Below, in pieces: positions 1-64,000 of a stretch of DNA of 64,000 nucleotides. The notes below the pieces were generated by a model, which did no database searches, was not told the origin of the DNA, and saw only the letters and a program-made list of their open reading frames with translations. The first letter of the stretch is position 1. Every line of letters begins with the position of its first letter. Position numbers and translations under genes: made by a program. Where the stretch lies: contig CAJQOH010000022.1 in the NCBI GenBank assembly GCA_905479915.1, positions 1 through 64,000 on the forward strand. The letters run 5' to 3'. The DNA comes from an uncultured Flavobacteriales bacterium. GTDB lineage: Bacteria > Bacteroidota > Bacteroidia > Flavobacteriales_E > Vicingaceae.

Positions 1-119
1 TCACTTTTGTTTGTAAGTTGTTGATAACCAAAGCATATTGATGTGCGTGTGTTGGTTTGTTATAATGATTTTTTTATTGAAAAAGAATTGTTAGAGATTA
101 GATTTTGTATATTAGTAGG

Positions 120-1712
120 ATGATAGTAAGACACCTTTTGATATTGCTTTTTGTTTCCTCATTATCTTTTGTTTATGCCAATACCAAAATTGATAGTCTT
201 GAAAATTTGCTTGTATCAGCTGATGAATTAACACCTAAAGAATTAATAAATATTAATGATGTGCTCAGTAAGAGCTATCTGCATGAAAATACGATAAAGA
301 GCCTTAAATATTCCAAAGAAATGCATAGGCTAGCTGAAATAACTCAAAATATTAGGATTCAGGGTGTTGCTTTGAGGAAGATGGGATTCTCTTATCAAAA
401 CATGAGGGATTATGAGGGGGCTCTTTTAAATTTTATTAAAGCTGAAACTTTGTTTAAACAAATTGAAGACAATAAATCACTAGGAGTTATATATTCGGAT
501 ATAGCCGCATTATTCTTGATTAAGGAAGATGATGAAAAAGGGGAAGCTTATTTTAAAAAATCTATAGTTATTCTAAGAGAAGCGAATAGCCCAGCATTTT
601 TATCTAGAAGTCTTACCGGATTAGCATATATATACAGTTTGAAAGGGGATAAGGAAAAAGGAAGAAGCTTGTACAAAGAATCTTTAGAAATTAGTTATGA
701 ATTAAATGACATAAAAAGTTTAGCTGCAACCTATTCAAATCTTGCACAAACTTATTATGATGAGGAAGATAAAGAAACAGTCTATCAATTATTGGATTCT
801 GCAATATACTACGTAACTCACTATCCTTTTTCTTCTTTAGAACAAGCTAGAATGTTTTATGTTTATGGAAAAGCAATGATTGTATTTAAAGATTATAAGG
901 ACGCATTAGAATATTTGGATAAAAGTTATCATGTTCTAAGTGAAGGCTCTCCTGGAGAAGTTCTTATTAATAATTATAAAGCGAAAGCTACTTGTTATAA
1001 GCACTTAAATCAAATTGATAAAGCGATTATTTATCTAGAAAAATATGTTCATTTAATAGATTCAACCTCTAATGAAAAAAGTGAAGAGAATTATCAGAAG
1101 TTTAAGACCATGTTTGATACTCAGCAGAAAGAAAATGATTTAATTATAAAAGAACAGGAGTTACAAGCTTTTAGAGGTAAGGAAAAAGCATCAACATATA
1201 AACTTTATCTATTAATTGCTTTGGTGGTTATTCTTGTCCTTACTGGAGCGCTATTTTATTTGAATCATAAAAATAAAGTTGAGAGGTTAAACCATCAGAT
1301 TAAACAAAGAGATAATGAGTTAAAAGATTATGCTTTAAATTTAATAGAGAAAAACAAAATTCTGAAAAATGTAAGGGGGCAAATTCGTAAGATCAAACAA
1401 AATCCTAATTCTTCTCACCAGGAAGAATTAGGAGATATTCCTTTAATGATCTTATCAGAAAACCCTGAGTTGGATGAGAGAATTACAGCTTTGGAGCGTT
1501 CTTTTTTTGATGACTTAGCAAGTAAGTACCCTGAGTTAACGGATAGAGAAAAAAGACTATGTTCGCTTATTAAGTTGGATTTCTCTTCTAAAGAAATTGC
1601 AGAGTTACTAAACGTTTCTTCTATCAGTATTGATAATTATCGATACAAAGTAAGAAAGAAAATGAAGCTTAGTTCTAACGATTCTTTATCTGGTGTATTG
1701 AATAATATTTAG
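120..1712 (+). CDS. TPR-repeat membrane protein with C-terminal LuxR-type HTH
   Basis: Probable signalling or transcription regulator of a type common in Bacteroidota. A signal peptide (residues 1-20, ending FVYA) is followed by TPR-like helical repeats over about 55-330, a single membrane span near 358-380, a charged coiled coil and a C-terminal GerE/LuxR-like helix-turn-helix (about 473-520, with LTDREKRLCSLI and SSKEIAELLNVS). The layout predicts periplasmic TPRs with a cytoplasmic DNA-binding end. ATG at 120 is chosen over an in-frame TTG at 105 because it begins the signal peptide directly. No partner kinase is adjacent. The ligand and target genes cannot be read from the sequence. Confidence 0.8.
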   Translation: MIVRHLLILLFVSSLSFVYANTKIDSLENLLVSADELTPKELININDVLSKSYLHENTIKSLKYSKEMHRLAEITQNIRIQGVALRKMGFSYQNMRDYEGALLNFIKAETLFKQIEDNKSLGVIYSDIAALFLIKEDDEKGEAYFKKSIVILREANSPAFLSRSLTGLAYIYSLKGDKEKGRSLYKESLEISYELNDIKSLAATYSNLAQTYYDEEDKETVYQLLDSAIYYVTHYPFSSLEQARMFYVYGKAMIVFKDYKDALEYLDKSYHVLSEGSPGEVLINNYKAKATCYKHLNQIDKAIIYLEKYVHLIDSTSNEKSEENYQKFKTMFDTQQKENDLIIKEQELQAFRGKEKASTYKLYLLIALVVILVLTGALFYLNHKNKVERLNHQIKQRDNELKDYALNLIEKNKILKNVRGQIRKIKQNPNSSHQEELGDIPLMILSENPELDERITALERSFFDDLASKYPELTDREKRLCSLIKLDFSSKEIAELLNVSSISIDNYRYKVRKKMKLSSNDSLSGVLNNI

Positions 1713-2009
1713 GATAAATAGTGTTGTACTAACTTAGGTTCTTTTATTTTGATTGATCTGAAAATATTTAACTAGTCAGTAGTTATCAGGAGTATTCATC
1801 TTTGAAGCTTTATTTTTTATATGTACTTACTTTCTTGTTTAATTTTTACAAATTAGAATTCTTATTTAAGAAGGTAATCAATCAAGAAGAAGTATATGGG
1901 TTGAGAGGTATATCTGAGTGGTAAATGGATTTTGGACAGAAGAATCAATTAAGTAAAAAAAGCAAGTGGAAATATTAAATGATGAAAAAATTAAATTTCT
2001 AAAAAAGAA
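1713..2009. other. Convergent intergenic region, no gene seen
   Basis: AT-rich spacer between two convergent genes. I found no open frame of useful length, no clear hairpin followed by a T-run and no tRNA-like fold. Confidence 0.6.
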
Positions 2010-5000
2010 CTAGATCCTTACTCCAATAACACAGACATCATCTATCTGTTCTAAATCTCCTCTCCAGTTCTCGAAGGCATTATTAATTATTATCTTTTGA
2101 TCTTCCATAGATTTTTCTTGAATAGATAATAATAGTTTTCTGAATGCTTTTGCTTTAAATTTCTTATTCTTTTCACCTCCAAATTGATCTACATACCCAT
2201 CAGAAAAGATGTAAATGGCATCTCCTTTTTCTAATTCTATTTTGTGAGTAATGTATGGTTCAAGATTGTCGAATTGACCAATAGGTTGTTTGTTCGCTTT
2301 AGTTTCTATAACCTCTCCGTTTCTAATAATCCATAATGGATTATGGGCACCGGCATATTCTAGTTTTGTTCCATCTAAAGCACATAAAGCGATGTCCATA
2401 CCATCTTTTACTTCTTCTTCAGATTTTTCAAACTCTTGGATCACTATAGTTCTTGTTTTATCTAGAATTTTTCCAGGTTCGGATAATCCATACTCTCTTA
2501 CACTTCTGTTGAGAGCATTGTTACAAACTACACTTACAATTGCTCCTGGTACCCCATGTCCGGTACAATCAGCCGCGGCAAAAAGTAATTTATTCCCTTT
2601 CTTTTCCATCCAATAAAAATCTCCAGCTACAATGTCTTTGGGTTTGTACAGTACAAACGAATCATTAAGGTGTTCTTTGATTAACTTATCGGGAGGTAAA
2701 ATCGCTTTTTGAATTCGTTTGGCATAATTTATACTGTCTAGAATGTTTTTATTTATTTCTTCAATAATTTTATTCTTATCTAAAATTTGTTTGTTGGCAG
2801 CTCTTATTTTTAAATAGGAATAGAACCCTGAAACAACAATAATTATACAAATACTAAAGAACCACCAGGTTAACCAAAATGGAGGGTTAATAACAAACTT
2901 AAATGAAACTGGTTCTTTGTTCCATATTCCATCTCCATTGGATGATTTAACTAAAAATTCATATTTTCCATGTGGTAAGTTGGAGTAGATAATTTGATTT
3001 TTAGAAGTAGGGTTAGACCATGATTTATCAATTCCAATGAGTTGGTATTGGTACCTGATTTTGGTAGAATTGGAATGACTAACTCCTATAAAGTTAAATT
3101 CGAAATAATTTTTATCATAATCTAATTCTAAATTGTAGGGAATGTCACCAGCAGAGATCGTGTCAGTATATAAGCTCCAATCTGTAATTTGAGAGAATAA
3201 TTTAACATCAACAATTTTTGTTTTTGCTTCAATTGATTTAGGAACATCATACTTGGCTTGATAAATCATTAAACCATTGTCAGTACCAAAATACAATTGA
3301 TTGTCATTTGATTTTTCAACAGCATTTAAGTAGCAAGAGATTCCTAAAAAACCTTCTTCAGGTCCATACATTTGGAACGATATGGCTTTGTTATCTTTTA
3401 TCACTGCTTTAACAATACCATCAGATAATCCAGCCCATAGATTCCCTTTTTGATCAAAGATAAGTGAGTAGATATTGTCAGATTTTAATCCATCTTTATC
3501 TGAATAACGTGTAAATGTTTTATTGTTGTATTGATAGAGTCCTGAAGAGGAACCTAACCAAAGACTTCCTTCTTTACTGATTACTGTTCTAACGCGTCCT
3601 TTTTTAATGCCGTCTTCTTCTCGGTACTTTGTTACTGATGTGCCATCATAACTAATTAGTCCATCATCTGTTCCATACCAAAAAACACCCTGATCATCTT
3701 CACAAATATCAAAAATGGTATTGTTTGTAAATACATTGGGCTTGTATGGTACTATTTTGTTATCCTTGAAGGTAGCAAGCCCTTTAAACGTTCCAAACCA
3801 AATCTGTCCATTTTTAGCTTTATAAATTTTAAAGCATTTTTTGTAATCATTTCCACCAGTGATTTCAATAGTGGTTATTTTTCCATTTTCAACATAAGCT
3901 ATTCCAAAGTTGGTTCCGATCCAAGTTCGGTCACCATCTTTTAATATCGCTAATATTTCACTGCTTGGAAGGCCATACTTTTCATTAAGAAGTAGTTTTT
4001 CAGTATTGTTGTCAACCACAACTCCGGCTCCTGTTCCTATCCATAATTCATTAGTTGAAGTTTTATTTAAACTAGAAATAACTTGGTCAGGTAAATCTTT
4101 GGGTTGGTACCTGAAAAATCGTTCACTTGCTAGCATCGATAATCCTTTAGCTTTGCTTATGAACCAAAGGTTATTTTCGGAATCCTTAAATATTTTCCAG
4201 ATATCATTATGTACCAGTCCGTTATCGGTAGAAAATCGTTGGGGTTTCTCTCCATTAAATTTAAATACGCCTCTACTTGATGCAACCCACAATACTCCAA
4301 ACTGATCAATTTCTGAACCGTAATAAGACACAGCTTCACTAAAATAATTGGGTAACAATTCGGTTAAACCTTCATCATTTAAGCGATATAATCCTTTATG
4401 AGCAAATACATGTAGTAAACCGTTGGCATCTTCGTTAACAGAATAAACGTATTTACTTGCTAAACCATTTTCTTCGTTAATGTTTTTGAGTTTGTTGTTT
4501 GATAGTTGGAATAGTCCATGGCTTAATGTGCTGAACCATATACTGCCATTTTTATCTTGGTAAGTGTTAATTACAAGTGCTTGATTTAGTAATTCAAACT
4601 TATTGAAATGTTCAAGTTTATTCTCTTTAAAAGTAGCAACACCTTGACCTGTACCTATCCAGGCAGTATTGTTTTTGTCAAACAAAATATGATAAACTCT
4701 ATCATGAGGTAATCCGTCTTTTGTTGTGTAGTTTTTAAATGTTTTACCATCATATATGGAAAGGCCACTATTTGTTCCAATCCACAATTTACCATCATAA
4801 CTTTCTTTTATGCAATAAATGATGTTGTCTGGTAATGAATCTTTTATGGTTAAGTATTCATAGGATGTACCATTGTACTTTGTGATACCTCCATTGTTTG
4901 TTCCTATCCATATAACACCTTCTTTATCTTGTTCTACAGATAATAAAATTGAATGTGATAAGCCTTCTTCAACTGTTAGGTTTTTGAAGGGGTATACTTG

Positions 5001-5078
5001 AGAGATTACGGATCCGCAATACAAGAAAAACAATAGAAATATTGTAGGTCTTATATCAACTTTAAAAGTATCAAACAT
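2010..5078 (-). CDS. Two-component-type beta-propeller sensor with Y_Y_Y domain and SpoIIE (PP2C) phosphatase
   Basis: Membrane sensor-phosphatase. After a signal peptide, about fourteen Reg_prop blades with the WIGTxxGL signature fill residues 30-640, enough for two seven-bladed propellers. A Y_Y_Y domain (about 670-735), one membrane span (about 737-758), a short coiled coil and a SpoIIE/PP2C domain (about 800-1020) follow. Metal-binding acidic motifs are visible in VAGDFYW, ADCTGHGVPGA, FSDGYVDQFGG and the terminal IDDVCVIG. In the hybrid two-component family this ectodomain normally precedes a histidine kinase; here it is joined to a serine/threonine phosphatase, so output is probably dephosphorylation of an anti-sigma/anti-anti-sigma-like partner (inference). 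No such partner lies nearby. The next gene in the same direction is 17 bp upstream of its start. Confidence 0.9.
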   Translation of the reverse strand: MFDTFKVDIRPTIFLLFFLYCGSVISQVYPFKNLTVEEGLSHSILLSVEQDKEGVIWIGTNNGGITKYNGTSYEYLTIKDSLPDNIIYCIKESYDGKLWIGTNSGLSIYDGKTFKNYTTKDGLPHDRVYHILFDKNNTAWIGTGQGVATFKENKLEHFNKFELLNQALVINTYQDKNGSIWFSTLSHGLFQLSNNKLKNINEENGLASKYVYSVNEDANGLLHVFAHKGLYRLNDEGLTELLPNYFSEAVSYYGSEIDQFGVLWVASSRGVFKFNGEKPQRFSTDNGLVHNDIWKIFKDSENNLWFISKAKGLSMLASERFFRYQPKDLPDQVISSLNKTSTNELWIGTGAGVVVDNNTEKLLLNEKYGLPSSEILAILKDGDRTWIGTNFGIAYVENGKITTIEITGGNDYKKCFKIYKAKNGQIWFGTFKGLATFKDNKIVPYKPNVFTNNTIFDICEDDQGVFWYGTDDGLISYDGTSVTKYREEDGIKKGRVRTVISKEGSLWLGSSSGLYQYNNKTFTRYSDKDGLKSDNIYSLIFDQKGNLWAGLSDGIVKAVIKDNKAISFQMYGPEEGFLGISCYLNAVEKSNDNQLYFGTDNGLMIYQAKYDVPKSIEAKTKIVDVKLFSQITDWSLYTDTISAGDIPYNLELDYDKNYFEFNFIGVSHSNSTKIRYQYQLIGIDKSWSNPTSKNQIIYSNLPHGKYEFLVKSSNGDGIWNKEPVSFKFVINPPFWLTWWFFSICIIIVVSGFYSYLKIRAANKQILDKNKIIEEINKNILDSINYAKRIQKAILPPDKLIKEHLNDSFVLYKPKDIVAGDFYWMEKKGNKLLFAAADCTGHGVPGAIVSVVCNNALNRSVREYGLSEPGKILDKTRTIVIQEFEKSEEEVKDGMDIALCALDGTKLEYAGAHNPLWIIRNGEVIETKANKQPIGQFDNLEPYITHKIELEKGDAIYIFSDGYVDQFGGEKNKKFKAKAFRKLLLSIQEKSMEDQKIIINNAFENWRGDLEQIDDVCVIGVRI

Positions 5079-5095
5079 AAAGGGACTAGGTTGTA

Positions 5096-6823
5096 CTATC
5101 GATGAATTAGTTTTAATTCTTCTTGCTCTCCGTTTATGTTGATCTTAACAAAATAAATTCCAGCTGAATTATTTTTAGTACCAAAGTTAAATTTATGAAT
5201 ACCGCTATATAATTCAGAGTTAATTAATTCCTCCACTTTATTTCCTATAATATCATACACATTGATCTTAACATTACTCTTTTCTTTAATGTCTATTTCT
5301 ATGTTGGTAGAAGTACTAAAAGGGTTTGGATAAGCCTTGATAACAGAGTTACTCAGGTTAACAGGTTCAATTGTTGTACTAATTCCAACTGGGTGAATTG
5401 AATCAAATCCGATTTTAAAATCTAAACTAGAAACTACTGTACCTCCATTGATAGTAAAATCATAAGATCCGGCCATGTTTAATCCTGGTATATCAACAAA
5501 TAACTTATAGTCGCCATCATTTAAACCACTCATATTAAATCCTCCTGCAATTCCAGATCTAGTTTCAGCAACATTTTTACCGCTAGGTGTTTTTTCAATA
5601 ATGATATCGATACCAGGGATAGGGTCGCCATTTCCTTTTTTAGAATAGGAATAATCAAATTGAAGGCTTCCTGCGATTGAACCTGCACCAGATTGATTTT
5701 CATGATATACTAATGTTATGTCGTTACCACTAGAATTTGCTGTAGTAATAACAGTTTGACAGTTGATCCAATCTGTTGTGTCACCAACATAAGTAGTCAT
5801 TGCATTTGTATAAACTTGTAGGTCTGGTCTACATGCAATTCTATATTCTCCATAAGGAATTGAATCAAATTGATAGTTACCTGCACCGTCAACTATTGTA
5901 GTAGCAAGAATGTCATTTTTAGTGAAGTTGGAGTGTTCTCTGTATAGTATCATATCTCCATTTGTAACTGGCATTCCAGTTGTGTCATATACTGTTCCAG
6001 AGATAGAGCCGATATCAGCTGGGAGCGTGTACCAACCAAATGAAATAGTTGTTTCTGCAGTATCAGAGTTTAATTGCATTAAATGCGAAGTAGCAAAAGT
6101 GTTATTTCTTAAAAAATGAAACCTATGAAAATACTTATCATTTAAGTAAGCATAAGTCCACCCAGCACCTAGATCAACAAAAAAGCTATCCAATACATGT
6201 TGTTTTTCAGTTCCTAGCAGTACATCATTGAAAGTTCCAAGTGGTGTTGATAGTGTTCCGTAACCATCAACTAACATGTCTTTAGTTCTGTGAGAGATAT
6301 ATTTAATGTCATAATAACTACCTCCAAAAAAGTAATAATCTTTTAGGATACCTTCTGTTACAGAAGTATCATAGATATGATCAAGATAGTGCATTTCAAA
6401 AGGGATAACCCATTCTGTAGGCGAGGAAATGAACGTAGTATCAAATTCTTTTTTTTCACTAAAATAACCTAGGTTTTGAATTCCATTTGTATCAACAATA
6501 AAATAATTGAAAACAGAATCAGCAAATGAAAATGGTGCTCTTAAAAAAGAAGCATGAGTAGCATTTGGAAAATGATTTACATGTGGAGTTGTTGCTGCAT
6601 CAAAAGTTTTTAAATCAAAAGTATCTAACACATTGGTGTATCTCCAAGAATAATCCCAAACTTGATTGGCTCCTTTTGTTGGAACGATTAAATCATTAGC
6701 AACAGTGTCATATACTTGTCTAATAATAGTGTTGTGAACAGGTAAATATGTTGCTTCTATTACAGGTTGAGCTATAGTGCTAAATCCAAAAGCAAGTAAA
6801 AAAATTGTAAATATCTTTTTCAT
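5096..6823 (-). CDS. Secreted protein with T9SS type A sorting domain and carboxypeptidase-like repeats
   Basis: Predicted cell-surface or secreted protein. It has a signal peptide (MKKIFTIFLLAFGFSTIAQ) and an N-terminal region of unknown fold. Two Ig-like carboxypeptidase-regulatory/CNA-B-type domains follow (about 270-345, with ISGTVYDTTGMPV, and about 385-460). The C-terminal T9SS sorting domain covers about 490-575: YPNPFSTSTNIEI, then NVYDIIGNKV, then AGIYFVKI. The type IX system exports such proteins across the outer membrane and removes the domain. ATG at 6823 is preferred to the upstream in-frame start at 6844 because it begins the signal peptide. The ligand or substrate is unknown. 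It lies just upstream of the propeller-phosphatase gene and may be cotranscribed with it. Confidence 0.88.
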   Translation of the reverse strand: MKKIFTIFLLAFGFSTIAQPVIEATYLPVHNTIIRQVYDTVANDLIVPTKGANQVWDYSWRYTNVLDTFDLKTFDAATTPHVNHFPNATHASFLRAPFSFADSVFNYFIVDTNGIQNLGYFSEKKEFDTTFISSPTEWVIPFEMHYLDHIYDTSVTEGILKDYYFFGGSYYDIKYISHRTKDMLVDGYGTLSTPLGTFNDVLLGTEKQHVLDSFFVDLGAGWTYAYLNDKYFHRFHFLRNNTFATSHLMQLNSDTAETTISFGWYTLPADIGSISGTVYDTTGMPVTNGDMILYREHSNFTKNDILATTIVDGAGNYQFDSIPYGEYRIACRPDLQVYTNAMTTYVGDTTDWINCQTVITTANSSGNDITLVYHENQSGAGSIAGSLQFDYSYSKKGNGDPIPGIDIIIEKTPSGKNVAETRSGIAGGFNMSGLNDGDYKLFVDIPGLNMAGSYDFTINGGTVVSSLDFKIGFDSIHPVGISTTIEPVNLSNSVIKAYPNPFSTSTNIEIDIKEKSNVKINVYDIIGNKVEELINSELYSGIHKFNFGTKNNSAGIYFVKININGEQEELKLIHR

Positions 6824-6913
6824 AGGTCTAAAGTTATGTTGCAAATTTCAATCAATTAAATTGATTATCAAAATGTTATGTGTATTTTTTTTAATTGAAT
6901 TTACGTTTTAAAC

Positions 6914-9900
6914 TCAAGAGTGTTTCTTTTTTCCCAATCTTATTTTATAATCGTCTATTGTTCCTGTTATTTTAAGGTTTAGATAGCGAACTTTTTTGCC
7001 AGGTTCAACTTCAATAATTTTATCATCACCAGTTTCACCATTTTTAGTTTTTTTAGCACCAAAGAGTTTACTTCTCGCTCCTTGGCCAATAAATTTCCAT
7101 GGAATTCTTACAAAATATTCTATTTGATCATTCATGTTTTGAGTTCCAGAAATTTCAAAGTGTCCAATGGTGGTCTCTAAGTTCATTGCAGGAATAGTCA
7201 TTAAACCATTGGTAATGTCTATATGGTTTGCTAATGTGTCAAACCTTAGGTTTGTTAAGTCTTTATCTCCAAAGTAATCGGATAAAAGAAGCATAGGTTC
7301 ATAATTTACCAACCTACCTTTTAATACTTCTACATCCATATGTATTTCGGATTGATCTAAGTCTGGAACTAAATCAGGATAAACTCTAATGTTTCCATCA
7401 ATGTGAGTAGAAAGTTGTCCGTGTAAATTGTCTGAAACTACGGCATCTTGTCCAAAATTTTCGAATTTAAAAAGAAGCTTATCTATGTCAACATCAGTTA
7501 TAGTTAAATTGGGTTTTGCATAGATGTGTTCAGGGTCACTTCCATTAAAATAACCAGACATTGCAATTTGTCCTCCAGCCATTCCCAACCTTAACGTATC
7601 AATATATAAATAATGGTTTTTTGTGGTTCTTAATTCTGCTTTAAGTTTTTTGATGTCTATTTTGTCTTTTATAAGGTGACCAATATTAATATCAAACTTC
7701 ATATCTGTAAAAGGAAGTTCATAAATATTAAATGCCTCAGTATGTGTTTTTACATCTGCAGTAGATTTAGAATTTTTTGATGTTACTTCTTTATCTTTAG
7801 GAGCATCAAGGTTGAAGTTTGAGAGTTGGTCTACATCAATATAATTCGCATTTAAGCCTAGATAATTATCTCTCTTTTTAATGATAGAATCATTGCCTAA
7901 GTAATAATTCATATCTAAATTAAATACAGTTCGTCCCATTTGGCCATGGAATTTTTGTATCATTAGGTGCTCATCTTCAAAATGAATTCTTCCTCTAAAA
8001 TCTTTGAATTGCATTGGGTGAACATGCATTTTAGTGGTTAGCTTGTCTAAGTCAATATCGATAGAATGTAACGATGATTTTTTGTAATGCATGCTTGAAT
8101 TTACATGTAATGTTAAATTGTCAAATTCTTCATGTCTATACTCTTTAGGCACATAATTTTCTCCTTGGTATGAAAATACATCTTCTAACTTAAGCAGTTT
8201 AGAGTGTAAGGTTATATCCATGTCTACATCACCATTAAGTTCTGGTTGCATCCAAAAATTGTAATCATGAATTAGACCGTCAAACACAAAATCAGAATGA
8301 TCAATGAATCCTTTAAAGTCTAAAATTTTAAGATCTCTATCGTCAATTAAAAAATCACCATGAAAATCATGTAATTCATGCGGATAGTGTTTTAATTGAG
8401 CATGTAAACTGTCTATAAAAAACTCTCCTTTTGGAAGGGTGTTTGATTCTGTTAAATCTTTTGCTGATGATTCAAAAGAAAAACCTACACGTAAATCTTC
8501 AATTTTTTCATCTACACCGGTACTGTCTTTTTTGGAATAATTAGTTAGTTCAGCAATGTCTAAAACTTTTGAGTTGATGTCTAGATGAACTTTTATAGGT
8601 TGGTTGGTGTGATGCAATACGGCAGGTAGATCTGATAAATAACCGTTTAGAGATAAATCAGATTTACCAAGTTCAACGTCAAATTGATCAATATTGGCTT
8701 TCTTTCCATTCATGATTAAATGCATGTCTAATTTTTTTAATGGAGCAGGAAAACTAGAAGAACTAAGAGATAGATCTTTTATTTTTAATTCTGCAAAGTA
8801 AGCTTGATTTAAATCTTTTAACGTGTGTTCTGGATTGTCTAAGTCTATAATGTCATGAAACTTCATTTGCATCTTTATATTTCCAGAAGGATTTTGTACA
8901 TCTTTTAAATTTAAAAATTCAGCAAGAAAATCAATATTGAAATCAGCATCTAAACTCATATCAATTTCTGGTTCTTCAAAGTTTTTAACTGAAACACCAC
9001 CGATAAATTTTCCTTTTTCAAGGTCAGCTGTCATGTTGTTAAGTGAAAATTCCATGGTTGTTAAATTCTGTTCTTTACCATTGGTGAAATGCCCTTCAAA
9101 CCCCATATTGTCAATTTTTTTTCCTTTTTCAGTATTTTCTAAAAATGCTTCACTTGCTCCAAAATTGGCATCGATAAATGGGGTTAATCCATGTGCTGTA
9201 GGACCTTTTATTTTTGCATTGAGGTATATTTTTCCTGCATTTTTATACCGTTCCAAAACAGGAATAAGTTCATGTGGAGCAAAGGCAATAAACATGTCAA
9301 AATTCGGTTTTGTCCCTTTAATTTCGATGTCTAAATCCATATCGTTTTTGATATCTAAAGATCCCTGTAGTTCAAAGTCACCATGTTCCATTGTTACGCC
9401 AGATGGTTTGAATTCTACAATTCCTGTTTTTTCATTTAATGTAATGTCAGTATGGAATTCAAAGTGTTTATCATGTATGTAAGTAGTATCTCCATTGTTG
9501 AAAATATTTAATTCAAAGTCAGAATCAATATGGCCGCTAATAAGTCCATCACCGGATTTAAAACCACCATTAGCGAAATACATGAATGTTTCAACATCTA
9601 CTTTTGTAGCTTCGTCATATTTGTGGATATCTAGATTTATTAATTCTATTGTTTTGAGGTGGATTTCTAAAGGGTTGTTTTTGTCTTCGGTTTTAGTTGT
9701 GGCTAATGCGTGTTGCAGATTTGTTGAACCATCTTTATGAATTACAATGTTAAAAAAGCCCTCTTCTATGAGAAGGGAATGAATATCATAGTTTCCGCTA
9801 ATTAGATCCAGAAGATTAAAACGAATAAAAATATCAGCAACGTTTAATATTGCTTTTTCCTTATTGTTTTTTGTTTCATAAACTTTAACATCATCAATTT

Positions 9901-10111
9901 TAAATGAAATATTTGGGAAATTATCGAAAAGAGCAAGGTGTGTATCTCCAATTTCTAAAAGACCCTCATGTCCTTCATTCATAGTGTTTAGTTGGCTCTG
10001 AATAACCTCGTCTTGTTTAAGATAAATGGTTAGGATTAGAGCGCTAAAAAGAACAATGGGTATTGATAATGCCCATAAAATTCTTTTGATAAGAAGGTTT
10101 TTATTTTTCAT
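6914..10111 (-). CDS. AsmA-like family membrane protein
   Basis: Large (1065 aa) envelope protein with one N-terminal membrane anchor (about 10-30) followed by a long periplasmic beta-rich body. The N-terminal pattern (membrane span, IGDTHLALFDNFPNISFKIDDV, then LNVADIFIRFNLLDLISG) and the C-terminal region (GHFEISGTQNMNDQIEYFVRIPW) match the AsmA/AsmA_2 layout. Family members such as AsmA, TamB and YhdP form extended grooves thought to carry phospholipids between the inner and outer membranes. A role in lipid transport or outer-membrane homeostasis is inferred from the family. It has a 60-bp gap from the MFS gene upstream and is probably expressed independently or in a loose minus-strand run. 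Confidence 0.85.
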   Translation of the reverse strand: MKNKNLLIKRILWALSIPIVLFSALILTIYLKQDEVIQSQLNTMNEGHEGLLEIGDTHLALFDNFPNISFKIDDVKVYETKNNKEKAILNVADIFIRFNLLDLISGNYDIHSLLIEEGFFNIVIHKDGSTNLQHALATTKTEDKNNPLEIHLKTIELINLDIHKYDEATKVDVETFMYFANGGFKSGDGLISGHIDSDFELNIFNNGDTTYIHDKHFEFHTDITLNEKTGIVEFKPSGVTMEHGDFELQGSLDIKNDMDLDIEIKGTKPNFDMFIAFAPHELIPVLERYKNAGKIYLNAKIKGPTAHGLTPFIDANFGASEAFLENTEKGKKIDNMGFEGHFTNGKEQNLTTMEFSLNNMTADLEKGKFIGGVSVKNFEEPEIDMSLDADFNIDFLAEFLNLKDVQNPSGNIKMQMKFHDIIDLDNPEHTLKDLNQAYFAELKIKDLSLSSSSFPAPLKKLDMHLIMNGKKANIDQFDVELGKSDLSLNGYLSDLPAVLHHTNQPIKVHLDINSKVLDIAELTNYSKKDSTGVDEKIEDLRVGFSFESSAKDLTESNTLPKGEFFIDSLHAQLKHYPHELHDFHGDFLIDDRDLKILDFKGFIDHSDFVFDGLIHDYNFWMQPELNGDVDMDITLHSKLLKLEDVFSYQGENYVPKEYRHEEFDNLTLHVNSSMHYKKSSLHSIDIDLDKLTTKMHVHPMQFKDFRGRIHFEDEHLMIQKFHGQMGRTVFNLDMNYYLGNDSIIKKRDNYLGLNANYIDVDQLSNFNLDAPKDKEVTSKNSKSTADVKTHTEAFNIYELPFTDMKFDINIGHLIKDKIDIKKLKAELRTTKNHYLYIDTLRLGMAGGQIAMSGYFNGSDPEHIYAKPNLTITDVDIDKLLFKFENFGQDAVVSDNLHGQLSTHIDGNIRVYPDLVPDLDQSEIHMDVEVLKGRLVNYEPMLLLSDYFGDKDLTNLRFDTLANHIDITNGLMTIPAMNLETTIGHFEISGTQNMNDQIEYFVRIPWKFIGQGARSKLFGAKKTKNGETGDDKIIEVEPGKKVRYLNLKITGTIDDYKIRLGKKKHS

Positions 10112-10171
10112 AATCGTCTAAATTACAGAATAGTTCGCCTTAATAAAATGTTCATCTTACGATAATTAATT

Positions 10172-11371
10172 TTAACTGGCTCTTTCTTTTGCTAAAAAGA
10201 TGGCAATGGCTGTAAGGGCTCCAAAAATTAGAAATCCATATACTAGAGGTTCTACGGTGCCATCGTATTGCATCCCAATATAAGTTCCGAAAGGAACGGA
10301 TATAAATGTTGAAACGGATCCAACAATAGCAGCTCCTATTCCTGCCATGTGCCCTAATGGTTCCATAGCCATTGAGTTTAAATTTCCAAAAAGTATTCCA
10401 ACAAAGAATACCGTAGATAGAAGGTAAATCATGAATAATGATAGGGAGGGGGTTGAAGCAATTGTAAACATTAAAGTAGAAAAGGTAATTGAGATCAATA
10501 CGATTGCTAAGACAGCAACCCGCACCATCTTTTGCATTCCAAAACGCATTACGAGTTTACCATTAACAAATGATGCTGTTCCAACACTAAGGGCAATTGC
10601 AGCAAAATAGAAAGGAAATTTTTCACCTAACTCAAATTGTATTTGAAAGACTTGTTGCGAAGAGTTTAAGAAGCCTACAAAGGCACTTGAAATAAATCCA
10701 GCAGCTAATGTATAGAAGACTGTTGAGCGAATTGTAATGATTTCTTTTAATGCCTTGATAACATTAGAAATGGAAAATTTTAATCTTTTTTCTTTGGCTA
10801 AAGTTTCGTGTTGACGAATTGCAAACCATACAAGAGCAACAATACCTAAGGTAAATAATGCAGTAAATATCATTCTCCAACTGGCAATAAATAAAATTCC
10901 TTGACCAAGGGCTGGAGCTAGAGCAGGTACGGCAATAAAAACAGCCATCACAAACGACATGACTTGTGCCATTCTTTCTCCTTTGTATAAATCTCTGATA
11001 ATTGCAACACTAACAACTCTGGGGCCGGATAATCCAATTCCTTGTAAACACCTTCCAATAAGCATAAATGTAAGGTTTGTAGAGAGTAGAGAGGTTATAC
11101 AGCCAATACCAAAAAAAACTAAACCTATATATAGTGCTGGTTTTCTGCCAATATTATCAGAAAGAGGTCCGTAGAATAGTTGGCCAATGGCTAATCCTAG
11201 AAATAAAACGGATATAATCAGTTGATTGTCGTTTGCTTCAGTAACTCCTAGATCTGATCCGATGTTGGTTAAGGCGGGTAGCATTGCATCAATTGATAAT
11301 GCTGTTAATGCCATTAATGTTGCCATTAAGGCAACAAATTCTCCAAATCCTATTTGAGATGCTTTGTTCAT
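10172..11371 (-). CDS. MFS transporter, Bcr/CflA drug-efflux family
   Basis: Twelve-helix major facilitator (about 399 aa). The loop between helices 2 and 3 carries the MFS signature GQLFYGPLSDNIGRKPAL, preceded by SIDAMLPALTNIGSDLG, which is typical of the Bcr/CflA (DHA1) group. These proteins export drugs or amino-acid-like compounds with proton exchange; the substrate here is unknown. ATG at 11371 is chosen, although an in-frame start four codons upstream (11383) is possible. It sits downstream of a DMT-family exporter gene in the same orientation, so the two could form a small efflux operon. Confidence 0.88.
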   Translation of the reverse strand: MNKASQIGFGEFVALMATLMALTALSIDAMLPALTNIGSDLGVTEANDNQLIISVLFLGLAIGQLFYGPLSDNIGRKPALYIGLVFFGIGCITSLLSTNLTFMLIGRCLQGIGLSGPRVVSVAIIRDLYKGERMAQVMSFVMAVFIAVPALAPALGQGILFIASWRMIFTALFTLGIVALVWFAIRQHETLAKEKRLKFSISNVIKALKEIITIRSTVFYTLAAGFISSAFVGFLNSSQQVFQIQFELGEKFPFYFAAIALSVGTASFVNGKLVMRFGMQKMVRVAVLAIVLISITFSTLMFTIASTPSLSLFMIYLLSTVFFVGILFGNLNSMAMEPLGHMAGIGAAIVGSVSTFISVPFGTYIGMQYDGTVEPLVYGFLIFGALTAIAIFLAKERAS

Positions 11372-11415
11372 TTTGAAATGCAAAGCTAATCACATTTCTT
11401 ACAAAAAACAGATTA

Positions 11416-12333
11416 CTAAGGCTTTTTAGAATTTAAAATTTTAGAGAGAAATTTTTTAGGTAAACTGTAATAAATTATGCCTGAAAAAATTAATGTTGCT
11501 CCAATAAATTCATTGGTATTAAATGATTCTCCCAATACAAAGTAGCTCGTGATAGATGCAAAAATGGGTTCTAATGAGAATATTAATGCGGTATAAATTG
11601 TGCTTACTCTTTTTTGTCCCCAAACAGTAACGAAATAGCAAAATAAAGTCCCTATAAACCCTAGGTATAAAACGTTGTTAATGGCATCTGGGTGAAATAG
11701 AATTGAAGAGGAATTTGTGATTTTTGCATTTATAAATAGCCCTAAAGAAGAAACGATTGTTGCAGTAAAAAATTGAAAGAATATTAGACTTAAAAAGTCA
11801 ACTTTTCTAACGTAATGTCCGGCAAATATTAAGTGAAAAGCACAAATTATAGCTGCAATAAAAGTAAGGATGTCACCGAAGTTAAAGCTTGTTGCACCTG
11901 GATGATAGGTAAGTAGAATTAGTCCCCCAGTAACCACAACGATTGCTAAGATTTGTCGTAAGGTAAATTTTTGCCATCCTATAAAGTATAAAAAGAGGGG
12001 AACCATAATTACTGCAGAACAGCTAATAAATGCGCTATGATTGGATGTGGTATAGATTAACCCAACGGTTTGGATAGTGTAGATACCTGCAAGCAGAATG
12101 CCTAAGATTGCACCGTAAATAAAAGCGTTTTTATCTTTTAAAGCTTTTGTTTTTTTACGAATTAGAATGTAAACAATTAGCACAATCGTTGCAATTAAGT
12201 TTCTAAATGTAGAAAGCAAAAAAGGATCAATTAATGTAGCAGAATCCTTTACTACAACAAAGGTTGTTCCCCAAACTAAACAACAAGAGAATATTGCAAT
12301 TACAGGTATGTTTTCTTTATTGAAAAAATTCAT
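11416..12333 (-). CDS. EamA/DMT family transporter
   Basis: Ten-helix drug/metabolite transporter with two EamA halves. The first has FSCCLVWGTTFVVVKDS near residue 15. The second carries the conserved SLEPIFASITSYFVLGE motif near residue 255, followed by IGATLIFSGIIYYSLP. Such proteins usually export small metabolites or amino acids; the substrate cannot be predicted. The protein ends in a short basic tail. The start ATG is preceded by a 25-bp gap after the KAE-rich envelope gene. Confidence 0.88.
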   Translation of the reverse strand: MNFFNKENIPVIAIFSCCLVWGTTFVVVKDSATLIDPFLLSTFRNLIATIVLIVYILIRKKTKALKDKNAFIYGAILGILLAGIYTIQTVGLIYTTSNHSAFISCSAVIMVPLFLYFIGWQKFTLRQILAIVVVTGGLILLTYHPGATSFNFGDILTFIAAIICAFHLIFAGHYVRKVDFLSLIFFQFFTATIVSSLGLFINAKITNSSSILFHPDAINNVLYLGFIGTLFCYFVTVWGQKRVSTIYTALIFSLEPIFASITSYFVLGESFNTNEFIGATLIFSGIIYYSLPKKFLSKILNSKKP

Positions 12334-12358
12334 AAAGGTGAATAGGTGCTCTTAATAA

Positions 12359-14140
12359 TTAGAAAACCATTCTTTTTTTAAGTTGAGGTCCTTTACCTTT
12401 TTTGTGTTTGTTTGGTTTTTCGTAAAGATGTCTAGTAGGGTTTGGTCGTTTAAATTTGATTCCAGATTTTCCTTTGATTTCGGCAGGTGGTTCTGGATCT
12501 TTTTTTGGTGTTATGGTTGATTTTTTTATTTCTTCTTTTTCTTGAACGGCAATTTCAACTTTTATTTCTTTTTTCTTTTCTTGAAGTGCTACTTGATTTT
12601 CAGCTCTTTCCTTTGCTGCTTTTTTGGCTAATTCTGCCGCTCTTTCTTTGGCTTTTCGTTCTTCTTCAGCTTTCTTTTGAGCAGCTTCTTTTTCGGCATT
12701 GGCTTTCTTTTCGGCATTAGCTCTTTCTTTGGTTTCTTGTTGAGCCAATAATTTTGCTTTCTTAGCTTCTTTAGCACTAGCTATAGCTGCAAGATTTTCT
12801 TCTTTTGCTTTCTCCTCTTCTGCTTTTTTTTCTGCTGCAACTCTTTTTGCTGCATTTTTAGCTATAGCTGCTTCTTTTGCTAAAGCTTGTTTTTCTGCTT
12901 TTTCTTCTAATTGTTTTTTCTCTTCAGCAGCTTTAGTTAGCGCTTCTTTTTCCGCTTTCTTTTTTTCAATTTTTTCTTTTTGAGCTTCTGCTAAGGCTTT
13001 TTCCTTTTCTTCCAATTGTTTTTTCTCTTCAGCAGCTTTAGCTAAAGCAGCTTTTTCTGCCAATGCTTTTTCTTTGGCCAGTGCTTCAGCTTTTTCTTTG
13101 GCTAGTTTTTCTTCTTCAGCTTTTTTAGCTGCAATCTCAGCTAATTTATTTGCTTCTTCTTCTGCTAAAGCTTTTTCTTTGGCTAGTGCTTCAGCTTTTT
13201 CTTTGGCAATTCGCTCTTCTTCCGCTTTTTTGGCTGCAGCTTCGGCTTCTTTTTTGGCTTTTTCTTCTTCCAATGCTTTTTCTTTGGCCAATGCTTCAGC
13301 TTTTTCTTTGGCCAGTCGTTCTTCTTCAGCTTTTTGGGCTGCAGCTTCGGCTTCTTTTTTAGCTGCTTCTTCAGCTTCTGCACGCGCTTTTTCTTCTGCA
13401 CGTGCTTTTTCTTCTTCAGCCTTTTTAGCTATTTCGGTTTCAATTAGTTTGAGTTTATCTTTTGGTTCAGGTCTATCATTAAATAAATCAATTGCTTTTT
13501 TATAGTTGTCCGAAGCATTTTCCCAATCCTCTTTTGCAAATGCTTTGTCTGCTTCTTTCATAGCAGTAGTGTAATCTTTTTCTTTCTGTTTAGCCTCTTC
13601 TTCCATTCTTGCAGCTTCTTCAGCACAATCATCTAACATTTCATTTAGAGCAATTAGTTTATCCATAGAATAATCCATGTCCCAATCCATTACATTCTTT
13701 TTAGGAAAATAAATTGCTCGTCCAATAGGAGCGTTTAACATTTCTGATTTAATACATTCATTCGGTTTAAACATGGTTATTTCTGCTCCCATGTCAGGTA
13801 CCTTTTGTCTTTTTAAGTCAGGTACCCCATTGGTATTCATGGTTATTGTTTTGCTGGTTAAACCTGGTTTAGAAAAAGTGATGGTGTAAATTTTATCGTA
13901 TTCTAATACCATCTTATATTGTCCTTTTGCATCTGAAGAACCACTAATTGGTTTCCCTCCTCCGGTAGCAGTTATTTTAACTCCAGAAATTGATCTTCCC
14001 GAATAGTAATCAGAAACAACTCCATCTAAATAGATATTGTCTAAGTCCCATTTTTCTTCTCTATCAGCACCATCGAGCTGAGCAAAACCAATAAGATTGG
14101 TAAAGATTAAAAACAATAATATTTGGATTTTTTTAACCAT
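12359..14140 (-). CDS. Secreted carboxypeptidase-like-domain protein with long Lys/Ala/Glu helix (TolA-like)
   Basis: Envelope protein of unknown function. A signal peptide (residues 1-20, ending GFAQ) precedes a carboxypeptidase-regulatory Ig-like domain (about 35-110) and a short TPR-like segment (about 190-235, with EDWENASDNYKKAIDLF). A stretch of about 300 residues (237-545), almost only K, A, E and L, then reads as a single long alpha helix or coiled coil. A proline-containing, very basic tail ends in RMVF. The helix resembles the periplasm-spanning domain of TolA by composition only; no TonB-C domain is seen. Three 35-residue repeats lie inside it. Its ATG shares its first base with the smpB stop (TAATG), indicating translational coupling. 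Confidence 0.75.
   Translation of the reverse strand: MVKKIQILLFLIFTNLIGFAQLDGADREEKWDLDNIYLDGVVSDYYSGRSISGVKITATGGGKPISGSSDAKGQYKMVLEYDKIYTITFSKPGLTSKTITMNTNGVPDLKRQKVPDMGAEITMFKPNECIKSEMLNAPIGRAIYFPKKNVMDWDMDYSMDKLIALNEMLDDCAEEAARMEEEAKQKEKDYTTAMKEADKAFAKEDWENASDNYKKAIDLFNDRPEPKDKLKLIETEIAKKAEEEKARAEEKARAEAEEAAKKEAEAAAQKAEEERLAKEKAEALAKEKALEEEKAKKEAEAAAKKAEEERIAKEKAEALAKEKALAEEEANKLAEIAAKKAEEEKLAKEKAEALAKEKALAEKAALAKAAEEKKQLEEKEKALAEAQKEKIEKKKAEKEALTKAAEEKKQLEEKAEKQALAKEAAIAKNAAKRVAAEKKAEEEKAKEENLAAIASAKEAKKAKLLAQQETKERANAEKKANAEKEAAQKKAEEERKAKERAAELAKKAAKERAENQVALQEKKKEIKVEIAVQEKEEIKKSTITPKKDPEPPAEIKGKSGIKFKRPNPTRHLYEKPNKHKKGKGPQLKKRMVF
13022..13336 (-). repeat. Three tandem 105-bp repeats within the KAE helix
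   Basis: Three head-to-tail units of 105 bp (35 codons). The motif gcttcagctttttctttgg recurs at 13083, 13188 and 13293, exactly 105 bp apart. Each encodes a variant of KAEEERxAKEKAEALAKEKAL. The repeats are diverged, the third most clearly, so this is old internal duplication within the gene and not an intergenic array. Confidence 0.85.
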
Positions 14141-14589
14141 TAATCTTTCATTGCTCTATCCATTCTTCTTTTATCATCTTTAGCTTTTAAATCATGACGT
14201 TTATCATGTAATTTTTTACCTTTTGCTAAAGCAATATCTAGTTTGGCATAGCCTTTTCCATTGATGAATAAACTAATGGGTACTATAGTTAAACCAACAT
14301 CTTTTTTCTTTTTAACGAGCTTGTCTATCTCATTACGGTTTAAGAGTAATTTCCTGTCTCTTCGTGGTTCATGATTGTTGTATGAACCCTGTTCATATTC
14401 GGAGATGTACATGTTTTTGATAAAAACTTCCCCGTTGTTTACGTAACAGTAACCTTCAACAATACTTGCTTTTCCTGCTCTAATCGATTTTATTTCAGTT
14501 CCATAAAGTTGAAGGCCTGCTGTGAATTTCTCTAAAAATTCATATTCGAATTTGGCTTTTTTATTTTTTATGTTGATTTGATTACTCAC
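14140..14589 (-). CDS. smpB: SsrA-binding protein SmpB
   Basis: Trans-translation factor that binds tmRNA and brings it to stalled ribosomes. The 149-aa length is standard. Family motifs include [28 protein letters not shown] near the N-terminus, [18 protein letters not shown] in the middle and the basic tail [26 protein letters not shown], which enters the empty mRNA channel. The tmRNA gene is not in this window. The stop codon overlaps the start of the downstream KAE-rich gene by one base, so the two are probably translated from one message. Confidence 0.97.
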
Positions 14590-14641
14590 GAGGCGAAATT
14601 AAGGATTAACCAAAAAATAAACACTATAAATCAAGTAGCAT

Positions 14642-15469
14642 TTAACCTAGACCAACATCAAGCATCATCATAATAATAAATCCGCCTATAAAGCCAAGAA
14701 CTGCAATGTCGGTATACTTATCTCTTTGGGTTTCAGGTATTACTTCTTCTACTACTACAAAAATCATTGCTCCAGCAGCAAAAGCTAAAGCATAAGGCAA
14801 TATTGGCTGAAATGTCATAACAGCCCATGCTCCTAAACAGGCCGCAACTGGCTCAACAATTGCAGAAAGTTGTCCGTAGTTAAAACTTTTCCAACGGGAC
14901 AGACCTTGTCGTCTTAAAGGCATAGAAACAGCCATGCCTTCAGGGAAATTTTGAATTCCAATTCCAATAGCTAAGGCAATTGCTCCGCCAATGCTTGCAC
15001 CTTCAAAACCAACTGCTGCTCCACCAAATAAAACTCCAATAGCTAATCCTTCGGGTATGTTATGAAGAGTAATGGCAAGCACTAACAATGTTGAGCGGTG
15101 CCAATCTGTTTTTACACCTTCGGCTTCACTTTGTTTAAAATTGATGTGTAGATGGGGTAGTACTTTATCTAGACTATATAGCATAAGTGCTCCACCTAAG
15201 AAACCTATTGCAGCAGGCATAACTTTTATGAAACCTTCTCCATCCGACATTTCAATTGCTGGACTTAACAATGACCAGAAACTTGCCGCAACCATAACAC
15301 CTCCTGTAAAACCTAGCATTCCATCAAAGATTGCCCTGTTAATAGATTTGAAAAAGAAAACAAATGCTGCTCCTAGAGCAGTTAATGCCCAAGTAAATAA
15401 TGAGGCATATAATGCCTGGTGTATTGGACTTTCAATACTTTGGATAAGGGCTTTTAATTCTTCTATCAT
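14642..15469 (-). CDS. ZIP family divalent metal transporter
   Basis: Inner-membrane metal permease (275 aa, about eight helices). The two ZIP signature segments are present: HNIPEG at about residue 136 in helix 4 and NFPEG at about 172 in helix 5, which form the binuclear metal site in ZupT-like proteins. ZIP members import Zn, Mn, Fe or Co. The adjacent MntR/DtxR-type regulator makes Mn(II) or Fe(II) the favoured substrate (inference). Its ATG overlaps the regulator's stop by four bases (ATGA), so the two genes form a coupled operon. Confidence 0.92.
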   Translation of the reverse strand: MIEELKALIQSIESPIHQALYASLFTWALTALGAAFVFFFKSINRAIFDGMLGFTGGVMVAASFWSLLSPAIEMSDGEGFIKVMPAAIGFLGGALMLYSLDKVLPHLHINFKQSEAEGVKTDWHRSTLLVLAITLHNIPEGLAIGVLFGGAAVGFEGASIGGAIALAIGIGIQNFPEGMAVSMPLRRQGLSRWKSFNYGQLSAIVEPVAACLGAWAVMTFQPILPYALAFAAGAMIFVVVEEVIPETQRDKYTDIAVLGFIGGFIIMMMLDVGLG

Positions 15470-16125
15470 GATCTTTTTATTATCAAATTTTTACTTGCTT
15501 GATGAGAAATGTTTACGGTGTTTTCTTTGTTGATTGTAACACTCATTGATCGGTCAAAATCAACCACTTCTTTTACTTTTATTTCAGTTCCTAATACTAA
15601 GTTGATCGATTCTAAGTAGTTTAAATAACTTTTTGAATGCTCCTTAACACCAACAACAATACCTTGTTCATTGAGTTTTAAGTCGGCTAGAGTTATGTCT
15701 TGATGGCGGTGAATATTTCCATCTTTATCTGGTATAGGATCTCCATGAGGATCGTATTTTGGGTATTCTAAAAAGGCATCCAATTGATTGGTTAGTTTTT
15801 TGGAGTTTATGTGTTCCAAATCTTCCGCTAAATCATGCACTTCATCCCATTTAAAGTTAAGCTTTTCTACTAAGAAAACTTCCCATAAACGATGATTTCT
15901 AATGATAGATACAGCAATATCTTTACCTTTTTTAGTAAGACTTACTCCTTGGTATTTTTTGTAGTTTACCAGTTTTTTTTCTGATAATTTTTTTATCATA
16001 TCTGTAACCGAAGAAGCCTTTGTTTCTAGAGACTCTGCAATGGCATTTGTAGAAACACCATCATTGGTCTTTTGACTTAATTTAAAAATTGCTTTTAAAT
16101 AATTTTCTTCTGTAAAGGAGTTCAT
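15466..16125 (-). CDS. DtxR/MntR family metal-dependent transcriptional regulator
   Basis: Metal-sensing repressor of 219 aa. A winged helix (about 1-65, with SVTDMIKKLSEKKLVNYKKYQGVSLT) leads into a dimerisation and metal-binding domain (about 66-145, with HRLWEVFLVEKL, HDLAEDLEH and the PHGDPIP loop). A C-terminal FeoA/SH3-like domain covers about 150-219. When loaded with Mn(II) or Fe(II), such proteins repress metal-import genes. It is the first gene of a two-gene unit with the ZIP transporter and diverges from a TonB receptor. A strong palindrome at 16177-16202 lies between them. A TATCTTCG element (16143-16150, minus strand) could be its -7 box. Confidence 0.92.
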   Translation of the reverse strand: MNSFTEENYLKAIFKLSQKTNDGVSTNAIAESLETKASSVTDMIKKLSEKKLVNYKKYQGVSLTKKGKDIAVSIIRNHRLWEVFLVEKLNFKWDEVHDLAEDLEHINSKKLTNQLDAFLEYPKYDPHGDPIPDKDGNIHRHQDITLADLKLNEQGIVVGVKEHSKSYLNYLESINLVLGTEIKVKEVVDFDRSMSVTINKENTVNISHQASKNLIIKRS

Positions 16126-16176
16126 TTTAGCATAAAATTTAAGCGAAGATAAAAAATATAAACTACTTGGGTAAAT

Positions 16177-16202
16177 ATATTTTTAGATTAGTCTAAAAAT
16201 AT
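16177..16202. promoter_or_regulatory. Putative DtxR/MntR operator palindrome
   Basis: Perfect 11-bp inverted repeat, ATATTTTTAGA (16177-16187) and its complement (16192-16202), around the spacer TTAG. The core TTTAGnnnnnCTAAA style resembles DtxR-family boxes. It lies midway between the divergent regulator and TonB receptor starts, where it could block both promoters. Confidence 0.7.
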
Positions 16203-16206
16203 TTAT

Positions 16207-16214
16207 TAGATTTG
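16207..16214 (+). promoter_or_regulatory. -7 promoter element of the TonB receptor gene
   Basis: TAGATTTG matches the Bacteroidota -7 consensus TAnnTTTG and ends 17 bp before the receptor ATG. The expected -33 position falls inside the palindrome; no good TTG is seen there, as expected for a regulated promoter. Confidence 0.5.
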
Positions 16215-16231
16215 TCGAAAATTTAGGTTAA

Positions 16232-18490
16232 ATGAGAAGTTTTTTGTTGCTGATTATGTTGTTTCCTCTATTTTGCTTTTCGCAAAATGGAACGATAAGC
16301 GGTGTAATTAAAGATGGTGCAGAGCCAATTCCATTTGCTAATGTAGGTTTGGTAGGTACTTCTTTTGGTGTTGCTACAGATATAGATGGTAAGTATTCTT
16401 TAAAGGAAATCCCTGCAGGAAAATATACTGTTCAAATTTCTAGTGTGGGTTATAAAAATGTAAAGAAATCCATACTTGTAGTAGCGGAGAAGCCAACTTT
16501 TTTTAATCATGTAATGGAAAAGACCACAGCTCAATTGGATGAGTTTGTAGTTACAGGTGAGTTGAAAGAAATTTCTATTATGGAATCCGCTGTTCCAATT
16601 AAAGTGTATAAACCCGCTTATTTTAAAAAGAATCCTACACCAGCTTTGTTTGAAGCATTACAGATTGTAAATGGAGTTCGCCCACAAATTAATTGTAGTG
16701 TTTGCAATACTGGTGATATTCATATTAACGGAATGGAGGGACCTTATACTATGATTACTATTGATGGGATGCCTATTGTTGGTGGTTTATCTACGGTTTA
16801 TGGATTAAACGGTATTCCCAATAGCATGATTGGACAAATGGAAGTTGTTAAAGGTCCAGCATCTACACTTTTTGGTTCTGAAGCGGTTGGTGGATTGATC
16901 AATGTTATTACAAAATCTCCTGAACAAACACCAAGACTCAGTGTGGATGTTTTTGGGACAACCTGGGGAGAAATTAATACTGATGTGGGAGTGATGTTTA
17001 AACCTTCAGAAAAAATTAGTTCATCATTAGGTGTTAGCTATTTTAACTATTCAAACCCGATTGATAATAATGGAGATAATTTTACAGATCTTACTTTACA
17101 AGATAGAGTGTCTGTATTTAATAAGTGGAGTTTTAAAAGGAAAAAGGATAGAGATTTCTCTATGGCTTTTAGATATATTTATGAAGATAGGTGGGGTGGA
17201 GAAATGCAGTGGACACCGGAGTATAGAGGCGGTGATAGTATTTATGGGGAGTCTATTTATACAAGTAGGTATGAGGTTATAGGTAAATATCAATTGCCTT
17301 TTAAAGAGAAGTTGATGTTGAGTTTTTCTTATTCTAATCACGATCAAAATTCGGTTTATGGGAATACTCCCTATATAGCGAATCAAAAAATTGCTTTTAG
17401 TCAATTGCATTGGAATAAAAAACTAGATGTTCATGATGTTTTGGTTGGAGCTGCATTTCGTTATAACTATTATGATGATAACACTGTGGCAACACAAACG
17501 GCTGATACTTTAAATGTTCAGAATAATCCTGATGTAGCATATTTACCAGGTTTGTTTGTTCAGGATGTAATTATACTGCATGAAAAACATAAGATGTTAT
17601 TAGGTGCTAGATATGATTATGATAATAGGCATGGTAGTATTATGACCCCAAGGTTTAATTATAAATGGTCTCCTAATGATAAGAATACGCTTCGTTTAAG
17701 CACGGGTACTGGATATAGAGTTGTTAATTTGTTTACAGAAGATCATGCTGCAACTACAGGTTCTAGAGAGGTTGTTATTAATGGTACATTAAATCCAGAG
17801 ACATCTTATAATGCCAATTTAAATTGGCAACGATTTATCAATACCGAATTTGGATTTATCAATTTTGATGCAAGTGTTTTTTATACCTACTTTACCAATA
17901 AAATATCTCCTGATTATGAAACAAATCCTCAGCAAATTATTTATGAAAACTTAGATGGATATGCAGTTTCTCAAGGAGTGAGCTTTGATTTGAGTATTAA
18001 TTTTTCTGCTCCTTTAAATATAAAAATAGGTGGAACATTTATGGATGTTTATGAGATGAATAATGATGAGAATGGAGATTTGCAAAGGGAAAAACAATTG
18101 TTAACAGAAAGTATTTCGGGAACATATGGCGTGACTTATAAGTTTAATAAATCAAACATTAAAATTGATTATAGTGGTAATGTGTATGGTCCGATGAAAT
18201 TGCCTCTTGTAGAGAATGATACTAGGCCAGCATATTCTGATTGGTATAGTATTCAGAATATTCAAATAACCAAAACGTTTAAAAAGCATTGGGAGGTTTA
18301 CGGTGGAGTTAAAAATTTACTGAACTATACACCACCTGTTTATTCTATTTTACGACCATTCGATCCGTTTGATAAAAATGTGGATGATCCAGTGAGGAAC
18401 CCTCAAGGATTTACTTTTGACCCTTCATATGTGTATGCTGCTAATCAGGGGATTAGGGGTTTTTTTGGGGTTAGATATACGTTTAAATAA
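16232..18490 (+). CDS. TonB-dependent outer-membrane receptor, probably metal-regulated
   Basis: Outer-membrane active transporter (752 aa). It has a signal peptide (about 1-18), a carboxypeptidase-like N-terminal domain (about 20-95), a TonB-box-like segment (about 103-110, DEFVVTGE), a plug (about 120-235, ending GPASTLFGSEAVGGLINVITK) and a 22-strand-type barrel ending in an aromatic residue (GVRYTFK). The plug holds a Cys pair (C155 and C158, NCSVCNTGDIHINGM). The gene diverges from a DtxR/MntR-type regulator across a shared palindrome, so it probably imports a metal or metal chelate under metal control. That function is inferred from context; the cargo is unknown. It converges with the DUF3817 gene with no bases between the stop codons. 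Confidence 0.92.
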   Translation: MRSFLLLIMLFPLFCFSQNGTISGVIKDGAEPIPFANVGLVGTSFGVATDIDGKYSLKEIPAGKYTVQISSVGYKNVKKSILVVAEKPTFFNHVMEKTTAQLDEFVVTGELKEISIMESAVPIKVYKPAYFKKNPTPALFEALQIVNGVRPQINCSVCNTGDIHINGMEGPYTMITIDGMPIVGGLSTVYGLNGIPNSMIGQMEVVKGPASTLFGSEAVGGLINVITKSPEQTPRLSVDVFGTTWGEINTDVGVMFKPSEKISSSLGVSYFNYSNPIDNNGDNFTDLTLQDRVSVFNKWSFKRKKDRDFSMAFRYIYEDRWGGEMQWTPEYRGGDSIYGESIYTSRYEVIGKYQLPFKEKLMLSFSYSNHDQNSVYGNTPYIANQKIAFSQLHWNKKLDVHDVLVGAAFRYNYYDDNTVATQTADTLNVQNNPDVAYLPGLFVQDVIILHEKHKMLLGARYDYDNRHGSIMTPRFNYKWSPNDKNTLRLSTGTGYRVVNLFTEDHAATTGSREVVINGTLNPETSYNANLNWQRFINTEFGFINFDASVFYTYFTNKISPDYETNPQQIIYENLDGYAVSQGVSFDLSINFSAPLNIKIGGTFMDVYEMNNDENGDLQREKQLLTESISGTYGVTYKFNKSNIKIDYSGNVYGPMKLPLVENDTRPAYSDWYSIQNIQITKTFKKHWEVYGGVKNLLNYTPPVYSILRPFDPFDKNVDDPVRNPQGFTFDPSYVYAANQGIRGFFGVRYTFK

Positions 18491-18778
18491 TTACGCTTCT
18501 CTAAACCATTTTTTATCGGCATAAAAAGTGCCAAAAGGAATAAAAGATGCAATAAAAGCTCCAAGAGTTTTAAAAAAACTCCATTTAAATTGAAGGTGTA
18601 CAATTAAGAGGTTTATTGTGTAAAGAACGAATAAAACTCCATGAGCCATTCCTACTATTTTAACCATTTCTGGTTTGTCATAATAGTATTTTAATGGCAT
18701 GGCAAGTCCAAGTAAAACTAAAAAAGATATACCTTCTAAAAGGGCAAGAAGTCTTAGTATGCTTAAGGATTTTTTCAT
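18491..18778 (-). CDS. DUF3817 domain small membrane protein
   Basis: A 95-residue integral membrane protein with three predicted spans. It matches the DUF3817 pattern: LRLLALLEGISFLVLLGLAMPLKY at the N-terminus, then MVKIVGMAHGVLFVLY and ASFIPFGTFYADKKW near the C-terminus. The biochemical role of the family is unknown. It lies 14 bp downstream of the O-methyltransferase gene in the same direction. Confidence 0.88.
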   Translation of the reverse strand: MKKSLSILRLLALLEGISFLVLLGLAMPLKYYYDKPEMVKIVGMAHGVLFVLYTINLLIVHLQFKWSFFKTLGAFIASFIPFGTFYADKKWFREA

Positions 18779-18792
18779 ATGGATAAATGTAG

Positions 18793-19434
18793 TTATTTTT
18801 TTCTTACGATCATTAATCCATCTCTAATTGGGAACAATACATTTTGGACTCTGTCATCATTATTAACTTTTTCTGAGTAGTCTATCAGAGCAATTGTATC
18901 GGGATCAAGCGTTTCTTTTGCTTCAGTTACTTTTCCGCTCCAGAGTACATTGTCTGCTATTATATATCCGCCAGAATTAACTTGATCAAAAACTAGGTCA
19001 TAATAATTAGAGTAGTTGATCTTATCTGCATCTATAAAAACGAGGTCTATAGGTTCTTTTAAGGTTGGAATAATTTCTACTGCGTTTCCAATATGATTAA
19101 TGATAGTGTCTTTTAAGTTAGATTTTTCGATATAGTTGTTTACCATAGATTCGAGTTCTTCATTAATATCTATGGTGTGAATTTTTCCGCCTTTCTGTAG
19201 GCCTTCGGCCATGCATATTGCAGAATATCCCGTGTATGTTCCTATTTCTAAAACAGTTTTAGGATTAATCATATGGGTAAGCATGCTTAAAACTCTTCCT
19301 TGTAAATGTCCTGAGAGCATTCTCGGAATTAGTACTTTTTCCCAAGTTTCATGGTTGAGATTTGCTAAGATTTCAGGTTCTTTTTCGGTGTTTTTTAGAA
19401 CAAAGTTTTCTATTTCTTCAGGTAAAAAATCCAT
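18793..19434 (-). CDS. O-methyltransferase (class I, family 3)
   Basis: SAM-dependent methyltransferase of the caffeoyl-CoA/catechol O-methyltransferase type (213 aa). SAM-binding motif I is VLEIGTYTGYSAICMAE (about residue 60-76). An acidic residue after strand 2 (HTIDINEE) and the metal-binding segment VFIDADKINYSNYYD follow, then ADNVLWSGKV. Family members methylate catechol-like hydroxyls with Mg2+; the substrate here is unknown. It sits 5 bp downstream of the M16 peptidase gene and is probably cotranscribed with it. Confidence 0.9.
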   Translation of the reverse strand: MDFLPEEIENFVLKNTEKEPEILANLNHETWEKVLIPRMLSGHLQGRVLSMLTHMINPKTVLEIGTYTGYSAICMAEGLQKGGKIHTIDINEELESMVNNYIEKSNLKDTIINHIGNAVEIIPTLKEPIDLVFIDADKINYSNYYDLVFDQVNSGGYIIADNVLWSGKVTEAKETLDPDTIALIDYSEKVNNDDRVQNVLFPIRDGLMIVRKK

Positions 19435-19439
19435 AATTT

Positions 19440-20666
19440 TTAATTTGGTGAGAATGTTAAACTGCTTAATTGTTTAGTGTCAAAAACTTCATTTGCTATT
19501 CCTAAAATTTCTTCTTGAGTAATCATCATAATTTTAGCGTGTGTTTCTTGAAGAGAGTCAATTTTGTTGTAGAGTAACAAGCTTTTTCCCATGCCTAACA
19601 TGATGTTGCAATTGTTTTCTTCTGATAATGTTATTTGGCCAATTATTTGTTGTTTGGCTTTTTTGAGTTGAGCAGAAGTCATCTTTTTTTCTCGTAAAAC
19701 TTTAAGTTCTTTATGAACTAATTTTATACTTTTTTCAATGTGTTTTTGATCTGTACCTAAGTAAATGTAAAATAGCCCTGTATCTGAGAAAGCCGTATAT
19801 GAGGATTCGATATTGTAGGTAAACCCATATTTCTCTCTAATCCCCATATTTAATCTACTATTCATTGCCGGACCACCTAAAATATTGTTTAACAGTATAA
19901 AGCCATTTTTGTGTTTATGATGCGCTCCGTAAGCAATATTTCCAGTAATGTAATGGGTTTGATAAATGTCTTTTTTAATTTCTTTTTGGATGGTTTTGTA
20001 GTTGGTGAATGGGGCTCTTTTCTTGTTGGTTGTTTTTTCAGGGATTTCGTTCAGGTGTTTTTTACAGAGTTTTTCAATTTTTTTAAATGGAAAATCTCCT
20101 ACAACACTAAATATAATTTCGTTAGTGAGGTAATCGTTTTTTATAAATTCTAATATCTGTTTTCTATTGATTTTCTTAACACTTTCAGTCGTGCCCAATA
20201 TGTTCATTCCTAATGGATGATCTTTAAAGATAAGTTCCTCAAAATCATCATAAATTTGTTCGTAAGGGCTGTCTTGATAGGAGTTGATCTCGTCAATAAT
20301 TACATCCTTTTCTTTTTTAAGTTCATTTTCTGGATAGGTGGAGTTGAAAAGAATGTCGGTTAATAACTCCAATGCTCTTTCTAGATGTTGTTTTGTAAAG
20401 GAAGCATAAATGCTAGTTTGCTCTTTGGTAGTAAATGCGTTTATTTCTCCACCAACATTGTCTATGCGATTTAATATGTGATGAGATTTTCGTTTAGAAG
20501 TTCCTTTGAAAATGGCATGCTCTATAAAGTGAGTGATTCCATTTTCTATAGTTTTTTCATCTCTAGACCCTGTTTTAACGATAAAACCGCAATGTGCAAC
20601 TTCACTTTTTACAGGTTTGTGAATAATTCTAATTCCATTTTTAAGCTCTAAAAAATTATACTCCAT
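19440..20666 (-). CDS. M16 family zinc metallopeptidase
   Basis: Insulinase-like peptidase (408 aa). The inverted zinc motif HxxEH is present at residues 46-50 (HFIEH), and the third zinc ligand is probably E126 in DVIIDEINSYQDSPYEQ. The C-terminal half carries the substrate-binding GGPAMNSRLNMGIREKYGFTYN region. So it is a catalytically complete single-chain processing-peptidase-type enzyme. No signal peptide is seen, suggesting a cytoplasmic location. It leads a minus-strand run with the O-methyltransferase and DUF3817 genes. Confidence 0.92.
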   Translation of the reverse strand: MEYNFLELKNGIRIIHKPVKSEVAHCGFIVKTGSRDEKTIENGITHFIEHAIFKGTSKRKSHHILNRIDNVGGEINAFTTKEQTSIYASFTKQHLERALELLTDILFNSTYPENELKKEKDVIIDEINSYQDSPYEQIYDDFEELIFKDHPLGMNILGTTESVKKINRKQILEFIKNDYLTNEIIFSVVGDFPFKKIEKLCKKHLNEIPEKTTNKKRAPFTNYKTIQKEIKKDIYQTHYITGNIAYGAHHKHKNGFILLNNILGGPAMNSRLNMGIREKYGFTYNIESSYTAFSDTGLFYIYLGTDQKHIEKSIKLVHKELKVLREKKMTSAQLKKAKQQIIGQITLSEENNCNIMLGMGKSLLLYNKIDSLQETHAKIMMITQEEILGIANEVFDTKQLSSLTFSPN

Positions 20667-20819
20667 CCCTTGTTATTACACGATTTTTTGACAAATATAA
20701 GTTACTAAAATTGAAAGCAGTGTTAATAACTAAGTTAATAACTGTAAAATGTGTTAATAACTAAGATTGCTTATTTAATATATTTTAGCTTCGATTTAAT
20801 CTATAAATCTGGTTTTAAA

Positions 20820-23800
20820 ATGCTTATGCGAAAATATACAATAGGATTATTGTTAACAATTTTGATTGTTAATTCTGCTTATTCTCAAGAAAAAATTTCA
20901 AGTAAAGAAGAGAAACAATTGCTTGAAAAAGCAGAGTTTTATTATGAAGATGAGGAAAGTAAAAATATTCCTAAAGCATTAAAAATATTTGAGAAACTAT
21001 CTAATAATAAACCAACAGACCCTTATTATAAACTAATGAAAGGGATTTGTTGTTCTTACTTTAAAAATAGAAAACAAGATGCGTTAAAAACGTTGTTAGA
21101 GGTAAAGGAGGAGAATGCAGAGTTTAATGAGGTCAATTTTTATCTAGGAAGAGCATATGCTGTTAATAATAGGTTTGATGATGCTGTTATGGCTTATCAA
21201 GATTATATAGCTGTAGATGGTGTTTTGGATGAGCAAAAAGCAATTGCTCGTCAAAATATAATATACTGTGAAAATGCTAAAATTTATTTGCAGGATAGTT
21301 TAGCTGTTGAGATTAATAATATTGGATCACCTATTAATACAGAGCATTCTGAATATGTTCCTGTTATTACTCCTGATGAATCTATGATGATATTTACTTA
21401 TTCGGGAGATAAGAGTAAAGGTGGTTTGTTGGGGCCTACTGGAAAGCCAGATCCTGATGGGAGTTATTATGAAGATATAATGGTTTCATATAGGTTGGGT
21501 GAAGATTGGTTGGAGCCAGAGAGTATTGCGGATAATATTAATACGGTAGGACATGATGCAAGTATAGCATTGTCTGTTGATGGTCAGATGCTTTTTGTTT
21601 ACAAACAAACTAAGGCAGATAATGGAGATATCTATTATAGTAATTTAATAGGGGAAGACTGGAGTAAGCCAGAAAAATTGAAAGGAGAAATAAATACATC
21701 AGAGTGGGAAGGAAGTGCTACTTTAACGAGTGATGGTAAAACGATTTATTTTGCTAGTGAGAGAGAAGGTGGATTTGGAGGTAGGGATTTGTATTCTTCA
21801 ACATTGCAGCCAGATAATTCTTGGGGAGAAATTAAAAATTTAGGGCCAGTAATAAATACTCGGTTTGATGATGATGCGCCTTTTATACATCCGGATAGAA
21901 AAACAATGTATTTTAGTTCAAAAGGACATAATAGTATGGGAGGGTATGATATCTTTTATACGTATCTTACGGATGAAGGTTGGGATGAGCCAGAAAATGT
22001 TAAGTATCCGGTAAATACAATTGATGATGATCGATATTATGTATTGTCAGCAGATGCTAAAACAGGTTATTATTCTACTTCGGGAAGAAGTGAATTGGGT
22101 ACTCACGATATTTATACGGTTAGCCCTGGGCATTTTGGGAAAAGACCAATACTTGCTTTAATTGTTGGTGTAACTCAAGCAGATGGGACACCTCAGGAAG
22201 CTGATATTACTGTTACAAATGATAAGACTGGAGAATTAGAAGGTAAGTTTAAATCAAACTCTACGAGTGGAAAGTATATGTTGGCATTAACCCCTGGTAA
22301 TAAATATAAGATTGCTATTGAGGTTGAGGGTTATGAAACAAAAATCGATTATATTGATGTGGAGTCTTTGGCTACTTATGTTGAGGTTGAACATGATTTT
22401 AATGTTTATTCAGAAAAAAATGTTGTTGGAATATCTGATGATTTGGATCCATTACAAGGGAAGATTGATAATCAGATAGAAAAGTATAAGAAAGAAAATA
22501 CAAAAGAAGGTTATGAGGAGATGATTCATTCTAAAATTTTGAATGAAAGAGGTGAAGAAAAAATTGCAGGAGTTCAATATTTTTTAGATGCTGATTGTAT
22601 TGATTCTGCTAATACTGATGCTGAAATATTGGCTAAAATTAATAGTGTTAAATATCCAGATGGTACAACTAAAAGCATTATAGGTCCTTTTGAAACCTTG
22701 TTAGCTTCAGAAATTGCTAAAGAGGAAATGGTTTCTAAAAATGAAAGTTGTAATGAGTTAGAGGTTAAGGTGAATGATAATGGGGTGGAAAAATCATTTA
22801 AACAGTTTTATAACGAGGAATATACTAAGACGGATTTTTCTGATAAAAACATTCATGATGAGTTGACTAATGCGGATACGACTCAGGTTGCCGAAGAGAA
22901 TGATGGTAGCGCTATTAATTTAGAAGAGGTTACAGATGTGGATCTTACTAATGAGAGTTTGGCAGATGCAGAAGGTAAAACAATTACTGGTTTAACTTTT
23001 AAGGTTGAGGTTGGAGCAGTAAAAGATACCAATGATTTTAAATTGCAATACTTGGAGAAGTATGGGAAGGTAACTGCTAAAACTTATCCTGATGGAATGA
23101 CTCGTTATACATTTGGGCCATTTAAAACGCTTAAGGCAGCGGAGGATTTTAAGCAAATGTTAGCGGAAAAGGAAGAGGCGCAAAAAGATGCTTTTGTTAC
23201 TGTGTTTGTTTTTGGTCAAGACAAGAAGGTTGACGATATTGAAGATAAGCAGCGTGAAGAGTTGGGTATTCCTTTAAAAGAACCTGTAGAAGAGGTTGTT
23301 GTGGTTGAAGAGCCAGTAGTTGAAGAGCCAGTAGTTGAAGAGGTTTCTGTTGTTGAGGAGGTTGCAGTTGTTGAAGAACCTGTAGTTGAAGAGCCAGTAG
23401 TGGAGGAGGTTCCGGTTCCTGTGGTAGAAGATGTTTTAAAGGAGCCATGTGGAACAGTAGGGATGATAGATTTTTCATGGTTTGTGGGTAAGGATTTGAA
23501 TGATAAAGAAGTGTATAATAAATTGATTGCAACAGGAGGTAATTCTTGTGCTGAAGGATTAGAGTTTAAGGTTCAGATAGCTGCTTATCGTTTTCCGAAA
23601 AATTATAAATGGGATCATTTGAAGCAATATGGAGACCCTTTAGTTTTAGGTTATCCTGATGGAATTACAAGGTTTACACAGGGTAGTTATGTTACAATGT
23701 CTGAAGCAGAAGTGTTAAGACAAAAAATAATTAAATCTGGACAAAAAGATGCTTGGATAACGCCATTTTATAATGGTAAAAGAATGCTCTTAGAAGAGTT

Positions 23801-23837
23801 GATTAAGGTTAATTTTTATGGTAAGAGTGTGAACTAG
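20820..23837 (+). CDS. TPR-PD40 envelope protein with SPOR-like C-terminal modules
   Basis: Predicted periplasmic or outer-membrane-associated protein (about 1005 aa). It has a signal peptide (MRKYTIGLLLTILIVNSAYS), TPRs (about 30-160) and a PD40/WD40-like propeller (about 175-440, with SGDKSKGG, ASEREGGFGGRDLY and SSKGHNSMGGYDIFY). A carboxypeptidase-like domain (about 450-540) follows. Three SPOR-like segments then occur (about 575-640, 720-800 and 910-990), each with a YPDGxT(R/K) hairpin. A VEEP-rich linker separates the last two. PorE-type T9SS/gliding proteins have the same front half but end in OmpA. SPOR domains bind denuded peptidoglycan, so cell-wall anchoring is likely (inference). 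ATG at 20820 is chosen over the upstream GTG at 20751 because it begins the signal peptide. Confidence 0.8.
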   Translation: MLMRKYTIGLLLTILIVNSAYSQEKISSKEEKQLLEKAEFYYEDEESKNIPKALKIFEKLSNNKPTDPYYKLMKGICCSYFKNRKQDALKTLLEVKEENAEFNEVNFYLGRAYAVNNRFDDAVMAYQDYIAVDGVLDEQKAIARQNIIYCENAKIYLQDSLAVEINNIGSPINTEHSEYVPVITPDESMMIFTYSGDKSKGGLLGPTGKPDPDGSYYEDIMVSYRLGEDWLEPESIADNINTVGHDASIALSVDGQMLFVYKQTKADNGDIYYSNLIGEDWSKPEKLKGEINTSEWEGSATLTSDGKTIYFASEREGGFGGRDLYSSTLQPDNSWGEIKNLGPVINTRFDDDAPFIHPDRKTMYFSSKGHNSMGGYDIFYTYLTDEGWDEPENVKYPVNTIDDDRYYVLSADAKTGYYSTSGRSELGTHDIYTVSPGHFGKRPILALIVGVTQADGTPQEADITVTNDKTGELEGKFKSNSTSGKYMLALTPGNKYKIAIEVEGYETKIDYIDVESLATYVEVEHDFNVYSEKNVVGISDDLDPLQGKIDNQIEKYKKENTKEGYEEMIHSKILNERGEEKIAGVQYFLDADCIDSANTDAEILAKINSVKYPDGTTKSIIGPFETLLASEIAKEEMVSKNESCNELEVKVNDNGVEKSFKQFYNEEYTKTDFSDKNIHDELTNADTTQVAEENDGSAINLEEVTDVDLTNESLADAEGKTITGLTFKVEVGAVKDTNDFKLQYLEKYGKVTAKTYPDGMTRYTFGPFKTLKAAEDFKQMLAEKEEAQKDAFVTVFVFGQDKKVDDIEDKQREELGIPLKEPVEEVVVVEEPVVEEPVVEEVSVVEEVAVVEEPVVEEPVVEEVPVPVVEDVLKEPCGTVGMIDFSWFVGKDLNDKEVYNKLIATGGNSCAEGLEFKVQIAAYRFPKNYKWDHLKQYGDPLVLGYPDGITRFTQGSYVTMSEAEVLRQKIIKSGQKDAWITPFYNGKRMLLEELIKVNFYGKSVN

Positions 23838-23842
23838 AAAAG

Positions 23843-23866
23843 GGTCGCCTTCGGGCGGCCTTTTTT
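23843..23866 (+). terminator. Rho-independent terminator
   Basis: A GC-rich 7-bp stem (23843-23849 with 23854-23860), a TTCG tetraloop and six T directly after, just past the SPOR-like protein gene. Confidence 0.95.
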
Positions 23867-23920
23867 GTTGGTTTAAATTGTAGATTAAATATCATCTTTT
23901 TTTTTCGGTATAAAATTTGA

Positions 23921-23928
23921 TAATTTTG
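23921..23928 (+). promoter_or_regulatory. Putative -7 element for the OmpA-like gene
   Basis: TAATTTTG fits TAnnTTTG and lies 15 bp before the ATG, downstream of the terminator. The -33 region is a T-rich tract with no clear TTG. Confidence 0.45.
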
Positions 23929-23943
23929 CATTAAAATAATATT

Positions 23944-25131
23944 ATGAAGAATACATTGCTAATTATATTTTCCCTGATTACTCTTGTCGGGATTGCTCAA
24001 ACTAACCTGGTTCCAAACCCTACGTTTGAAAAAATTGAAAAAAAGATAAAGTATAAAGGTGAAATTAAGGTTGCTACCCCTTGGGTTTCGCCTACACTTG
24101 CTCTTGCAGATTTGTATGTTGAGAAAACTAAGAATTATGATATTTCAGTTCCAGAAAATTCTTACGGAGAAGAGAAGCCTATGAAAGGTTCTGGTTATGC
24201 AGGGATTGTTGCGTATAGCTATAAGAACAAAACTCCTAGAAGTTATTTGCAGGTTCAATTAACGGAAAAACTAAAGGAAGGTGAAGAGTATTGTGTGCAG
24301 TTTCATGTTAGTTTAGCTGATTTATCAAAGTTTGCTTGTAACCACCTTGGTGTTGCTGTTACTGGATCAGCAGTAACGGCTAATAATTCTGATGTGTTAA
24401 AAGTTGGGGAATTTATAGAGAGTAGGAAATTAACAATTTACGAAACACAGTTTTATTGGACTCCAGTATGTGGTGTTTATAAGGCTAAAGGTGGTGAGGA
24501 ATACTTGACTATAGGGAACTTTACGGATGATGCGGAAGTTGGTTATAAAAAAGTAAAGAGACCAAAAGGTTTTACAAAGCCGCAAATAAATGATGCTTAC
24601 TATTATATAGATAATGTTTCTGTTATTGCTAGAAAGGATGTTAAAAAATGTGATTGTGATGTGACTCCAGGTATGGAGAATGTGAAAACTGTAAGGAAGG
24701 ATTTTAGTAGTGATAAGAGTGTTAATACTACAACGGTTAAGATTATTAATACTGATGGTTCAACTGAGGTGGATAAGGAGGTTGCCGGAATTCCTAGTGT
24801 TGCTGAAGATGGAAAGGTTGATGGGATGAGGATTATGTTTGGTGAAGGTGAATTTTCGGCAAAGGAGTCATTAGCTAAGTTGGATCAAGTTGTAGTTTAT
24901 CTTGATGAAAATATTGATGAAAAGATCAAGTTGTCTGGTTTTATAGATGAATCTGAAAGTGCAGTTGAAAAATTGGCTGGAAAAAGAGTAGGTGCAGTCT
25001 ATAAGTATTTAATATCTAAGGGTGTTAAAAAGGAGAGGATTGAAAGAGAAATTGTTGGTGTAGGATCTCCAATTGATAAAAAAGATGTTAAAAAGAATAT
25101 GAGGGTAGAGATTGCTGTTCTTCCTATCTAG
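23944..25131 (+). CDS. OmpA-family envelope protein with novel N-terminal domain
   Basis: Predicted outer-membrane or periplasmic protein (395 aa). The signal peptide ends GIAQ. The N-terminal 200 residues (LVPNPTFEK, then SYLQVQLTEKLKEGEEYCVQFHVSL, then YYIDNVSVIA) look like a carbohydrate-binding-type beta sandwich found ahead of OmpA domains in Bacteroidota. The C-terminal OmpA-like domain (about 295-395) is divergent but keeps the peptidoglycan-contacting Asp and Arg (SGFIDES and AGKRVGAVYKYL). It may tether the outer membrane to the wall. Its own terminator follows, so it looks monocistronic. Confidence 0.82.
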   Translation: MKNTLLIIFSLITLVGIAQTNLVPNPTFEKIEKKIKYKGEIKVATPWVSPTLALADLYVEKTKNYDISVPENSYGEEKPMKGSGYAGIVAYSYKNKTPRSYLQVQLTEKLKEGEEYCVQFHVSLADLSKFACNHLGVAVTGSAVTANNSDVLKVGEFIESRKLTIYETQFYWTPVCGVYKAKGGEEYLTIGNFTDDAEVGYKKVKRPKGFTKPQINDAYYYIDNVSVIARKDVKKCDCDVTPGMENVKTVRKDFSSDKSVNTTTVKIINTDGSTEVDKEVAGIPSVAEDGKVDGMRIMFGEGEFSAKESLAKLDQVVVYLDENIDEKIKLSGFIDESESAVEKLAGKRVGAVYKYLISKGVKKERIEREIVGVGSPIDKKDVKKNMRVEIAVLPI

Positions 25132-25158
25132 TTTTTTTACTAAACAAAAAGAAATATG

Positions 25159-25191
25159 ATCCCACAAGTTTTATGCTTGTGGGATTTTTTT
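25159..25191 (+). terminator. Rho-independent terminator
   Basis: A perfect 10-bp stem (25159-25168 with 25176-25185), a 7-nt loop and a run of T after it. It closes the OmpA-like gene. Confidence 0.95.
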
Positions 25192-25297
25192 ATTATCAAT
25201 TATTGGTTACACCTTGTTTTTATTTTCGGTTTGATTAAAAATTAGGGGGTGTTAATAAAAAAAAGCAACTTTTTTTAAAAACAACCCTGATTTAAAA

Positions 25298-25305
25298 TAC
25301 ATTTG
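25298..25305 (+). promoter_or_regulatory. Putative -7 element of glnN
   Basis: TACATTTG is an exact TAnnTTTG match 40 bp upstream of the glutamine synthetase ATG, leaving a leader of about 35 nt. The -33 box is not well conserved. Confidence 0.55.
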
Positions 25306-25345
25306 CATCTGATTTTATCAAAATAACCTTAAATTAATAGATAAT

Positions 25346-27532
25346 ATGTCAACTTTTAGATTTAAAGCCTTAGAAGATGTTCTTGAGAGAAAACCAAAAC
25401 ATGTTGAATTCCCTTCAGATAAAGCATCAGATTATTATGCAACAAATGTTTTCACTGAGGAAACAATGCAAGAATACCTTCCGAAAGAAGCTTATAAGAG
25501 CGTAATGAATGCTATTAATAAAGGGGTTCGTTTGGATAGAGGTATGGCAAATCAAGTTGCTTCTTCTATGAAAGACTGGGCATTGACTAAAGGTGTGACA
25601 CATTATACGCATTGGTTTCAGCCGTTAACTGGTTCAACAGCAGAAAAGCATGATTCTTTCTTTACGCCAATTAGTGGAGGTAGAGCTTTAGAACGTTTTG
25701 ATGGTGAGAATTTGGTTCAACAGGAGCCTGATGCTTCTAGTTTTCCAAATGGAGGAATTAGAAATACATTCGAGGCAAGAGGTTATACGGCTTGGGATCC
25801 TACTTCTCCAGCTTTTGTAATTGATAAAACATTGTGTATTCCAACTGTATTTATTGCTTATACAGGAGAATCTTTAGATTTTAAAATACCTTTATTGAAA
25901 GCATTAAACGCTGTAGATGATGCGGCTGTTGGTGTTTGTCAATATTTTGATAAAAATGTAAATAAAGTAAGTGCTAGTTTAGGTTGGGAGCAAGAATACT
26001 TTCTTATAGATAAGGCTTTGTATAATGCTCGACCTGATATTATGATGACAGGTAGAGCTTTGGTTGGGCATAACCCTGCTAAGGGTCAACAATTAGATGA
26101 TCATTATTTTGGTTCTATTCCTGGAAGAGCTGAAGCTTTTATGAAAGAATATGAAATAGAGGCATTGAAATTAGGAATACCTGTAACTACAAGACATAAT
26201 GAGGTAGCCCCAAATCAGTTTGAGTGTGCACCAATGTTTGAAGAAACAAACTTGGCCAACGACCATAATCTATTGTTAATGGATTTGATGGAGAAAATAG
26301 CAAGAAAACATGATTTTAGAGTGTTGTTACATGAAAAGCCATTTGGAAGTTTAAATGGATCAGGAAAACACAATAACTGGTCGTTATCTACAAATACTGG
26401 TGTAAATTTATTAGCTCCCGGTAAAAATCCAAAAACGAATCTTAGATTCTTGACTTTTCTGGTAAATACAATTAAGGCTATTTATGATAATGCTGATATT
26501 TTAAGAGCAAGTATTGCTTCTGCAGGAAATGATCATAGGTTAGGAGCAAATGAAGCACCACCTGCAATTATTTCTGTTTTTCTAGGTTCGCAATTAACAG
26601 AGATGTTAGATAAGTTAGAAAAAAATGTTAAAGCTGGAAAAATGACTCCAGAAGATAAAACGGAATTGAAATTAAGTATTGGTAAGATTCCTCAGATTAT
26701 GTTGGATAATACTGATCGAAATAGAACTTCACCTTTTGCTTTTACAGGAAATAAGTTTGAGTTTAGAGCAGTTGGTTCTACTGCAAATTGTGCACATTCT
26801 ATGACTGCTTTAAATGTTATTGTTGCTAAACAGTTACAAGAGTTTAAAAAATCAGTTGATGCTAGAATTGCGAAAGGATTAAAGAAAGATGAGGCAATTT
26901 TAAAAGAGCTTCAGAAGTTGATTAAAGAATCTAAAGATATTCGTTTTGAAGGAAATGGGTATGGAGAAGAATGGGTTAAAGAAGCAAAAAAGAGAGGTTT
27001 ATCTAATTTAAAAGATACGCCTAGTGCTTTGAAGGTAATGGTTCAAAAAGAAACAAAAAAATTATTTGGAGACTTAGGAGTGCTTTCTGAAGTAGAATTA
27101 GACGCTAGGTATGAGATTGAACTTGAAAATTATATCATGAAGCTTCAAATAGAATCGAGAACACTTGGTGATATTGCTCAAAACCATATTGTTCCTACTG
27201 CAATTAAATATCAGAATGTTTTGATTGATAATGTAAAAGGGATGAGTGATATTTTTGGTAAAGATGCTAAGGACTTAGCAGCTACTCAATTACAGATTTT
27301 AAAAGATATATCTAAGCACTTAAATGCAATAAAAGAGAAGTCGGAAGCTATGTTGGCTGAGCGAAAAAAAGCAAATAAAATTGAGGATTCAGAGAAGAAA
27401 GCGATAGCATATTGTAATAAAGTGAAGCCTTATTTTGATGAAGTTAAATATCATTCAGATAAGTTAGAGATTCTAATTGATGATGAGTTATGGCCGTTGC
27501 CTAAGTTAAGAGAATTGTTGTTTACAAGATAG
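25346..27532 (+). CDS. glnN: Glutamine synthetase type III
   Basis: ATP-dependent ligation of ammonia to glutamate, the main nitrogen-assimilation step. The 728-aa length and the motifs are those of the long GSIII class typical of Bacteroidota: GWEQEYFLID (metal-binding Glu, about residue 212), RHNEVAPNQFECAP, EKPFGSLNGSGKHNNWS (ammonium/glutamate site), GNDHRLGANEAPPA and NRTSPFAFTGNKFEFRAVGS. No GlnB or regulatory gene is beside it. It stands alone between a terminator and an OmpA/PD40 gene. Confidence 0.97.
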   Translation: MSTFRFKALEDVLERKPKHVEFPSDKASDYYATNVFTEETMQEYLPKEAYKSVMNAINKGVRLDRGMANQVASSMKDWALTKGVTHYTHWFQPLTGSTAEKHDSFFTPISGGRALERFDGENLVQQEPDASSFPNGGIRNTFEARGYTAWDPTSPAFVIDKTLCIPTVFIAYTGESLDFKIPLLKALNAVDDAAVGVCQYFDKNVNKVSASLGWEQEYFLIDKALYNARPDIMMTGRALVGHNPAKGQQLDDHYFGSIPGRAEAFMKEYEIEALKLGIPVTTRHNEVAPNQFECAPMFEETNLANDHNLLLMDLMEKIARKHDFRVLLHEKPFGSLNGSGKHNNWSLSTNTGVNLLAPGKNPKTNLRFLTFLVNTIKAIYDNADILRASIASAGNDHRLGANEAPPAIISVFLGSQLTEMLDKLEKNVKAGKMTPEDKTELKLSIGKIPQIMLDNTDRNRTSPFAFTGNKFEFRAVGSTANCAHSMTALNVIVAKQLQEFKKSVDARIAKGLKKDEAILKELQKLIKESKDIRFEGNGYGEEWVKEAKKRGLSNLKDTPSALKVMVQKETKKLFGDLGVLSEVELDARYEIELENYIMKLQIESRTLGDIAQNHIVPTAIKYQNVLIDNVKGMSDIFGKDAKDLAATQLQILKDISKHLNAIKEKSEAMLAERKKANKIEDSEKKAIAYCNKVKPYFDEVKYHSDKLEILIDDELWPLPKLRELLFTR

Positions 27533-27667
27533 TTTTGTCTTAAATATGGACTTGTTTATCCCTTTAGATTCTAAGTTGAAAGAGGTTTTTTTTATCAAAC
27601 TTACTTTGATTAGTTAAAAAGATGTTTTACTTTAGCGGCTATTCAAAGAAAATTAACGTATTTGTAT

Positions 27668-29665
27668 ATGAAGGTAATTAGAATTATTGGCGTATTTGCC
27701 CTGTTAGCAGTTTTTAGTTTAACTGTAAATGCTCAGAAAAATTATAAGCAAGAGGCTGATATGGCTTTCAATGGCTTTAAGTATTATAAAGCAATTAAAA
27801 TGTATAAGAAAGCTTATACTAAAGAGTCTAAAAAAGAGGTTAAATCTGAAATTTTATTTCAAATAGCAGAATGTTATAGAAATAAGCATGCTGGTAAGCA
27901 GGCTGCAGTTTGGTATAATAAAGCGGTTAAAGCTAAGTATGAAAACCCAATAGCTATTTATCATGTAGCTAATATCTATAAGGAACAAGGGAAGTACGAA
28001 GAAGCTATAGTTCAATTTAACAAATATAAAGCTGCCAACCCTAGCGACAAAAGAGCTGATGCTGGTATTAAATCTTGTGAATTGGCTAAAAAGTGGTTGG
28101 ATGAACCGACAAGAACAGTTGTTAACCCAATGCCTTTATTAAATTCTGAAGATTATGATTTCTCTCCTGTTTTTGCAGATAAAAAGAATATGGAGATTTA
28201 TTTCACTTCTACAAGACAAGGTTCTGCAGGTTCTGGAGTTTCTGATATTACGGGGATGAATTTTGCTGATATCTATAGGTCTAAAAGAGATAGAAAAGGG
28301 AAGTGGAGTGAGCCAGTTGTTTTAAATGAAACAATTAACTCTCCAACAAGTGAAGGATCATCTTGTTTAAATAAAAAGAGAAATGAGATTTACTTTACAA
28401 GATGTGAAGTGAAAAAAGATGGTGTAGCAGGTTGTGGTATCATGAAGGCTAAAAAAGCTGGACAGAAATGGGGAGAACCAGAATATATTACAATTGCAGA
28501 TGATACTATGAAAGTACGTCATCCTGCAATTTCTCCAGATGATAAAACATTAGTTTTTTCTGCTAATATAGAAGGTGGACAAGGAGGAATTGATTTGTGG
28601 TACATTACTTATGATAAAAAGGCTAAAACATGGTCTAAACCGACAAACTTAGGTTCTGAAATTAATACTCCTGGTAATGAGGCATTCCCTTATATTAGAG
28701 AAAATGGAGAATTGTATTTTTCATCTAATGGTCATTCTGGAATGGGAGGATTAGATATTTTTAAAGCTACAAGTACTGGAGCTAACCAATGGGGAGGAGT
28801 AGAGAATTTACAAGTTCCTATGAATTCTGAAGCAGATGATTTCGGAATTGTTTTTGAAGGAGATAAAGAGAGAGGTTTCTTTAATACTTCAAGAGAAGGC
28901 GGAAAAGGTGGTGATGATATTTGGGAATTCTATTTACCTCCAATGTTATTTTCTTTAGAAGGGGTTGTAAAAGATATTGAGTCAAAAGCAGTTTTAGCTA
29001 ATGCAAAAGTTAAATTAATTGGAACTGATGGTAGTTCTGCTGAAACAACAACTGATGAGAATGGAAATTTCTTTTTTCTAGAAAATGGACCAGATAGATA
29101 TATTAATCCAGAAACATCTTATTCTTTAGTAGTTGAGAAACAAAGTTATTTAGTAGCTAAAGGAAAAGAAACTACTGTTGGTTTAGAAGGTTCTAAGAAA
29201 TTTTTCCACGAGTATGCATTACAGCCGTTTAAAGATGTTGTAATTAAGTTACCTCTTATTGAGTACAAAACTGCAAAGTGGGATTTACAACCTCAATACA
29301 AAGATTCTTTAAATTTCTTATATGATATTATGACAGAGAATCCAACGTTAATTATTGAGTTAAGATCACATACAGATCACAGAGGTTCTACAGCGGCTAA
29401 TCAGAAATTATCTCAGAAAAGAGCTCAATCTTGTGTGGATTACTTAGTAAAAGAAAAAGGAATTCATCCTGATAGGATTAAAGCAAAAGGAATGGGAGAA
29501 AATGAGCCAATTAAAGGAATGGGTGGAGTTGTATTAACTGAGAAGTTCATTAAATCATTGAAGACAAAAGAAGAGCAAGATGCGGCTTTACAACGTAATA
29601 GACGTACAGACTTTAAAGTAATTGGAGATGACTTTGTTCCTCCGACTGCTGAAGAAGTAAAATAG
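27668..29665 (+). CDS. TPR-PD40-OmpA envelope protein (PorE-like architecture)
   Basis: Predicted periplasmic or outer-membrane protein (about 665 aa). It has a signal peptide (ending VNAQ), TPRs (about 25-140), a PD40/WD40-like propeller (about 150-415, with TSTRQGSAGSG, SANIEGGQGGIDLWY and SSNGHSGMGGLDIF) and a carboxypeptidase-like domain (about 425-490). The OmpA peptidoglycan-binding domain (about 530-655, LRSHTDHRGSTAANQKLSQKRA) is complete. The domain order matches the PorE type of T9SS-associated proteins, but many paralogues share it and no cysteine lipobox is seen, so a T9SS role is only possible. ATG at 27668 is used instead of TTG two codons upstream. A terminator follows. Confidence 0.85.
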   Translation: MKVIRIIGVFALLAVFSLTVNAQKNYKQEADMAFNGFKYYKAIKMYKKAYTKESKKEVKSEILFQIAECYRNKHAGKQAAVWYNKAVKAKYENPIAIYHVANIYKEQGKYEEAIVQFNKYKAANPSDKRADAGIKSCELAKKWLDEPTRTVVNPMPLLNSEDYDFSPVFADKKNMEIYFTSTRQGSAGSGVSDITGMNFADIYRSKRDRKGKWSEPVVLNETINSPTSEGSSCLNKKRNEIYFTRCEVKKDGVAGCGIMKAKKAGQKWGEPEYITIADDTMKVRHPAISPDDKTLVFSANIEGGQGGIDLWYITYDKKAKTWSKPTNLGSEINTPGNEAFPYIRENGELYFSSNGHSGMGGLDIFKATSTGANQWGGVENLQVPMNSEADDFGIVFEGDKERGFFNTSREGGKGGDDIWEFYLPPMLFSLEGVVKDIESKAVLANAKVKLIGTDGSSAETTTDENGNFFFLENGPDRYINPETSYSLVVEKQSYLVAKGKETTVGLEGSKKFFHEYALQPFKDVVIKLPLIEYKTAKWDLQPQYKDSLNFLYDIMTENPTLIIELRSHTDHRGSTAANQKLSQKRAQSCVDYLVKEKGIHPDRIKAKGMGENEPIKGMGGVVLTEKFIKSLKTKEEQDAALQRNRRTDFKVIGDDFVPPTAEEVK

Positions 29666-29686
29666 CTTATTAACATAATTTAAAAA

Positions 29687-29718
29687 ACATCCTGATAACT
29701 TTCAGGATGTTTTTTTTA
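29687..29718 (+). terminator. Rho-independent terminator
   Basis: A perfect 9-bp stem (29687-29695 with 29702-29710), a 6-nt loop and a T-run. It separates the OmpA/PD40 gene from the purM operon. Confidence 0.95.
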
Positions 29719-29747
29719 TATCTATATGTCAACAACAAATAGAGTAT

Positions 29748-29755
29748 TAAATTTG
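29748..29755 (+). promoter_or_regulatory. Putative -7 element of the purM operon
   Basis: TAAATTTG exactly fits TAnnTTTG. It lies between the terminator and the purM ATG, 15 bp before the start codon. The -33 box is weak (TATG). Confidence 0.55.
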
Positions 29756-29770
29756 TGAAAAATTCAGAGA

Positions 29771-30943
29771 ATGGATAAATCAGAAAGATATATGCAAAGA
29801 GGTGTTTCTGCCGATAAGGAAGATGTGCACAATGCAATAAAAAATATTGATAAAGGCTTATTTCCTAAAGCCTTTTGTAAAATTATTCCGGATCATTTAA
29901 CCGGAGATGAAGATTACTGTGTTATTATGCATGCTGATGGGGCAGGAACTAAATCGTCATTGGCTTATGCGTACTGGAAAGAAACTGGAGATGTTTCAGT
30001 ATGGAAAGGAATTGCTCAAGATGCCTTAATCATGAATATTGATGATTTATTATGTGTTGGAGCAGTAGATAATATTTTATTATCATCAACTATTGGAAGA
30101 AATAAGAATTTGATTCCAGGAGAAGTTTTAGCAGCTTTAATAAATGGAACAGAAGAGTTGTTAGAAGATTTAAAGAGTCAAGGAATTGGAATTCATTCTA
30201 CAGGTGGAGAAACGGCAGATGTTGGTGATTTAGTAAGAACAATTATTGTAGATTCTACTGTTACGTGTAGAATGAAAAGATCTGAAGTAGTTGATAATGC
30301 TAATATTACTGTTGGAGATGTTATTGTAGGCTTAGAATCATTTGGACAGGCTTCTTATGAAACAGAATACAATGGTGGAATGGGGAGTAATGGATTGACC
30401 TCTGCTAGACATGATGTTTTTAATAAATCTGTTGCAGAAAAATATCCTCAAACTTTTGATCCAAGTGTGCCAAGTGATTTAGTTTATTCTGGAGGTTATT
30501 CTTTAACGGATAGTGTTGAAGGAGCACCGTTAAATGCAGGTAAAATGGTTTTATCACCAACTAGAACATATGCTCCAATTATCAAAAAAATATTAGATAA
30601 TCATTTAGGAGATATTCATGGAATGGTTCATTGTAGTGGAGGGGCTCAAACTAAAATTTTACATTTTGTAGATAATCTTCAAATTGTAAAGGATAATATG
30701 TTTGATGTGCCACCATTATTTAAAATGATACATGAACAATCTGGAACAGATTGGAGAGAGATGTATAAAGTATTTAATATGGGACACAGAATGGAAATTT
30801 ATGTTCCTCAAGAAATTGCAAACGATATTATTGCTATTTCAAAATCATTTAATGTTGATGCGAAAATTGTTGGTAGAGTAGAGTCTGAAGGGAAGAAACA
30901 GCTAACGATAAAAAGTGAGTTTGGAGAGTTCATATATAACTAA
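29771..30943 (+). CDS. purM: Phosphoribosylformylglycinamidine cyclo-ligase (AIR synthetase)
   Basis: Makes aminoimidazole ribotide from FGAM with ATP, step 5 of purine synthesis. The product is 390 aa, longer than the E. coli enzyme, as is common in Bacteroidota. Motifs include HADGAGTKSSLAY (glycine-rich ATP/FGAM loop), DALIMNIDDLLCVGA, GIHSTGGETADVGD and a C-terminal MGHRMEIYVP in place of the usual MGIGM. It heads a compact plus-strand run; prfA begins 6 bp after its stop. Confidence 0.92.
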   Translation: MDKSERYMQRGVSADKEDVHNAIKNIDKGLFPKAFCKIIPDHLTGDEDYCVIMHADGAGTKSSLAYAYWKETGDVSVWKGIAQDALIMNIDDLLCVGAVDNILLSSTIGRNKNLIPGEVLAALINGTEELLEDLKSQGIGIHSTGGETADVGDLVRTIIVDSTVTCRMKRSEVVDNANITVGDVIVGLESFGQASYETEYNGGMGSNGLTSARHDVFNKSVAEKYPQTFDPSVPSDLVYSGGYSLTDSVEGAPLNAGKMVLSPTRTYAPIIKKILDNHLGDIHGMVHCSGGAQTKILHFVDNLQIVKDNMFDVPPLFKMIHEQSGTDWREMYKVFNMGHRMEIYVPQEIANDIIAISKSFNVDAKIVGRVESEGKKQLTIKSEFGEFIYN

Positions 30944-30949
30944 GATAGT

Positions 30950-32032
30950 ATGAGTAGTTTATTAAAGAAATTAGAACAGATTAGTATTCGTTATGATCAG
31001 GTTAGCGAGCAAATTGTTGATCCTGAGATTATTTCTGACATGTCTCGTTATGTAAAGATTAATCGAGAGTATAAAGAATTAGGAACAATTGTAAAGGTTT
31101 ACAATAGGTATAAAGATGTTATTGACAATATTGCTGCTAGTAAAGAAATAATAGCTACAGAGACAGATAAAGAGTTTGTAGATATGGCTAAAATGGAATT
31201 AGATGAGCTATTGACTGAAAAGACTCAAATGGATGAGGAAGTGAAGATCATGTTGATTCCTAAAGACGAAGAGGATTCTAAGAATGTTATCATAGAAATT
31301 AGAGCAGGTACTGGAGGAGATGAGGCAGCAATTTTTGTTGGAGATTTATATCGAATGTATATAAAATGGTTAGAACGTAAGGGTTGGAAGACGGAAACCA
31401 TGACTATGCAAGAGGGTACTTCTGGTGGTTTTAAAGAAGTTTCTTTTAGTGTAGAAGGAGAAAATGTTTATGGTGTTTTAAAGTTTGAATCTGGTGTACA
31501 TCGTGTTCAAAGAGTCCCAAAAACAGAAACTCAGGGTAGGGTTCATACTTCTGCCGTTACAGTTGCGGTTTTGCCTGAGGCAGAGGATGTGGATATAACA
31601 GTTAGAAAAGAGGATATTAGAAAAGATACCTATAGAGCATCTGGGGCAGGTGGACAGCACGTAAACAAGACAGAATCTGCAGTACGTTTAACACATATTC
31701 CAACAGGAGTTGTAGTTGAATGTCAGGATGGAAGATCTCAAATTAAGAATTATGATAAAGCGTTAAAAGTCTTAAAAACGAGATTGTACGAAGCTGAAGT
31801 TATTAAGAAAGAATTGGAAAGAGCTACAGAAAGAAAATCTCAAGTTTCTACAGGAGATCGATCTGCAAAAATTAGAACATATAATTATCCTCAAGGAAGA
31901 GTTACTGATCATAGAATTGGGTTAACCTTGTATAGTTTAGATAACATTATAGCGGGAGACATTGATGAGATTGTAGAAGGACTTAAGATTGCCGAAAACA
32001 CTGAAAAATTAGCAGCAGGATTAGAAGATTAA
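30950..32032 (+). CDS. prfA: Peptide chain release factor 1
   Basis: Recognises UAA and UAG and triggers peptide release on the ribosome. It is 360 aa. The catalytic GGQ is in GAGGQHVNKTESAVRLTHIPTG (about residue 230), preceded by GVHRVQRVPKTETQGRVHTSAVTVAVLPE, the class I release-factor core. Full RF1-like length and the absence of the programmed frameshift typical of prfB support RF1 over RF2. It sits between purM and pyrF with 6-bp gaps on both sides. Confidence 0.95.
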   Translation: MSSLLKKLEQISIRYDQVSEQIVDPEIISDMSRYVKINREYKELGTIVKVYNRYKDVIDNIAASKEIIATETDKEFVDMAKMELDELLTEKTQMDEEVKIMLIPKDEEDSKNVIIEIRAGTGGDEAAIFVGDLYRMYIKWLERKGWKTETMTMQEGTSGGFKEVSFSVEGENVYGVLKFESGVHRVQRVPKTETQGRVHTSAVTVAVLPEAEDVDITVRKEDIRKDTYRASGAGGQHVNKTESAVRLTHIPTGVVVECQDGRSQIKNYDKALKVLKTRLYEAEVIKKELERATERKSQVSTGDRSAKIRTYNYPQGRVTDHRIGLTLYSLDNIIAGDIDEIVEGLKIAENTEKLAAGLED

Positions 32033-32038
32033 ACGATT

Positions 32039-32854
32039 ATGAATAAAGAGGAATTAATAAATCAAATTAAAATAAAGAAATCATTTTTATGTGTTGGTTT
32101 AGATGCTGACATTGATAAAATTCCTCAGTATTTATTGAAAGAAGAGGACCCAATTTTTGAGTTTAATAAACAAATTATTGACGCCACTAAAGATTTATGT
32201 GTTGCATACAAACCAAATACGGCTTTTTATGAAAGTTTAGGTGCAAAAGGTTGGGAGAGTTTAGAGAAGACAATAGCTTATATTCCTAAAGATATTTTTA
32301 CGATAGCTGATGCTAAAAGAGGAGATATTGGGAATACTTCTAAGATGTATGCCAATGCATTTTTAAATACACTTAATTTTGATTCTGTTACTGTTGCTCC
32401 TTATATGGGAAGTGATTCTGTAATGCCATTTTTAGAGTTTAACGATAAATGGGTTATTCTTTTAGCATTAACCTCTAATAAAGGGGCTGATGATTTTCAG
32501 TTTTTTAATGATGGGAATGAACAGCTTTTTGAAAAAGTTTTAAAACAGTCTAAAAAATGGGGTAACGATAAAAACTTAATGTACGTTGTGGGAGCTACAA
32601 GGCCTGAAATGTTTACAGAGATAAGGAATGTTGTTCCAGATAGTTTTTTATTGGTGCCAGGAGTTGGAGCTCAAGGAGGTTCTTTATCTGAAGTATGTAA
32701 ATACGGAATGAATAAAGATTGTGGTTTGTTGGTTAATTCTTCTAGAGGAATTATTTATGCGGGCAATGACGAAAAGTTTGCCTCAGCAGCGAGAAATTCT
32801 GCTTTGCAAGTTCAAAAAGAAATGGCTATCTTGTTAGAAGAATTTTTAGCTTAA
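32039..32854 (+). CDS. pyrF: Orotidine 5'-phosphate decarboxylase (subfamily 2)
   Basis: Converts OMP to UMP, the last step of de novo pyrimidine synthesis. The product is 271 aa. The active-site signature [10 protein letters not shown] at residues 91-100 gives the Asp-Lys-Asp array (D91, K93, D96). GVGAQGG forms the phosphate-binding loop near residue 220. Length and motif place it in the type 2 branch found in Bacteroidota, actinobacteria and some Proteobacteria. It is cotranscribed with prfA. Confidence 0.96.
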
Positions 32855-32893
32855 AATTCGATATTTTTATAATTCATTATTAAATTTTACATT

Positions 32894-33904
32894 ATGGGAC
32901 CAGAGTTTATTTTTAAAATTATTTTAGGGCTGTTTGCAGTTCTTTTTACATTAGGATTGTTTTTTATCGTTAAACAGAAAACAGCTGTTGTTATAGAGCG
33001 TTTAGGAAAATTTCATAGAATAGCTAGTTCAGGTTTTAACCTTAAAATACCTATAATAGATAAAAAAGCAGGTACTGTTAATTTGAGAGTAATGGAATTG
33101 CCTGTTGAAGTAGAAACGAAAACAAAAGATGATGTTTTTGTTCGAATGATTGTTTCCGTTCAGTATTATGTAGTAGAAAGTAATGAAGGGATTAGACAAT
33201 CGTTTTATAAGTTTGATAATCCAGCAAGACAAATTCAATCTTATGTTTTTGATTCTATTCGATCTGAGGTGCCAAATATGCTTTTAGATGATGTATTTAG
33301 TGAAAAAGATAAAATAGCAAAAGCAGTTCAGACAGAATTATCCGAAACAATTGAAGAATATGGTTATGCTATCATAAAAGCATTAATAACTGACATTGAT
33401 CCTGATGCTAAAGTAAAGCATGCAATGAATGAAATTAATGCTGCAAAACGTATGAAAGAAGCTGCAAAAGAGTATGCAGAAGCAGATAAAATTAAGGTAG
33501 TTGCAGCTGCAGAAGCAGAAGCTCAAAGTAAAAAACTACAAGGTCAAGGTATTGCTGATCAGCGAGTTGCTATTGCCAATGGTTTAAAGAACTCTGTAGA
33601 AGAGGTTAGAGGAGCAATGGAAGATGGTGTAACTGGTCGTGAGGTAATGAATATGTTATTTATGACCCAACATTATGATACGATTAGCCGCTTAGCTGAG
33701 GATGGAGTAAATACTATTTTTATGCCCTATTCTCCAAGTAGTGTTGGAGATCTTCAAACTCAAATTCAATCAAGTTTATTATCGGCTGATACGATTACTA
33801 AAACTACAACAAGCTCTGATATCGCAAAAGCAAGCATGAAGAGTAAAAAAGCAAAAAGAGCATCATCCGCTGATGATTCAGTTGCTGGAGAAGATTTTGA
33901 GTAA
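32894..33904 (+). CDS. SPFH/band 7 (stomatin-like) membrane protein
   Basis: Membrane scaffold protein of the stomatin/prohibitin group (336 aa). An N-terminal membrane anchor (about 6-26) is followed by the band 7 domain (about 28-190, with VVIERLGKFHRIASSGFNLKIPIID and FVRMIVSVQYYVV). An Ala/Glu-rich coiled coil (AKEYAEADKIKVVAAAEAEA) and a C-terminal region with a basic tail complete it. No NfeD partner is adjacent. A general role in membrane organisation is assumed from the family. Confidence 0.9.
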   Translation: MGPEFIFKIILGLFAVLFTLGLFFIVKQKTAVVIERLGKFHRIASSGFNLKIPIIDKKAGTVNLRVMELPVEVETKTKDDVFVRMIVSVQYYVVESNEGIRQSFYKFDNPARQIQSYVFDSIRSEVPNMLLDDVFSEKDKIAKAVQTELSETIEEYGYAIIKALITDIDPDAKVKHAMNEINAAKRMKEAAKEYAEADKIKVVAAAEAEAQSKKLQGQGIADQRVAIANGLKNSVEEVRGAMEDGVTGREVMNMLFMTQHYDTISRLAEDGVNTIFMPYSPSSVGDLQTQIQSSLLSADTITKTTTSSDIAKASMKSKKAKRASSADDSVAGEDFE

Positions 33905-33907
33905 AAG

Positions 33908-35182
33908 TTGAAAGAAGATTTATTACATTACATCTGGAAGTACAAGTTGTTTAATACTTCAAAGCTTATTATCCAAAATGATAAAAAAATTGAAGTAACC
34001 GATTTTGGATTACATAATACAGATGCTGGTCCTGATTTTTTTAATGGTAAAGTTAAAATTGACGAAACTGTTTGGGCCGGAAATATTGAACTTCATATTA
34101 ATTCCTCAGATTGGATTAAACATAAACATCAGTTTGATAAAGCATATAATAATGTGATCCTTCACGTTGTTTATAATAATGATAAACAGATTTTAGATAA
34201 AGATGGAAACGATATTCCAACTTTAGAATTAAAGGATCTTATTGATAAAAGTTTAATAGAGAACCACAGTAAACTTATTGATCAATCAGGTGCTGATATT
34301 TCTTGTAGAAATCAAATTAAAACAGTTGATGAATTTACTATTCAATCATGGCTTAGTCGTTTAGCAATAGAACGTTTAGAGCGAAAGGCTGAAGAGATTC
34401 AGGTAACACTTCATCAAAATCAAAACAATTGGGAAGAGACTTTTTATCAATATCTATTTAAGTACTTTGGATTAAAAGTGAACCCTTTACCATTTGAATT
34501 GTTGGCAAAAAATACCGTACTTAAAATTATTGAAAAGCATCACAGTTTGTTTGCAATTGAATCGTTACTGTTCGGACAAGCTGGTTATTTAGAAGATGAT
34601 ATTGAAGATGAATATTTTCAAAAGCTTAAAAAAGAATATCAATTTTTAAGATCAAAATTTGAATTGTCTCCTTTAGATAAAAACTTATGGAAGATGCTGC
34701 GTTTACGTCCAAATAATTTTCCGACAATAAGAATTGCTCAATTGTCTACTTTATTGAGTAGAGAAGCACGTTTGTTTTCTAAAGTAATCGAAACAAATTC
34801 TATAAAAGAGCTCCAGGAGCTTTTTGCAGTTAAAGCTTCTGAATATTGGGATACTCACTATCAATTTGGAGAATTGGCTAAAGAAGAAACACTTAAAAAA
34901 ATAGGAATTAATACCATCAATACTATTATTATCAATGTTATTGTACCATTTACTTTTGTTTATGGAAAAGTAAATCAAAAAGAAGAATTGGTGGATAAGG
35001 CTTTGAAATTTCTCGAAAATATCAAACCAGAAAACAATTCCATTGTAAAAGATTGGACTGAATTAGGCGTAAAATCAAGTAATGCAATGCATACCCAATC
35101 ATTGATAGAACTTAAGAACAATTATTGTTCTCAAAAAAAATGTTTAAATTGCAGTATCGGAAATAAAATCCTCCAATCATGA
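33908..35182 (+). CDS. DUF2851 family protein
   Basis: Conserved Bacteroidota protein of unknown function (424 aa). The N-terminal pattern LHYIWKYKLFNTSKL, then FGLHNTDAGPDFFNGKVKI and WAGNIELHINSSDWIKH is the DUF2851 signature. The C-terminus has CSQKKCLNCSIG, a three-cysteine cluster that could bind a metal. The start is TTG at 33908, 3 bp after the SPFH stop; no ATG exists near the conserved N-terminus. Its stop overlaps the PspC-domain ATG by four bases (ATGA). Confidence 0.88.
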   Translation: MKEDLLHYIWKYKLFNTSKLIIQNDKKIEVTDFGLHNTDAGPDFFNGKVKIDETVWAGNIELHINSSDWIKHKHQFDKAYNNVILHVVYNNDKQILDKDGNDIPTLELKDLIDKSLIENHSKLIDQSGADISCRNQIKTVDEFTIQSWLSRLAIERLERKAEEIQVTLHQNQNNWEETFYQYLFKYFGLKVNPLPFELLAKNTVLKIIEKHHSLFAIESLLFGQAGYLEDDIEDEYFQKLKKEYQFLRSKFELSPLDKNLWKMLRLRPNNFPTIRIAQLSTLLSREARLFSKVIETNSIKELQELFAVKASEYWDTHYQFGELAKEETLKKIGINTINTIIINVIVPFTFVYGKVNQKEELVDKALKFLENIKPENNSIVKDWTELGVKSSNAMHTQSLIELKNNYCSQKKCLNCSIGNKILQS

Positions 35183-35403
35183 TTAATAAAATCCTTTCAT
35201 ATTTTGAAAAGCAAGCCTTTGGAGTTTGTTCATGGTGGGGAGAAAAACTTCAATTAAAATCAAGTAGAATAAGAATGACATTTATTTATCTTTCATTTTT
35301 AACTTTTGGTTCCCCAATTTTTGTTTACTTAATTATGGCTTTTTTATTGGAGCATAAAGAGTATTTTAAGCTTAAAAAACGTAGATCTGTTTGGGATATT
35401 TAA
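35179..35403 (+). CDS. Small PspC-domain membrane protein
   Basis: A 74-residue protein that is almost only a PspC-like domain. FGVCSWWGEKLQLKSSRIRMTF forms the amphipathic front and FLTFGSPIFVYLIMAFLL the membrane span, followed by a basic tail. PspC domains take part in phage-shock and envelope-stress signalling, but no other psp gene is present. It overlaps DUF2851 by 4 bp and the ion-channel gene by 13 bp. Confidence 0.85.
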   Translation: MINKILSYFEKQAFGVCSWWGEKLQLKSSRIRMTFIYLSFLTFGSPIFVYLIMAFLLEHKEYFKLKKRRSVWDI

Positions 35404-36443
35404 AACATACATTATTTAATTTCACGTACTTTAGAAAGGTATACCTTGCGTTACTTCTCTTAATTACTATTCTGTTTTTTGGAATTACAGGATTTATATT
35501 GATAGAAGGCTATACTTTAGGTGAAGCATTTTATATGACTGTATTAACAGTTTCTACTGTAGGTTTTAACGAAGTTAGACCCTTATCTGATATTGGTAGA
35601 ATATTTACAGCATTTTTGATTATCTTTAGCTTTAGTACATTTGTATATGCTGTAACATCTATTTCTAATTATATATTAGATGGAGAGTATAAACTTTATT
35701 TTAGAGATTTAAGAACAAACAAGAAAGTGAGTAAAATTTCCAATCATACAATTATTTGTGGCTACGGTAGAAACGGTAAACAAGCAGCAACAGAACTTAA
35801 ATCTCATCGTAGAAAATATGTTGTCATAGAACAAGATAAGGTGTTGAGTGATGAATTACGTGAAGAACATGATATTCCGTTTATTGAAGGAGATGCAACA
35901 TTAGAAAGATATTTAGAGAAAGCAGGAATACAAACAGCATCATCTTTAATTACTACTTTACCTAAAGATGCTGATAATCTTTTTGTAGTATTGACCGCTA
36001 GAGAAATGAACCCTGACCTTTTAATTATTAGTAGAGCATCAAAGGATAATTCTGATAAAAAATTAAAAAGAGCAGGAGCGGATAATGTAATAATGCCTGA
36101 TAAAATTGGAGGAGCTCATATGGCTTCATTAGTTATTAAACCAGATGTTATTGAGTTTATGGATTATGTAATGGGACAAGGAACAAGTTCTGTTAATTTG
36201 GAAGAAATTACCTTTGAAAATCTTCCTGATGAATTAAAAAATAAAACAATTAGAGAGTTAGGTATTAGAGATAAATCTGGAGCGAATATAGTTGGTTTTA
36301 GAACCCCTGAAGGAGAGTATATTATAAATCCTTCACCAGATACGGTAATTACCCCACAAGCAAAAATATTTGTGTTAGGAACAATAGATCAAATTGATGC
36401 TTTTAGAGAATTTGCTACTCAGCAAAATTTATTAAACAAATAA
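35391..36443 (+). CDS. Two-helix potassium channel with TrkA-N (RCK) domains
   Basis: MthK/Kch-type cation channel (350 aa). TM1 is at about 17-39, then the pore helix with selectivity filter TVGFN (residues 56-60), TM2 (about 70-92), a TrkA-N/RCK domain (about 115-235, with IICGYGRNGKQAA) and a TrkA-C domain (about 265-345). The filter has TVGFN where TVGYG is canonical, so ion selectivity may differ. The start is TTG at 35391, overlapping the PspC gene by 13 bp; no ATG precedes TM1. Confidence 0.88.
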   Translation: MGYLKHTLFNFTYFRKVYLALLLLITILFFGITGFILIEGYTLGEAFYMTVLTVSTVGFNEVRPLSDIGRIFTAFLIIFSFSTFVYAVTSISNYILDGEYKLYFRDLRTNKKVSKISNHTIICGYGRNGKQAATELKSHRRKYVVIEQDKVLSDELREEHDIPFIEGDATLERYLEKAGIQTASSLITTLPKDADNLFVVLTAREMNPDLLIISRASKDNSDKKLKRAGADNVIMPDKIGGAHMASLVIKPDVIEFMDYVMGQGTSSVNLEEITFENLPDELKNKTIRELGIRDKSGANIVGFRTPEGEYIINPSPDTVITPQAKIFVLGTIDQIDAFREFATQQNLLNK

Positions 36444-36454
36444 AATATTTACAA

Positions 36455-37360
36455 GTGAAAATTTTAATCACGGGAAGTAATGGACTTTTAGGTCAAAAGT
36501 TAATTAAATTGTTGGCAGCAAACAACAATGTAGAATTGTTAGCTACTTCAAAAGGAGAGAATAGAATTAAGGATAAGGAAGGATATCAATATCAATCTTT
36601 AGATATTACCAATAAAGAAGAAGTATTAAATGTTGTAGATGGTTTTAATCCAGATGCAATTATTAATACAGCTGCAATGACTAATGTTGATGCCTGTGAA
36701 TCAGATAAAGAATTATGCTGGGATTTAAACGTAAATGCAGTTAAGTACTTTATTGAAGCTTCAGAAAAGAATAACTCTCATTTAATACATCTTTCTACGG
36801 ATTTTATTTTTGATGGAGAGCAAGGGCCTTACAAAGAAGTAGATCAGCCAAATCCATTAAGCTATTACGGAGAATCAAAATACGAAGCTGAAAAGTTGTT
36901 GGCTGCAAGTAATATTAAATGGAGTATTGCTCGAACAATTATCGTTTATGGAATTGTAGATGATATGAGTCGTTCAAATATTGTTTTATGGGCAAAAGAA
37001 GCTTTAGAAAAAGGAAACCCATTAACGATAGTTGATGATCAATTTCGTTCTCCAACTTTAGCAGAAGATTTAGCTATGGGGTGTTATTTAATTGCAGAAA
37101 AACAAGCTGAAGGGATCTATCATCTTTCAGGTAAAAATGTAATGAGTATTATCGATTTAGTGTATAAAGTAGCTGATTTTTATGGATTGGATAAATCTAT
37201 TGTTACTCCAATTAAATCTGCATCATTAAATCAAGCAGCAAAACGTCCACCTAAAACAGGTTTTATTTTAGATAAAGCTGTAAATGATTTAGGTTATAAC
37301 CCTGTTAGCTTTGAAGAAGGTTTAAAAACACTTACAAAACAGTTAGAATTGACTGCGTAA
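36455..37360 (+). CDS. NAD(P)-dependent SDR, RmlD-like reductase
   Basis: Extended short-chain dehydrogenase of the RmlD (dTDP-4-dehydrorhamnose reductase) substrate-binding type, 301 aa. The nucleotide-binding motif is GSNGLLGQ (residues 7-14). NTAAMTNVDACE, LSTDFIFDGEQGPYKE and the catalytic Tyr-Lys pair in YYGESKYEAEK follow. No other rhamnose-pathway gene is near, so the true substrate is uncertain. The start is GTG at 36455, 11 bp after the channel stop. Confidence 0.87.
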   Translation: MKILITGSNGLLGQKLIKLLAANNNVELLATSKGENRIKDKEGYQYQSLDITNKEEVLNVVDGFNPDAIINTAAMTNVDACESDKELCWDLNVNAVKYFIEASEKNNSHLIHLSTDFIFDGEQGPYKEVDQPNPLSYYGESKYEAEKLLAASNIKWSIARTIIVYGIVDDMSRSNIVLWAKEALEKGNPLTIVDDQFRSPTLAEDLAMGCYLIAEKQAEGIYHLSGKNVMSIIDLVYKVADFYGLDKSIVTPIKSASLNQAAKRPPKTGFILDKAVNDLGYNPVSFEEGLKTLTKQLELTA

Positions 37361-37361
37361 G

Positions 37362-38579
37362 ATGAATGTTATAAATCATACTATTTCGAATAAGAATTTA
37401 TTTGAAAAACAACTACTAACTTATTTTAAAGATAAGAAGAATGTTGTTTTTTTAAATAGTAATGATGTAGATAAAATCAATCTTTTTGCGGTTTCTAATA
37501 ACAATGGTTTAGATAAAAACAAGAATCAGTTTGGATTTATTTCTTATGATTATAAGAATAAAATAGAAGAATTGTTTTCTAACCATTTTGATGGAATTCA
37601 ATTTCCAGAAAAACATTTTTTTACCCCAGAATTACTTTTTAAGTTAGAGAAGGATAAAGTTGAAATTGTTTTTTCGAATGATTATTTAGAAAAAATAGAG
37701 GTAATAATTTCTGAAATTGAAAAGACTTCCATCGAAGAGATTGAGCAAGAAAAAATAGAAGTATTACCAAAAATTTCTAAGGAAGACTATTTGAAAACAG
37801 TAACTCAATTAAAAGAACACATTCAGTTAGGAGATATTTACGAAGTAAATTATTGCCAAGAATATTTTTCTGAAAAGGTTGAGGTTAATCCAATAGATAT
37901 CTATATCAAATTGAATAAAAAATCACCAACACCATTCTCATGTTTTGTAAAGTGTGATAATAATTATTTAATGTCAGCTTCCCCTGAGCGTTATATTCAA
38001 AAGGAGGGTAGTAGAATTCTTTCTCAACCAATAAAAGGAACTGCAAAAAGAGGAGTTACTTTAGCAGAAGATAAGGTTATAAAAGATCAATTATTTGGTG
38101 ATCCTAAAGAGCGTAGTGAAAATGTGATGATTGTTGATTTGGTAAGAAATGATATTTCAAAAATTGCGAAAAAAAATACAGTTAGCGTGAATGAATTGTG
38201 TGGAATTTATACGTTTCCTCAAGTACATCAAATGATTTCATCAGTTTCTGGACAAGTTGAAAATGATGTTTCGTTTGAAGATATATTAAAAGCTACTTTT
38301 CCAATGGGATCAATGACTGGTGCTCCAAAAATTAGAGCAATGAAGTTAATTGAACAATATGAGAAAACTAAACGTGGTTTATATTCAGGTACTGTTGGTT
38401 ACATTAATGAAAAAGGAGATTTTGATTTTAGTGTTGTGATTAGAAGCATAGCTTATAATGCAACAAATAATTACCTTTCATTTATGGTTGGTGGAGCTAT
38501 TACTGCTCTGTCTGACCCAGAGAAGGAGTATGATGAATGTTTATTAAAAGCAAAAGCAATGCTAGAAGTGTTAAGTTGA
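37362..38579 (+). CDS. pabB: Aminodeoxychorismate synthase component I
   Basis: Chorismate-utilising enzyme that forms 4-amino-4-deoxychorismate for folate synthesis. It is 405 aa and matches the chorismate-binding family (ASPERYIQKEG, GDPKERSENVMIVDLVRNDI, FPMGSMTGAPKIRAM, GTVGYINEKGDFDFSVVIR). PIKGTAKRG near residue 223 carries the Lys typical of PabB; TrpE has PIAGT there. The partner amidotransferase PabA is not adjacent. It begins 1 bp after the SDR stop. Confidence 0.9.
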   Translation: MNVINHTISNKNLFEKQLLTYFKDKKNVVFLNSNDVDKINLFAVSNNNGLDKNKNQFGFISYDYKNKIEELFSNHFDGIQFPEKHFFTPELLFKLEKDKVEIVFSNDYLEKIEVIISEIEKTSIEEIEQEKIEVLPKISKEDYLKTVTQLKEHIQLGDIYEVNYCQEYFSEKVEVNPIDIYIKLNKKSPTPFSCFVKCDNNYLMSASPERYIQKEGSRILSQPIKGTAKRGVTLAEDKVIKDQLFGDPKERSENVMIVDLVRNDISKIAKKNTVSVNELCGIYTFPQVHQMISSVSGQVENDVSFEDILKATFPMGSMTGAPKIRAMKLIEQYEKTKRGLYSGTVGYINEKGDFDFSVVIRSIAYNATNNYLSFMVGGAITALSDPEKEYDECLLKAKAMLEVLS

Positions 38580-38582
38580 TAG

Positions 38583-39887
38583 GTGTTAAATCGATTTATA
38601 ACATATTATCAAAAAAATAAACTGTTTAATGCAACAGATAAAGCTCTATTAACTGTTAGTGGAGGAAAGGATTCTATTGTTATGTTGCATTTGTTTAAAG
38701 AAGCTAATCTAGCTTTTGGTGTAGCACATTGTAATTTTAATTTGAGAGGAGAAGACGCTAACCAAGATCAATTATTTGTTCAAGAGTTTTGTGAAAAAAA
38801 TAAGATTCCTTTTTATACTATAAATTTCCAAACACAAGAATACGCTACCAAAAATGGGATTTCTATTCAGATGGCTGCGAGAGATTTACGATACGATTGG
38901 TTTGAGAAAATTAGAGAAGAAAATAATTACCAATATATTGCAACAGCTCATCATAAAAATGATGTTGCTGAAACAATGTTAATTAATCTAGTAAACGGAA
39001 CCGGTTTAGCTGGTTTACATGGAATCAATGCTAAAAAAGGGAAAATAATTCGTCCGTTATTGTGTTTTACTCGCAGAGATATTGACGATTACTCTAACCA
39101 AAATAAAATTGATTATAGAGAAGATCTTTCTAATGCAGATACCAAGTATACACGAAACTCAATTAGACATGATGTTATCCCGAAACTTGAGAAGATTAAC
39201 CCAACAATTATTGAAACATTAAATGTTGAAGCAAGTCATTTTTTAGGTGATGAGAAGATAATTTCAGACAAAATTAAATTAGATAAAAAACGTTTATTCC
39301 TAATAAATGGAAATGGATTTAAAATTGAAATTCAAGAGCTTAAAAAATTATCACCACTGAATTCATATTTGTATTATTTTTTGAGAGAGTATAATTTTAA
39401 TAGCACCAATGTTTCAGATATCATTCATGGATTAGAAAATCAATCTGGAAAAATATATTATTCATCTACGCATCAAATTGTTAAGGATAGGAAGTTTTTA
39501 TTGTTGAATAAAATAGAAGAAACATCTATAGATCATATAGAAATTAATACTATTGAAGATTTACCATTTAACTATAAAGTGGTAGATGATATCAAGAATT
39601 TAGAGATTAATAAATCTAATGACTATGCTTATTTAGATGCTGATAAAATTCATTTTCCTTTGATACTTAGAGGTTGGAAAAATGGAGATTCTTTTAATCC
39701 TTTAGGGATGAATGGAAATAAAAAGGTAAGTGACTTTTTGATTGACAACAAAATTTCTCTTTTTGAAAAGCAAAAGGTAGGAGTATTAGAATTTAAAGAT
39801 CAAATAATATGGTTGATAGGTTATCGTATTGATGATTGTTTTAAAATCACTTCGAAAACCAAAAGAGTACTCATTCTATCAAAATAG
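38583..39887 (+). CDS. tilS: tRNA(Ile)-lysidine synthetase
   Basis: Modifies C34 of the CAU-anticodon tRNA(Ile) to lysidine, an essential step for reading AUA. It is 434 aa. The N-type PP-loop SGGKDS is at residues 26-31, followed by VAHCNFNLRGEDANQDQ and ATAHHKNDVAETMLINLVNGTGLAGLHGI. The C-terminal TilS domains end with GDSFNPLGMNGNKKVSDFLID. The start is GTG at 38583, 3 bp after pabB. AUA codons are frequent in this AT-rich genome, so the enzyme should be in demand. Confidence 0.96.
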   Translation: MLNRFITYYQKNKLFNATDKALLTVSGGKDSIVMLHLFKEANLAFGVAHCNFNLRGEDANQDQLFVQEFCEKNKIPFYTINFQTQEYATKNGISIQMAARDLRYDWFEKIREENNYQYIATAHHKNDVAETMLINLVNGTGLAGLHGINAKKGKIIRPLLCFTRRDIDDYSNQNKIDYREDLSNADTKYTRNSIRHDVIPKLEKINPTIIETLNVEASHFLGDEKIISDKIKLDKKRLFLINGNGFKIEIQELKKLSPLNSYLYYFLREYNFNSTNVSDIIHGLENQSGKIYYSSTHQIVKDRKFLLLNKIEETSIDHIEINTIEDLPFNYKVVDDIKNLEINKSNDYAYLDADKIHFPLILRGWKNGDSFNPLGMNGNKKVSDFLIDNKISLFEKQKVGVLEFKDQIIWLIGYRIDDCFKITSKTKRVLILSK

Positions 39888-39891
39888 AGCT

Positions 39892-40677
39892 ATGATTTTT
39901 ACAGATCAAATCGGTCATAAATTTAAATTAGAATTTGTTCCTAAAAGAATTGTTTCTGTGGTTCCATCACAAACGGAATTGTTATACGATTTAGGTTTAG
40001 ATGATCGAGTAGTAGGTATTACAAAATTTTGTATTCACCCGGAAGAATGGTTTAGAAATAAGAAGCGAATTGGGGGTACAAAAAATTTAAACTTGGCTAA
40101 AATAGCTGATCTTAACCCCGATTTAATTATTGCTAATAAAGAGGAAAATACGCAAGCAGAGATTGAAGAATTGCAAAAGCTTTACCCAGTTTATACAAGT
40201 GATATTTCTAACTTAGATGAGAGTATTAGTATGATTAAAGATCTTGCTGTTATTACAGATACTGAAGATCAGGCTTCAAGTATTATTCAAAAAATAGTCA
40301 ATGATTTTAATAGATTGGCCGAGGTATCCGTCAAAAAATGTACAGCGTTATATTTAATTTGGAAAGACCCTTATATGAGTATTAACCAAAATAGGTTTAT
40401 CAATGATATGATGCAACGTTGTGGTTTTGAAAATGTAATTGTATCAAATGTAGATTATCCAGAACTTACGAAGAATCAAATTTTAACATTAAATCCTGAT
40501 TTTATATTGCTCTCTTCAGAGCCATATCCATTTAAAGAGAAGCACATAAAAGAAATTCAAGAACTTTCCCCAAAATCTAAAGTTATACTTGTTGATGGTG
40601 AATATTTTTCATGGTATGGTTCTAGATTACAAAATGCTGTAAGTTACTTTGTTGCTTTGATAGATAAAATCCCTTAA
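39892..40677 (+). CDS. Periplasmic-binding-type helical backbone protein (BtuF/FhuD-like) without signal peptide
   Basis: Class III solute-binding fold (261 aa). It opens with RIVSVVPSQTELLYDLGLDDRVVGITKFC and continues NLAKIADLNPDLIIANKEEN, then LTKNQILTLNPDFILLSSEPYPF, as in cobalamin, heme or siderophore binding proteins. ATG at 39892 lies 4 bp after tilS. The upstream in-frame TTG at 39829 would overlap tilS by 59 bp and also gives no signal peptide. No permease or ATPase genes are adjacent. The protein is therefore predicted cytoplasmic, and its ligand is unknown. Confidence 0.8.
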   Translation: MIFTDQIGHKFKLEFVPKRIVSVVPSQTELLYDLGLDDRVVGITKFCIHPEEWFRNKKRIGGTKNLNLAKIADLNPDLIIANKEENTQAEIEELQKLYPVYTSDISNLDESISMIKDLAVITDTEDQASSIIQKIVNDFNRLAEVSVKKCTALYLIWKDPYMSINQNRFINDMMQRCGFENVIVSNVDYPELTKNQILTLNPDFILLSSEPYPFKEKHIKEIQELSPKSKVILVDGEYFSWYGSRLQNAVSYFVALIDKIP

Positions 40678-40694
40678 CTTTCTAGCTTTTTAGC

Positions 40695-42989
40695 ATTATC
40701 ACACAGGTTAAATACATATTATTAGTTATAGGGTTAATTGCTCTTTCAATCAATGTATATGCTCAAAAAGTAGGGGTAGTATTGAGTGGAGGAGGTTCTA
40801 GTGCTGTTTCTCATATAGGCGTTTTAAAGGCTTTGGAAGAAAATAATATTCCAATAGATTATATTACGGGTACTTCTATGGGAGCATTGGTTGGTGGCCT
40901 ATATGCTGCAGGTTATTCTCCCCAAGAAATTGAAGAAGTGTTTTTATCGGATAAATTTAAGGAATGGGCTGAAGGGAATTTGGATAAAAAATATAGCTAT
41001 TTTTTGAGGGAGAAAGATGCTACACCATCCATGATTACTTTTAAACTGGATCTAGATACTTTGTTGGAAACAAGTTTACCTACCAACTTAATATCTCCTA
41101 CTGCAATGGATTATGGATTGATGCAGTATTTTGCACCATCTACTGCAGCGGCAGCAAATAATTTTGATAACTTATTTATTCCATATCGCTGTGTTGCTTC
41201 GGATATTATTTCTAAAAAAGTATTTGTTTTAAAAGAAGGTAAGATGGCAACAGCAATAAGAGCTTCTATGTCATATCCTTTTTATCTAACTCCAATTCCT
41301 TATGATGACAAATTATTATTTGATGGTGGATTATATAATAATTTCCCAGCCGATGTAATGGTTAATGATTTTTCACCTGATTATATAATAGGAAGTAATG
41401 TTTCTTCCAATTTTGAAACACCTGATGAAGATAACTTAGTTTCTCAAGTTAAAGCTATAATTGTAGATAATACAGCATATTCAATTCCTGAGAATGTTCC
41501 GTCAATTATTATTGAACCAGAATCATCAGATTTCTCATTACTTGAATTTGATAAAAATGAAGCATTGATCAAGATTGGTTATGATGCCGCAATAAAACAA
41601 ATAGAATCTATAAAAAAAGGAGTTCAAAGGAGAGTAAATGTTTTTGATTTGATTGAACAAAGAAAGTCTTATAAAAAGAAATTGCCAAAATTGATCTTTG
41701 ATGATCTTGAAGTGACAGGAATGAAGGCCGCACAGAATATGTATGTTAGGAAGTCAATGAGGTTTAAAGGAGATACTGTTAGTGCAGAAAGGTTAAATTC
41801 AGAGTACATAAAGGTATCTTCTGATGATAAGATAAAAAAGATTTATCCTGAAGCTGAATTTAATGAAGAAACACAACGATTTACATTAAAGTTGAAAGCT
41901 AAAAAAGCTAAAGATTTGTTTGTTTCATTTGGTGGAGTATTTTCATCTAGACCAATAAATGAAGCTTATATTGGTTTACAGTACAACCTTCTTGGAAAAA
42001 CGGCAGTATCTATTTTAGCAAATACTTATTTTGGAAAATTACATAACTCTGTTACAGGAGGATTTCGATTAGATTTTCCTTTAAGGATTCCTTTTTATTG
42101 GAAAACCACCTTTACGATAGATGGTTGGGATTATTTTAAAAGTAGCTCTACATTTTTTGAAGATACAAAACCTTCATTTTTAGTAGTTAATGATCAATAT
42201 GTTAGATCTGAAGTTGCTTTTCCAATTGCTTATAAAGGGAAAGTTATTATTGAAGGTACAGCAGGTGAGATGGAAAATAAATATTATCAAACCAGGGAAT
42301 TCTTATCTACTGACACGACTGATAAAACAATGTTTAGAAATTTTTCTTTAGGATTGAATTTTGAAAGAAATTCTTTAGATATGAAACAGTACGCATCTAA
42401 AGGAAGCTACTTTTCATTTGGAGGTAGGTTTATCAAGGGAAAAGAGTCGACAAGACCAGGGTCTACATCTATTGTAAAAGAAGAGTTTGATACTTTGGTA
42501 GATTGGTTTAGAGTTAAAATAACTTACGATAAGTATTTTGAATTAACTAAAAGTATACGTTTAGGGGTTTTTGCTGAAGGTGTTTATAGTAATCAACCTT
42601 TTTTTAATAATTATACAGCATCTATTCTTTCAGCACAAGCTTTTGAACCTTTATCAGAAAGTAAAACTTTATTTCAAGAAAACTTTAGAGCGCATAGTTA
42701 TTTTGCCGTAGGATTAAAAAATATTTATCAGTTGTCTAAAAATATGCAATTAAGGTTTGAAGGTTATTTATTTCAGCCTCATCAAAATATATTACAAGGT
42801 GATGATAAGAAAGCTTATTATGGTAGGGTTTGGGATGAAGGGCACTTTATTTATTCATCATCATTGGTATATACCACACCTTTAGGCCCAATAGCATTTA
42901 ATGCCAATTATTACGATAAGTTTGAAGAACATTGGAGTTTTATGTTCCATTTCGGATACCTAATATTCAATAAAAAGAGTTTAGATTAA
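40695..42989 (+). CDS. Patatin-like phospholipase with POTRA and outer-membrane barrel (type Vd autotransporter)
   Basis: Predicted surface or secreted lipase of about 764 aa. A signal peptide read upstream of 40782 (KYILLVIGLIALSINVYAQ) leads into the patatin domain: oxyanion loop SGGGSSAVSHIG, nucleophile GTSMG (Ser about 61) and catalytic Asp in DGGLYNNFP (about 210). A POTRA-like segment (about 335-400) and a BamA/TamA-like 16-strand-type barrel to the C-terminus follow. This is the PlpD/FplA arrangement. No ATG, GTG or TTG precedes the signal peptide; ATT at 40695 or ATC at 40698 are the only near-cognate choices before it. A TTG at 40782 would delete the signal peptide and strand 1 of the lipase. 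The start is therefore uncertain. Confidence 0.8.
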   Translation: MITQVKYILLVIGLIALSINVYAQKVGVVLSGGGSSAVSHIGVLKALEENNIPIDYITGTSMGALVGGLYAAGYSPQEIEEVFLSDKFKEWAEGNLDKKYSYFLREKDATPSMITFKLDLDTLLETSLPTNLISPTAMDYGLMQYFAPSTAAAANNFDNLFIPYRCVASDIISKKVFVLKEGKMATAIRASMSYPFYLTPIPYDDKLLFDGGLYNNFPADVMVNDFSPDYIIGSNVSSNFETPDEDNLVSQVKAIIVDNTAYSIPENVPSIIIEPESSDFSLLEFDKNEALIKIGYDAAIKQIESIKKGVQRRVNVFDLIEQRKSYKKKLPKLIFDDLEVTGMKAAQNMYVRKSMRFKGDTVSAERLNSEYIKVSSDDKIKKIYPEAEFNEETQRFTLKLKAKKAKDLFVSFGGVFSSRPINEAYIGLQYNLLGKTAVSILANTYFGKLHNSVTGGFRLDFPLRIPFYWKTTFTIDGWDYFKSSSTFFEDTKPSFLVVNDQYVRSEVAFPIAYKGKVIIEGTAGEMENKYYQTREFLSTDTTDKTMFRNFSLGLNFERNSLDMKQYASKGSYFSFGGRFIKGKESTRPGSTSIVKEEFDTLVDWFRVKITYDKYFELTKSIRLGVFAEGVYSNQPFFNNYTASILSAQAFEPLSESKTLFQENFRAHSYFAVGLKNIYQLSKNMQLRFEGYLFQPHQNILQGDDKKAYYGRVWDEGHFIYSSSLVYTTPLGPIAFNANYYDKFEEHWSFMFHFGYLIFNKKSLD

Positions 42990-42991
42990 CC

Positions 42992-43432
42992 TTAGTAGGT
43001 TAGTTTAATTAAGGGCAATAAGAATGCCCAGAACACCACACCCGCAAACATAAACAACAATGTATATTTCTTTTTTGAAAAGAAACGAGAGGCAATAAAA
43101 CTTCCTACAGGAATAGAGATAATTATAGGAGTGATTAATGCAATTCCGATTAATCCATATTTATTTTTGATATGAATAAATCGTCTAACTTTTTTTGAGA
43201 AAACTTTTTTCTCTTTTTTCTTCTTAAATAATTTAGATATCATTTTATTGACCCAGTTACTAAAATAATAAAAGAACAATATCCCTGTAAATCCGCCTAC
43301 AATTAGCATGAAAACACTTTCAATATAAGTGTAATTAGTAGCAGGAGATACTAAAATTCCTACAGCAACAGCAAACTTAATTCCTGCAAGGAGAAACAAT
43401 CCTAAAAATTCTAATAATTCTGGTAATCCCAT
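42992..43432 (-). CDS. Small multi-span membrane protein, function unknown
   Basis: A 146-residue membrane protein with about four spans and a very basic middle loop (LFKKKKEKKVFSKKVRRF). NKYGLIGIALITPIIISIPVGSFIASRFF vaguely resembles small multidrug-export/SNARE-associated membrane families, but I cannot assign it with confidence. Its start codon directly abuts the upp stop with no gap, so it is translated from the same message as uracil phosphoribosyltransferase. A uracil-related role is possible but unsupported by motifs. Confidence 0.7.
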   Translation of the reverse strand: MGLPELLEFLGLFLLAGIKFAVAVGILVSPATNYTYIESVFMLIVGGFTGILFFYYFSNWVNKMISKLFKKKKEKKVFSKKVRRFIHIKNKYGLIGIALITPIIISIPVGSFIASRFFSKKKYTLLFMFAGVVFWAFLLPLIKLTY

Positions 43433-44083
43433 TTATTCTTTTATTCCGTAAGCTAAATCACCAGCATCTCCTAATCCAGGAACAATGTATGATTCAGGTG
43501 TTAATTCATTATCAATTGCACCAACCCAAAGTGTAGTATCTTTAGGTAAATTCCTTTTGACAAATTCAATTCCTTCTTTACTTGCAATTAAAGCAACAAT
43601 ATGTATTTTTTTTGGTGTTCCTTTTTTTAATAATAGCTCAATGATCTTTACAATAGAGGCTCCAGAAGCTAACATTGGATCAGAAAGAATAACTATTCTG
43701 TTTTCTAAATTAGGACTGGCAATATATTCAGATTCGATAATAAATGAGCCATCATCTCTATGTTTTCTAAAAGCGGAAACTAGTGCATTATCCGCATTAT
43801 CAAAATAATTTAGTAACCCTTGATGTAATGTTAAACCTGCTCTTAAAATAGTTGATAAAACAGGTTGCTCATTGGTTAATAGCATATTAGCTGTTCCAAG
43901 TGGTGTTGTAATAGCTTTAGGTTGATAGTTGAATGTTTTACTGATTTCATAAGCAAAAATTTCTCCCAGGCGCTCACAGTTTTTTCTAAAACGCATTCTA
44001 TCATTTTGTGTATCAATGTTTCTTATTTCAGATATAAATTGATTAAAAATTGAATTACTTTGTCCTAAGTTGATTATTTTCAT
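43433..44083 (-). CDS. upp: Uracil phosphoribosyltransferase
   Basis: Salvages uracil with PRPP to give UMP. It is 216 aa. The PRPP-binding loop is VILSDPMLASGASI (about residue 125-138), and the uracil-binding C-terminal segment is YIVPGLGDAGDLAYG. RAGLTLHQGLLNYF is also conserved in the family. It lies 35 bp downstream of the polysaccharide deacetylase gene and directly abuts the following membrane protein gene. Confidence 0.95.
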   Translation of the reverse strand: MKIINLGQSNSIFNQFISEIRNIDTQNDRMRFRKNCERLGEIFAYEISKTFNYQPKAITTPLGTANMLLTNEQPVLSTILRAGLTLHQGLLNYFDNADNALVSAFRKHRDDGSFIIESEYIASPNLENRIVILSDPMLASGASIVKIIELLLKKGTPKKIHIVALIASKEGIEFVKRNLPKDTTLWVGAIDNELTPESYIVPGLGDAGDLAYGIKE

Positions 44084-44118
44084 ATTACTTTTCTTGAGAT
44101 AAAACTATTCAGTTAATT

Positions 44119-45411
44119 TCAATTAAGTGATTCTTTTAACATTTTTTCATAAACTATCTTCCATCCTTTCCATATACCTTCTTCGCAAAGAGATTCATTA
44201 TGCCATACACTGATGAACGTACCATTTACAGATTTTACTATATCCATTAATTTTGAAATGTGTGCAGAAGCTTCCTCAGGGGTTGATTTTTTATAATACT
44301 GATAAGTTGCCTCCATAGTTGTAAAAGGAAGTATTAAGAGTTTTGTTTCTGTTTCTACATCTAAGTCGTAAAAATAGAAAGGACTGCAAATACTTGCTCT
44401 AAAACCTGCTTGTTCAGCATATCCCATAGTGTAATCTGCCTTGATATCATTATCAATTAAATTACGATATGTGTTTGGTAGGTTTAACTTTAAGAAATGT
44501 TGCCTGCTTTTACTAGTGTTTCTGTGTGTTATCTCTTGTAGTCTTTTAATTTCCTTTGTAAGTGTTTCAATATTACTATTAGATGCATAAGAGGGATGAA
44601 TACCAACTTCTGAATAATCAGCAATAGACTTTATTAAAGATTGAAAAGTTTTATTTTTAACAGGGGTATTCTTATCGTTAACTCCATAATCTCCTAATAG
44701 GAAAAAATAGATTGGGGAAATTTGATATTGTTTGTGAATTTTATGTTGATACTCAAAAGTATCGTATGGATCTTGTTCTTTTCCAAATATTACTTTTAAA
44801 CGTTTTGAGAAACTTCTTGTTTTAAGTGATTTTACCAAACCTCCTAAAATTCTAATGAACCCTTTATGTTTGTATGCATAAGCATTATCGATATCAATAG
44901 TAGAAATAAGTTCAAAATTTCGTTGAGGAAAGTTGAAGTTAGGAACGGACTCTATTTTTTTTGCAATTTGGTTAATCCAGATATTAACCAATGGAATTTC
45001 TAAAAAACTATTTTGAAATGCTAAACTTTCACTGGCTAAAAAACGCTCGTGATTATCTTTGATGTGAGGTAAATATTCTTCGTATCTACTAATTAAGTAA
45101 AAGCTTGCTGCAAATGGATCAAAAGGAAATTCAGAATCTTTTCCTACACTAAAAAAACATTTGTTTCCTTCAAATTCAAAAAGACTAATCTCTTGTTCTT
45201 TTATTCCTGTTTCAAACAGAATAGTAGAAGACTGAAAAAATAGTCCGGAATTCAATTTAGATGGGGAGTAATTAATTTTAATCGTATCAGATTTTTCAAA
45301 CTCTTCAATATTATCAGTAAAGTGAATTTCTGTTTTAAGTACATTTTTAAAAATAGTTTTAAAAATGTATCTCAATCGAGGAGTTAGTTTATGAGAATAG
45401 ATTAAAATCAT
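44119..45411 (-). CDS. Polysaccharide deacetylase family protein
   Basis: Predicted carbohydrate esterase 4-like protein (430 aa) of the Bacteroidota type with an extra N-terminal domain (about 1-140). The deacetylase core includes STIDIDNAYAYKHKG, where the Asp pair would bind metal, VGIHPSYASN with a conserved His, and a C-terminal FISVWHNESLCEEGIWKGWK. No signal peptide is seen. The substrate is unknown; lipopolysaccharide or exopolysaccharide sugars are plausible. It begins 2 bp after radC. Confidence 0.82.
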   Translation of the reverse strand: MILIYSHKLTPRLRYIFKTIFKNVLKTEIHFTDNIEEFEKSDTIKINYSPSKLNSGLFFQSSTILFETGIKEQEISLFEFEGNKCFFSVGKDSEFPFDPFAASFYLISRYEEYLPHIKDNHERFLASESLAFQNSFLEIPLVNIWINQIAKKIESVPNFNFPQRNFELISTIDIDNAYAYKHKGFIRILGGLVKSLKTRSFSKRLKVIFGKEQDPYDTFEYQHKIHKQYQISPIYFFLLGDYGVNDKNTPVKNKTFQSLIKSIADYSEVGIHPSYASNSNIETLTKEIKRLQEITHRNTSKSRQHFLKLNLPNTYRNLIDNDIKADYTMGYAEQAGFRASICSPFYFYDLDVETETKLLILPFTTMEATYQYYKKSTPEEASAHISKLMDIVKSVNGTFISVWHNESLCEEGIWKGWKIVYEKMLKESLN

Positions 45412-45413
45412 TT

Positions 45414-46106
45414 TTACATTAAATTTTCATCAGCAAAACTAAAGTAACCTTTTTCACCAATAATTAGGTGATCTAAAACCGGTGTGTCTAACATTGATCC
45501 TGTTTCCTTTAGTTTTTTAGTCAACGCAATATCCGCATTACTTGGATTTAAGTTTCCTGAAGGGTGATTGTGAAAAAGTATAATTGCAGATGCTAGTTGT
45601 TCTATAGCAGATTTGAAAATAATCTTACTATCTGCAATTGTTCCAGAGATTCCTCCTTTACTAATATTCTCTTTTTTGATGACTTCATTTTTACGATTAA
45701 GATGGAGTACCCAAAATTCTTCATGAGGTAAATCACTTAAAACATCTGTGATCATACTGTAAGCATCCTTACTTGATTTAATAATAGGTTTTTTTTCAAT
45801 CCCAGAAGTTTTTCTTCTTCTTCCCAATTCTAAAGCTGCAATAATACTTATCGCTTTAGCTTCTCCAATACCACTAAATTGAGTTAAATCGGCTATGGTT
45901 AATTTCCCTAATTTGTTGAGGTCATTATTTATTGAGGCTAATATTTTTTTTGATAGTTCTACAGCACTATCATTTTTATTGCCTGAGCCAATTAGGATAG
46001 CAATTAACTCAGCATCAGATAATACTCCTTTTCCTTTCGAAGAAAGTTTTTCCCGAGGTCTATCTTCTTCAGCCCAAGTTTTTATGGTTAGATTTTGATC
46101 GTACAT
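45414..46106 (-). CDS. radC: RadC-family JAB-domain protein
   Basis: 230-aa RadC. A helix-hairpin-helix-like N-terminal domain (about 15-85, with KLSSKGKGVLSDAELIAILIGSG and LTQFSGIGEAKAISI) precedes the MPN/JAB metalloprotease-like domain with the metal motif HNHPSGNLNPSNAD (about 170-185). The historical DNA-repair role is doubtful, and the real activity is unknown. ATG at 46106 is preferred over an in-frame TTG at 46127. The gene follows a terminator and probably starts the radC-deacetylase-upp unit. Confidence 0.93.
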   Translation of the reverse strand: MYDQNLTIKTWAEEDRPREKLSSKGKGVLSDAELIAILIGSGNKNDSAVELSKKILASINNDLNKLGKLTIADLTQFSGIGEAKAISIIAALELGRRRKTSGIEKKPIIKSSKDAYSMITDVLSDLPHEEFWVLHLNRKNEVIKKENISKGGISGTIADSKIIFKSAIEQLASAIILFHNHPSGNLNPSNADIALTKKLKETGSMLDTPVLDHLIIGEKGYFSFADENLM

Positions 46107-46125
46107 TTTAGAAAAATAAAGATAC

Positions 46126-46157
46126 AAAAAAGGGAAACTAAATGTAGCTTCCCTTTT
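46126..46157 (-). terminator. Terminator after the rpoBC/DUF3467 unit
   Basis: Stem of AAAAGGGAA-type sequence (46128-46139 with 46146-46157, one A-C mismatch) followed on the minus strand by a T-run. It closes the large superoperon before radC. Confidence 0.75.
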
Positions 46158-46178
46158 AATTTAGTCGTTATTTATTGT

Positions 46179-46499
46179 TTAAGCTTCAGCTGCCGGTCCA
46201 CCAAAATTCATTGGGATTCCACCTTGTGGTCCAGGTCCTAAATCTTTTATTTTTCCGTGCATTGCTTCAAATTTTTCTACATTATCTTGTAATGCATGAA
46301 TTAATCTTTTTGCGTGTTCTGGAGTCATTAGAACTCTAGATTTAACCTTTGCTTTTGGCATACCAGGCATTACCTTAATAAAGTCTAATACAAATTCAGA
46401 GTTAGAATGACTAATGATAGCTAGGTTAGAATAGATTCCATCAGCAATTTCTTCACTTAATTCAATGTTTAATTTATTATCGTTGTTTTCTTCGCTCAT
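46179..46499 (-). CDS. DUF3467 domain protein
   Basis: Short (106 aa) conserved protein of unknown function. The core EEIADGIYSNLAIISHSNSEFVLDF, then MPKAKVKSRVLMTPEHAKRLIHALQDNVEKFE is the DUF3467 signature, with a glycine-rich tail. It is the last gene after rpoC, separated by a hairpin at 46534-46565, and is followed by a terminator. Confidence 0.9.
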   Translation of the reverse strand: MSEENNDNKLNIELSEEIADGIYSNLAIISHSNSEFVLDFIKVMPGMPKAKVKSRVLMTPEHAKRLIHALQDNVEKFEAMHGKIKDLGPGPQGGIPMNFGGPAAEA

Positions 46500-46533
46500 C
46501 TTTTTTAGTTTAAAGTTATCAAGTTAAAAGCAA

Positions 46534-46565
46534 GAAAGTCCAAAGCATATAAACTTTGGACTTTC
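46534..46565 (-). terminator. Hairpin between rpoC and DUF3467 (partial terminator or processing site)
   Basis: A perfect 12-bp stem (46534-46545 with 46554-46565) with an 8-nt loop, 26 bp after the rpoC stop. The T-tract on the minus strand is interrupted, so termination may be partial, letting some transcripts reach DUF3467. Confidence 0.6.
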
Positions 46566-46590
46566 ATCTTTCAAACTTTCATCTGAATTA

Positions 46591-49500
46591 TTACTCTTCA
46601 ATAATAACTGCTTCTTCTTTAGCAGCCATTAAATTATCGTATTCTTCTTTAGATCCAACAATTACATCACCGAACTCTCTAAATCCTGTTCCTGCTGGTA
46701 TTAATTTACCAACAATAACATTTTCTTTAAGTCCCATTAAGTGATCAACTTTACCTTTCACAGCAGCTTCGTTTAACACTTTTGTTGTTTCTTGGAAAGA
46801 AGCAGCAGAAATGAAACTATCTGTTTGAAGTGAAGCTCTTGTAATACCTTGAAGTATTGGACTTGAAGTTGCAGGAATAGCATCACGGCTTGTAACCGTT
46901 TTCTTATCCATACGTTTCAATTTAGAGTTTTCATCTCTTAATTGACGATGAGAAACAATTTGTCCAGCTTTTAAATCTTCAGATTCTCCAGCATCTTCAA
47001 CAACTAACTTGTCATAGATCCAATCATTTTCGTCCATAAAATCTCTTTTATTTACGATAGATTTCTCTAAGTGTCTAGTATCTCCAGGCTCTTCAATTAA
47101 TACTTTACGCATCATTTGTCTAACGATAACCTCAAAGTGTTTATCGTTAATTTTCACCCCTTGTAAACGGTAAACTTCTTGTACTTCGTTTACAATATAT
47201 TCTTGAACCATTGTAGGTCCTTTAATTGCTAATATATCTTTTGGAGTAATAGATCCTTCTGATAGAGGTACACCTGCTTTTACGAAATCATTTTCTTGAA
47301 CTAAGATGTGTTTAGATAAGTTAACTAAGTATTTTTTAACTTCTCCAGTTCTTGATTCAACAATAACTTCACGATTACCTCTTTTAATTTTTCCAAAAGA
47401 AACAATACCATCAATTTCAGAAACTACAGCTGGGTTAGAAGGGTTTCTTGCTTCGAATAACTCTGTTACTCTTGGTAAACCACCAGTAATATCGGCAGTA
47501 CCACCTGCAACACGAGGAATCTTAACTAAGATATCTCCACCTTTCATCTTATCACCCTCATTAACAATAATGTGAGCTCCAACAGGTAAGTTGTAAGTTC
47601 TAAGAACGTTTTTCTTAGCATCAACAATAGTTAATACAGGAATCTTTTTCTTGTCTTTAATTTCTGAGATTACTTTTTCAGTAAATCCAGTTTGCTCATC
47701 AGATTCTTCTTTATAGGTAACACCTAATTCAAAGTTTTCGAAAGCAACCTTACCATCAACCTCTGTAAGAATTACAGCATTGTACGGATCCCAATCACAA
47801 ATTAAATCTCCTTTCTTAATCTTAGCATTGTTTTTTGCATGAAAATGAGAACCGTAAGGAATGTTTCCTGTTGTTAAAACAACATTTGTTTTAGGATCAA
47901 TAATTTTCATTTCAGCAGCTCTACCAACAACAACTTCAATATCATCTCCAGCATCATTCTTAGTTGCGATAGTTCTTAATTCAGCAATTTCTAATTTACC
48001 ATCGTATTTAGCTTCAACGCTTGAAATACCAGTAATTTTAGAGGCTGTACCACCAATATGGAATGTTCTTAATGTTAATTGTGTTCCTGGTTCTCCAATT
48101 GACTGTGCAGCAATAACTCCAACAGCTTCACCTTTTTGAACCTTTCTACCAGAAGCTAAGTTTCTACCATAACATTTAGCACAAACTCCTTTCTTTTGTT
48201 CACAAGTTAATACAGATCTAATCTCTACTTCATCAATTTCTGCTTCTTCAATTGCTTCAGCAATATCTTCAGTAATTAATTCTCCAGCAGCAACTAATAA
48301 GTTTTCTGTTCCAGGAGCAAAGACATCATGTACAGATGTTCTACCTAAAATTCTATCAGATAATGGTTCAACAATATCTTCATTGTTTTTAAGTGGTGTA
48401 GCCATTAAACCTCTTAATGTACCACAATCTTCATCAGTAATTACTACATCTTGAGCAACATCAACTAATCTTCTTGTTAAGTAACCTGCATCGGCAGTTT
48501 TAAGAGCGGTATCGGCTAATCCTTTACGTGCACCGTGAGTAGAAATAAAGTACTCTAATACCGAAAGTCCTTCTTTAAAGTTTGCTAAAATTGGATTTTC
48601 AATAATTTCTTGTCCACCAGTACTACCAGATTTTTTTGGCTTAGCCATTAATCCCCTCATACCAGATAACTGACGAATCTGCTCTTTAGAACCCCTTGCA
48701 CCAGAATCAAACATCATATAAATAGAGTTGAATCCTTGTTGATCGTTCTTCAAGTTATTCATTAACGTATTCGTTAATCTTGTATTCGTGTGTGTCCAGA
48801 TATCAATAATTTGATTGTAACGCTCGTTGTTGGTGATGAATCCCATGTTATAGTTATTCATTACTTCTTCAACTTCTTCGTTCGCTTTACTTACCATTCC
48901 TTCTTTTTCAGCAGGAATCATAATATCATCAAGGTTAAACGATAATCCACCTTTAAAGGCCATATCGTATCCTAAAGTTTTGATATCATCTAAGAATTCA
49001 ACAGTTCTTGAAGTACCGGTAATTTTAAGAACCTTACCAATAATATCTCTTAAGTTTTTCTTAGTCAATAATTCGTTAACATATCCAACTTCTTCAGGAA
49101 CAAGTTCATTGAAGATTACTCTTCCTGTACTTGTTTCAATCATAGTATCAACTAACTCGCCTTTTACAACGTCTTTTGTTTTTACTTTTATTGTTGCGTG
49201 GATATCTAAAACACCTTCATTATGAGCGATAATTACTTCTTCAGGAGAGTAGAAAGTCATTCCTTCTCCTTTCACAGTAACATCTTTAGTTGTAACTCTT
49301 TCCTTAGTAATGTAATAAAGTCCAAGTACCATATCCTGAGAAGGAAGAGTTACTGGAGTTCCATTTGCAGGGTTCAAGATGTTGTGAGAAGCTAACATTA
49401 ATAATTGAGCTTCTAATATTGCAGCATTACCTAATGGTAAGTGAACAGCCATTTGATCCCCATCAAAATCGGCATTAAATGCAGTACAAACTAATGGGTG

Positions 49501-50901
49501 TAAACGAATTGCTTTTCCTTCAATTAATTTTGGTTGGAAAGCTTGAATACCTAAACGGTGTAGAGTAGGAGCCCTGTTTAGTAAGATAGGGTGTCCTTTC
49601 AATACATTTTCTAAGATATCCCAAACTATAGGCTCTTTTTTATCTACAATTTTCTTTGCAGATTTTACAGTTTTTACAATTCCTCTTTCTATCAATTTAC
49701 GGATAACGAAAGGCTTGTAAAGCTCAGCAGCCATATCTTTAGGAATTCCACATTCGTGTAATTTAAGACTTGGTCCTACAACAATTACAGAACGTGCAGA
49801 ATAATCAACACGTTTTCCAAGTAAGTTTTGACGGAAACGTCCTGACTTACCTTTTAAACTGTCAGATAAAGATTTTAATGCTCTGTTTGCATCTGTTTTT
49901 ACAGCACTTGATTTTCTTGAATTATCAAATAATGCATCAACAGATTCTTGTAACATACGTTTTTCATTACGTAAGATTACATCTGGAGCTTTAATTTCTA
50001 TTAATCTTTTTAATCTGTTATTTCTAATAATAACTCTTCTATAAAGATCATTTAAATCAGAAGTAGCAAATCTACCACCATCAAGAGGTACTAAAGGTCT
50101 TAATTCTGGTGGAATCACCGGAACAACCTTAATAATCATCCATTCTGGTTTGTTTGCTATTCTACTTTGAGAATCTCTAAAAGACTCAACAACTTGAAGT
50201 CTCTTAAGAGCTTCATTCTTTCTTTGTTGAGATGTTTCAGTATTTGCTTTATGTCTTAAATCATAAGATAATGCATCTAAATCCAATCTTTTTAATAATT
50301 CAAATAATGCATCAGCACCCATTTGAGCTACAAATTTATTTGGATCAGTATCGTCTAAATATTGATTTTCTTTCGGTAAAGCATCTAAGATATCTAAATA
50401 TTCTTCTTCAGTTAAGAAGTCTAAATATTGTACCTCTTCTCCTTCAGCATTAGTAGTACCAGCTGGATTAATTACTACGTATCTTTCGTAATAAATAATT
50501 GTATCTAATTTCTTAGTTGGTAATCCTAAAAGGTAACCAATTTTGTTTGGTAAAGATTTAAAGTACCAGATGTGAGCAACAGGAACAACTAATGAGATGT
50601 GTCCCATTCTTTCTCTTCTTACTTTTTTCTCAGTAACTTCTACACCACATCTATCACATATAATTCCTTTATATCTGATTCTTTTGTATTTCCCACAGTG
50701 ACATTCCCAATCCTTAATAGGACCAAAAATTCTTTCACAGAATAAACCATCTCTTTCTGGTTTATATGTTCTGTAGTTTATTGTTTCAGGTTTCAATACC
50801 TCTCCACTAGATCTTTCTAAGATTTGTTCTGGTGAAGACAAACTAATCGTGATTTTCGAAAAATCACTGTTTGTTTGGTTGTTATCGCGTTTAAAAGCCA
50901 T
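46591..50901 (-). CDS. rpoC: DNA-directed RNA polymerase beta' subunit
   Basis: Catalytic subunit of RNA polymerase (1436 aa, usual for Bacteroidota). The active-site Mg motif [15 protein letters not shown] is at about residue 475. The N-terminal zinc site ([20 protein letters not shown], about 66-85) and the second cysteine cluster ([13 protein letters not shown], about 905) are both intact. [13 protein letters not shown] and the bridge-helix region ([19 protein letters not shown]) are present. It lies 38 bp downstream of rpoB in the same operon. Confidence 0.99.
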
Positions 50902-50939
50902 ATTATTTTTGTATTTGAAAGTTCAAATTATAATATTAA

Positions 50940-53900
50940 TTAGTCCATTGTGATGTTAAGAGCTAAACCTCTTAATTCGTGTAACAATACGTTAAACGAT
51001 TCCGGTATACCAGGTTCTGGCATCGGTTCTCCTTTAACAATTGCTTCGTAAGCTTTCGCTCTTCCTTTTACATCATCAGACTTTATAGTTAAGATTTCTC
51101 TTAAGATGTTAGCAGCACCGAATGCTTCAAGTGCCCAAACTTCCATCTCTCCAAATCTTTGTCCACCAAACTGTGCTTTACCACCTAATGGTTGTTGTGT
51201 AATTAATGAGTATGGTCCAATAGAACGAGCATGCATTTTGTCGTCTACCATGTGACCTAATTTCAACATGTAAATTACACCAACAGTTGCTGGTTGATCA
51301 AATTGCTCACCAGTACCACCATCATATAGATAAGTTTTACCGTATTGTGGTACACCAGATTTAATACAATAATCATTGATTTCTTCTACTGAAGCTCCAT
51401 CAAAAATTGGTGTAGCAAATTTCTTTTCTAGTTTTTGACCAGCCCATCCAAGTACAGTTTCATATACTTGTCCAAGGTTCATCCTAGATGGTACCCCTAA
51501 TGGATTTAATACAATATCAACTGGAGTTCCGTCTTCTAAATAAGGCATATCTTCTTCACGAACGATATTAGCAACAATACCTTTGTTACCGTGACGACCC
51601 GCCATTTTATCACCAACTTTAAGTTTTCTTTTCTTAGCTAAATATACTTTAGCCAATTTAATAATACCTTGTGGTAATTCATCTCCAACAGAGATAGCGT
51701 ATTTAGCTCTTTTGTAAACTCCTAACTTTTCGTTAGTCTTGATACTGTGGTTGTGTAATATTTGTCTAACTAAACTATTTAAGTCTTCAGAAGTAGTCCA
51801 GTTTTTAGAATCGATAAAAATAAAATCATCAATTTTCTCTAAAACCTTAACACTAAATTTAGTTCCTTTAGGAATGATGTCTTCGTTATAGTAGTTTACT
51901 ACTCCTTGACATGTTTTTCCGTTAACAACTTTAAATAGTTTGTCAATTAATACTTTTTTCAAATCAGCAAGTTCTTTGCTGTAATCTTCGTCTAAAGTAG
52001 CAATCAATTTTTTCTCTTGAGCTCTAACATTTTTATCTTTTACAGCTCTTTGGAATAATTTTTTATCTACAACAACTCCTTTTACAGAAGGTCTTACTTT
52101 TAAAGAAGCATCTTTAACATCTCCTGCTTTATCACCGAAAATTGCTCTTAAAAGTTTCTCTTCTGGTGTTGGATCTGTTTCTCCTTTAGGAGTAATTTTT
52201 CCAATTAGGATATCTCCTTCTTGAACTACAGCTCCAATTCTAATGATTCCGTTTTCATCTAAATCTTTAGTAGCTTCTTCACTAACATTAGGAATATCAG
52301 CAGTTAATTCTTCTAAACCACGTTTAGTGTCTCTAACTTCTGTAGAAAACTCTTCAATGTGAACTGAAGTAAAGATATCATCTTTTACAACTTTTTCTGA
52401 GATTACAATTGCATCCTCAAAGTTGTATCCTTTCCATGGCATAAATGCTACTTTAAGGTTTCTTCCTAAAGCTAATTCACCATCTTGAGTTGCATAACCT
52501 TCACATAAAACTTCACCTTTAGAAACCTTTTGTCCTTTCATTACGATAGGAGATAGGTTTACACAAGTGTTTTGATTTGTTTTTTGGAAATTAGCTAATT
52601 TGTAAGATTTTGAATCTTCATTAAAGCTAACTAATTGCTCATCTTTAGTTCTATCATACTTGATTGTGATCTTGTTAGAATCTACATATTCAACAACACC
52701 ATCAGCTTCAGCATTAATTAAAACTCTAGAATCTTGTGCCACACGACCTTCTAATCCTGTTCCTACAATAGGAGCTTCAGCATTTAATAAAGGTACTGCT
52801 TGACGCATCATATTAGATCCCATCAGGGCTCTATTCGCATCATCATTTTCTAAGAAAGGAATTAATGAAGCGGCAATAGAAGCAATCTGGTTAGGAGCAA
52901 CGTCCATTAAAGAAAGTTCTGAAGGCTCAGAAATTGGAAATTCACCTTCTAATCTTGATTTAACAGTTTTAGTAAGGAAGTTTCCTTTCTCATCAACTTG
53001 AGCATTTGCTTGAGCAATGATTTGTCCATTTTCTTCTTCAGCACTTAAATAAATTACATCTTTTTTAAGATTTAATTTACCATCTTCTACGTGACGATAA
53101 GGAGTTTCAATGAATCCTAATTTATTAACTTTTGCGAATACACATAATGAAGAGATCAAACCAATATTAGGTCCCTCAGGAGTTTCAATTGGACAAAGTC
53201 TTCCGTAGTGTGTATAGTGAACATCTCTTACCTCGAACCCGGCTCTTTCTCTTGATAAACCTCCTGGCCCTAAAGCAGACATTCTTCTTTTGTGTGTAAT
53301 CTCTGATAATGGATTTGTTTGATCCATAAATTGAGATAACTGGTTGGTTCCGAAGAAAGAGTTAATTACTGATGATAATGTTTTAGCATTAATCAAATCA
53401 GAAGGTGTAAATACCTCATTATCTCTTACGTTCATTCTTTCACGAATAGTTCTAGCCATTCTTGAAAGTCCAACACCAAATTGGTTATACAATTGTTCAC
53501 CAACCGTTCTAACTCTTCTATTACTTAAGTGATCAATATCATCAACTAAAGTTTTAGAGTTAATTAATTCAATTAAGTATTTAATAATAGAAATGATATC
53601 TTCTCTAGATAATGTTCTTACATCTTCTGCAGTATCAATTCCTAATTTTTTGTTTATTCTAAATCGACCTACTTCTCCTAAATCATATCTTGTTTCAGAG
53701 AAAAATAATTTATCGATAACACCTCTTGCAGTCTCTACATCTGGCGGTTCTGCATTTCTCAGTTGTCTATAGATGTGTTCTACAGCTTCTTTCTCTGAGT
53801 TAGAAGGATCTTTTTGTAATGTGTTGTAAATGATTGCAAAGTCTGCAGAATTTACATCTTCTTTATGTAGGATAATTGTTTTAGAACCTGACTCAATTAT

Positions 53901-54764
53901 TTCGTCAACGTGATCTTTTTCAAGAATAGTTTCACGATCAATAATTACTTCATTTCTTTCTATAGAAACAACTTCTCCAGTATCTTCATCAACGAAATCT
54001 TCTACCCAAGTTTTTAATACTCTTGCAGCTAATTTTCGTCCTAAAATCTTTTTAAGTCCTGATTTACTAACTTTTACTTCGTCAGCTAAATCAAATAACT
54101 CTAATATATCTTTATCAGTTTCGTATCCAATAGCTCTAAAAAGAGTAGTTACAGGTAACTTTTTCTTTCTATCGATATATGCATACATTACACTGTTAAT
54201 GTCTGTAGCAAATTCAATCCAAGAACCTTTAAAAGGAATTACTCTTGCTGAATATAATTTTGTACCATTTGCATGGCGACTTTGACCAAAGAATACACCT
54301 GGAGATCTGTGTAATTGAGACACAATTACTCTTTCTGCTCCGTTTATAACGAATGTTCCTTTATTAGTCATGTAAGGGATAGTCCCTAAATACACATCTT
54401 GAACGATTGTTTCAAAATCTTCATGTTCAGGATCTGTACAATAAAGTTTTAATTTGGCTTTTAAAGGTACACTATGTGTTAAACCTCTATCAATACACTC
54501 ATCTATTGAATACCTTGGTGGATCCACAAAGTAATCTTGAAACTCCAATACGAATTGATTTCTCGCATCTGTAATTGGAAAGTTTTCACTGAATACATTA
54601 AACAAACCTTCTTGTTCTCTGTTTTCAGGAGTAGTTTCTAATTGAAAAAATTGTTGAAATGATTTTAATTGTATATCCAAAAAGTCTGGATAAGCCAACT
54701 GATTTTTTGAAGCAGCAAAGCTAATTCTTTCTGCTTTTGGTGTTGTAACTAACGGTTTATTCAT
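50940..54764 (-). CDS. rpoB: DNA-directed RNA polymerase beta subunit
   Basis: Beta subunit (1274 aa). The rifampicin-pocket region around residue 480-545 reads [28 protein letters not shown], wild type at the classic resistance positions Asp516, His526 and Ser531 (E. coli numbering), so no resistance change is visible there. The C-terminal switch region ([25 protein letters not shown]) is complete. A 210-bp structured spacer separates it from rplL. Confidence 0.99.
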
Positions 54765-54910
54765 TAGTATAAATGAGTTTAGTTATTATTAATAATTACG
54801 CCTCATAATGAGGATTAACTGTTTTATTAATACTGTAACTCTTTGTAAATCAGCTCATTATTACAATGGCCTCAGTTTTCTATTTACATAGGAGTGTATA
54901 AGCACAAAAT

Positions 54911-54953
54911 GGTTTAGACATTATTTCGTTAAAAACGAGATAATATCTAAACC
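54911..54953 (-). promoter_or_regulatory. rplL-rpoB intergenic hairpin (attenuator or RNase III site)
   Basis: A long imperfect stem (GGTTTAGA at 54911-54918 with its complement at 54946-54953, plus inner paired blocks) begins 22 bp after the rplL stop. A second small palindrome (CCTCATAATGAGG) lies at 54801-54813 before rpoB. In E. coli this spacer holds an attenuator and a processing site; the same use here is inference. Confidence 0.6.
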
Positions 54954-54974
54954 GTATTTTTTAGGAGGTAGAAA

Positions 54975-55352
54975 TTATTTAACTTCTACTTCAGCTCCTG
55001 CTTCTTCTAATTGAGTTTTTAAAGCTTCTGCTTCGTCTTTAGCAACACCTTCTTTTAAAGGTTTTGGTGCACCATCAACTAATTCTTTAGCTTCTTTTAA
55101 TCCTAACCCAGTTAATTCTTTAACTAATTTTACTACAGCTAACTTTGAACCACCAGCTGCTTTTAAGATTACATCAAACTCAGATTTTTCTTCACTTCCA
55201 CCAGCGTCTCCACCAGCAGCAGGTCCAGCAACAGCTACTGCAGCAGCAGCAGGCTCAATCCCGTGTTCATCTTTAAGTATTGTAGCTAATTCGTTTACGT
55301 CTTTTACAGTTAAGTTTACTAACTCTTCTGCTAGTTTATTTAAATCTGCCAT
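54975..55352 (-). CDS. rplL: 50S ribosomal protein L7/L12
   Basis: Stalk protein that recruits translation GTPases (125 aa). The N-terminal dimerisation helix ([21 protein letters not shown]), an Ala/Gly-rich hinge and the C-terminal factor-binding domain ([21 protein letters not shown], then [21 protein letters not shown]) are all standard. It is cotranscribed with rplJ, 53 bp upstream. Confidence 0.99.
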
Positions 55353-55405
55353 TTTATTTATTTTTATTTGTGTTATTGTAAATTATTAATTGTTTGTGTT
55401 TGTTT

Positions 55406-55927
55406 TTATTCAGGTTTCTCTGAAAGTGTTTTAACAATACCTGCAATTGTTCCACCGCTCGATTTAAGAGCAGAAACAACATTTTTCGCAGGAGATTGTA
55501 ATAAAGTAACGATTTCTCCAAGTAACTCTTCCTTAGATTTGATAGCAACTAGTGCTTCTAAGTTTTCATCACCTATAAAAATAGCTTCTTCAATAAAAGC
55601 TCCTTTTAAGAAAGGTTTATCACTTCTTTTACGGAAATCTTTAATGATCTTAGCTGGAGCATTTCCAACTGTAGAAAACATTATAGATGTATTTCCTTTT
55701 AATGTTTCATAAAGTTCTTCATATTCACCATCAGCTTTTTCTAAAGCTTTTCTTAAAACAGTGTTTTTTACAACTTCAATCTGAACATCACCTTTAAAGC
55801 AATTTCTTCTTAAGTCAGAAGAGCTTTCAGCATCCAACCCAGCAATATCAGCTAAATAAAATATGTTAGCATCGTTTAACTTTCCAGTTAAAACGTCTAT
55901 TGCTTGATTTTTATCTTCTCTTGTCAT
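55406..55927 (-). CDS. rplJ: 50S ribosomal protein L10
   Basis: Base of the ribosomal stalk that anchors L7/L12 dimers (173 aa). The N-terminal rRNA-binding domain contains NANIFYLADIAGLDAESSSDLRR-like sequence, VKNTVLRKALE and FLKGAFIEE; the C-terminal helix binds L12. In many bacteria it represses its own operon by binding the leader; no such leader was identified here. The gap to rplA is 30 bp. Confidence 0.98.
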   Translation of the reverse strand: MTREDKNQAIDVLTGKLNDANIFYLADIAGLDAESSSDLRRNCFKGDVQIEVVKNTVLRKALEKADGEYEELYETLKGNTSIMFSTVGNAPAKIIKDFRKRSDKPFLKGAFIEEAIFIGDENLEALVAIKSKEELLGEIVTLLQSPAKNVVSALKSSGGTIAGIVKTLSEKPE

Positions 55928-55957
55928 AACTTAAATTTGTTTAGATTAGATAATCTG

Positions 55958-56653
55958 TTAAACCGCTAATGTTTTCGATTCAACTTTAACTCCAGGACTC
56001 ATAGTACTTGATAAGCAAACGCTTTTCATATAAGTACCTTTTGCTGATGAAGGTTTTAATTTTATAATAGTTTGGATTAACTCATTTGCATTTTCTGCTA
56101 ATTTATCAGCTTCAAATGACGCTCTACCAATAGTAGTATGAATAATTCCAAATTTATCTACTTTAAAATCAATTTTACCAGCTTTGATTTCAGTAACTGC
56201 TTTTTTAATATCCATTGTTACTGTACCAGATTTTGGGTTAGGCATTAAACCTCTTGGTCCTAAAACTCGACCTAAAGCTCCAACTTTACCCATTACACTT
56301 GGCATAGTAATAATAACATCAATGTCAGTCCATCCGCCTTTTATCTTTTCGATATATTCGTCTAAACCAACAAAATCAGCACCGGCCTCTTCAGCTTCAG
56401 CTTGTTTGTCAGGAGTACATAATACTAAAACTTTAACATCTTTACCTACACCATTTGGTAAGGCAACGGTTCCACGAACCATTTGATCAGCTTTTCTAGG
56501 ATCAACTCCTAAACGTACACTAACATCAACAGATGCATCAAATTTTGTAAATGTAATATCCTTAACAATTTTAGCTGCCTCATCTAAATTGTACTCTTTT
56601 TCAATATCAAATTTTGAAAGAGCTTCTTTTGTATTCTTGCTTAACCTAGCCAT
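55958..56653 (-). CDS. rplA: 50S ribosomal protein L1
   Basis: L1-stalk protein involved in E-site tRNA release (231 aa). It carries [23 protein letters not shown] near the N-terminus, [19 protein letters not shown] in domain II and the C-terminal [19 protein letters not shown]. It follows rplK by 19 bp. Confidence 0.99.
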
Positions 56654-56672
56654 TGTTAATTAATTTTTATTA

Positions 56673-57116
56673 TTAAACTTCTGCTGGAAATTTACCTTTA
56701 ACGTTAATTCCCATACTTCTTGCTGTTCCAGCAACCATTTTCATTGCAGAATCAACTTTAAAACAATTTAAATCGGGCATTTTGTCCTCAGCAATTGCTT
56801 TTACTTGATCCCACGTTACTGAACCTACTTTCTGTCTGTTTGATTCCGGAGAACCACTCTTCAATTTAGCAGCTTCTAATAGTTGCACCGCAGCAGGAGG
56901 TGTCTTAATTACAAAGTCGAAAGATTTATCAGCATAAACTGTGATAGCAACTGGTAATACTTTACCTGCTTTATCTTGAGTTCTACCGTTAAACTGCTTG
57001 CAAAATTCCATTATATTAACACCCTTAGCACCTAAAGCTGGTCCTACTGGTGGTGATGGATTTGCTGCACCCCCTCTAATTTGTAACTTAATTAATCCGC
57101 TTATTTCTTTAGCCAT
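56673..57116 (-). CDS. rplK: 50S ribosomal protein L11
   Basis: GTPase-centre protein (147 aa). The thiostrepton-binding N-terminal domain with [24 protein letters not shown] and the C-terminal rRNA-binding domain ending MGINVKG are complete. It lies 75 bp downstream of nusG. Confidence 0.99.
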
Positions 57117-57191
57117 CTTAATTATTATTTAAATCGTACTCTTTCAACTGGAAGCATTATAATGTTGAAATTATACTGGTAATTACACTTT

Positions 57192-57749
57192 TTAACTTTC
57201 TTTTTCTACTTGTAAAAAACTCAATTCTAATGGTTGTTTTCTTCCGAAAATCTTAACCATAACTTCAAGTTTTCTCTTTTCTTCATTAATTTTTTCAATA
57301 GCTCCTGTAAATCCGTTAAATGGACCATCAATAACTTTGATGCTTTCTCCAACAACGTAAGGTATGTTCATTTCTTCTTCGCTCTCTGCTAACTCATCAA
57401 CTTTACCTAAGATTCTATTTACTTCACTCATTCTTAAAGGAAGAGGGTTACCTCTTTTTTCTGCTCCAAGAAATCCAATTACTCCATTCACACCTCTAAT
57501 AACGTGAGGAACTTCTCCAGATAAATCTGCTTCAACAAGAATATACCCAGGAAAGAAACTTTTTTCTTTACTAATTTTTTTTCCGTTACGTATTTGATAA
57601 ACTTTTTCGGTAGGAATTAAAATCTGAGAAACATAATCTTTCAACCCAGCAAATTCTATCTCGTCTTGAATGTATTTTCTAATTTTATTTTCTGATCCGC
57701 TAATTGCTCTAACAACGTACCATTTTTTTGTATTCTCAGCCATAATCAT
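57192..57749 (-). CDS. nusG: Transcription termination/antitermination factor NusG
   Basis: Binds RNA polymerase and couples it to translation and Rho (185 aa). The NGN domain (KKWYVVRAISGSENKIRKYIQ, then FFPGYILVEADL, then VIGFLGAEKRGNPLPL) and the C-terminal KOW domain (VGESIKVIDGPFNGFTGAIEKIN) are present. The ATG at 57749 shares its A with the secE TAA (TAATG); a second Met two codons in (57743) is an alternative start. Confidence 0.98.
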   Translation of the reverse strand: MIMAENTKKWYVVRAISGSENKIRKYIQDEIEFAGLKDYVSQILIPTEKVYQIRNGKKISKEKSFFPGYILVEADLSGEVPHVIRGVNGVIGFLGAEKRGNPLPLRMSEVNRILGKVDELAESEEEMNIPYVVGESIKVIDGPFNGFTGAIEKINEEKRKLEVMVKIFGRKQPLELSFLQVEKES

Positions 57750-57943
57750 TATTCAAATAAATTGTAAACAAATTTCATTAATTCGCTAAATGATCGATCC
57801 ATTACAAAAATGATTAATGCAAAAATAACCGAAGCTAAAAGTACAACAACAGAACTGCTTTGAAGTTCTTCCCATGTTGGCCAAGAGACTTTGTTAAATA
57901 GCTCGTCTGCTGCTTCTTGTATGTATGTTCCTATTTTTGCCAT
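57749..57943 (-). CDS. secE: Preprotein translocase subunit SecE
   Basis: Single-span clamp of the SecYEG channel (64 aa). The conserved amphipathic helix ELFNKVSWPTWEEL precedes one membrane segment (about 30-48). Length and position directly before nusG are standard. It overlaps nusG by one base. Confidence 0.97.
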   Translation of the reverse strand: MAKIGTYIQEAADELFNKVSWPTWEELQSSSVVVLLASVIFALIIFVMDRSFSELMKFVYNLFE

Positions 57944-57957
57944 AATCTTTTATTCTC

Positions 57958-57979
57958 TTTTCGCACGGAAGGCGAGGCT
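57958..57979 (-). repeat. 22-bp duplicate of the tRNA(Trp) 3' end
   Basis: An exact copy of 58024-58045, which covers the last 16 bases of tRNA(Trp) and six flanking bases. The copy is 66 bp away between tRNA(Trp) and secE. Directly beside it, 57981-57998 holds CCTTCGACTTCGCTCAGG, a motif I recall as a common dispersed element in Bacteroidota. Confidence 0.85.
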
Positions 57980-58029
57980 TCCTTCGACTTCGCTCAGGAT
58001 AAACTTCTCGTCTCTCGTTTTTATTTTCG

Positions 58030-58102
58030 CACGGAAGGCGAGGCTCGAACTCACGACCGCTGGTTTTGGAAACCAGTGCTCTACCAACTGAGCTACTTCC
58101 GT
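58030..58102 (-). tRNA. tRNA-Trp (CCA)
   Basis: Cloverleaf with acceptor stem ACGGAAG/CTTCCGT, discriminator G and anticodon loop TTCCAAA (anticodon CCA). The 3' CCA is not encoded. It lies between tuf and secE. Confidence 0.97.
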
Positions 58103-58104
58103 AA

Positions 58105-58165
58105 TTTTTTAAGTCAAGAAAGGTATCCCGAAATTTCTTCGGGATACCTTTCTTGACTTAAAAAA
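58105..58165. repeat. Perfect 28-bp inverted repeat between tuf and tRNA(Trp)
   Basis: Arms 58105-58132 and 58138-58165 are fully complementary around a 5-nt loop. The core is a TCCCGAA...TTCGGGA palindrome. The outer ends are T6 and A6, so on either strand the stem is followed by A residues and not by a terminator-type U-tract. An RNase III processing site or dispersed palindromic element is more likely than a plain terminator. Confidence 0.9.
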
Positions 58166-58181
58166 GTATTATTACTTTTTA

Positions 58182-59366
58182 TTATAAGATTTCAGTGATT
58201 TGACCAGCACCAACTGTTCTACCACCTTCTCTAATTGCAAATCTTAAACTCTTGTTGATCGCTACAGGTACAATTAATTTAACTGTTACTGTTACGTTAT
58301 CACCAGGCATAACCATTTCTCTTCCTTCTTCTAAGAAGATTTCTCCAGTTACATCAGTTGTTCTAATGTAAAATTGTGGTCTGTATTTGTTATGGAATGG
58401 AGTGTGACGTCCACCTTCTTCTTTTTTCAATACGTAAACCTCAGCTTTAAATTCTGCGTGTGGAGTAATAGATCCCGGCTTAGCGATTACCATTCCTCTC
58501 TTAATATCAGATTTTTCAATACCTCTTAATAAGATCCCTACGTTATCTCCAGCTTCACCTCTATCTAAGATTTTTCTGAACATTTCAACTCCAGTAATAG
58601 TAGACTTTAATTTCTCGTCTCCCATTCCTAAGATATCAACTTCGTCACCTGTATTAGCAACTCCAGTTTCAATTCTTCCTGTTGCAACAGTTCCACGACC
58701 AGTAATAGAGAATACATCCTCAACTGGCATTAAGAAATCTTTATCAACATCTCTTGGAGGTAATTCAATGTAAGTATCAACGGCTTCCATTAATTTATGA
58801 ACTGTTTCTTCCCATTTTGGTTCACCATTTAATGCACCTAATGCAGATCCAGCAATAATAGGAGCGTTATCTCCATCGTACTCATAGAAAGATAATAACT
58901 CTCTAATTTCCATTTCAACTAATTCTAATAATTCTTCATCATCAACCATATCCACTTTGTTCATGAATACAACCATAGAAGGAATACCAACTTGTCTTCC
59001 TAATAAGATGTGCTCTCTAGTTTGTGGCATAGGACCATCAGTAGCAGCAACAACTAATATAGCACCATCCATTTGGGCAGCACCAGTAACCATGTTCTTA
59101 ACGTAATCCGCGTGACCTGGACAATCTACGTGAGCGTAGTGTCTGTTCTCAGTTTGGTATTCAACGTGAGACGTATTAATTGTAATACCTCTTTCTTTTT
59201 CTTCAGGAGCGTTATCAATTTCTGCGAAGTCTTTTACTTCAGCTCCACCTGCTTTTGCTAATACAACTGTAATAGCAGCAGTTAATGTTGTTTTACCGTG
59301 ATCTACGTGACCAATTGTTCCAATGTTTAAGTGTGGTTTAGAACGGTCGAAAGTTTCTTTAGCCAT
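58182..59366 (-). CDS. tuf: Translation elongation factor Tu
   Basis: GTPase that delivers aminoacyl-tRNA (394 aa). G1 is [10 protein letters not shown], switch I contains ERGITINT, G3 is DCPGHADY and G4 is NKVDMVD; domains 2 and 3 ([11 protein letters not shown] and [13 protein letters not shown]) are complete. It lies within the tRNA cluster, between tRNA-Thr(GGT) and tRNA-Trp, as commonly seen in Bacteroidota. Confidence 0.99.
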
Positions 59367-59418
59367 GATTATTTTATTTTATATTATTTTACTTTTATTA
59401 TTTACTATCTAATAATAG

Positions 59419-59490
<72 letters not shown>

Positions 59491-59516
59491 TATTGCTGAT
59501 GTATTACTTTAAAAAG

Positions 59517-59589
59517 AGCGAGAGACGGGGCTCAAACCCGCGACCCTCAGCTTGGAAGGCTGACGCTCTATCAACTGAGCTACTCTCGC
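59517..59589 (-). tRNA. tRNA-Gly (TCC)
   Basis: Acceptor GCGAGAG/CTCTCGC, anticodon stem TCAGC/GCTGA and loop CTTCCAA (anticodon TCC). 3' CCA is not encoded. Confidence 0.97.
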
Positions 59590-59633
59590 TTTTTAAAGTC
59601 ATCTAAATAAAGTTTCCTTTATTTTAATTGTTG

Positions 59634-59715
59634 TGGGGGGAGAAGGATTCGAACCTTCGAAGGCGAAGCCAACAGATTTACAGTCTGTCCTCGTTGACCG
59701 CTTGAGTATCCCCCC
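59634..59715 (-). tRNA. tRNA-Tyr (GTA)
   Basis: Class II tRNA with a long variable arm. Acceptor GGGGGGA/TCCCCCC, anticodon loop CTGTAAA (GTA), discriminator A. Confidence 0.97.
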
Positions 59716-59771
59716 AACGTATTTCAATACTTTCAATTATCTACACTTAACGTTTTAAGTGTTTTTAAAAG

Positions 59772-59845
59772 AGCCGATAGAGGGACTCGAACCCACGACC
59801 TGCTGATTACAAATCAGCTGCTCTAGCCAGCTGAGCTACATCGGC
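59772..59845 (-). tRNA. tRNA-Thr (TGT)
   Basis: Acceptor GCCGATG/TATCGGC with a terminal G-U, anticodon stem GCTGA/TCAGC and loop TTTGTAA (anticodon TGT). It is the first tRNA of the cluster after hpf. Confidence 0.97.
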
Positions 59846-59873
59846 TTTTAACACTGTTTTCCTAGCTAAAAAA

Positions 59874-59908
59874 ACATAAAAAAACAGACCTTTCCTTGAA
59901 AAGGTCTG
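59874..59908 (-). terminator. hpf terminator overlapping the tRNA transcript start
   Basis: A 9-bp stem (59885-59893 with 59900-59908) followed on the minus strand by a T-rich tract. Its 5' arm begins directly after the -7 box of the predicted tRNA promoter, so only read-through RNA from hpf would contain the full hairpin. Confidence 0.85.
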
Positions 59909-59938
59909 CAAATGTATTAAAGTTTTTATACTTGACAA
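59909..59938 (-). promoter_or_regulatory. Canonical Bacteroidota promoter of the tRNA-tuf unit
   Basis: On the minus strand, TTG (59938-59936), a 19-nt spacer, then TACATTTG (59916-59909), an exact fit to TTG-N19-TAnnTTTG. It sits after the hpf stop and before the tRNA cluster. Confidence 0.8.
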
Positions 59939-59962
59939 GAAAATAATATTATTTTTTTTCAA

Positions 59963-60268
59963 TTATGCTTGTCGTAGCTTCTCTTTGTGCTTTTTTAGTT
60001 GTCTTCTTAATGCTTCAACTGCTGTATCTGTTGCTTCTTCAAATGATTTACATTGTTTTTTAGCAAACATATCATGGCCAGGGATCAATAATTTTATTTC
60101 AGCAACTTTATTTTCTGTATCATTAGAGTTTTCTACTTTAAGAATTACTTCCCCATCAATTATCTTGTCGAAATGGCTAGCAAGCTTATCAACTCTTTCA
60201 TGTATAAATTCTACCAACTTCTTATCTGCATCAAAATGCACCGAACTAACTTTTAGATTTACTTTCAT
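59963..60268 (-). CDS. hpf: Short ribosome hibernation promoting factor (HPF/RaiA)
   Basis: Binds the decoding centre of idle ribosomes (101 aa). The S30AE pattern is clear: VSSVHFDADKKLVEFIHERVDKLASHFDKI, then IKLLIPGHDMFAKKQCKSFEEATDTAVEALRRQLKKHKEK. The product has the length of the short form and lacks the C-terminal dimerisation domain of long HPF. It lies between xerC and the tRNA cluster and has its own downstream terminator. Confidence 0.96.
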   Translation of the reverse strand: MKVNLKVSSVHFDADKKLVEFIHERVDKLASHFDKIIDGEVILKVENSNDTENKVAEIKLLIPGHDMFAKKQCKSFEEATDTAVEALRRQLKKHKEKLRQA

Positions 60269-60340
60269 CTTTTTCTCTTTTTAATTGTTACTAAATGTAT
60301 CTATAAAACGTGTTATCAAAATTTAAGTTTCATTTATTTT

Positions 60341-61222
60341 TTAAGCTTTTGGGTGAGCTTGTTTATGAATGTTTTTTAATTTCTCAATCGTATTGTGTGT
60401 GTAAACTTGAGTGGCAGATAAATTAGCATGCCCCAAAATTTCTTTTATCGAATTTAAATCAGCACCGTTGTTTAACATATGAGTTGCAAATGTATGTCTA
60501 AGAACATGTGGACTTTTTTTGCTAACTGTTGTAATAATACTAAGGTAGTGATTTACTATCCTGTATACAAGCTTTGGGTAGATGTTTTTGCCAACTTTTG
60601 TTAAAAACAAATTGTTTTCGGAAGGTGTTATTTTTTGTCTTTCTATTAAGTAGTTAAAAATACTTTCATTTAAGTTTTTTCCAAAAGGGATAATACGTTC
60701 TTTATTTCTTTTTCCGATTACTTTTATAGTAGAGTTACTGTTATCGATGGAGCTTAGTTTAAGGTTTACTAGTTCTGTTAGTCTTATTCCTGTGGAATAA
60801 AGGAGTTCAAGTATTAACTTATTTCTTATTCCTTCAAAATTATTTTCGTATTCGATTTCGCTAAATAGCTTTGACATTTCATTTTCTCCAACAAAAACAG
60901 GAAGTCTTGTTGATGTTTTTGGAGTAACGACTTTAAGCAGGGGGCTAACTTCTATTTCTTTGTTTTTAAGAAGGTATTTATAGAATGATTTGAGTGTGGA
61001 TATTTTCCTGTTAATACTTCTTGTTGAGACGCCATCTTCTATTAGTTGAACAATCCAAGATCGGATGATTGAGGAGTTTGCTTCTTTTAAATTTTCTAGT
61101 TCAAAATTTGTAAGAAGGAATTGTTTGAATTGTTCTAGATCTTTTTTGTAAGCTGTAATTGTATGAGGGGAATATCTTTTTTGGTGAGAAAGGTAATCGC
61201 AAAAAGATAAAATATGGGGCAT
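60341..61222 (-). CDS. xerC: Tyrosine recombinase XerC/XerD
   Basis: Site-specific recombinase that resolves chromosome dimers at dif (293 aa). A SAM-like N-terminal domain (about 1-85) precedes the catalytic domain with Arg in TGIRLTELVNL, Lys in VIGKRNKERIIPFG, HxLR in PHVLRHTFATHML, His in GHANLSATQ and the nucleophile Tyr in VYTH. All six catalytic positions are intact. The conserved place between rpsU and hpf indicates a housekeeping Xer, not a mobile-element integrase. The start lies directly after the rpsU terminator. Confidence 0.93.
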   Translation of the reverse strand: MPHILSFCDYLSHQKRYSPHTITAYKKDLEQFKQFLLTNFELENLKEANSSIIRSWIVQLIEDGVSTRSINRKISTLKSFYKYLLKNKEIEVSPLLKVVTPKTSTRLPVFVGENEMSKLFSEIEYENNFEGIRNKLILELLYSTGIRLTELVNLKLSSIDNSNSTIKVIGKRNKERIIPFGKNLNESIFNYLIERQKITPSENNLFLTKVGKNIYPKLVYRIVNHYLSIITTVSKKSPHVLRHTFATHMLNNGADLNSIKEILGHANLSATQVYTHNTIEKLKNIHKQAHPKA

Positions 61223-61284
61223 AAAAAAAGTAGTTTATTTTTATAACGAATTGTACATTCTAAAATTATAAAAATAAACTACTT
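61222..61284 (-). terminator. rpsU terminator abutting the xerC start codon
   Basis: A perfect 19-bp stem (61228-61246 with 61266-61284) and a 19-nt loop, followed on the minus strand by seven T that run into the xerC ATG at 61222. Confidence 0.85.
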
Positions 61285-61308
61285 AATAAAGTAGAAAGTT
61301 AAGAAATA

Positions 61309-61500
61309 TTACTCTTCAGCTTTTCTTAACTTTTCAATATATATTGCTTTTTGCATAGCTTCTCTGTTGATTACAGATGGTCTATCAAACTGCTTTCTTT
61401 TTCTTAATTCTTTAAGTGCTCCAGTTCTTTCGAATTTCTTCTTGTAACGCTTAAGAGCTCTCTCAATGTTTTCTCCTTCTTTGATAGGAATAATAATCAT
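61309..61500 (-). CDS. rpsU: 30S ribosomal protein S21
   Basis: Small basic ribosomal protein (63 aa) with the standard core IPIKEGENIERALKRYKKKFERTG and RKRKQFDRPSVINREAMQKA. It has a canonical promoter upstream (61532-61561) and a strong terminator downstream. Confidence 0.98.
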   Translation of the reverse strand: MIIIPIKEGENIERALKRYKKKFERTGALKELRKRKQFDRPSVINREAMQKAIYIEKLRKAEE

Positions 61501-61531
61501 CTTCTTACTTTTTAAATTTATTTAAGGGCTG

Positions 61532-61561
61532 CAAATTTAGAGATTTAATTTACAATACCAA
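61532..61561 (-). promoter_or_regulatory. Canonical promoter of rpsU
   Basis: On the minus strand, TTG (61561-61559), a 19-nt spacer and TAAATTTG (61539-61532). It is an exact fit to TTG-N19-TAnnTTTG, 31 bp before the rpsU ATG. Confidence 0.8.
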
Positions 61562-61564
61562 CTA

Positions 61565-62704
61565 TTACTTTAATATTTCTCTGGAAATAACTAATTTTTG
61601 TATTTCAGATGTTCCTTCTCCAATTGTACACAGTTTAGAATCTCTATAGTACTTTTCAGCAGGAAACTCTTTGGTATATCCGTAACCACCAAATATCTGA
61701 ACAGCTTCAGTAGATACTCTTACAGCAACTTCTGAAGAATAATATTTAGCCATGGCTGACACCTTAGTTAAATCTTCTTTTCTGTCCTTAAGATCGGCAG
61801 ATTCAAAAATTAATAATTCAGCAGCTTCAATTTCCGTAGCCATATCTGCTAACTTAAAAGCAATGGCTTGAAAATTGGCTATTGGTTGATTGAACTGTTC
61901 TCTTTCTTTAGAATATTTTAAAGCAGCCTCATATGCTCCTTTAGCAATACCTAAACCTAATGAAGCAATAGAGATTCTCCCTCCATCTAAAATCTTCATA
62001 GCTTGAACAAAACCTTCTCCAACTTCTCCAAGAATATTATCTTTATGAACCTTACAGTTATCAAAAACTAGCTCAGCAGTTTCTGATGCGCGCATTCCTA
62101 ATTTATCCTCTTTTTTTCCTGATGTAAATCCTTCAGTTCCTTTTTCAATAACAAAAGCTGTCATTCCATGAGAATCTCCTTTTTCTCCAGTACGAACAAT
62201 AACAACAGCAACATTTCCAGAAATAGCGTGAGTAATAAAGTTTTTGGCTCCATTAATTATCCAATAATCGCCATCTGGTTTTGCGGTTGTATTCATTCCT
62301 CCAGCATCAGAACCTGTATTGTGTTCTGTTAATCCCCAGGCACCAATCCATTCTGCAGTAGCTAATTTAGGTAACCATTTTTTCTTTTGTTCTTCATTAC
62401 CAAACATTAAAATATGATTTGTACATAAAGAATTATGAGCAGCAACAGATAAACCTATTGAACCACATATTTTAGAGATTTCAGAAACTACAGTTACATA
62501 TTCATTGTAAGACATCCCAGAACCACCATATTCTTCAGGAACCACACAGCCCATTAAACCAAGTTCTCCTAATTGTTTAAATACGTGTACAGGAAACTCT
62601 TGAGATTCATCCCACTTCATCATGTCAGGACGTATGTTCTTTTCTCCAAAGTCTTTAATCATGCCAGCAATCATTTGCTGATTTTCTGTTAATCCAAAAT
62701 CCAT
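61565..62704 (-). CDS. Acyl-CoA dehydrogenase
   Basis: FAD-dependent oxidation of acyl-CoA to enoyl-CoA (379 aa), as in beta-oxidation or branched-chain amino-acid degradation. Conserved motifs are GAWGLTEHNTGSDAGG, NGAKNFITHA, KEREQFNQPIANFQAIAFKLADM and the C-terminal YYRDSKLCTIGEGTSEIQ, where Glu in GEGTSE is the expected catalytic base of the short/medium-chain group. Chain-length preference cannot be told. It is 10 bp downstream of apt. Confidence 0.95.
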   Translation of the reverse strand: MDFGLTENQQMIAGMIKDFGEKNIRPDMMKWDESQEFPVHVFKQLGELGLMGCVVPEEYGGSGMSYNEYVTVVSEISKICGSIGLSVAAHNSLCTNHILMFGNEEQKKKWLPKLATAEWIGAWGLTEHNTGSDAGGMNTTAKPDGDYWIINGAKNFITHAISGNVAVVIVRTGEKGDSHGMTAFVIEKGTEGFTSGKKEDKLGMRASETAELVFDNCKVHKDNILGEVGEGFVQAMKILDGGRISIASLGLGIAKGAYEAALKYSKEREQFNQPIANFQAIAFKLADMATEIEAAELLIFESADLKDRKEDLTKVSAMAKYYSSEVAVRVSTEAVQIFGGYGYTKEFPAEKYYRDSKLCTIGEGTSEIQKLVISREILK

Positions 62705-62714
62705 AGTTTGTTTT

Positions 62715-63242
62715 TTAATAGCTGACCAAATTAAATATATTTTCTGAATATTTTTTCAATATTTCAGAACCGTTTAAAAATGTTAGGTCTACAACAAAAG
62801 AAAATCCAGCAACATTTCCATTTTGCATTTTTATTAATTCTGCTGCAGCTCCTGCAGTTCCACCTGTAGCTAATAAATCATCATGGATAAGAACATTCCA
62901 ATTTTCTTTTATTTCATCTTGGTGCATTTCAATTTCTGCAGATCCATATTCTAAATCATAACTGTAAGAAATTGTTTTGTAAGGGAGTTTCCCTTTTTTT
63001 CTAATAGGAATAAAAGGAATATCTAATTTGTTAGCTAGCATAATCCCAAACCAAAAACCTCTACTTTCTATACCAACTATGGCATCTAAATTAAGTGCCT
63101 TAGTTTGGTTAACCATTTCATCTATTAAATCTCTAGTTAATTGAGGATCTAATAAAATAGGCGTGATGTCTTTAAATATAATTCCTGGTTTAGGAAAGTC
63201 GGGGATGTCTCTTATTACATCCTTTAGTCTAGTGCTTATCAT
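62715..63242 (-). CDS. apt: Adenine phosphoribosyltransferase
   Basis: Salvages adenine with PRPP to AMP (175 aa). FPKPGIIFKDITPILLDPQ near the N-terminus, IVGIESRGFWFG and the PRPP loop VLIHDDLLATGGTAGAA (about residue 118-135) are diagnostic. It precedes the acyl-CoA dehydrogenase by 10 bp and is probably cotranscribed with it. Confidence 0.97.
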   Translation of the reverse strand: MISTRLKDVIRDIPDFPKPGIIFKDITPILLDPQLTRDLIDEMVNQTKALNLDAIVGIESRGFWFGIMLANKLDIPFIPIRKKGKLPYKTISYSYDLEYGSAEIEMHQDEIKENWNVLIHDDLLATGGTAGAAAELIKMQNGNVAGFSFVVDLTFLNGSEILKKYSENIFNLVSY

Positions 63243-63296
63243 AATAATTAATTTGAGTGCAAGTTTAAGATTAAAAAAAAAGGTAAAAAAATGACT

Positions 63297-64000
63297 TTAG
63301 TATACTCTAGTCAGTTCTCCATATTCTAATGTTTTTCCTGTTGTAGTTTTTAGAGAAAGTTTACTGACTTCTATTTTTTTATTCGGGAAATAACTTTTAA
63401 TAATACCGAATATTTTATCTTCTTTTAATTTAGGAGAATAGGTGTTGATAATGAGAAAACCTTTATGGCTTAAAAGTTCGCTAGCAATTTTTACCAGTTC
63501 TGGGAATTTAGTTTCTATTTTCCAACGTTCCTTTTTTGCACCTAATCCAAAAGCAGGAGGGTCCATAATAATACCATCATATTTTTTTCCTCGTTTAACC
63601 TCTTTGGTAGCAAACTTTAACGCATCATCAAATACCCAATGAATATTTTCTTGGTTAGAACTTTCCATATTTTCTTTACTCCAGGTAATTACTTGTTTTA
63701 CTGAGTCGCAATGAAAAACATCTGCTTTATTCGAGTTTGCAATTAATGATGCTCCACCTGTGTAAGCAAAAAGATTAAGAAATTTTTCATTTGGTTTGAT
63801 ATTGGATTTGATAAAATCCCAATTGGTTTGTTGTTCTGGGAAAATTCCTAAATGTTTAAATTGAGTTAACCGTAAATTAAATACACAATTTTTATAACTG
63901 ATTTGCCATTCTTTTGGAGTGTTTTGTTTGAGCGTCTTCCATGTTCCTTTGCTGCTTGTTTCTTCAATAAACTCAAAATGTGCTTGTTGTTTCCACTCCT
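63297..64000 (-). CDS. Class I SAM-dependent methyltransferase, RlmI/RlmK-like (5' end beyond window)
   Basis: Partial gene; the open frame runs to the window edge with at least 234 codons. The upstream sequence reads FLNLFAYTGGASLIANSNKADVF, the SAM-binding motif I of the rRNA large-subunit methyltransferase type. HCDSVKQVITWSKEN, the DPPAFGLGAKKERW catalytic-loop motif and a conserved C-terminal ending ELTRVY follow. An internal Met at 63668 is not the start. The likely target is RNA, but substrate specificity is not readable here. Confidence 0.88.
   Translation of the reverse strand, partial: EWKQQAHFEFIEETSSKGTWKTLKQNTPKEWQISYKNCVFNLRLTQFKHLGIFPEQQTNWDFIKSNIKPNEKFLNLFAYTGGASLIANSNKADVFHCDSVKQVITWSKENMESSNQENIHWVFDDALKFATKEVKRGKKYDGIIMDPPAFGLGAKKERWKIETKFPELVKIASELLSHKGFLIINTYSPKLKEDKIFGIIKSYFPNKKIEVSKLSLKTTTGKTLEYGELTRVY

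Follow-up and report, generated by a model that had tools for sequence, protein, structure and literature searches.

Passage of Mn(II) through the outer membrane of Gram-negative bacteria is known in few cases. In the MntR module of Stenotrophomonas maltophilia, as set out in the available part of its description, mntR and mntH are accompanied by a TonB-dependent receptor (TBDR) with a Cys-Gln-Asn-Cys (CQNC) plug and by a periplasmic thioredoxin-fold protein, and the synteny of this module is conserved across Lysobacterales, Sphingomonadales, and Opitutales (PMC13217887, 2026). The same source mentions MnoT/TseM of Burkholderia, in which TonB-dependent outer-membrane Mn uptake works with a secreted Mn-binding protein; its text does not mention Bacteroidota (the stem "bacteroid" is absent). 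Among the regulators, PgMntR of Porphyromonas gingivalis is a Bacteroidota DtxR-family Mn regulator with C-terminal FeoA-type domains that binds the promoter of its own Mn transporter, according to the part of the report available (PMC4805248), in the text of which "palindrome" and "TonB receptor" have zero occurrences each. DR2539 of Deinococcus radiodurans is a DtxR/MntR hybrid with Lys at position 11 that binds an inverted repeat at mntH (PMC3327659), and the TroR operator is described as an 18-bp dyad (PMC2628430). An MntR-controlled TBDR family in Bacteroidota was not found described in the open-licence PMC literature, which is weak evidence of absence.

The locus reported here lies in a stretch of 64,000 nucleotides (the window) from an uncultured Flavobacteriales bacterium of the Vicingaceae, whose genome assembly of 3.57 Mb is 97.5% complete. 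The features discussed below are as follows.

14642 to 15469, minus strand: ZIP metal transporter (PF02535), 275 aa, identified by Pfam; overlaps the regulator gene by 4 bp.
15466 to 16125, minus strand: DtxR/MntR-type metalloregulator with a C-terminal FeoA domain, 219 aa, identified by Pfam.
16144 to 16151, minus strand: probable -7 element of the regulator promoter, TATCTTCG, 30 bases from the 16-bp core, with one mismatch to TANNTTTG, which we take to be the Bacteroidota-type -7 consensus.
16177 to 16202, no strand: predicted operator, the perfect inverted repeat ATATTTTTAGA-TTAG-TCTAAAAATAT, with 11-bp arms and a 4-bp spacer; kept in relatives.
16182 to 16197, no strand: 16-bp core TTTAGATTAGTCTAAA (family form TTTAGAYNNRTCTAAA); conserved in relatives.
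16207 to 16214, plus strand: -7 element of the receptor promoter, TAGATTTG, nine bases past the 16-bp core.
16232 to 18490, plus strand: TBDR with CarbopepD_reg_2, plug, and barrel domains, 752 aa, identified by Pfam.
16694 to 16705, plus strand: plug motif Cys-Ser-Val-Cys (CSVC) of the receptor, residues 155-158.

The gap between the divergent genes (16126-16231, 106 bp) runs exactly from the regulator ATG (16125, minus strand) to the receptor ATG (16232). Both domains that define the regulator score above their Pfam cut-offs (Fe_dep_repress, PF01325, 57.9 bits; Fe_dep_repr_C, PF02742, 102.8 bits) and are followed by a FeoA/SH3-like domain of the DtxR, DR2539, and SloR type (PF04023, 41.3 bits); the PF01325 match is the single one in the whole genome. 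The ZIP protein matches PF02535 with 86.2 bits (cut-off 35.1), and the receptor matches the plug and TonB barrel models with 63 bits (PF07715) and 95.5 bits (PF00593). These matches establish the divergent arrangement of a regulator-ZIP pair opposite a TonB receptor that an earlier note, made from the letters alone, had described. A DUF3817 gene neighbors the receptor, and 3' of the ZIP gene is a presumably SmpB-like gene (14140-14589) whose cluster c1 (44 members) lies near the regulator in many relatives as a conserved neighbor.

The regulator family and the operator type are of known kinds, and the palindrome at 16177-16202 is very probably the operator of the neighboring DtxR/MntR-type repressor. 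The locus resembles the Stenotrophomonas module, as far as the latter is described in the available text, in that a TBDR encoded close to mntR has an MntR box at its promoter and a Cys-x-x-Cys (CxxC) plug, a likeness of receptors that rests on the published motif; it differs in having ZIP in place of MntH, CSVC in place of CQNC, a FeoA domain on the regulator, and no thioredoxin gene beside the CSVC-subtype receptor (PMC13217887). Its predicted TonB-dependent outer-membrane Mn uptake would resemble that of MnoT/TseM, by description, but the latter has a secreted Mn-binding partner. PgMntR differs from the window's regulator in its partner (FB2), in its ligands Cys108 and Asp19, where Glu and Asn are found here, and in having two FeoA domains (PMC4805248). 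For DR2539, a dual Mn/Fe response was shown, and no outer-membrane receptor is seen in its regulon in the available part of the report (PMC3327659).

The ligand-like residues of the regulator bear on the metal that it would sense. In all 81 regulators compared, H78, E101, E104, and H105 are present, position 8 is Asn, and position 11 is Lys. Set against the ligands of B. subtilis MntR (D8, E11, H77, E99, E102, and H103; PMC4805248), N8 and K11 depart from the Mn-selective set while the other four residues are kept. At E101, E104, and H105 the regulator agrees with the MntR type and lacks the Cys found in iron-type DtxR. All matches to the NCBIfam MntR equivalog models fall below cut-off (155.8 of 350, 63.8 of 138, and 47.6 of 153 bits). 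Among PDB sequences, the regulator is best matched by 5zr4, which we take to be DR2539. The inner-membrane partner encoded 3' of the regulator changes among relatives and is ZIP, NRAMP-Usp, or an ABC set composed of a ZnuA-type binding protein, an ATPase, and an ABC-3 permease to which a DtxR dimerization domain is fused. Because the partner may be of the ZIP, NRAMP, or ABC type and the ligand residues are Mn-like, Mn(II) is the likeliest main signal, an assignment that we regard as probable from the sequences compared. As a separate observation, the fused permease (L047:7429-8739, with a similar frame in L058) adjoins a DtxR regulator and would be a transporter carrying the metal-binding, dimerization domain with which the repressor senses.

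The strongest competing interpretation keeps the same operator and repressor but has Fe(II) as the main metal, or Mn and Fe equally, with the receptor importing an iron complex. The invariant Lys11 agrees with it, since DR2539, which also has Lys at this position, responds to both Mn(II) and Fe(II) (PMC3327659). Several Christiangramia-type loci encode FeoB nearby, on the other strand and a few hundred bases away from the ZIP region (L097:7170-9269 and similar loci; cluster c9, 11 members), and the AlphaFold model of the receptor (mean pLDDT 80.1, pTM 0.78), folded like Cir, BtuB, and PfeA, is similar to siderophore receptors and BtuB. Against iron stand Glu101, where iron-type DtxR has Cys102, and the P. 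gingivalis ortholog, whose DNA binding is tighter with Mn and less stable with Fe (both from the available part of PMC4805248), as do three Fur-family genes in the window's genome that are available for iron and zinc. A dual or iron signal is a minority possibility, which we consider rather unlikely.

A zinc system, in which the ZIP protein would import zinc and the receptor would be a ZnuD-like zinc receptor, is improbable. The ZIP protein does match the ZupT model, with 132.5 bits, below the cut-off of 252, and a ZIP protein of Riemerella, also of the Flavobacteriales, imports zinc (PMC11960050, available part), but the controlling regulator is of the DtxR type, NRAMP takes the place of ZIP in many relatives, and the match of the receptor to ZnuD is weak (E 0.0007).

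The perfect 11-bp inverted repeat around TTAG in the gap between regulator and receptor was found at 16177-16202, as the earlier note had claimed. DtxR and IdeR share the operator TTAGGTTAGCCTAACCTAA, and comparison of the core TTAGaTTAGtCTAA with the DtxR form TTAGgTTAGcCTAA gives agreement at 12 of 14 positions; relative to the DtxR, IdeR, and TroR operators, the arms here are TTTAGA, and the center is not fixed as TTAG across relatives. The gap has a G+C content of 18.9%, and dinucleotide shuffling of it produced a perfect 11-bp inverted repeat with a spacer of at most 10 in 13 of 2000 cases (~0.7%). The whole 64-kb window contains six such repeats, the other five, with arms of at least 11 bp, being at 1404, 29685, 45342, 46535, and 58122. 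The shuffles make the bare palindrome just moderately unusual, and conviction comes from its conservation in relatives.

Conservation beside the regulator was assessed in 80 named relatives, the nearest of which are Vicingaceae and other Flavobacteriales MAGs, by scoring the 16-bp core for at least 11 of 12 matches to TTTAGA/TCTAAA within 120 bp upstream. The core TTTAGAYNNRTCTAAA was present upstream of 69 of the 80 regulators, compared with 0 of 80 coding controls and 11 of 1600 shuffles; the loci are interrelated, so that these counts are not independent events. Eleven of the 80 regulators had no site at this threshold. The 69 sites give the consensus TTTAGAYTNRTCTAAA, flanked by A+T-rich sequence, and the central TTAG of the window's site is not fixed among them. 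Variant G-boxes (GTTAGA...TCTAAC; n = 16) and T-boxes (n = 50) were split perfectly by a recognition-helix rule (P37 or P38 together with T39 or N41) that was chosen after the data were seen; on the tree, this co-variation amounts to two changes and two independent pairs (p 0.5), and is therefore only suggestive that operator and recognition helix co-vary. In L160, L174, L216, L222, L226, L244, L277, and L285, the variant box GTTAGA....TCTAAC lies next to regulators that are more distant and differ in their recognition helix.

Conservation beside the receptor was assessed in 46 genomes from the order and 396 from the class. In the class, 173 of the 396 genomes had a receptor match at E ≤ 1e-60, some of these to other TBDRs, and the two best candidates per genome were scored. 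The regions upstream of 163 receptors were scored for the core (11 or more of 12 matches, with T or G as the outer base) after 10 rows had been dropped whose match started after residue 60 or that had fewer than 150 bases upstream (L156 (second match), L177, L197, L220, L235, L243, L249, L250, L289, and L290). The core was found upstream of 109 of 138 TBDRs of the window's family in other genomes (31% identity or more) compared with 0 of 25 other TBDRs (~25-30% identity) and 0 of 163 shuffles; 29 of the 138 family receptors had no site at this threshold. These loci, too, are related, so that the counts do not stand for independent events. Broken down by the position of the regulator, the site was present at 66 of 79 family receptors adjoining it, 3 of 3 at a greater distance from it, and 40 of 56 whose fetched flank of 1.5-3 kb contains no regulator. 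In Pedobacter cryotolerans (L126), 4.8 kb separate the regulator from the start of the receptor, which has a perfect site of its own at -47. Since the site follows the receptor even where the regulator is not nearby, it belongs to the receptor promoter itself. Two further observations concern individual loci: tandem CxxC receptors with 67-68% identity to the window's (L193 and L156, G043:C9) have a perfect box at the upstream one only, and regulators without the metal-ligand residues (K, R, H, E, Q, and N at the six positions; L271 and L281) adjoin CxxC receptors without a clear box.

It is this conservation, with the regulator and with the receptor separately, that carries the operator reading. 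It also argues against a palindrome that serves another DNA-binding protein or forms an RNA hairpin, a terminator, or part of a riboswitch. A perfect inverted repeat between two genes is what such elements might look like, but the palindrome lies upstream of both -7 elements, so that neither transcript is expected to contain it, and positions 13000-20000 gave no Rfam match to point to an RNA element. As for another protein, the ZIP gene occurs in 26 of the 46 family genomes and adjoins the regulator in 24 of these, by position; the two genomes in which it stands apart (G018 and G045) have no regulator, no CxxC receptor, and no box at the ZIP gene. Together these points leave the other-protein and RNA readings very improbable. 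A chance palindrome, for which the A+T-rich gap and the 13 equally good shuffles speak, is contradicted by conservation at the same promoter position across the class and is scarcely credible.

The placement of the operator relative to the promoters suggests what it would control. The -7 element at 16207-16214, nine bases past the core, places the receptor's -33 element at the center of the palindrome, which makes the overlap with the receptor -33 region proposed in the earlier note a reasonable one. On the receptor side, 70 of the 109 boxed receptors have a -7 element 3-10 bases beyond the core, compared with 3 of 109 for any in an upstream control; at this spacing the box covers the -33 region of the receptor promoter. 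A candidate second operator at 16203-16221, a partial direct copy, proved to be the -7 element and is not conserved as a box. On the regulator side, boxed loci form two classes. In the far class, the core is at least 58 bases from the ATG, with an exact TANNTTTG 25-32 bases away in 29 of 33; in the near class, a -7 element lies 7-8 bases from the core in 21 of 36. All 24 boxed loci with a divergent family TBDR and all 4 with a divergent di-heme oxidoreductase gene are of the far class, and all 30 with a divergent gene that we take from its sequence to be Lrp-like are of the near class. Thus, where a receptor shares the gap, the box is placed to block the receptor, and where none does, it is placed to block the regulator operon.

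For the window, it is a safe prediction that the site would block the receptor promoter. Control of the regulator-ZIP promoter is likely but would probably be weaker, because the site is further upstream for that promoter. ZIP control and self-control are argued from the 4-bp overlap of the genes and from those loci that have no divergent receptor, in which the site is beside the regulator -7 element. The proposal that one sensor serves both the outer- and inner-membrane steps is supported in the part concerning the two genes that the site follows, the regulator (69/80) and the receptor (40/56 with no regulator in the flank); that the sensor also controls itself is the weaker half, the site being better placed for the receptor than for the regulator-ZIP promoter. 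Taken as a whole, metal-responsive control of the receptor and of the divergent regulator-ZIP pair by a DtxR/MntR-type repressor operator is very likely.

The mechanism that we infer, in its DNA binding, repression, metal, TonB-driven metal transport, and cysteine role alike, would run as follows. With enough cytoplasmic Mn(II) (and possibly Fe(II)), a metal-loaded repressor dimer would bind the palindrome and cover the receptor -33 region, which would stop receptor transcription; the bound dimer would also damp the divergent regulator-ZIP promoter, though probably to a lesser degree. Under metal scarcity, the repressor would release the palindrome, and the metal or a metal complex would be imported through the outer membrane by the receptor and through the inner membrane by the ZIP protein.

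Every intact family TBDR examined has Cys-x-x-Cys in its plug. Alignment of the 29 full-length receptors of cluster c5, each at most 5 kb from a regulator, places the motif at the same plug column in 29 of 29, as CSVC, CGVC, CNVC, CNIC, CQTC, or CQNC. Both cysteines are among 50 columns invariant in 30 sequences, together with other potential ligands (D278, D282, E318, D416, D462, and H505). TBDRs with 25-30% identity have DAVS, NVIT, and similar sequences instead, and in one locus (L057) the box separates the regulator from a receptor-like protein that does not belong to the family and has no CxxC. The window's genome encodes 16 plug proteins, among which the window's receptor alone combines a CxxC plug with the site (12/12); the other 15 reach at most 10/12. 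Because CxxC marks the whole receptor family, what the receptor count links to the box is the family and not the cysteine pair itself. A point absent from the earlier note is that a class-wide receptor family is marked by the box in combination with the CxxC plug.

Among the regulator-linked relatives, the motif is CQNC in 11 of 29 and CQTC in 3 of 29, and a thioredoxin-like CxxC gene adjoins the receptor in 13 of these 14 loci (Christiangramia-type and three Pedobacter). It is here that the evidence from Bacteroidota and from Stenotrophomonas meets, the combination of CQNC with an adjoining thioredoxin-like CxxC gene being that of the Stenotrophomonas module in the available description (PMC13217887). 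We put forward, as a tentative idea that falls somewhat short of probable, that throughout Bacteroidia one MntR-type regulator controls CxxC-plug receptors that would be dedicated TonB-driven importers of Mn (or of a Mn/Fe complex). The cysteines would act as a metal ligand or as a redox-sensitive gate, serviced in some lineages by a thioredoxin-like reductase, and ZIP, NRAMP, and ABC transporters would be able to replace one another at the inner membrane, with box, sensor, and receptor retained. A single operator sequence that can be read from genomes alone marks a receptor family throughout a class; box and CxxC plug would be a simple handle by which to tell manganese receptors from the other TonB receptors, which are many in each Bacteroidota genome, and two point changes would make the role of the plug cysteines testable.

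The regulon looks small, judged by where sites lie. Searching the whole genome, a check proposed in the earlier note, yielded two exact matches to TTTAGRYNNRYCTAAA, one inside a reading frame and the window's own, the sole exact core placed at a promoter. With at most one mismatch there were 36 sites, and among the 15 inspected all but the window's were inside reading frames, so that these 15 revealed no further regulon member. A looser pattern, TTTAGANNNNTCTAAA with one mismatch, gave 110 sites compared with 57 for a control and was set aside as too loose for regulon definition. In the 46 family genomes, TTTAGAYNNRTCTAAA occurs at 41 sites in 34 genomes, compared with 8 for the reversed pattern. 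By position, 30 of the 41 are at a regulator, a CxxC receptor, or, in one case, a di-heme oxidoreductase gene heading a regulator cluster; 9 are inside or at the end of reading frames, and the others precede a receptor-like gene (L371) and a nickel superoxide dismutase operon (L370).

The last of these is found in one relative, G028 (contig C33; L370:2208, L375:2208), in which a perfect box lies 196 bp upstream of a gene for a small His-containing protein that is followed by a nickel superoxide dismutase gene (PF09055), a hint that a superoxide dismutase swap may be under Mn control in this relative. As a general regulon member, nickel superoxide dismutase was rejected: the gene occurs in 1 of the 46 family genomes, and none of 4 matches among the 396 class genomes had a flank box of 11 or more. 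The di-heme oxidoreductase gene (DHOR, PF06537) of L373 is preceded by a perfect box at 39 bp. Together with two uncharacterized genes, a DHOR gene replaces the receptor, opposite or before the regulator, in L051, L064, L067, L068, and L069 and in L052, L053, and L373.
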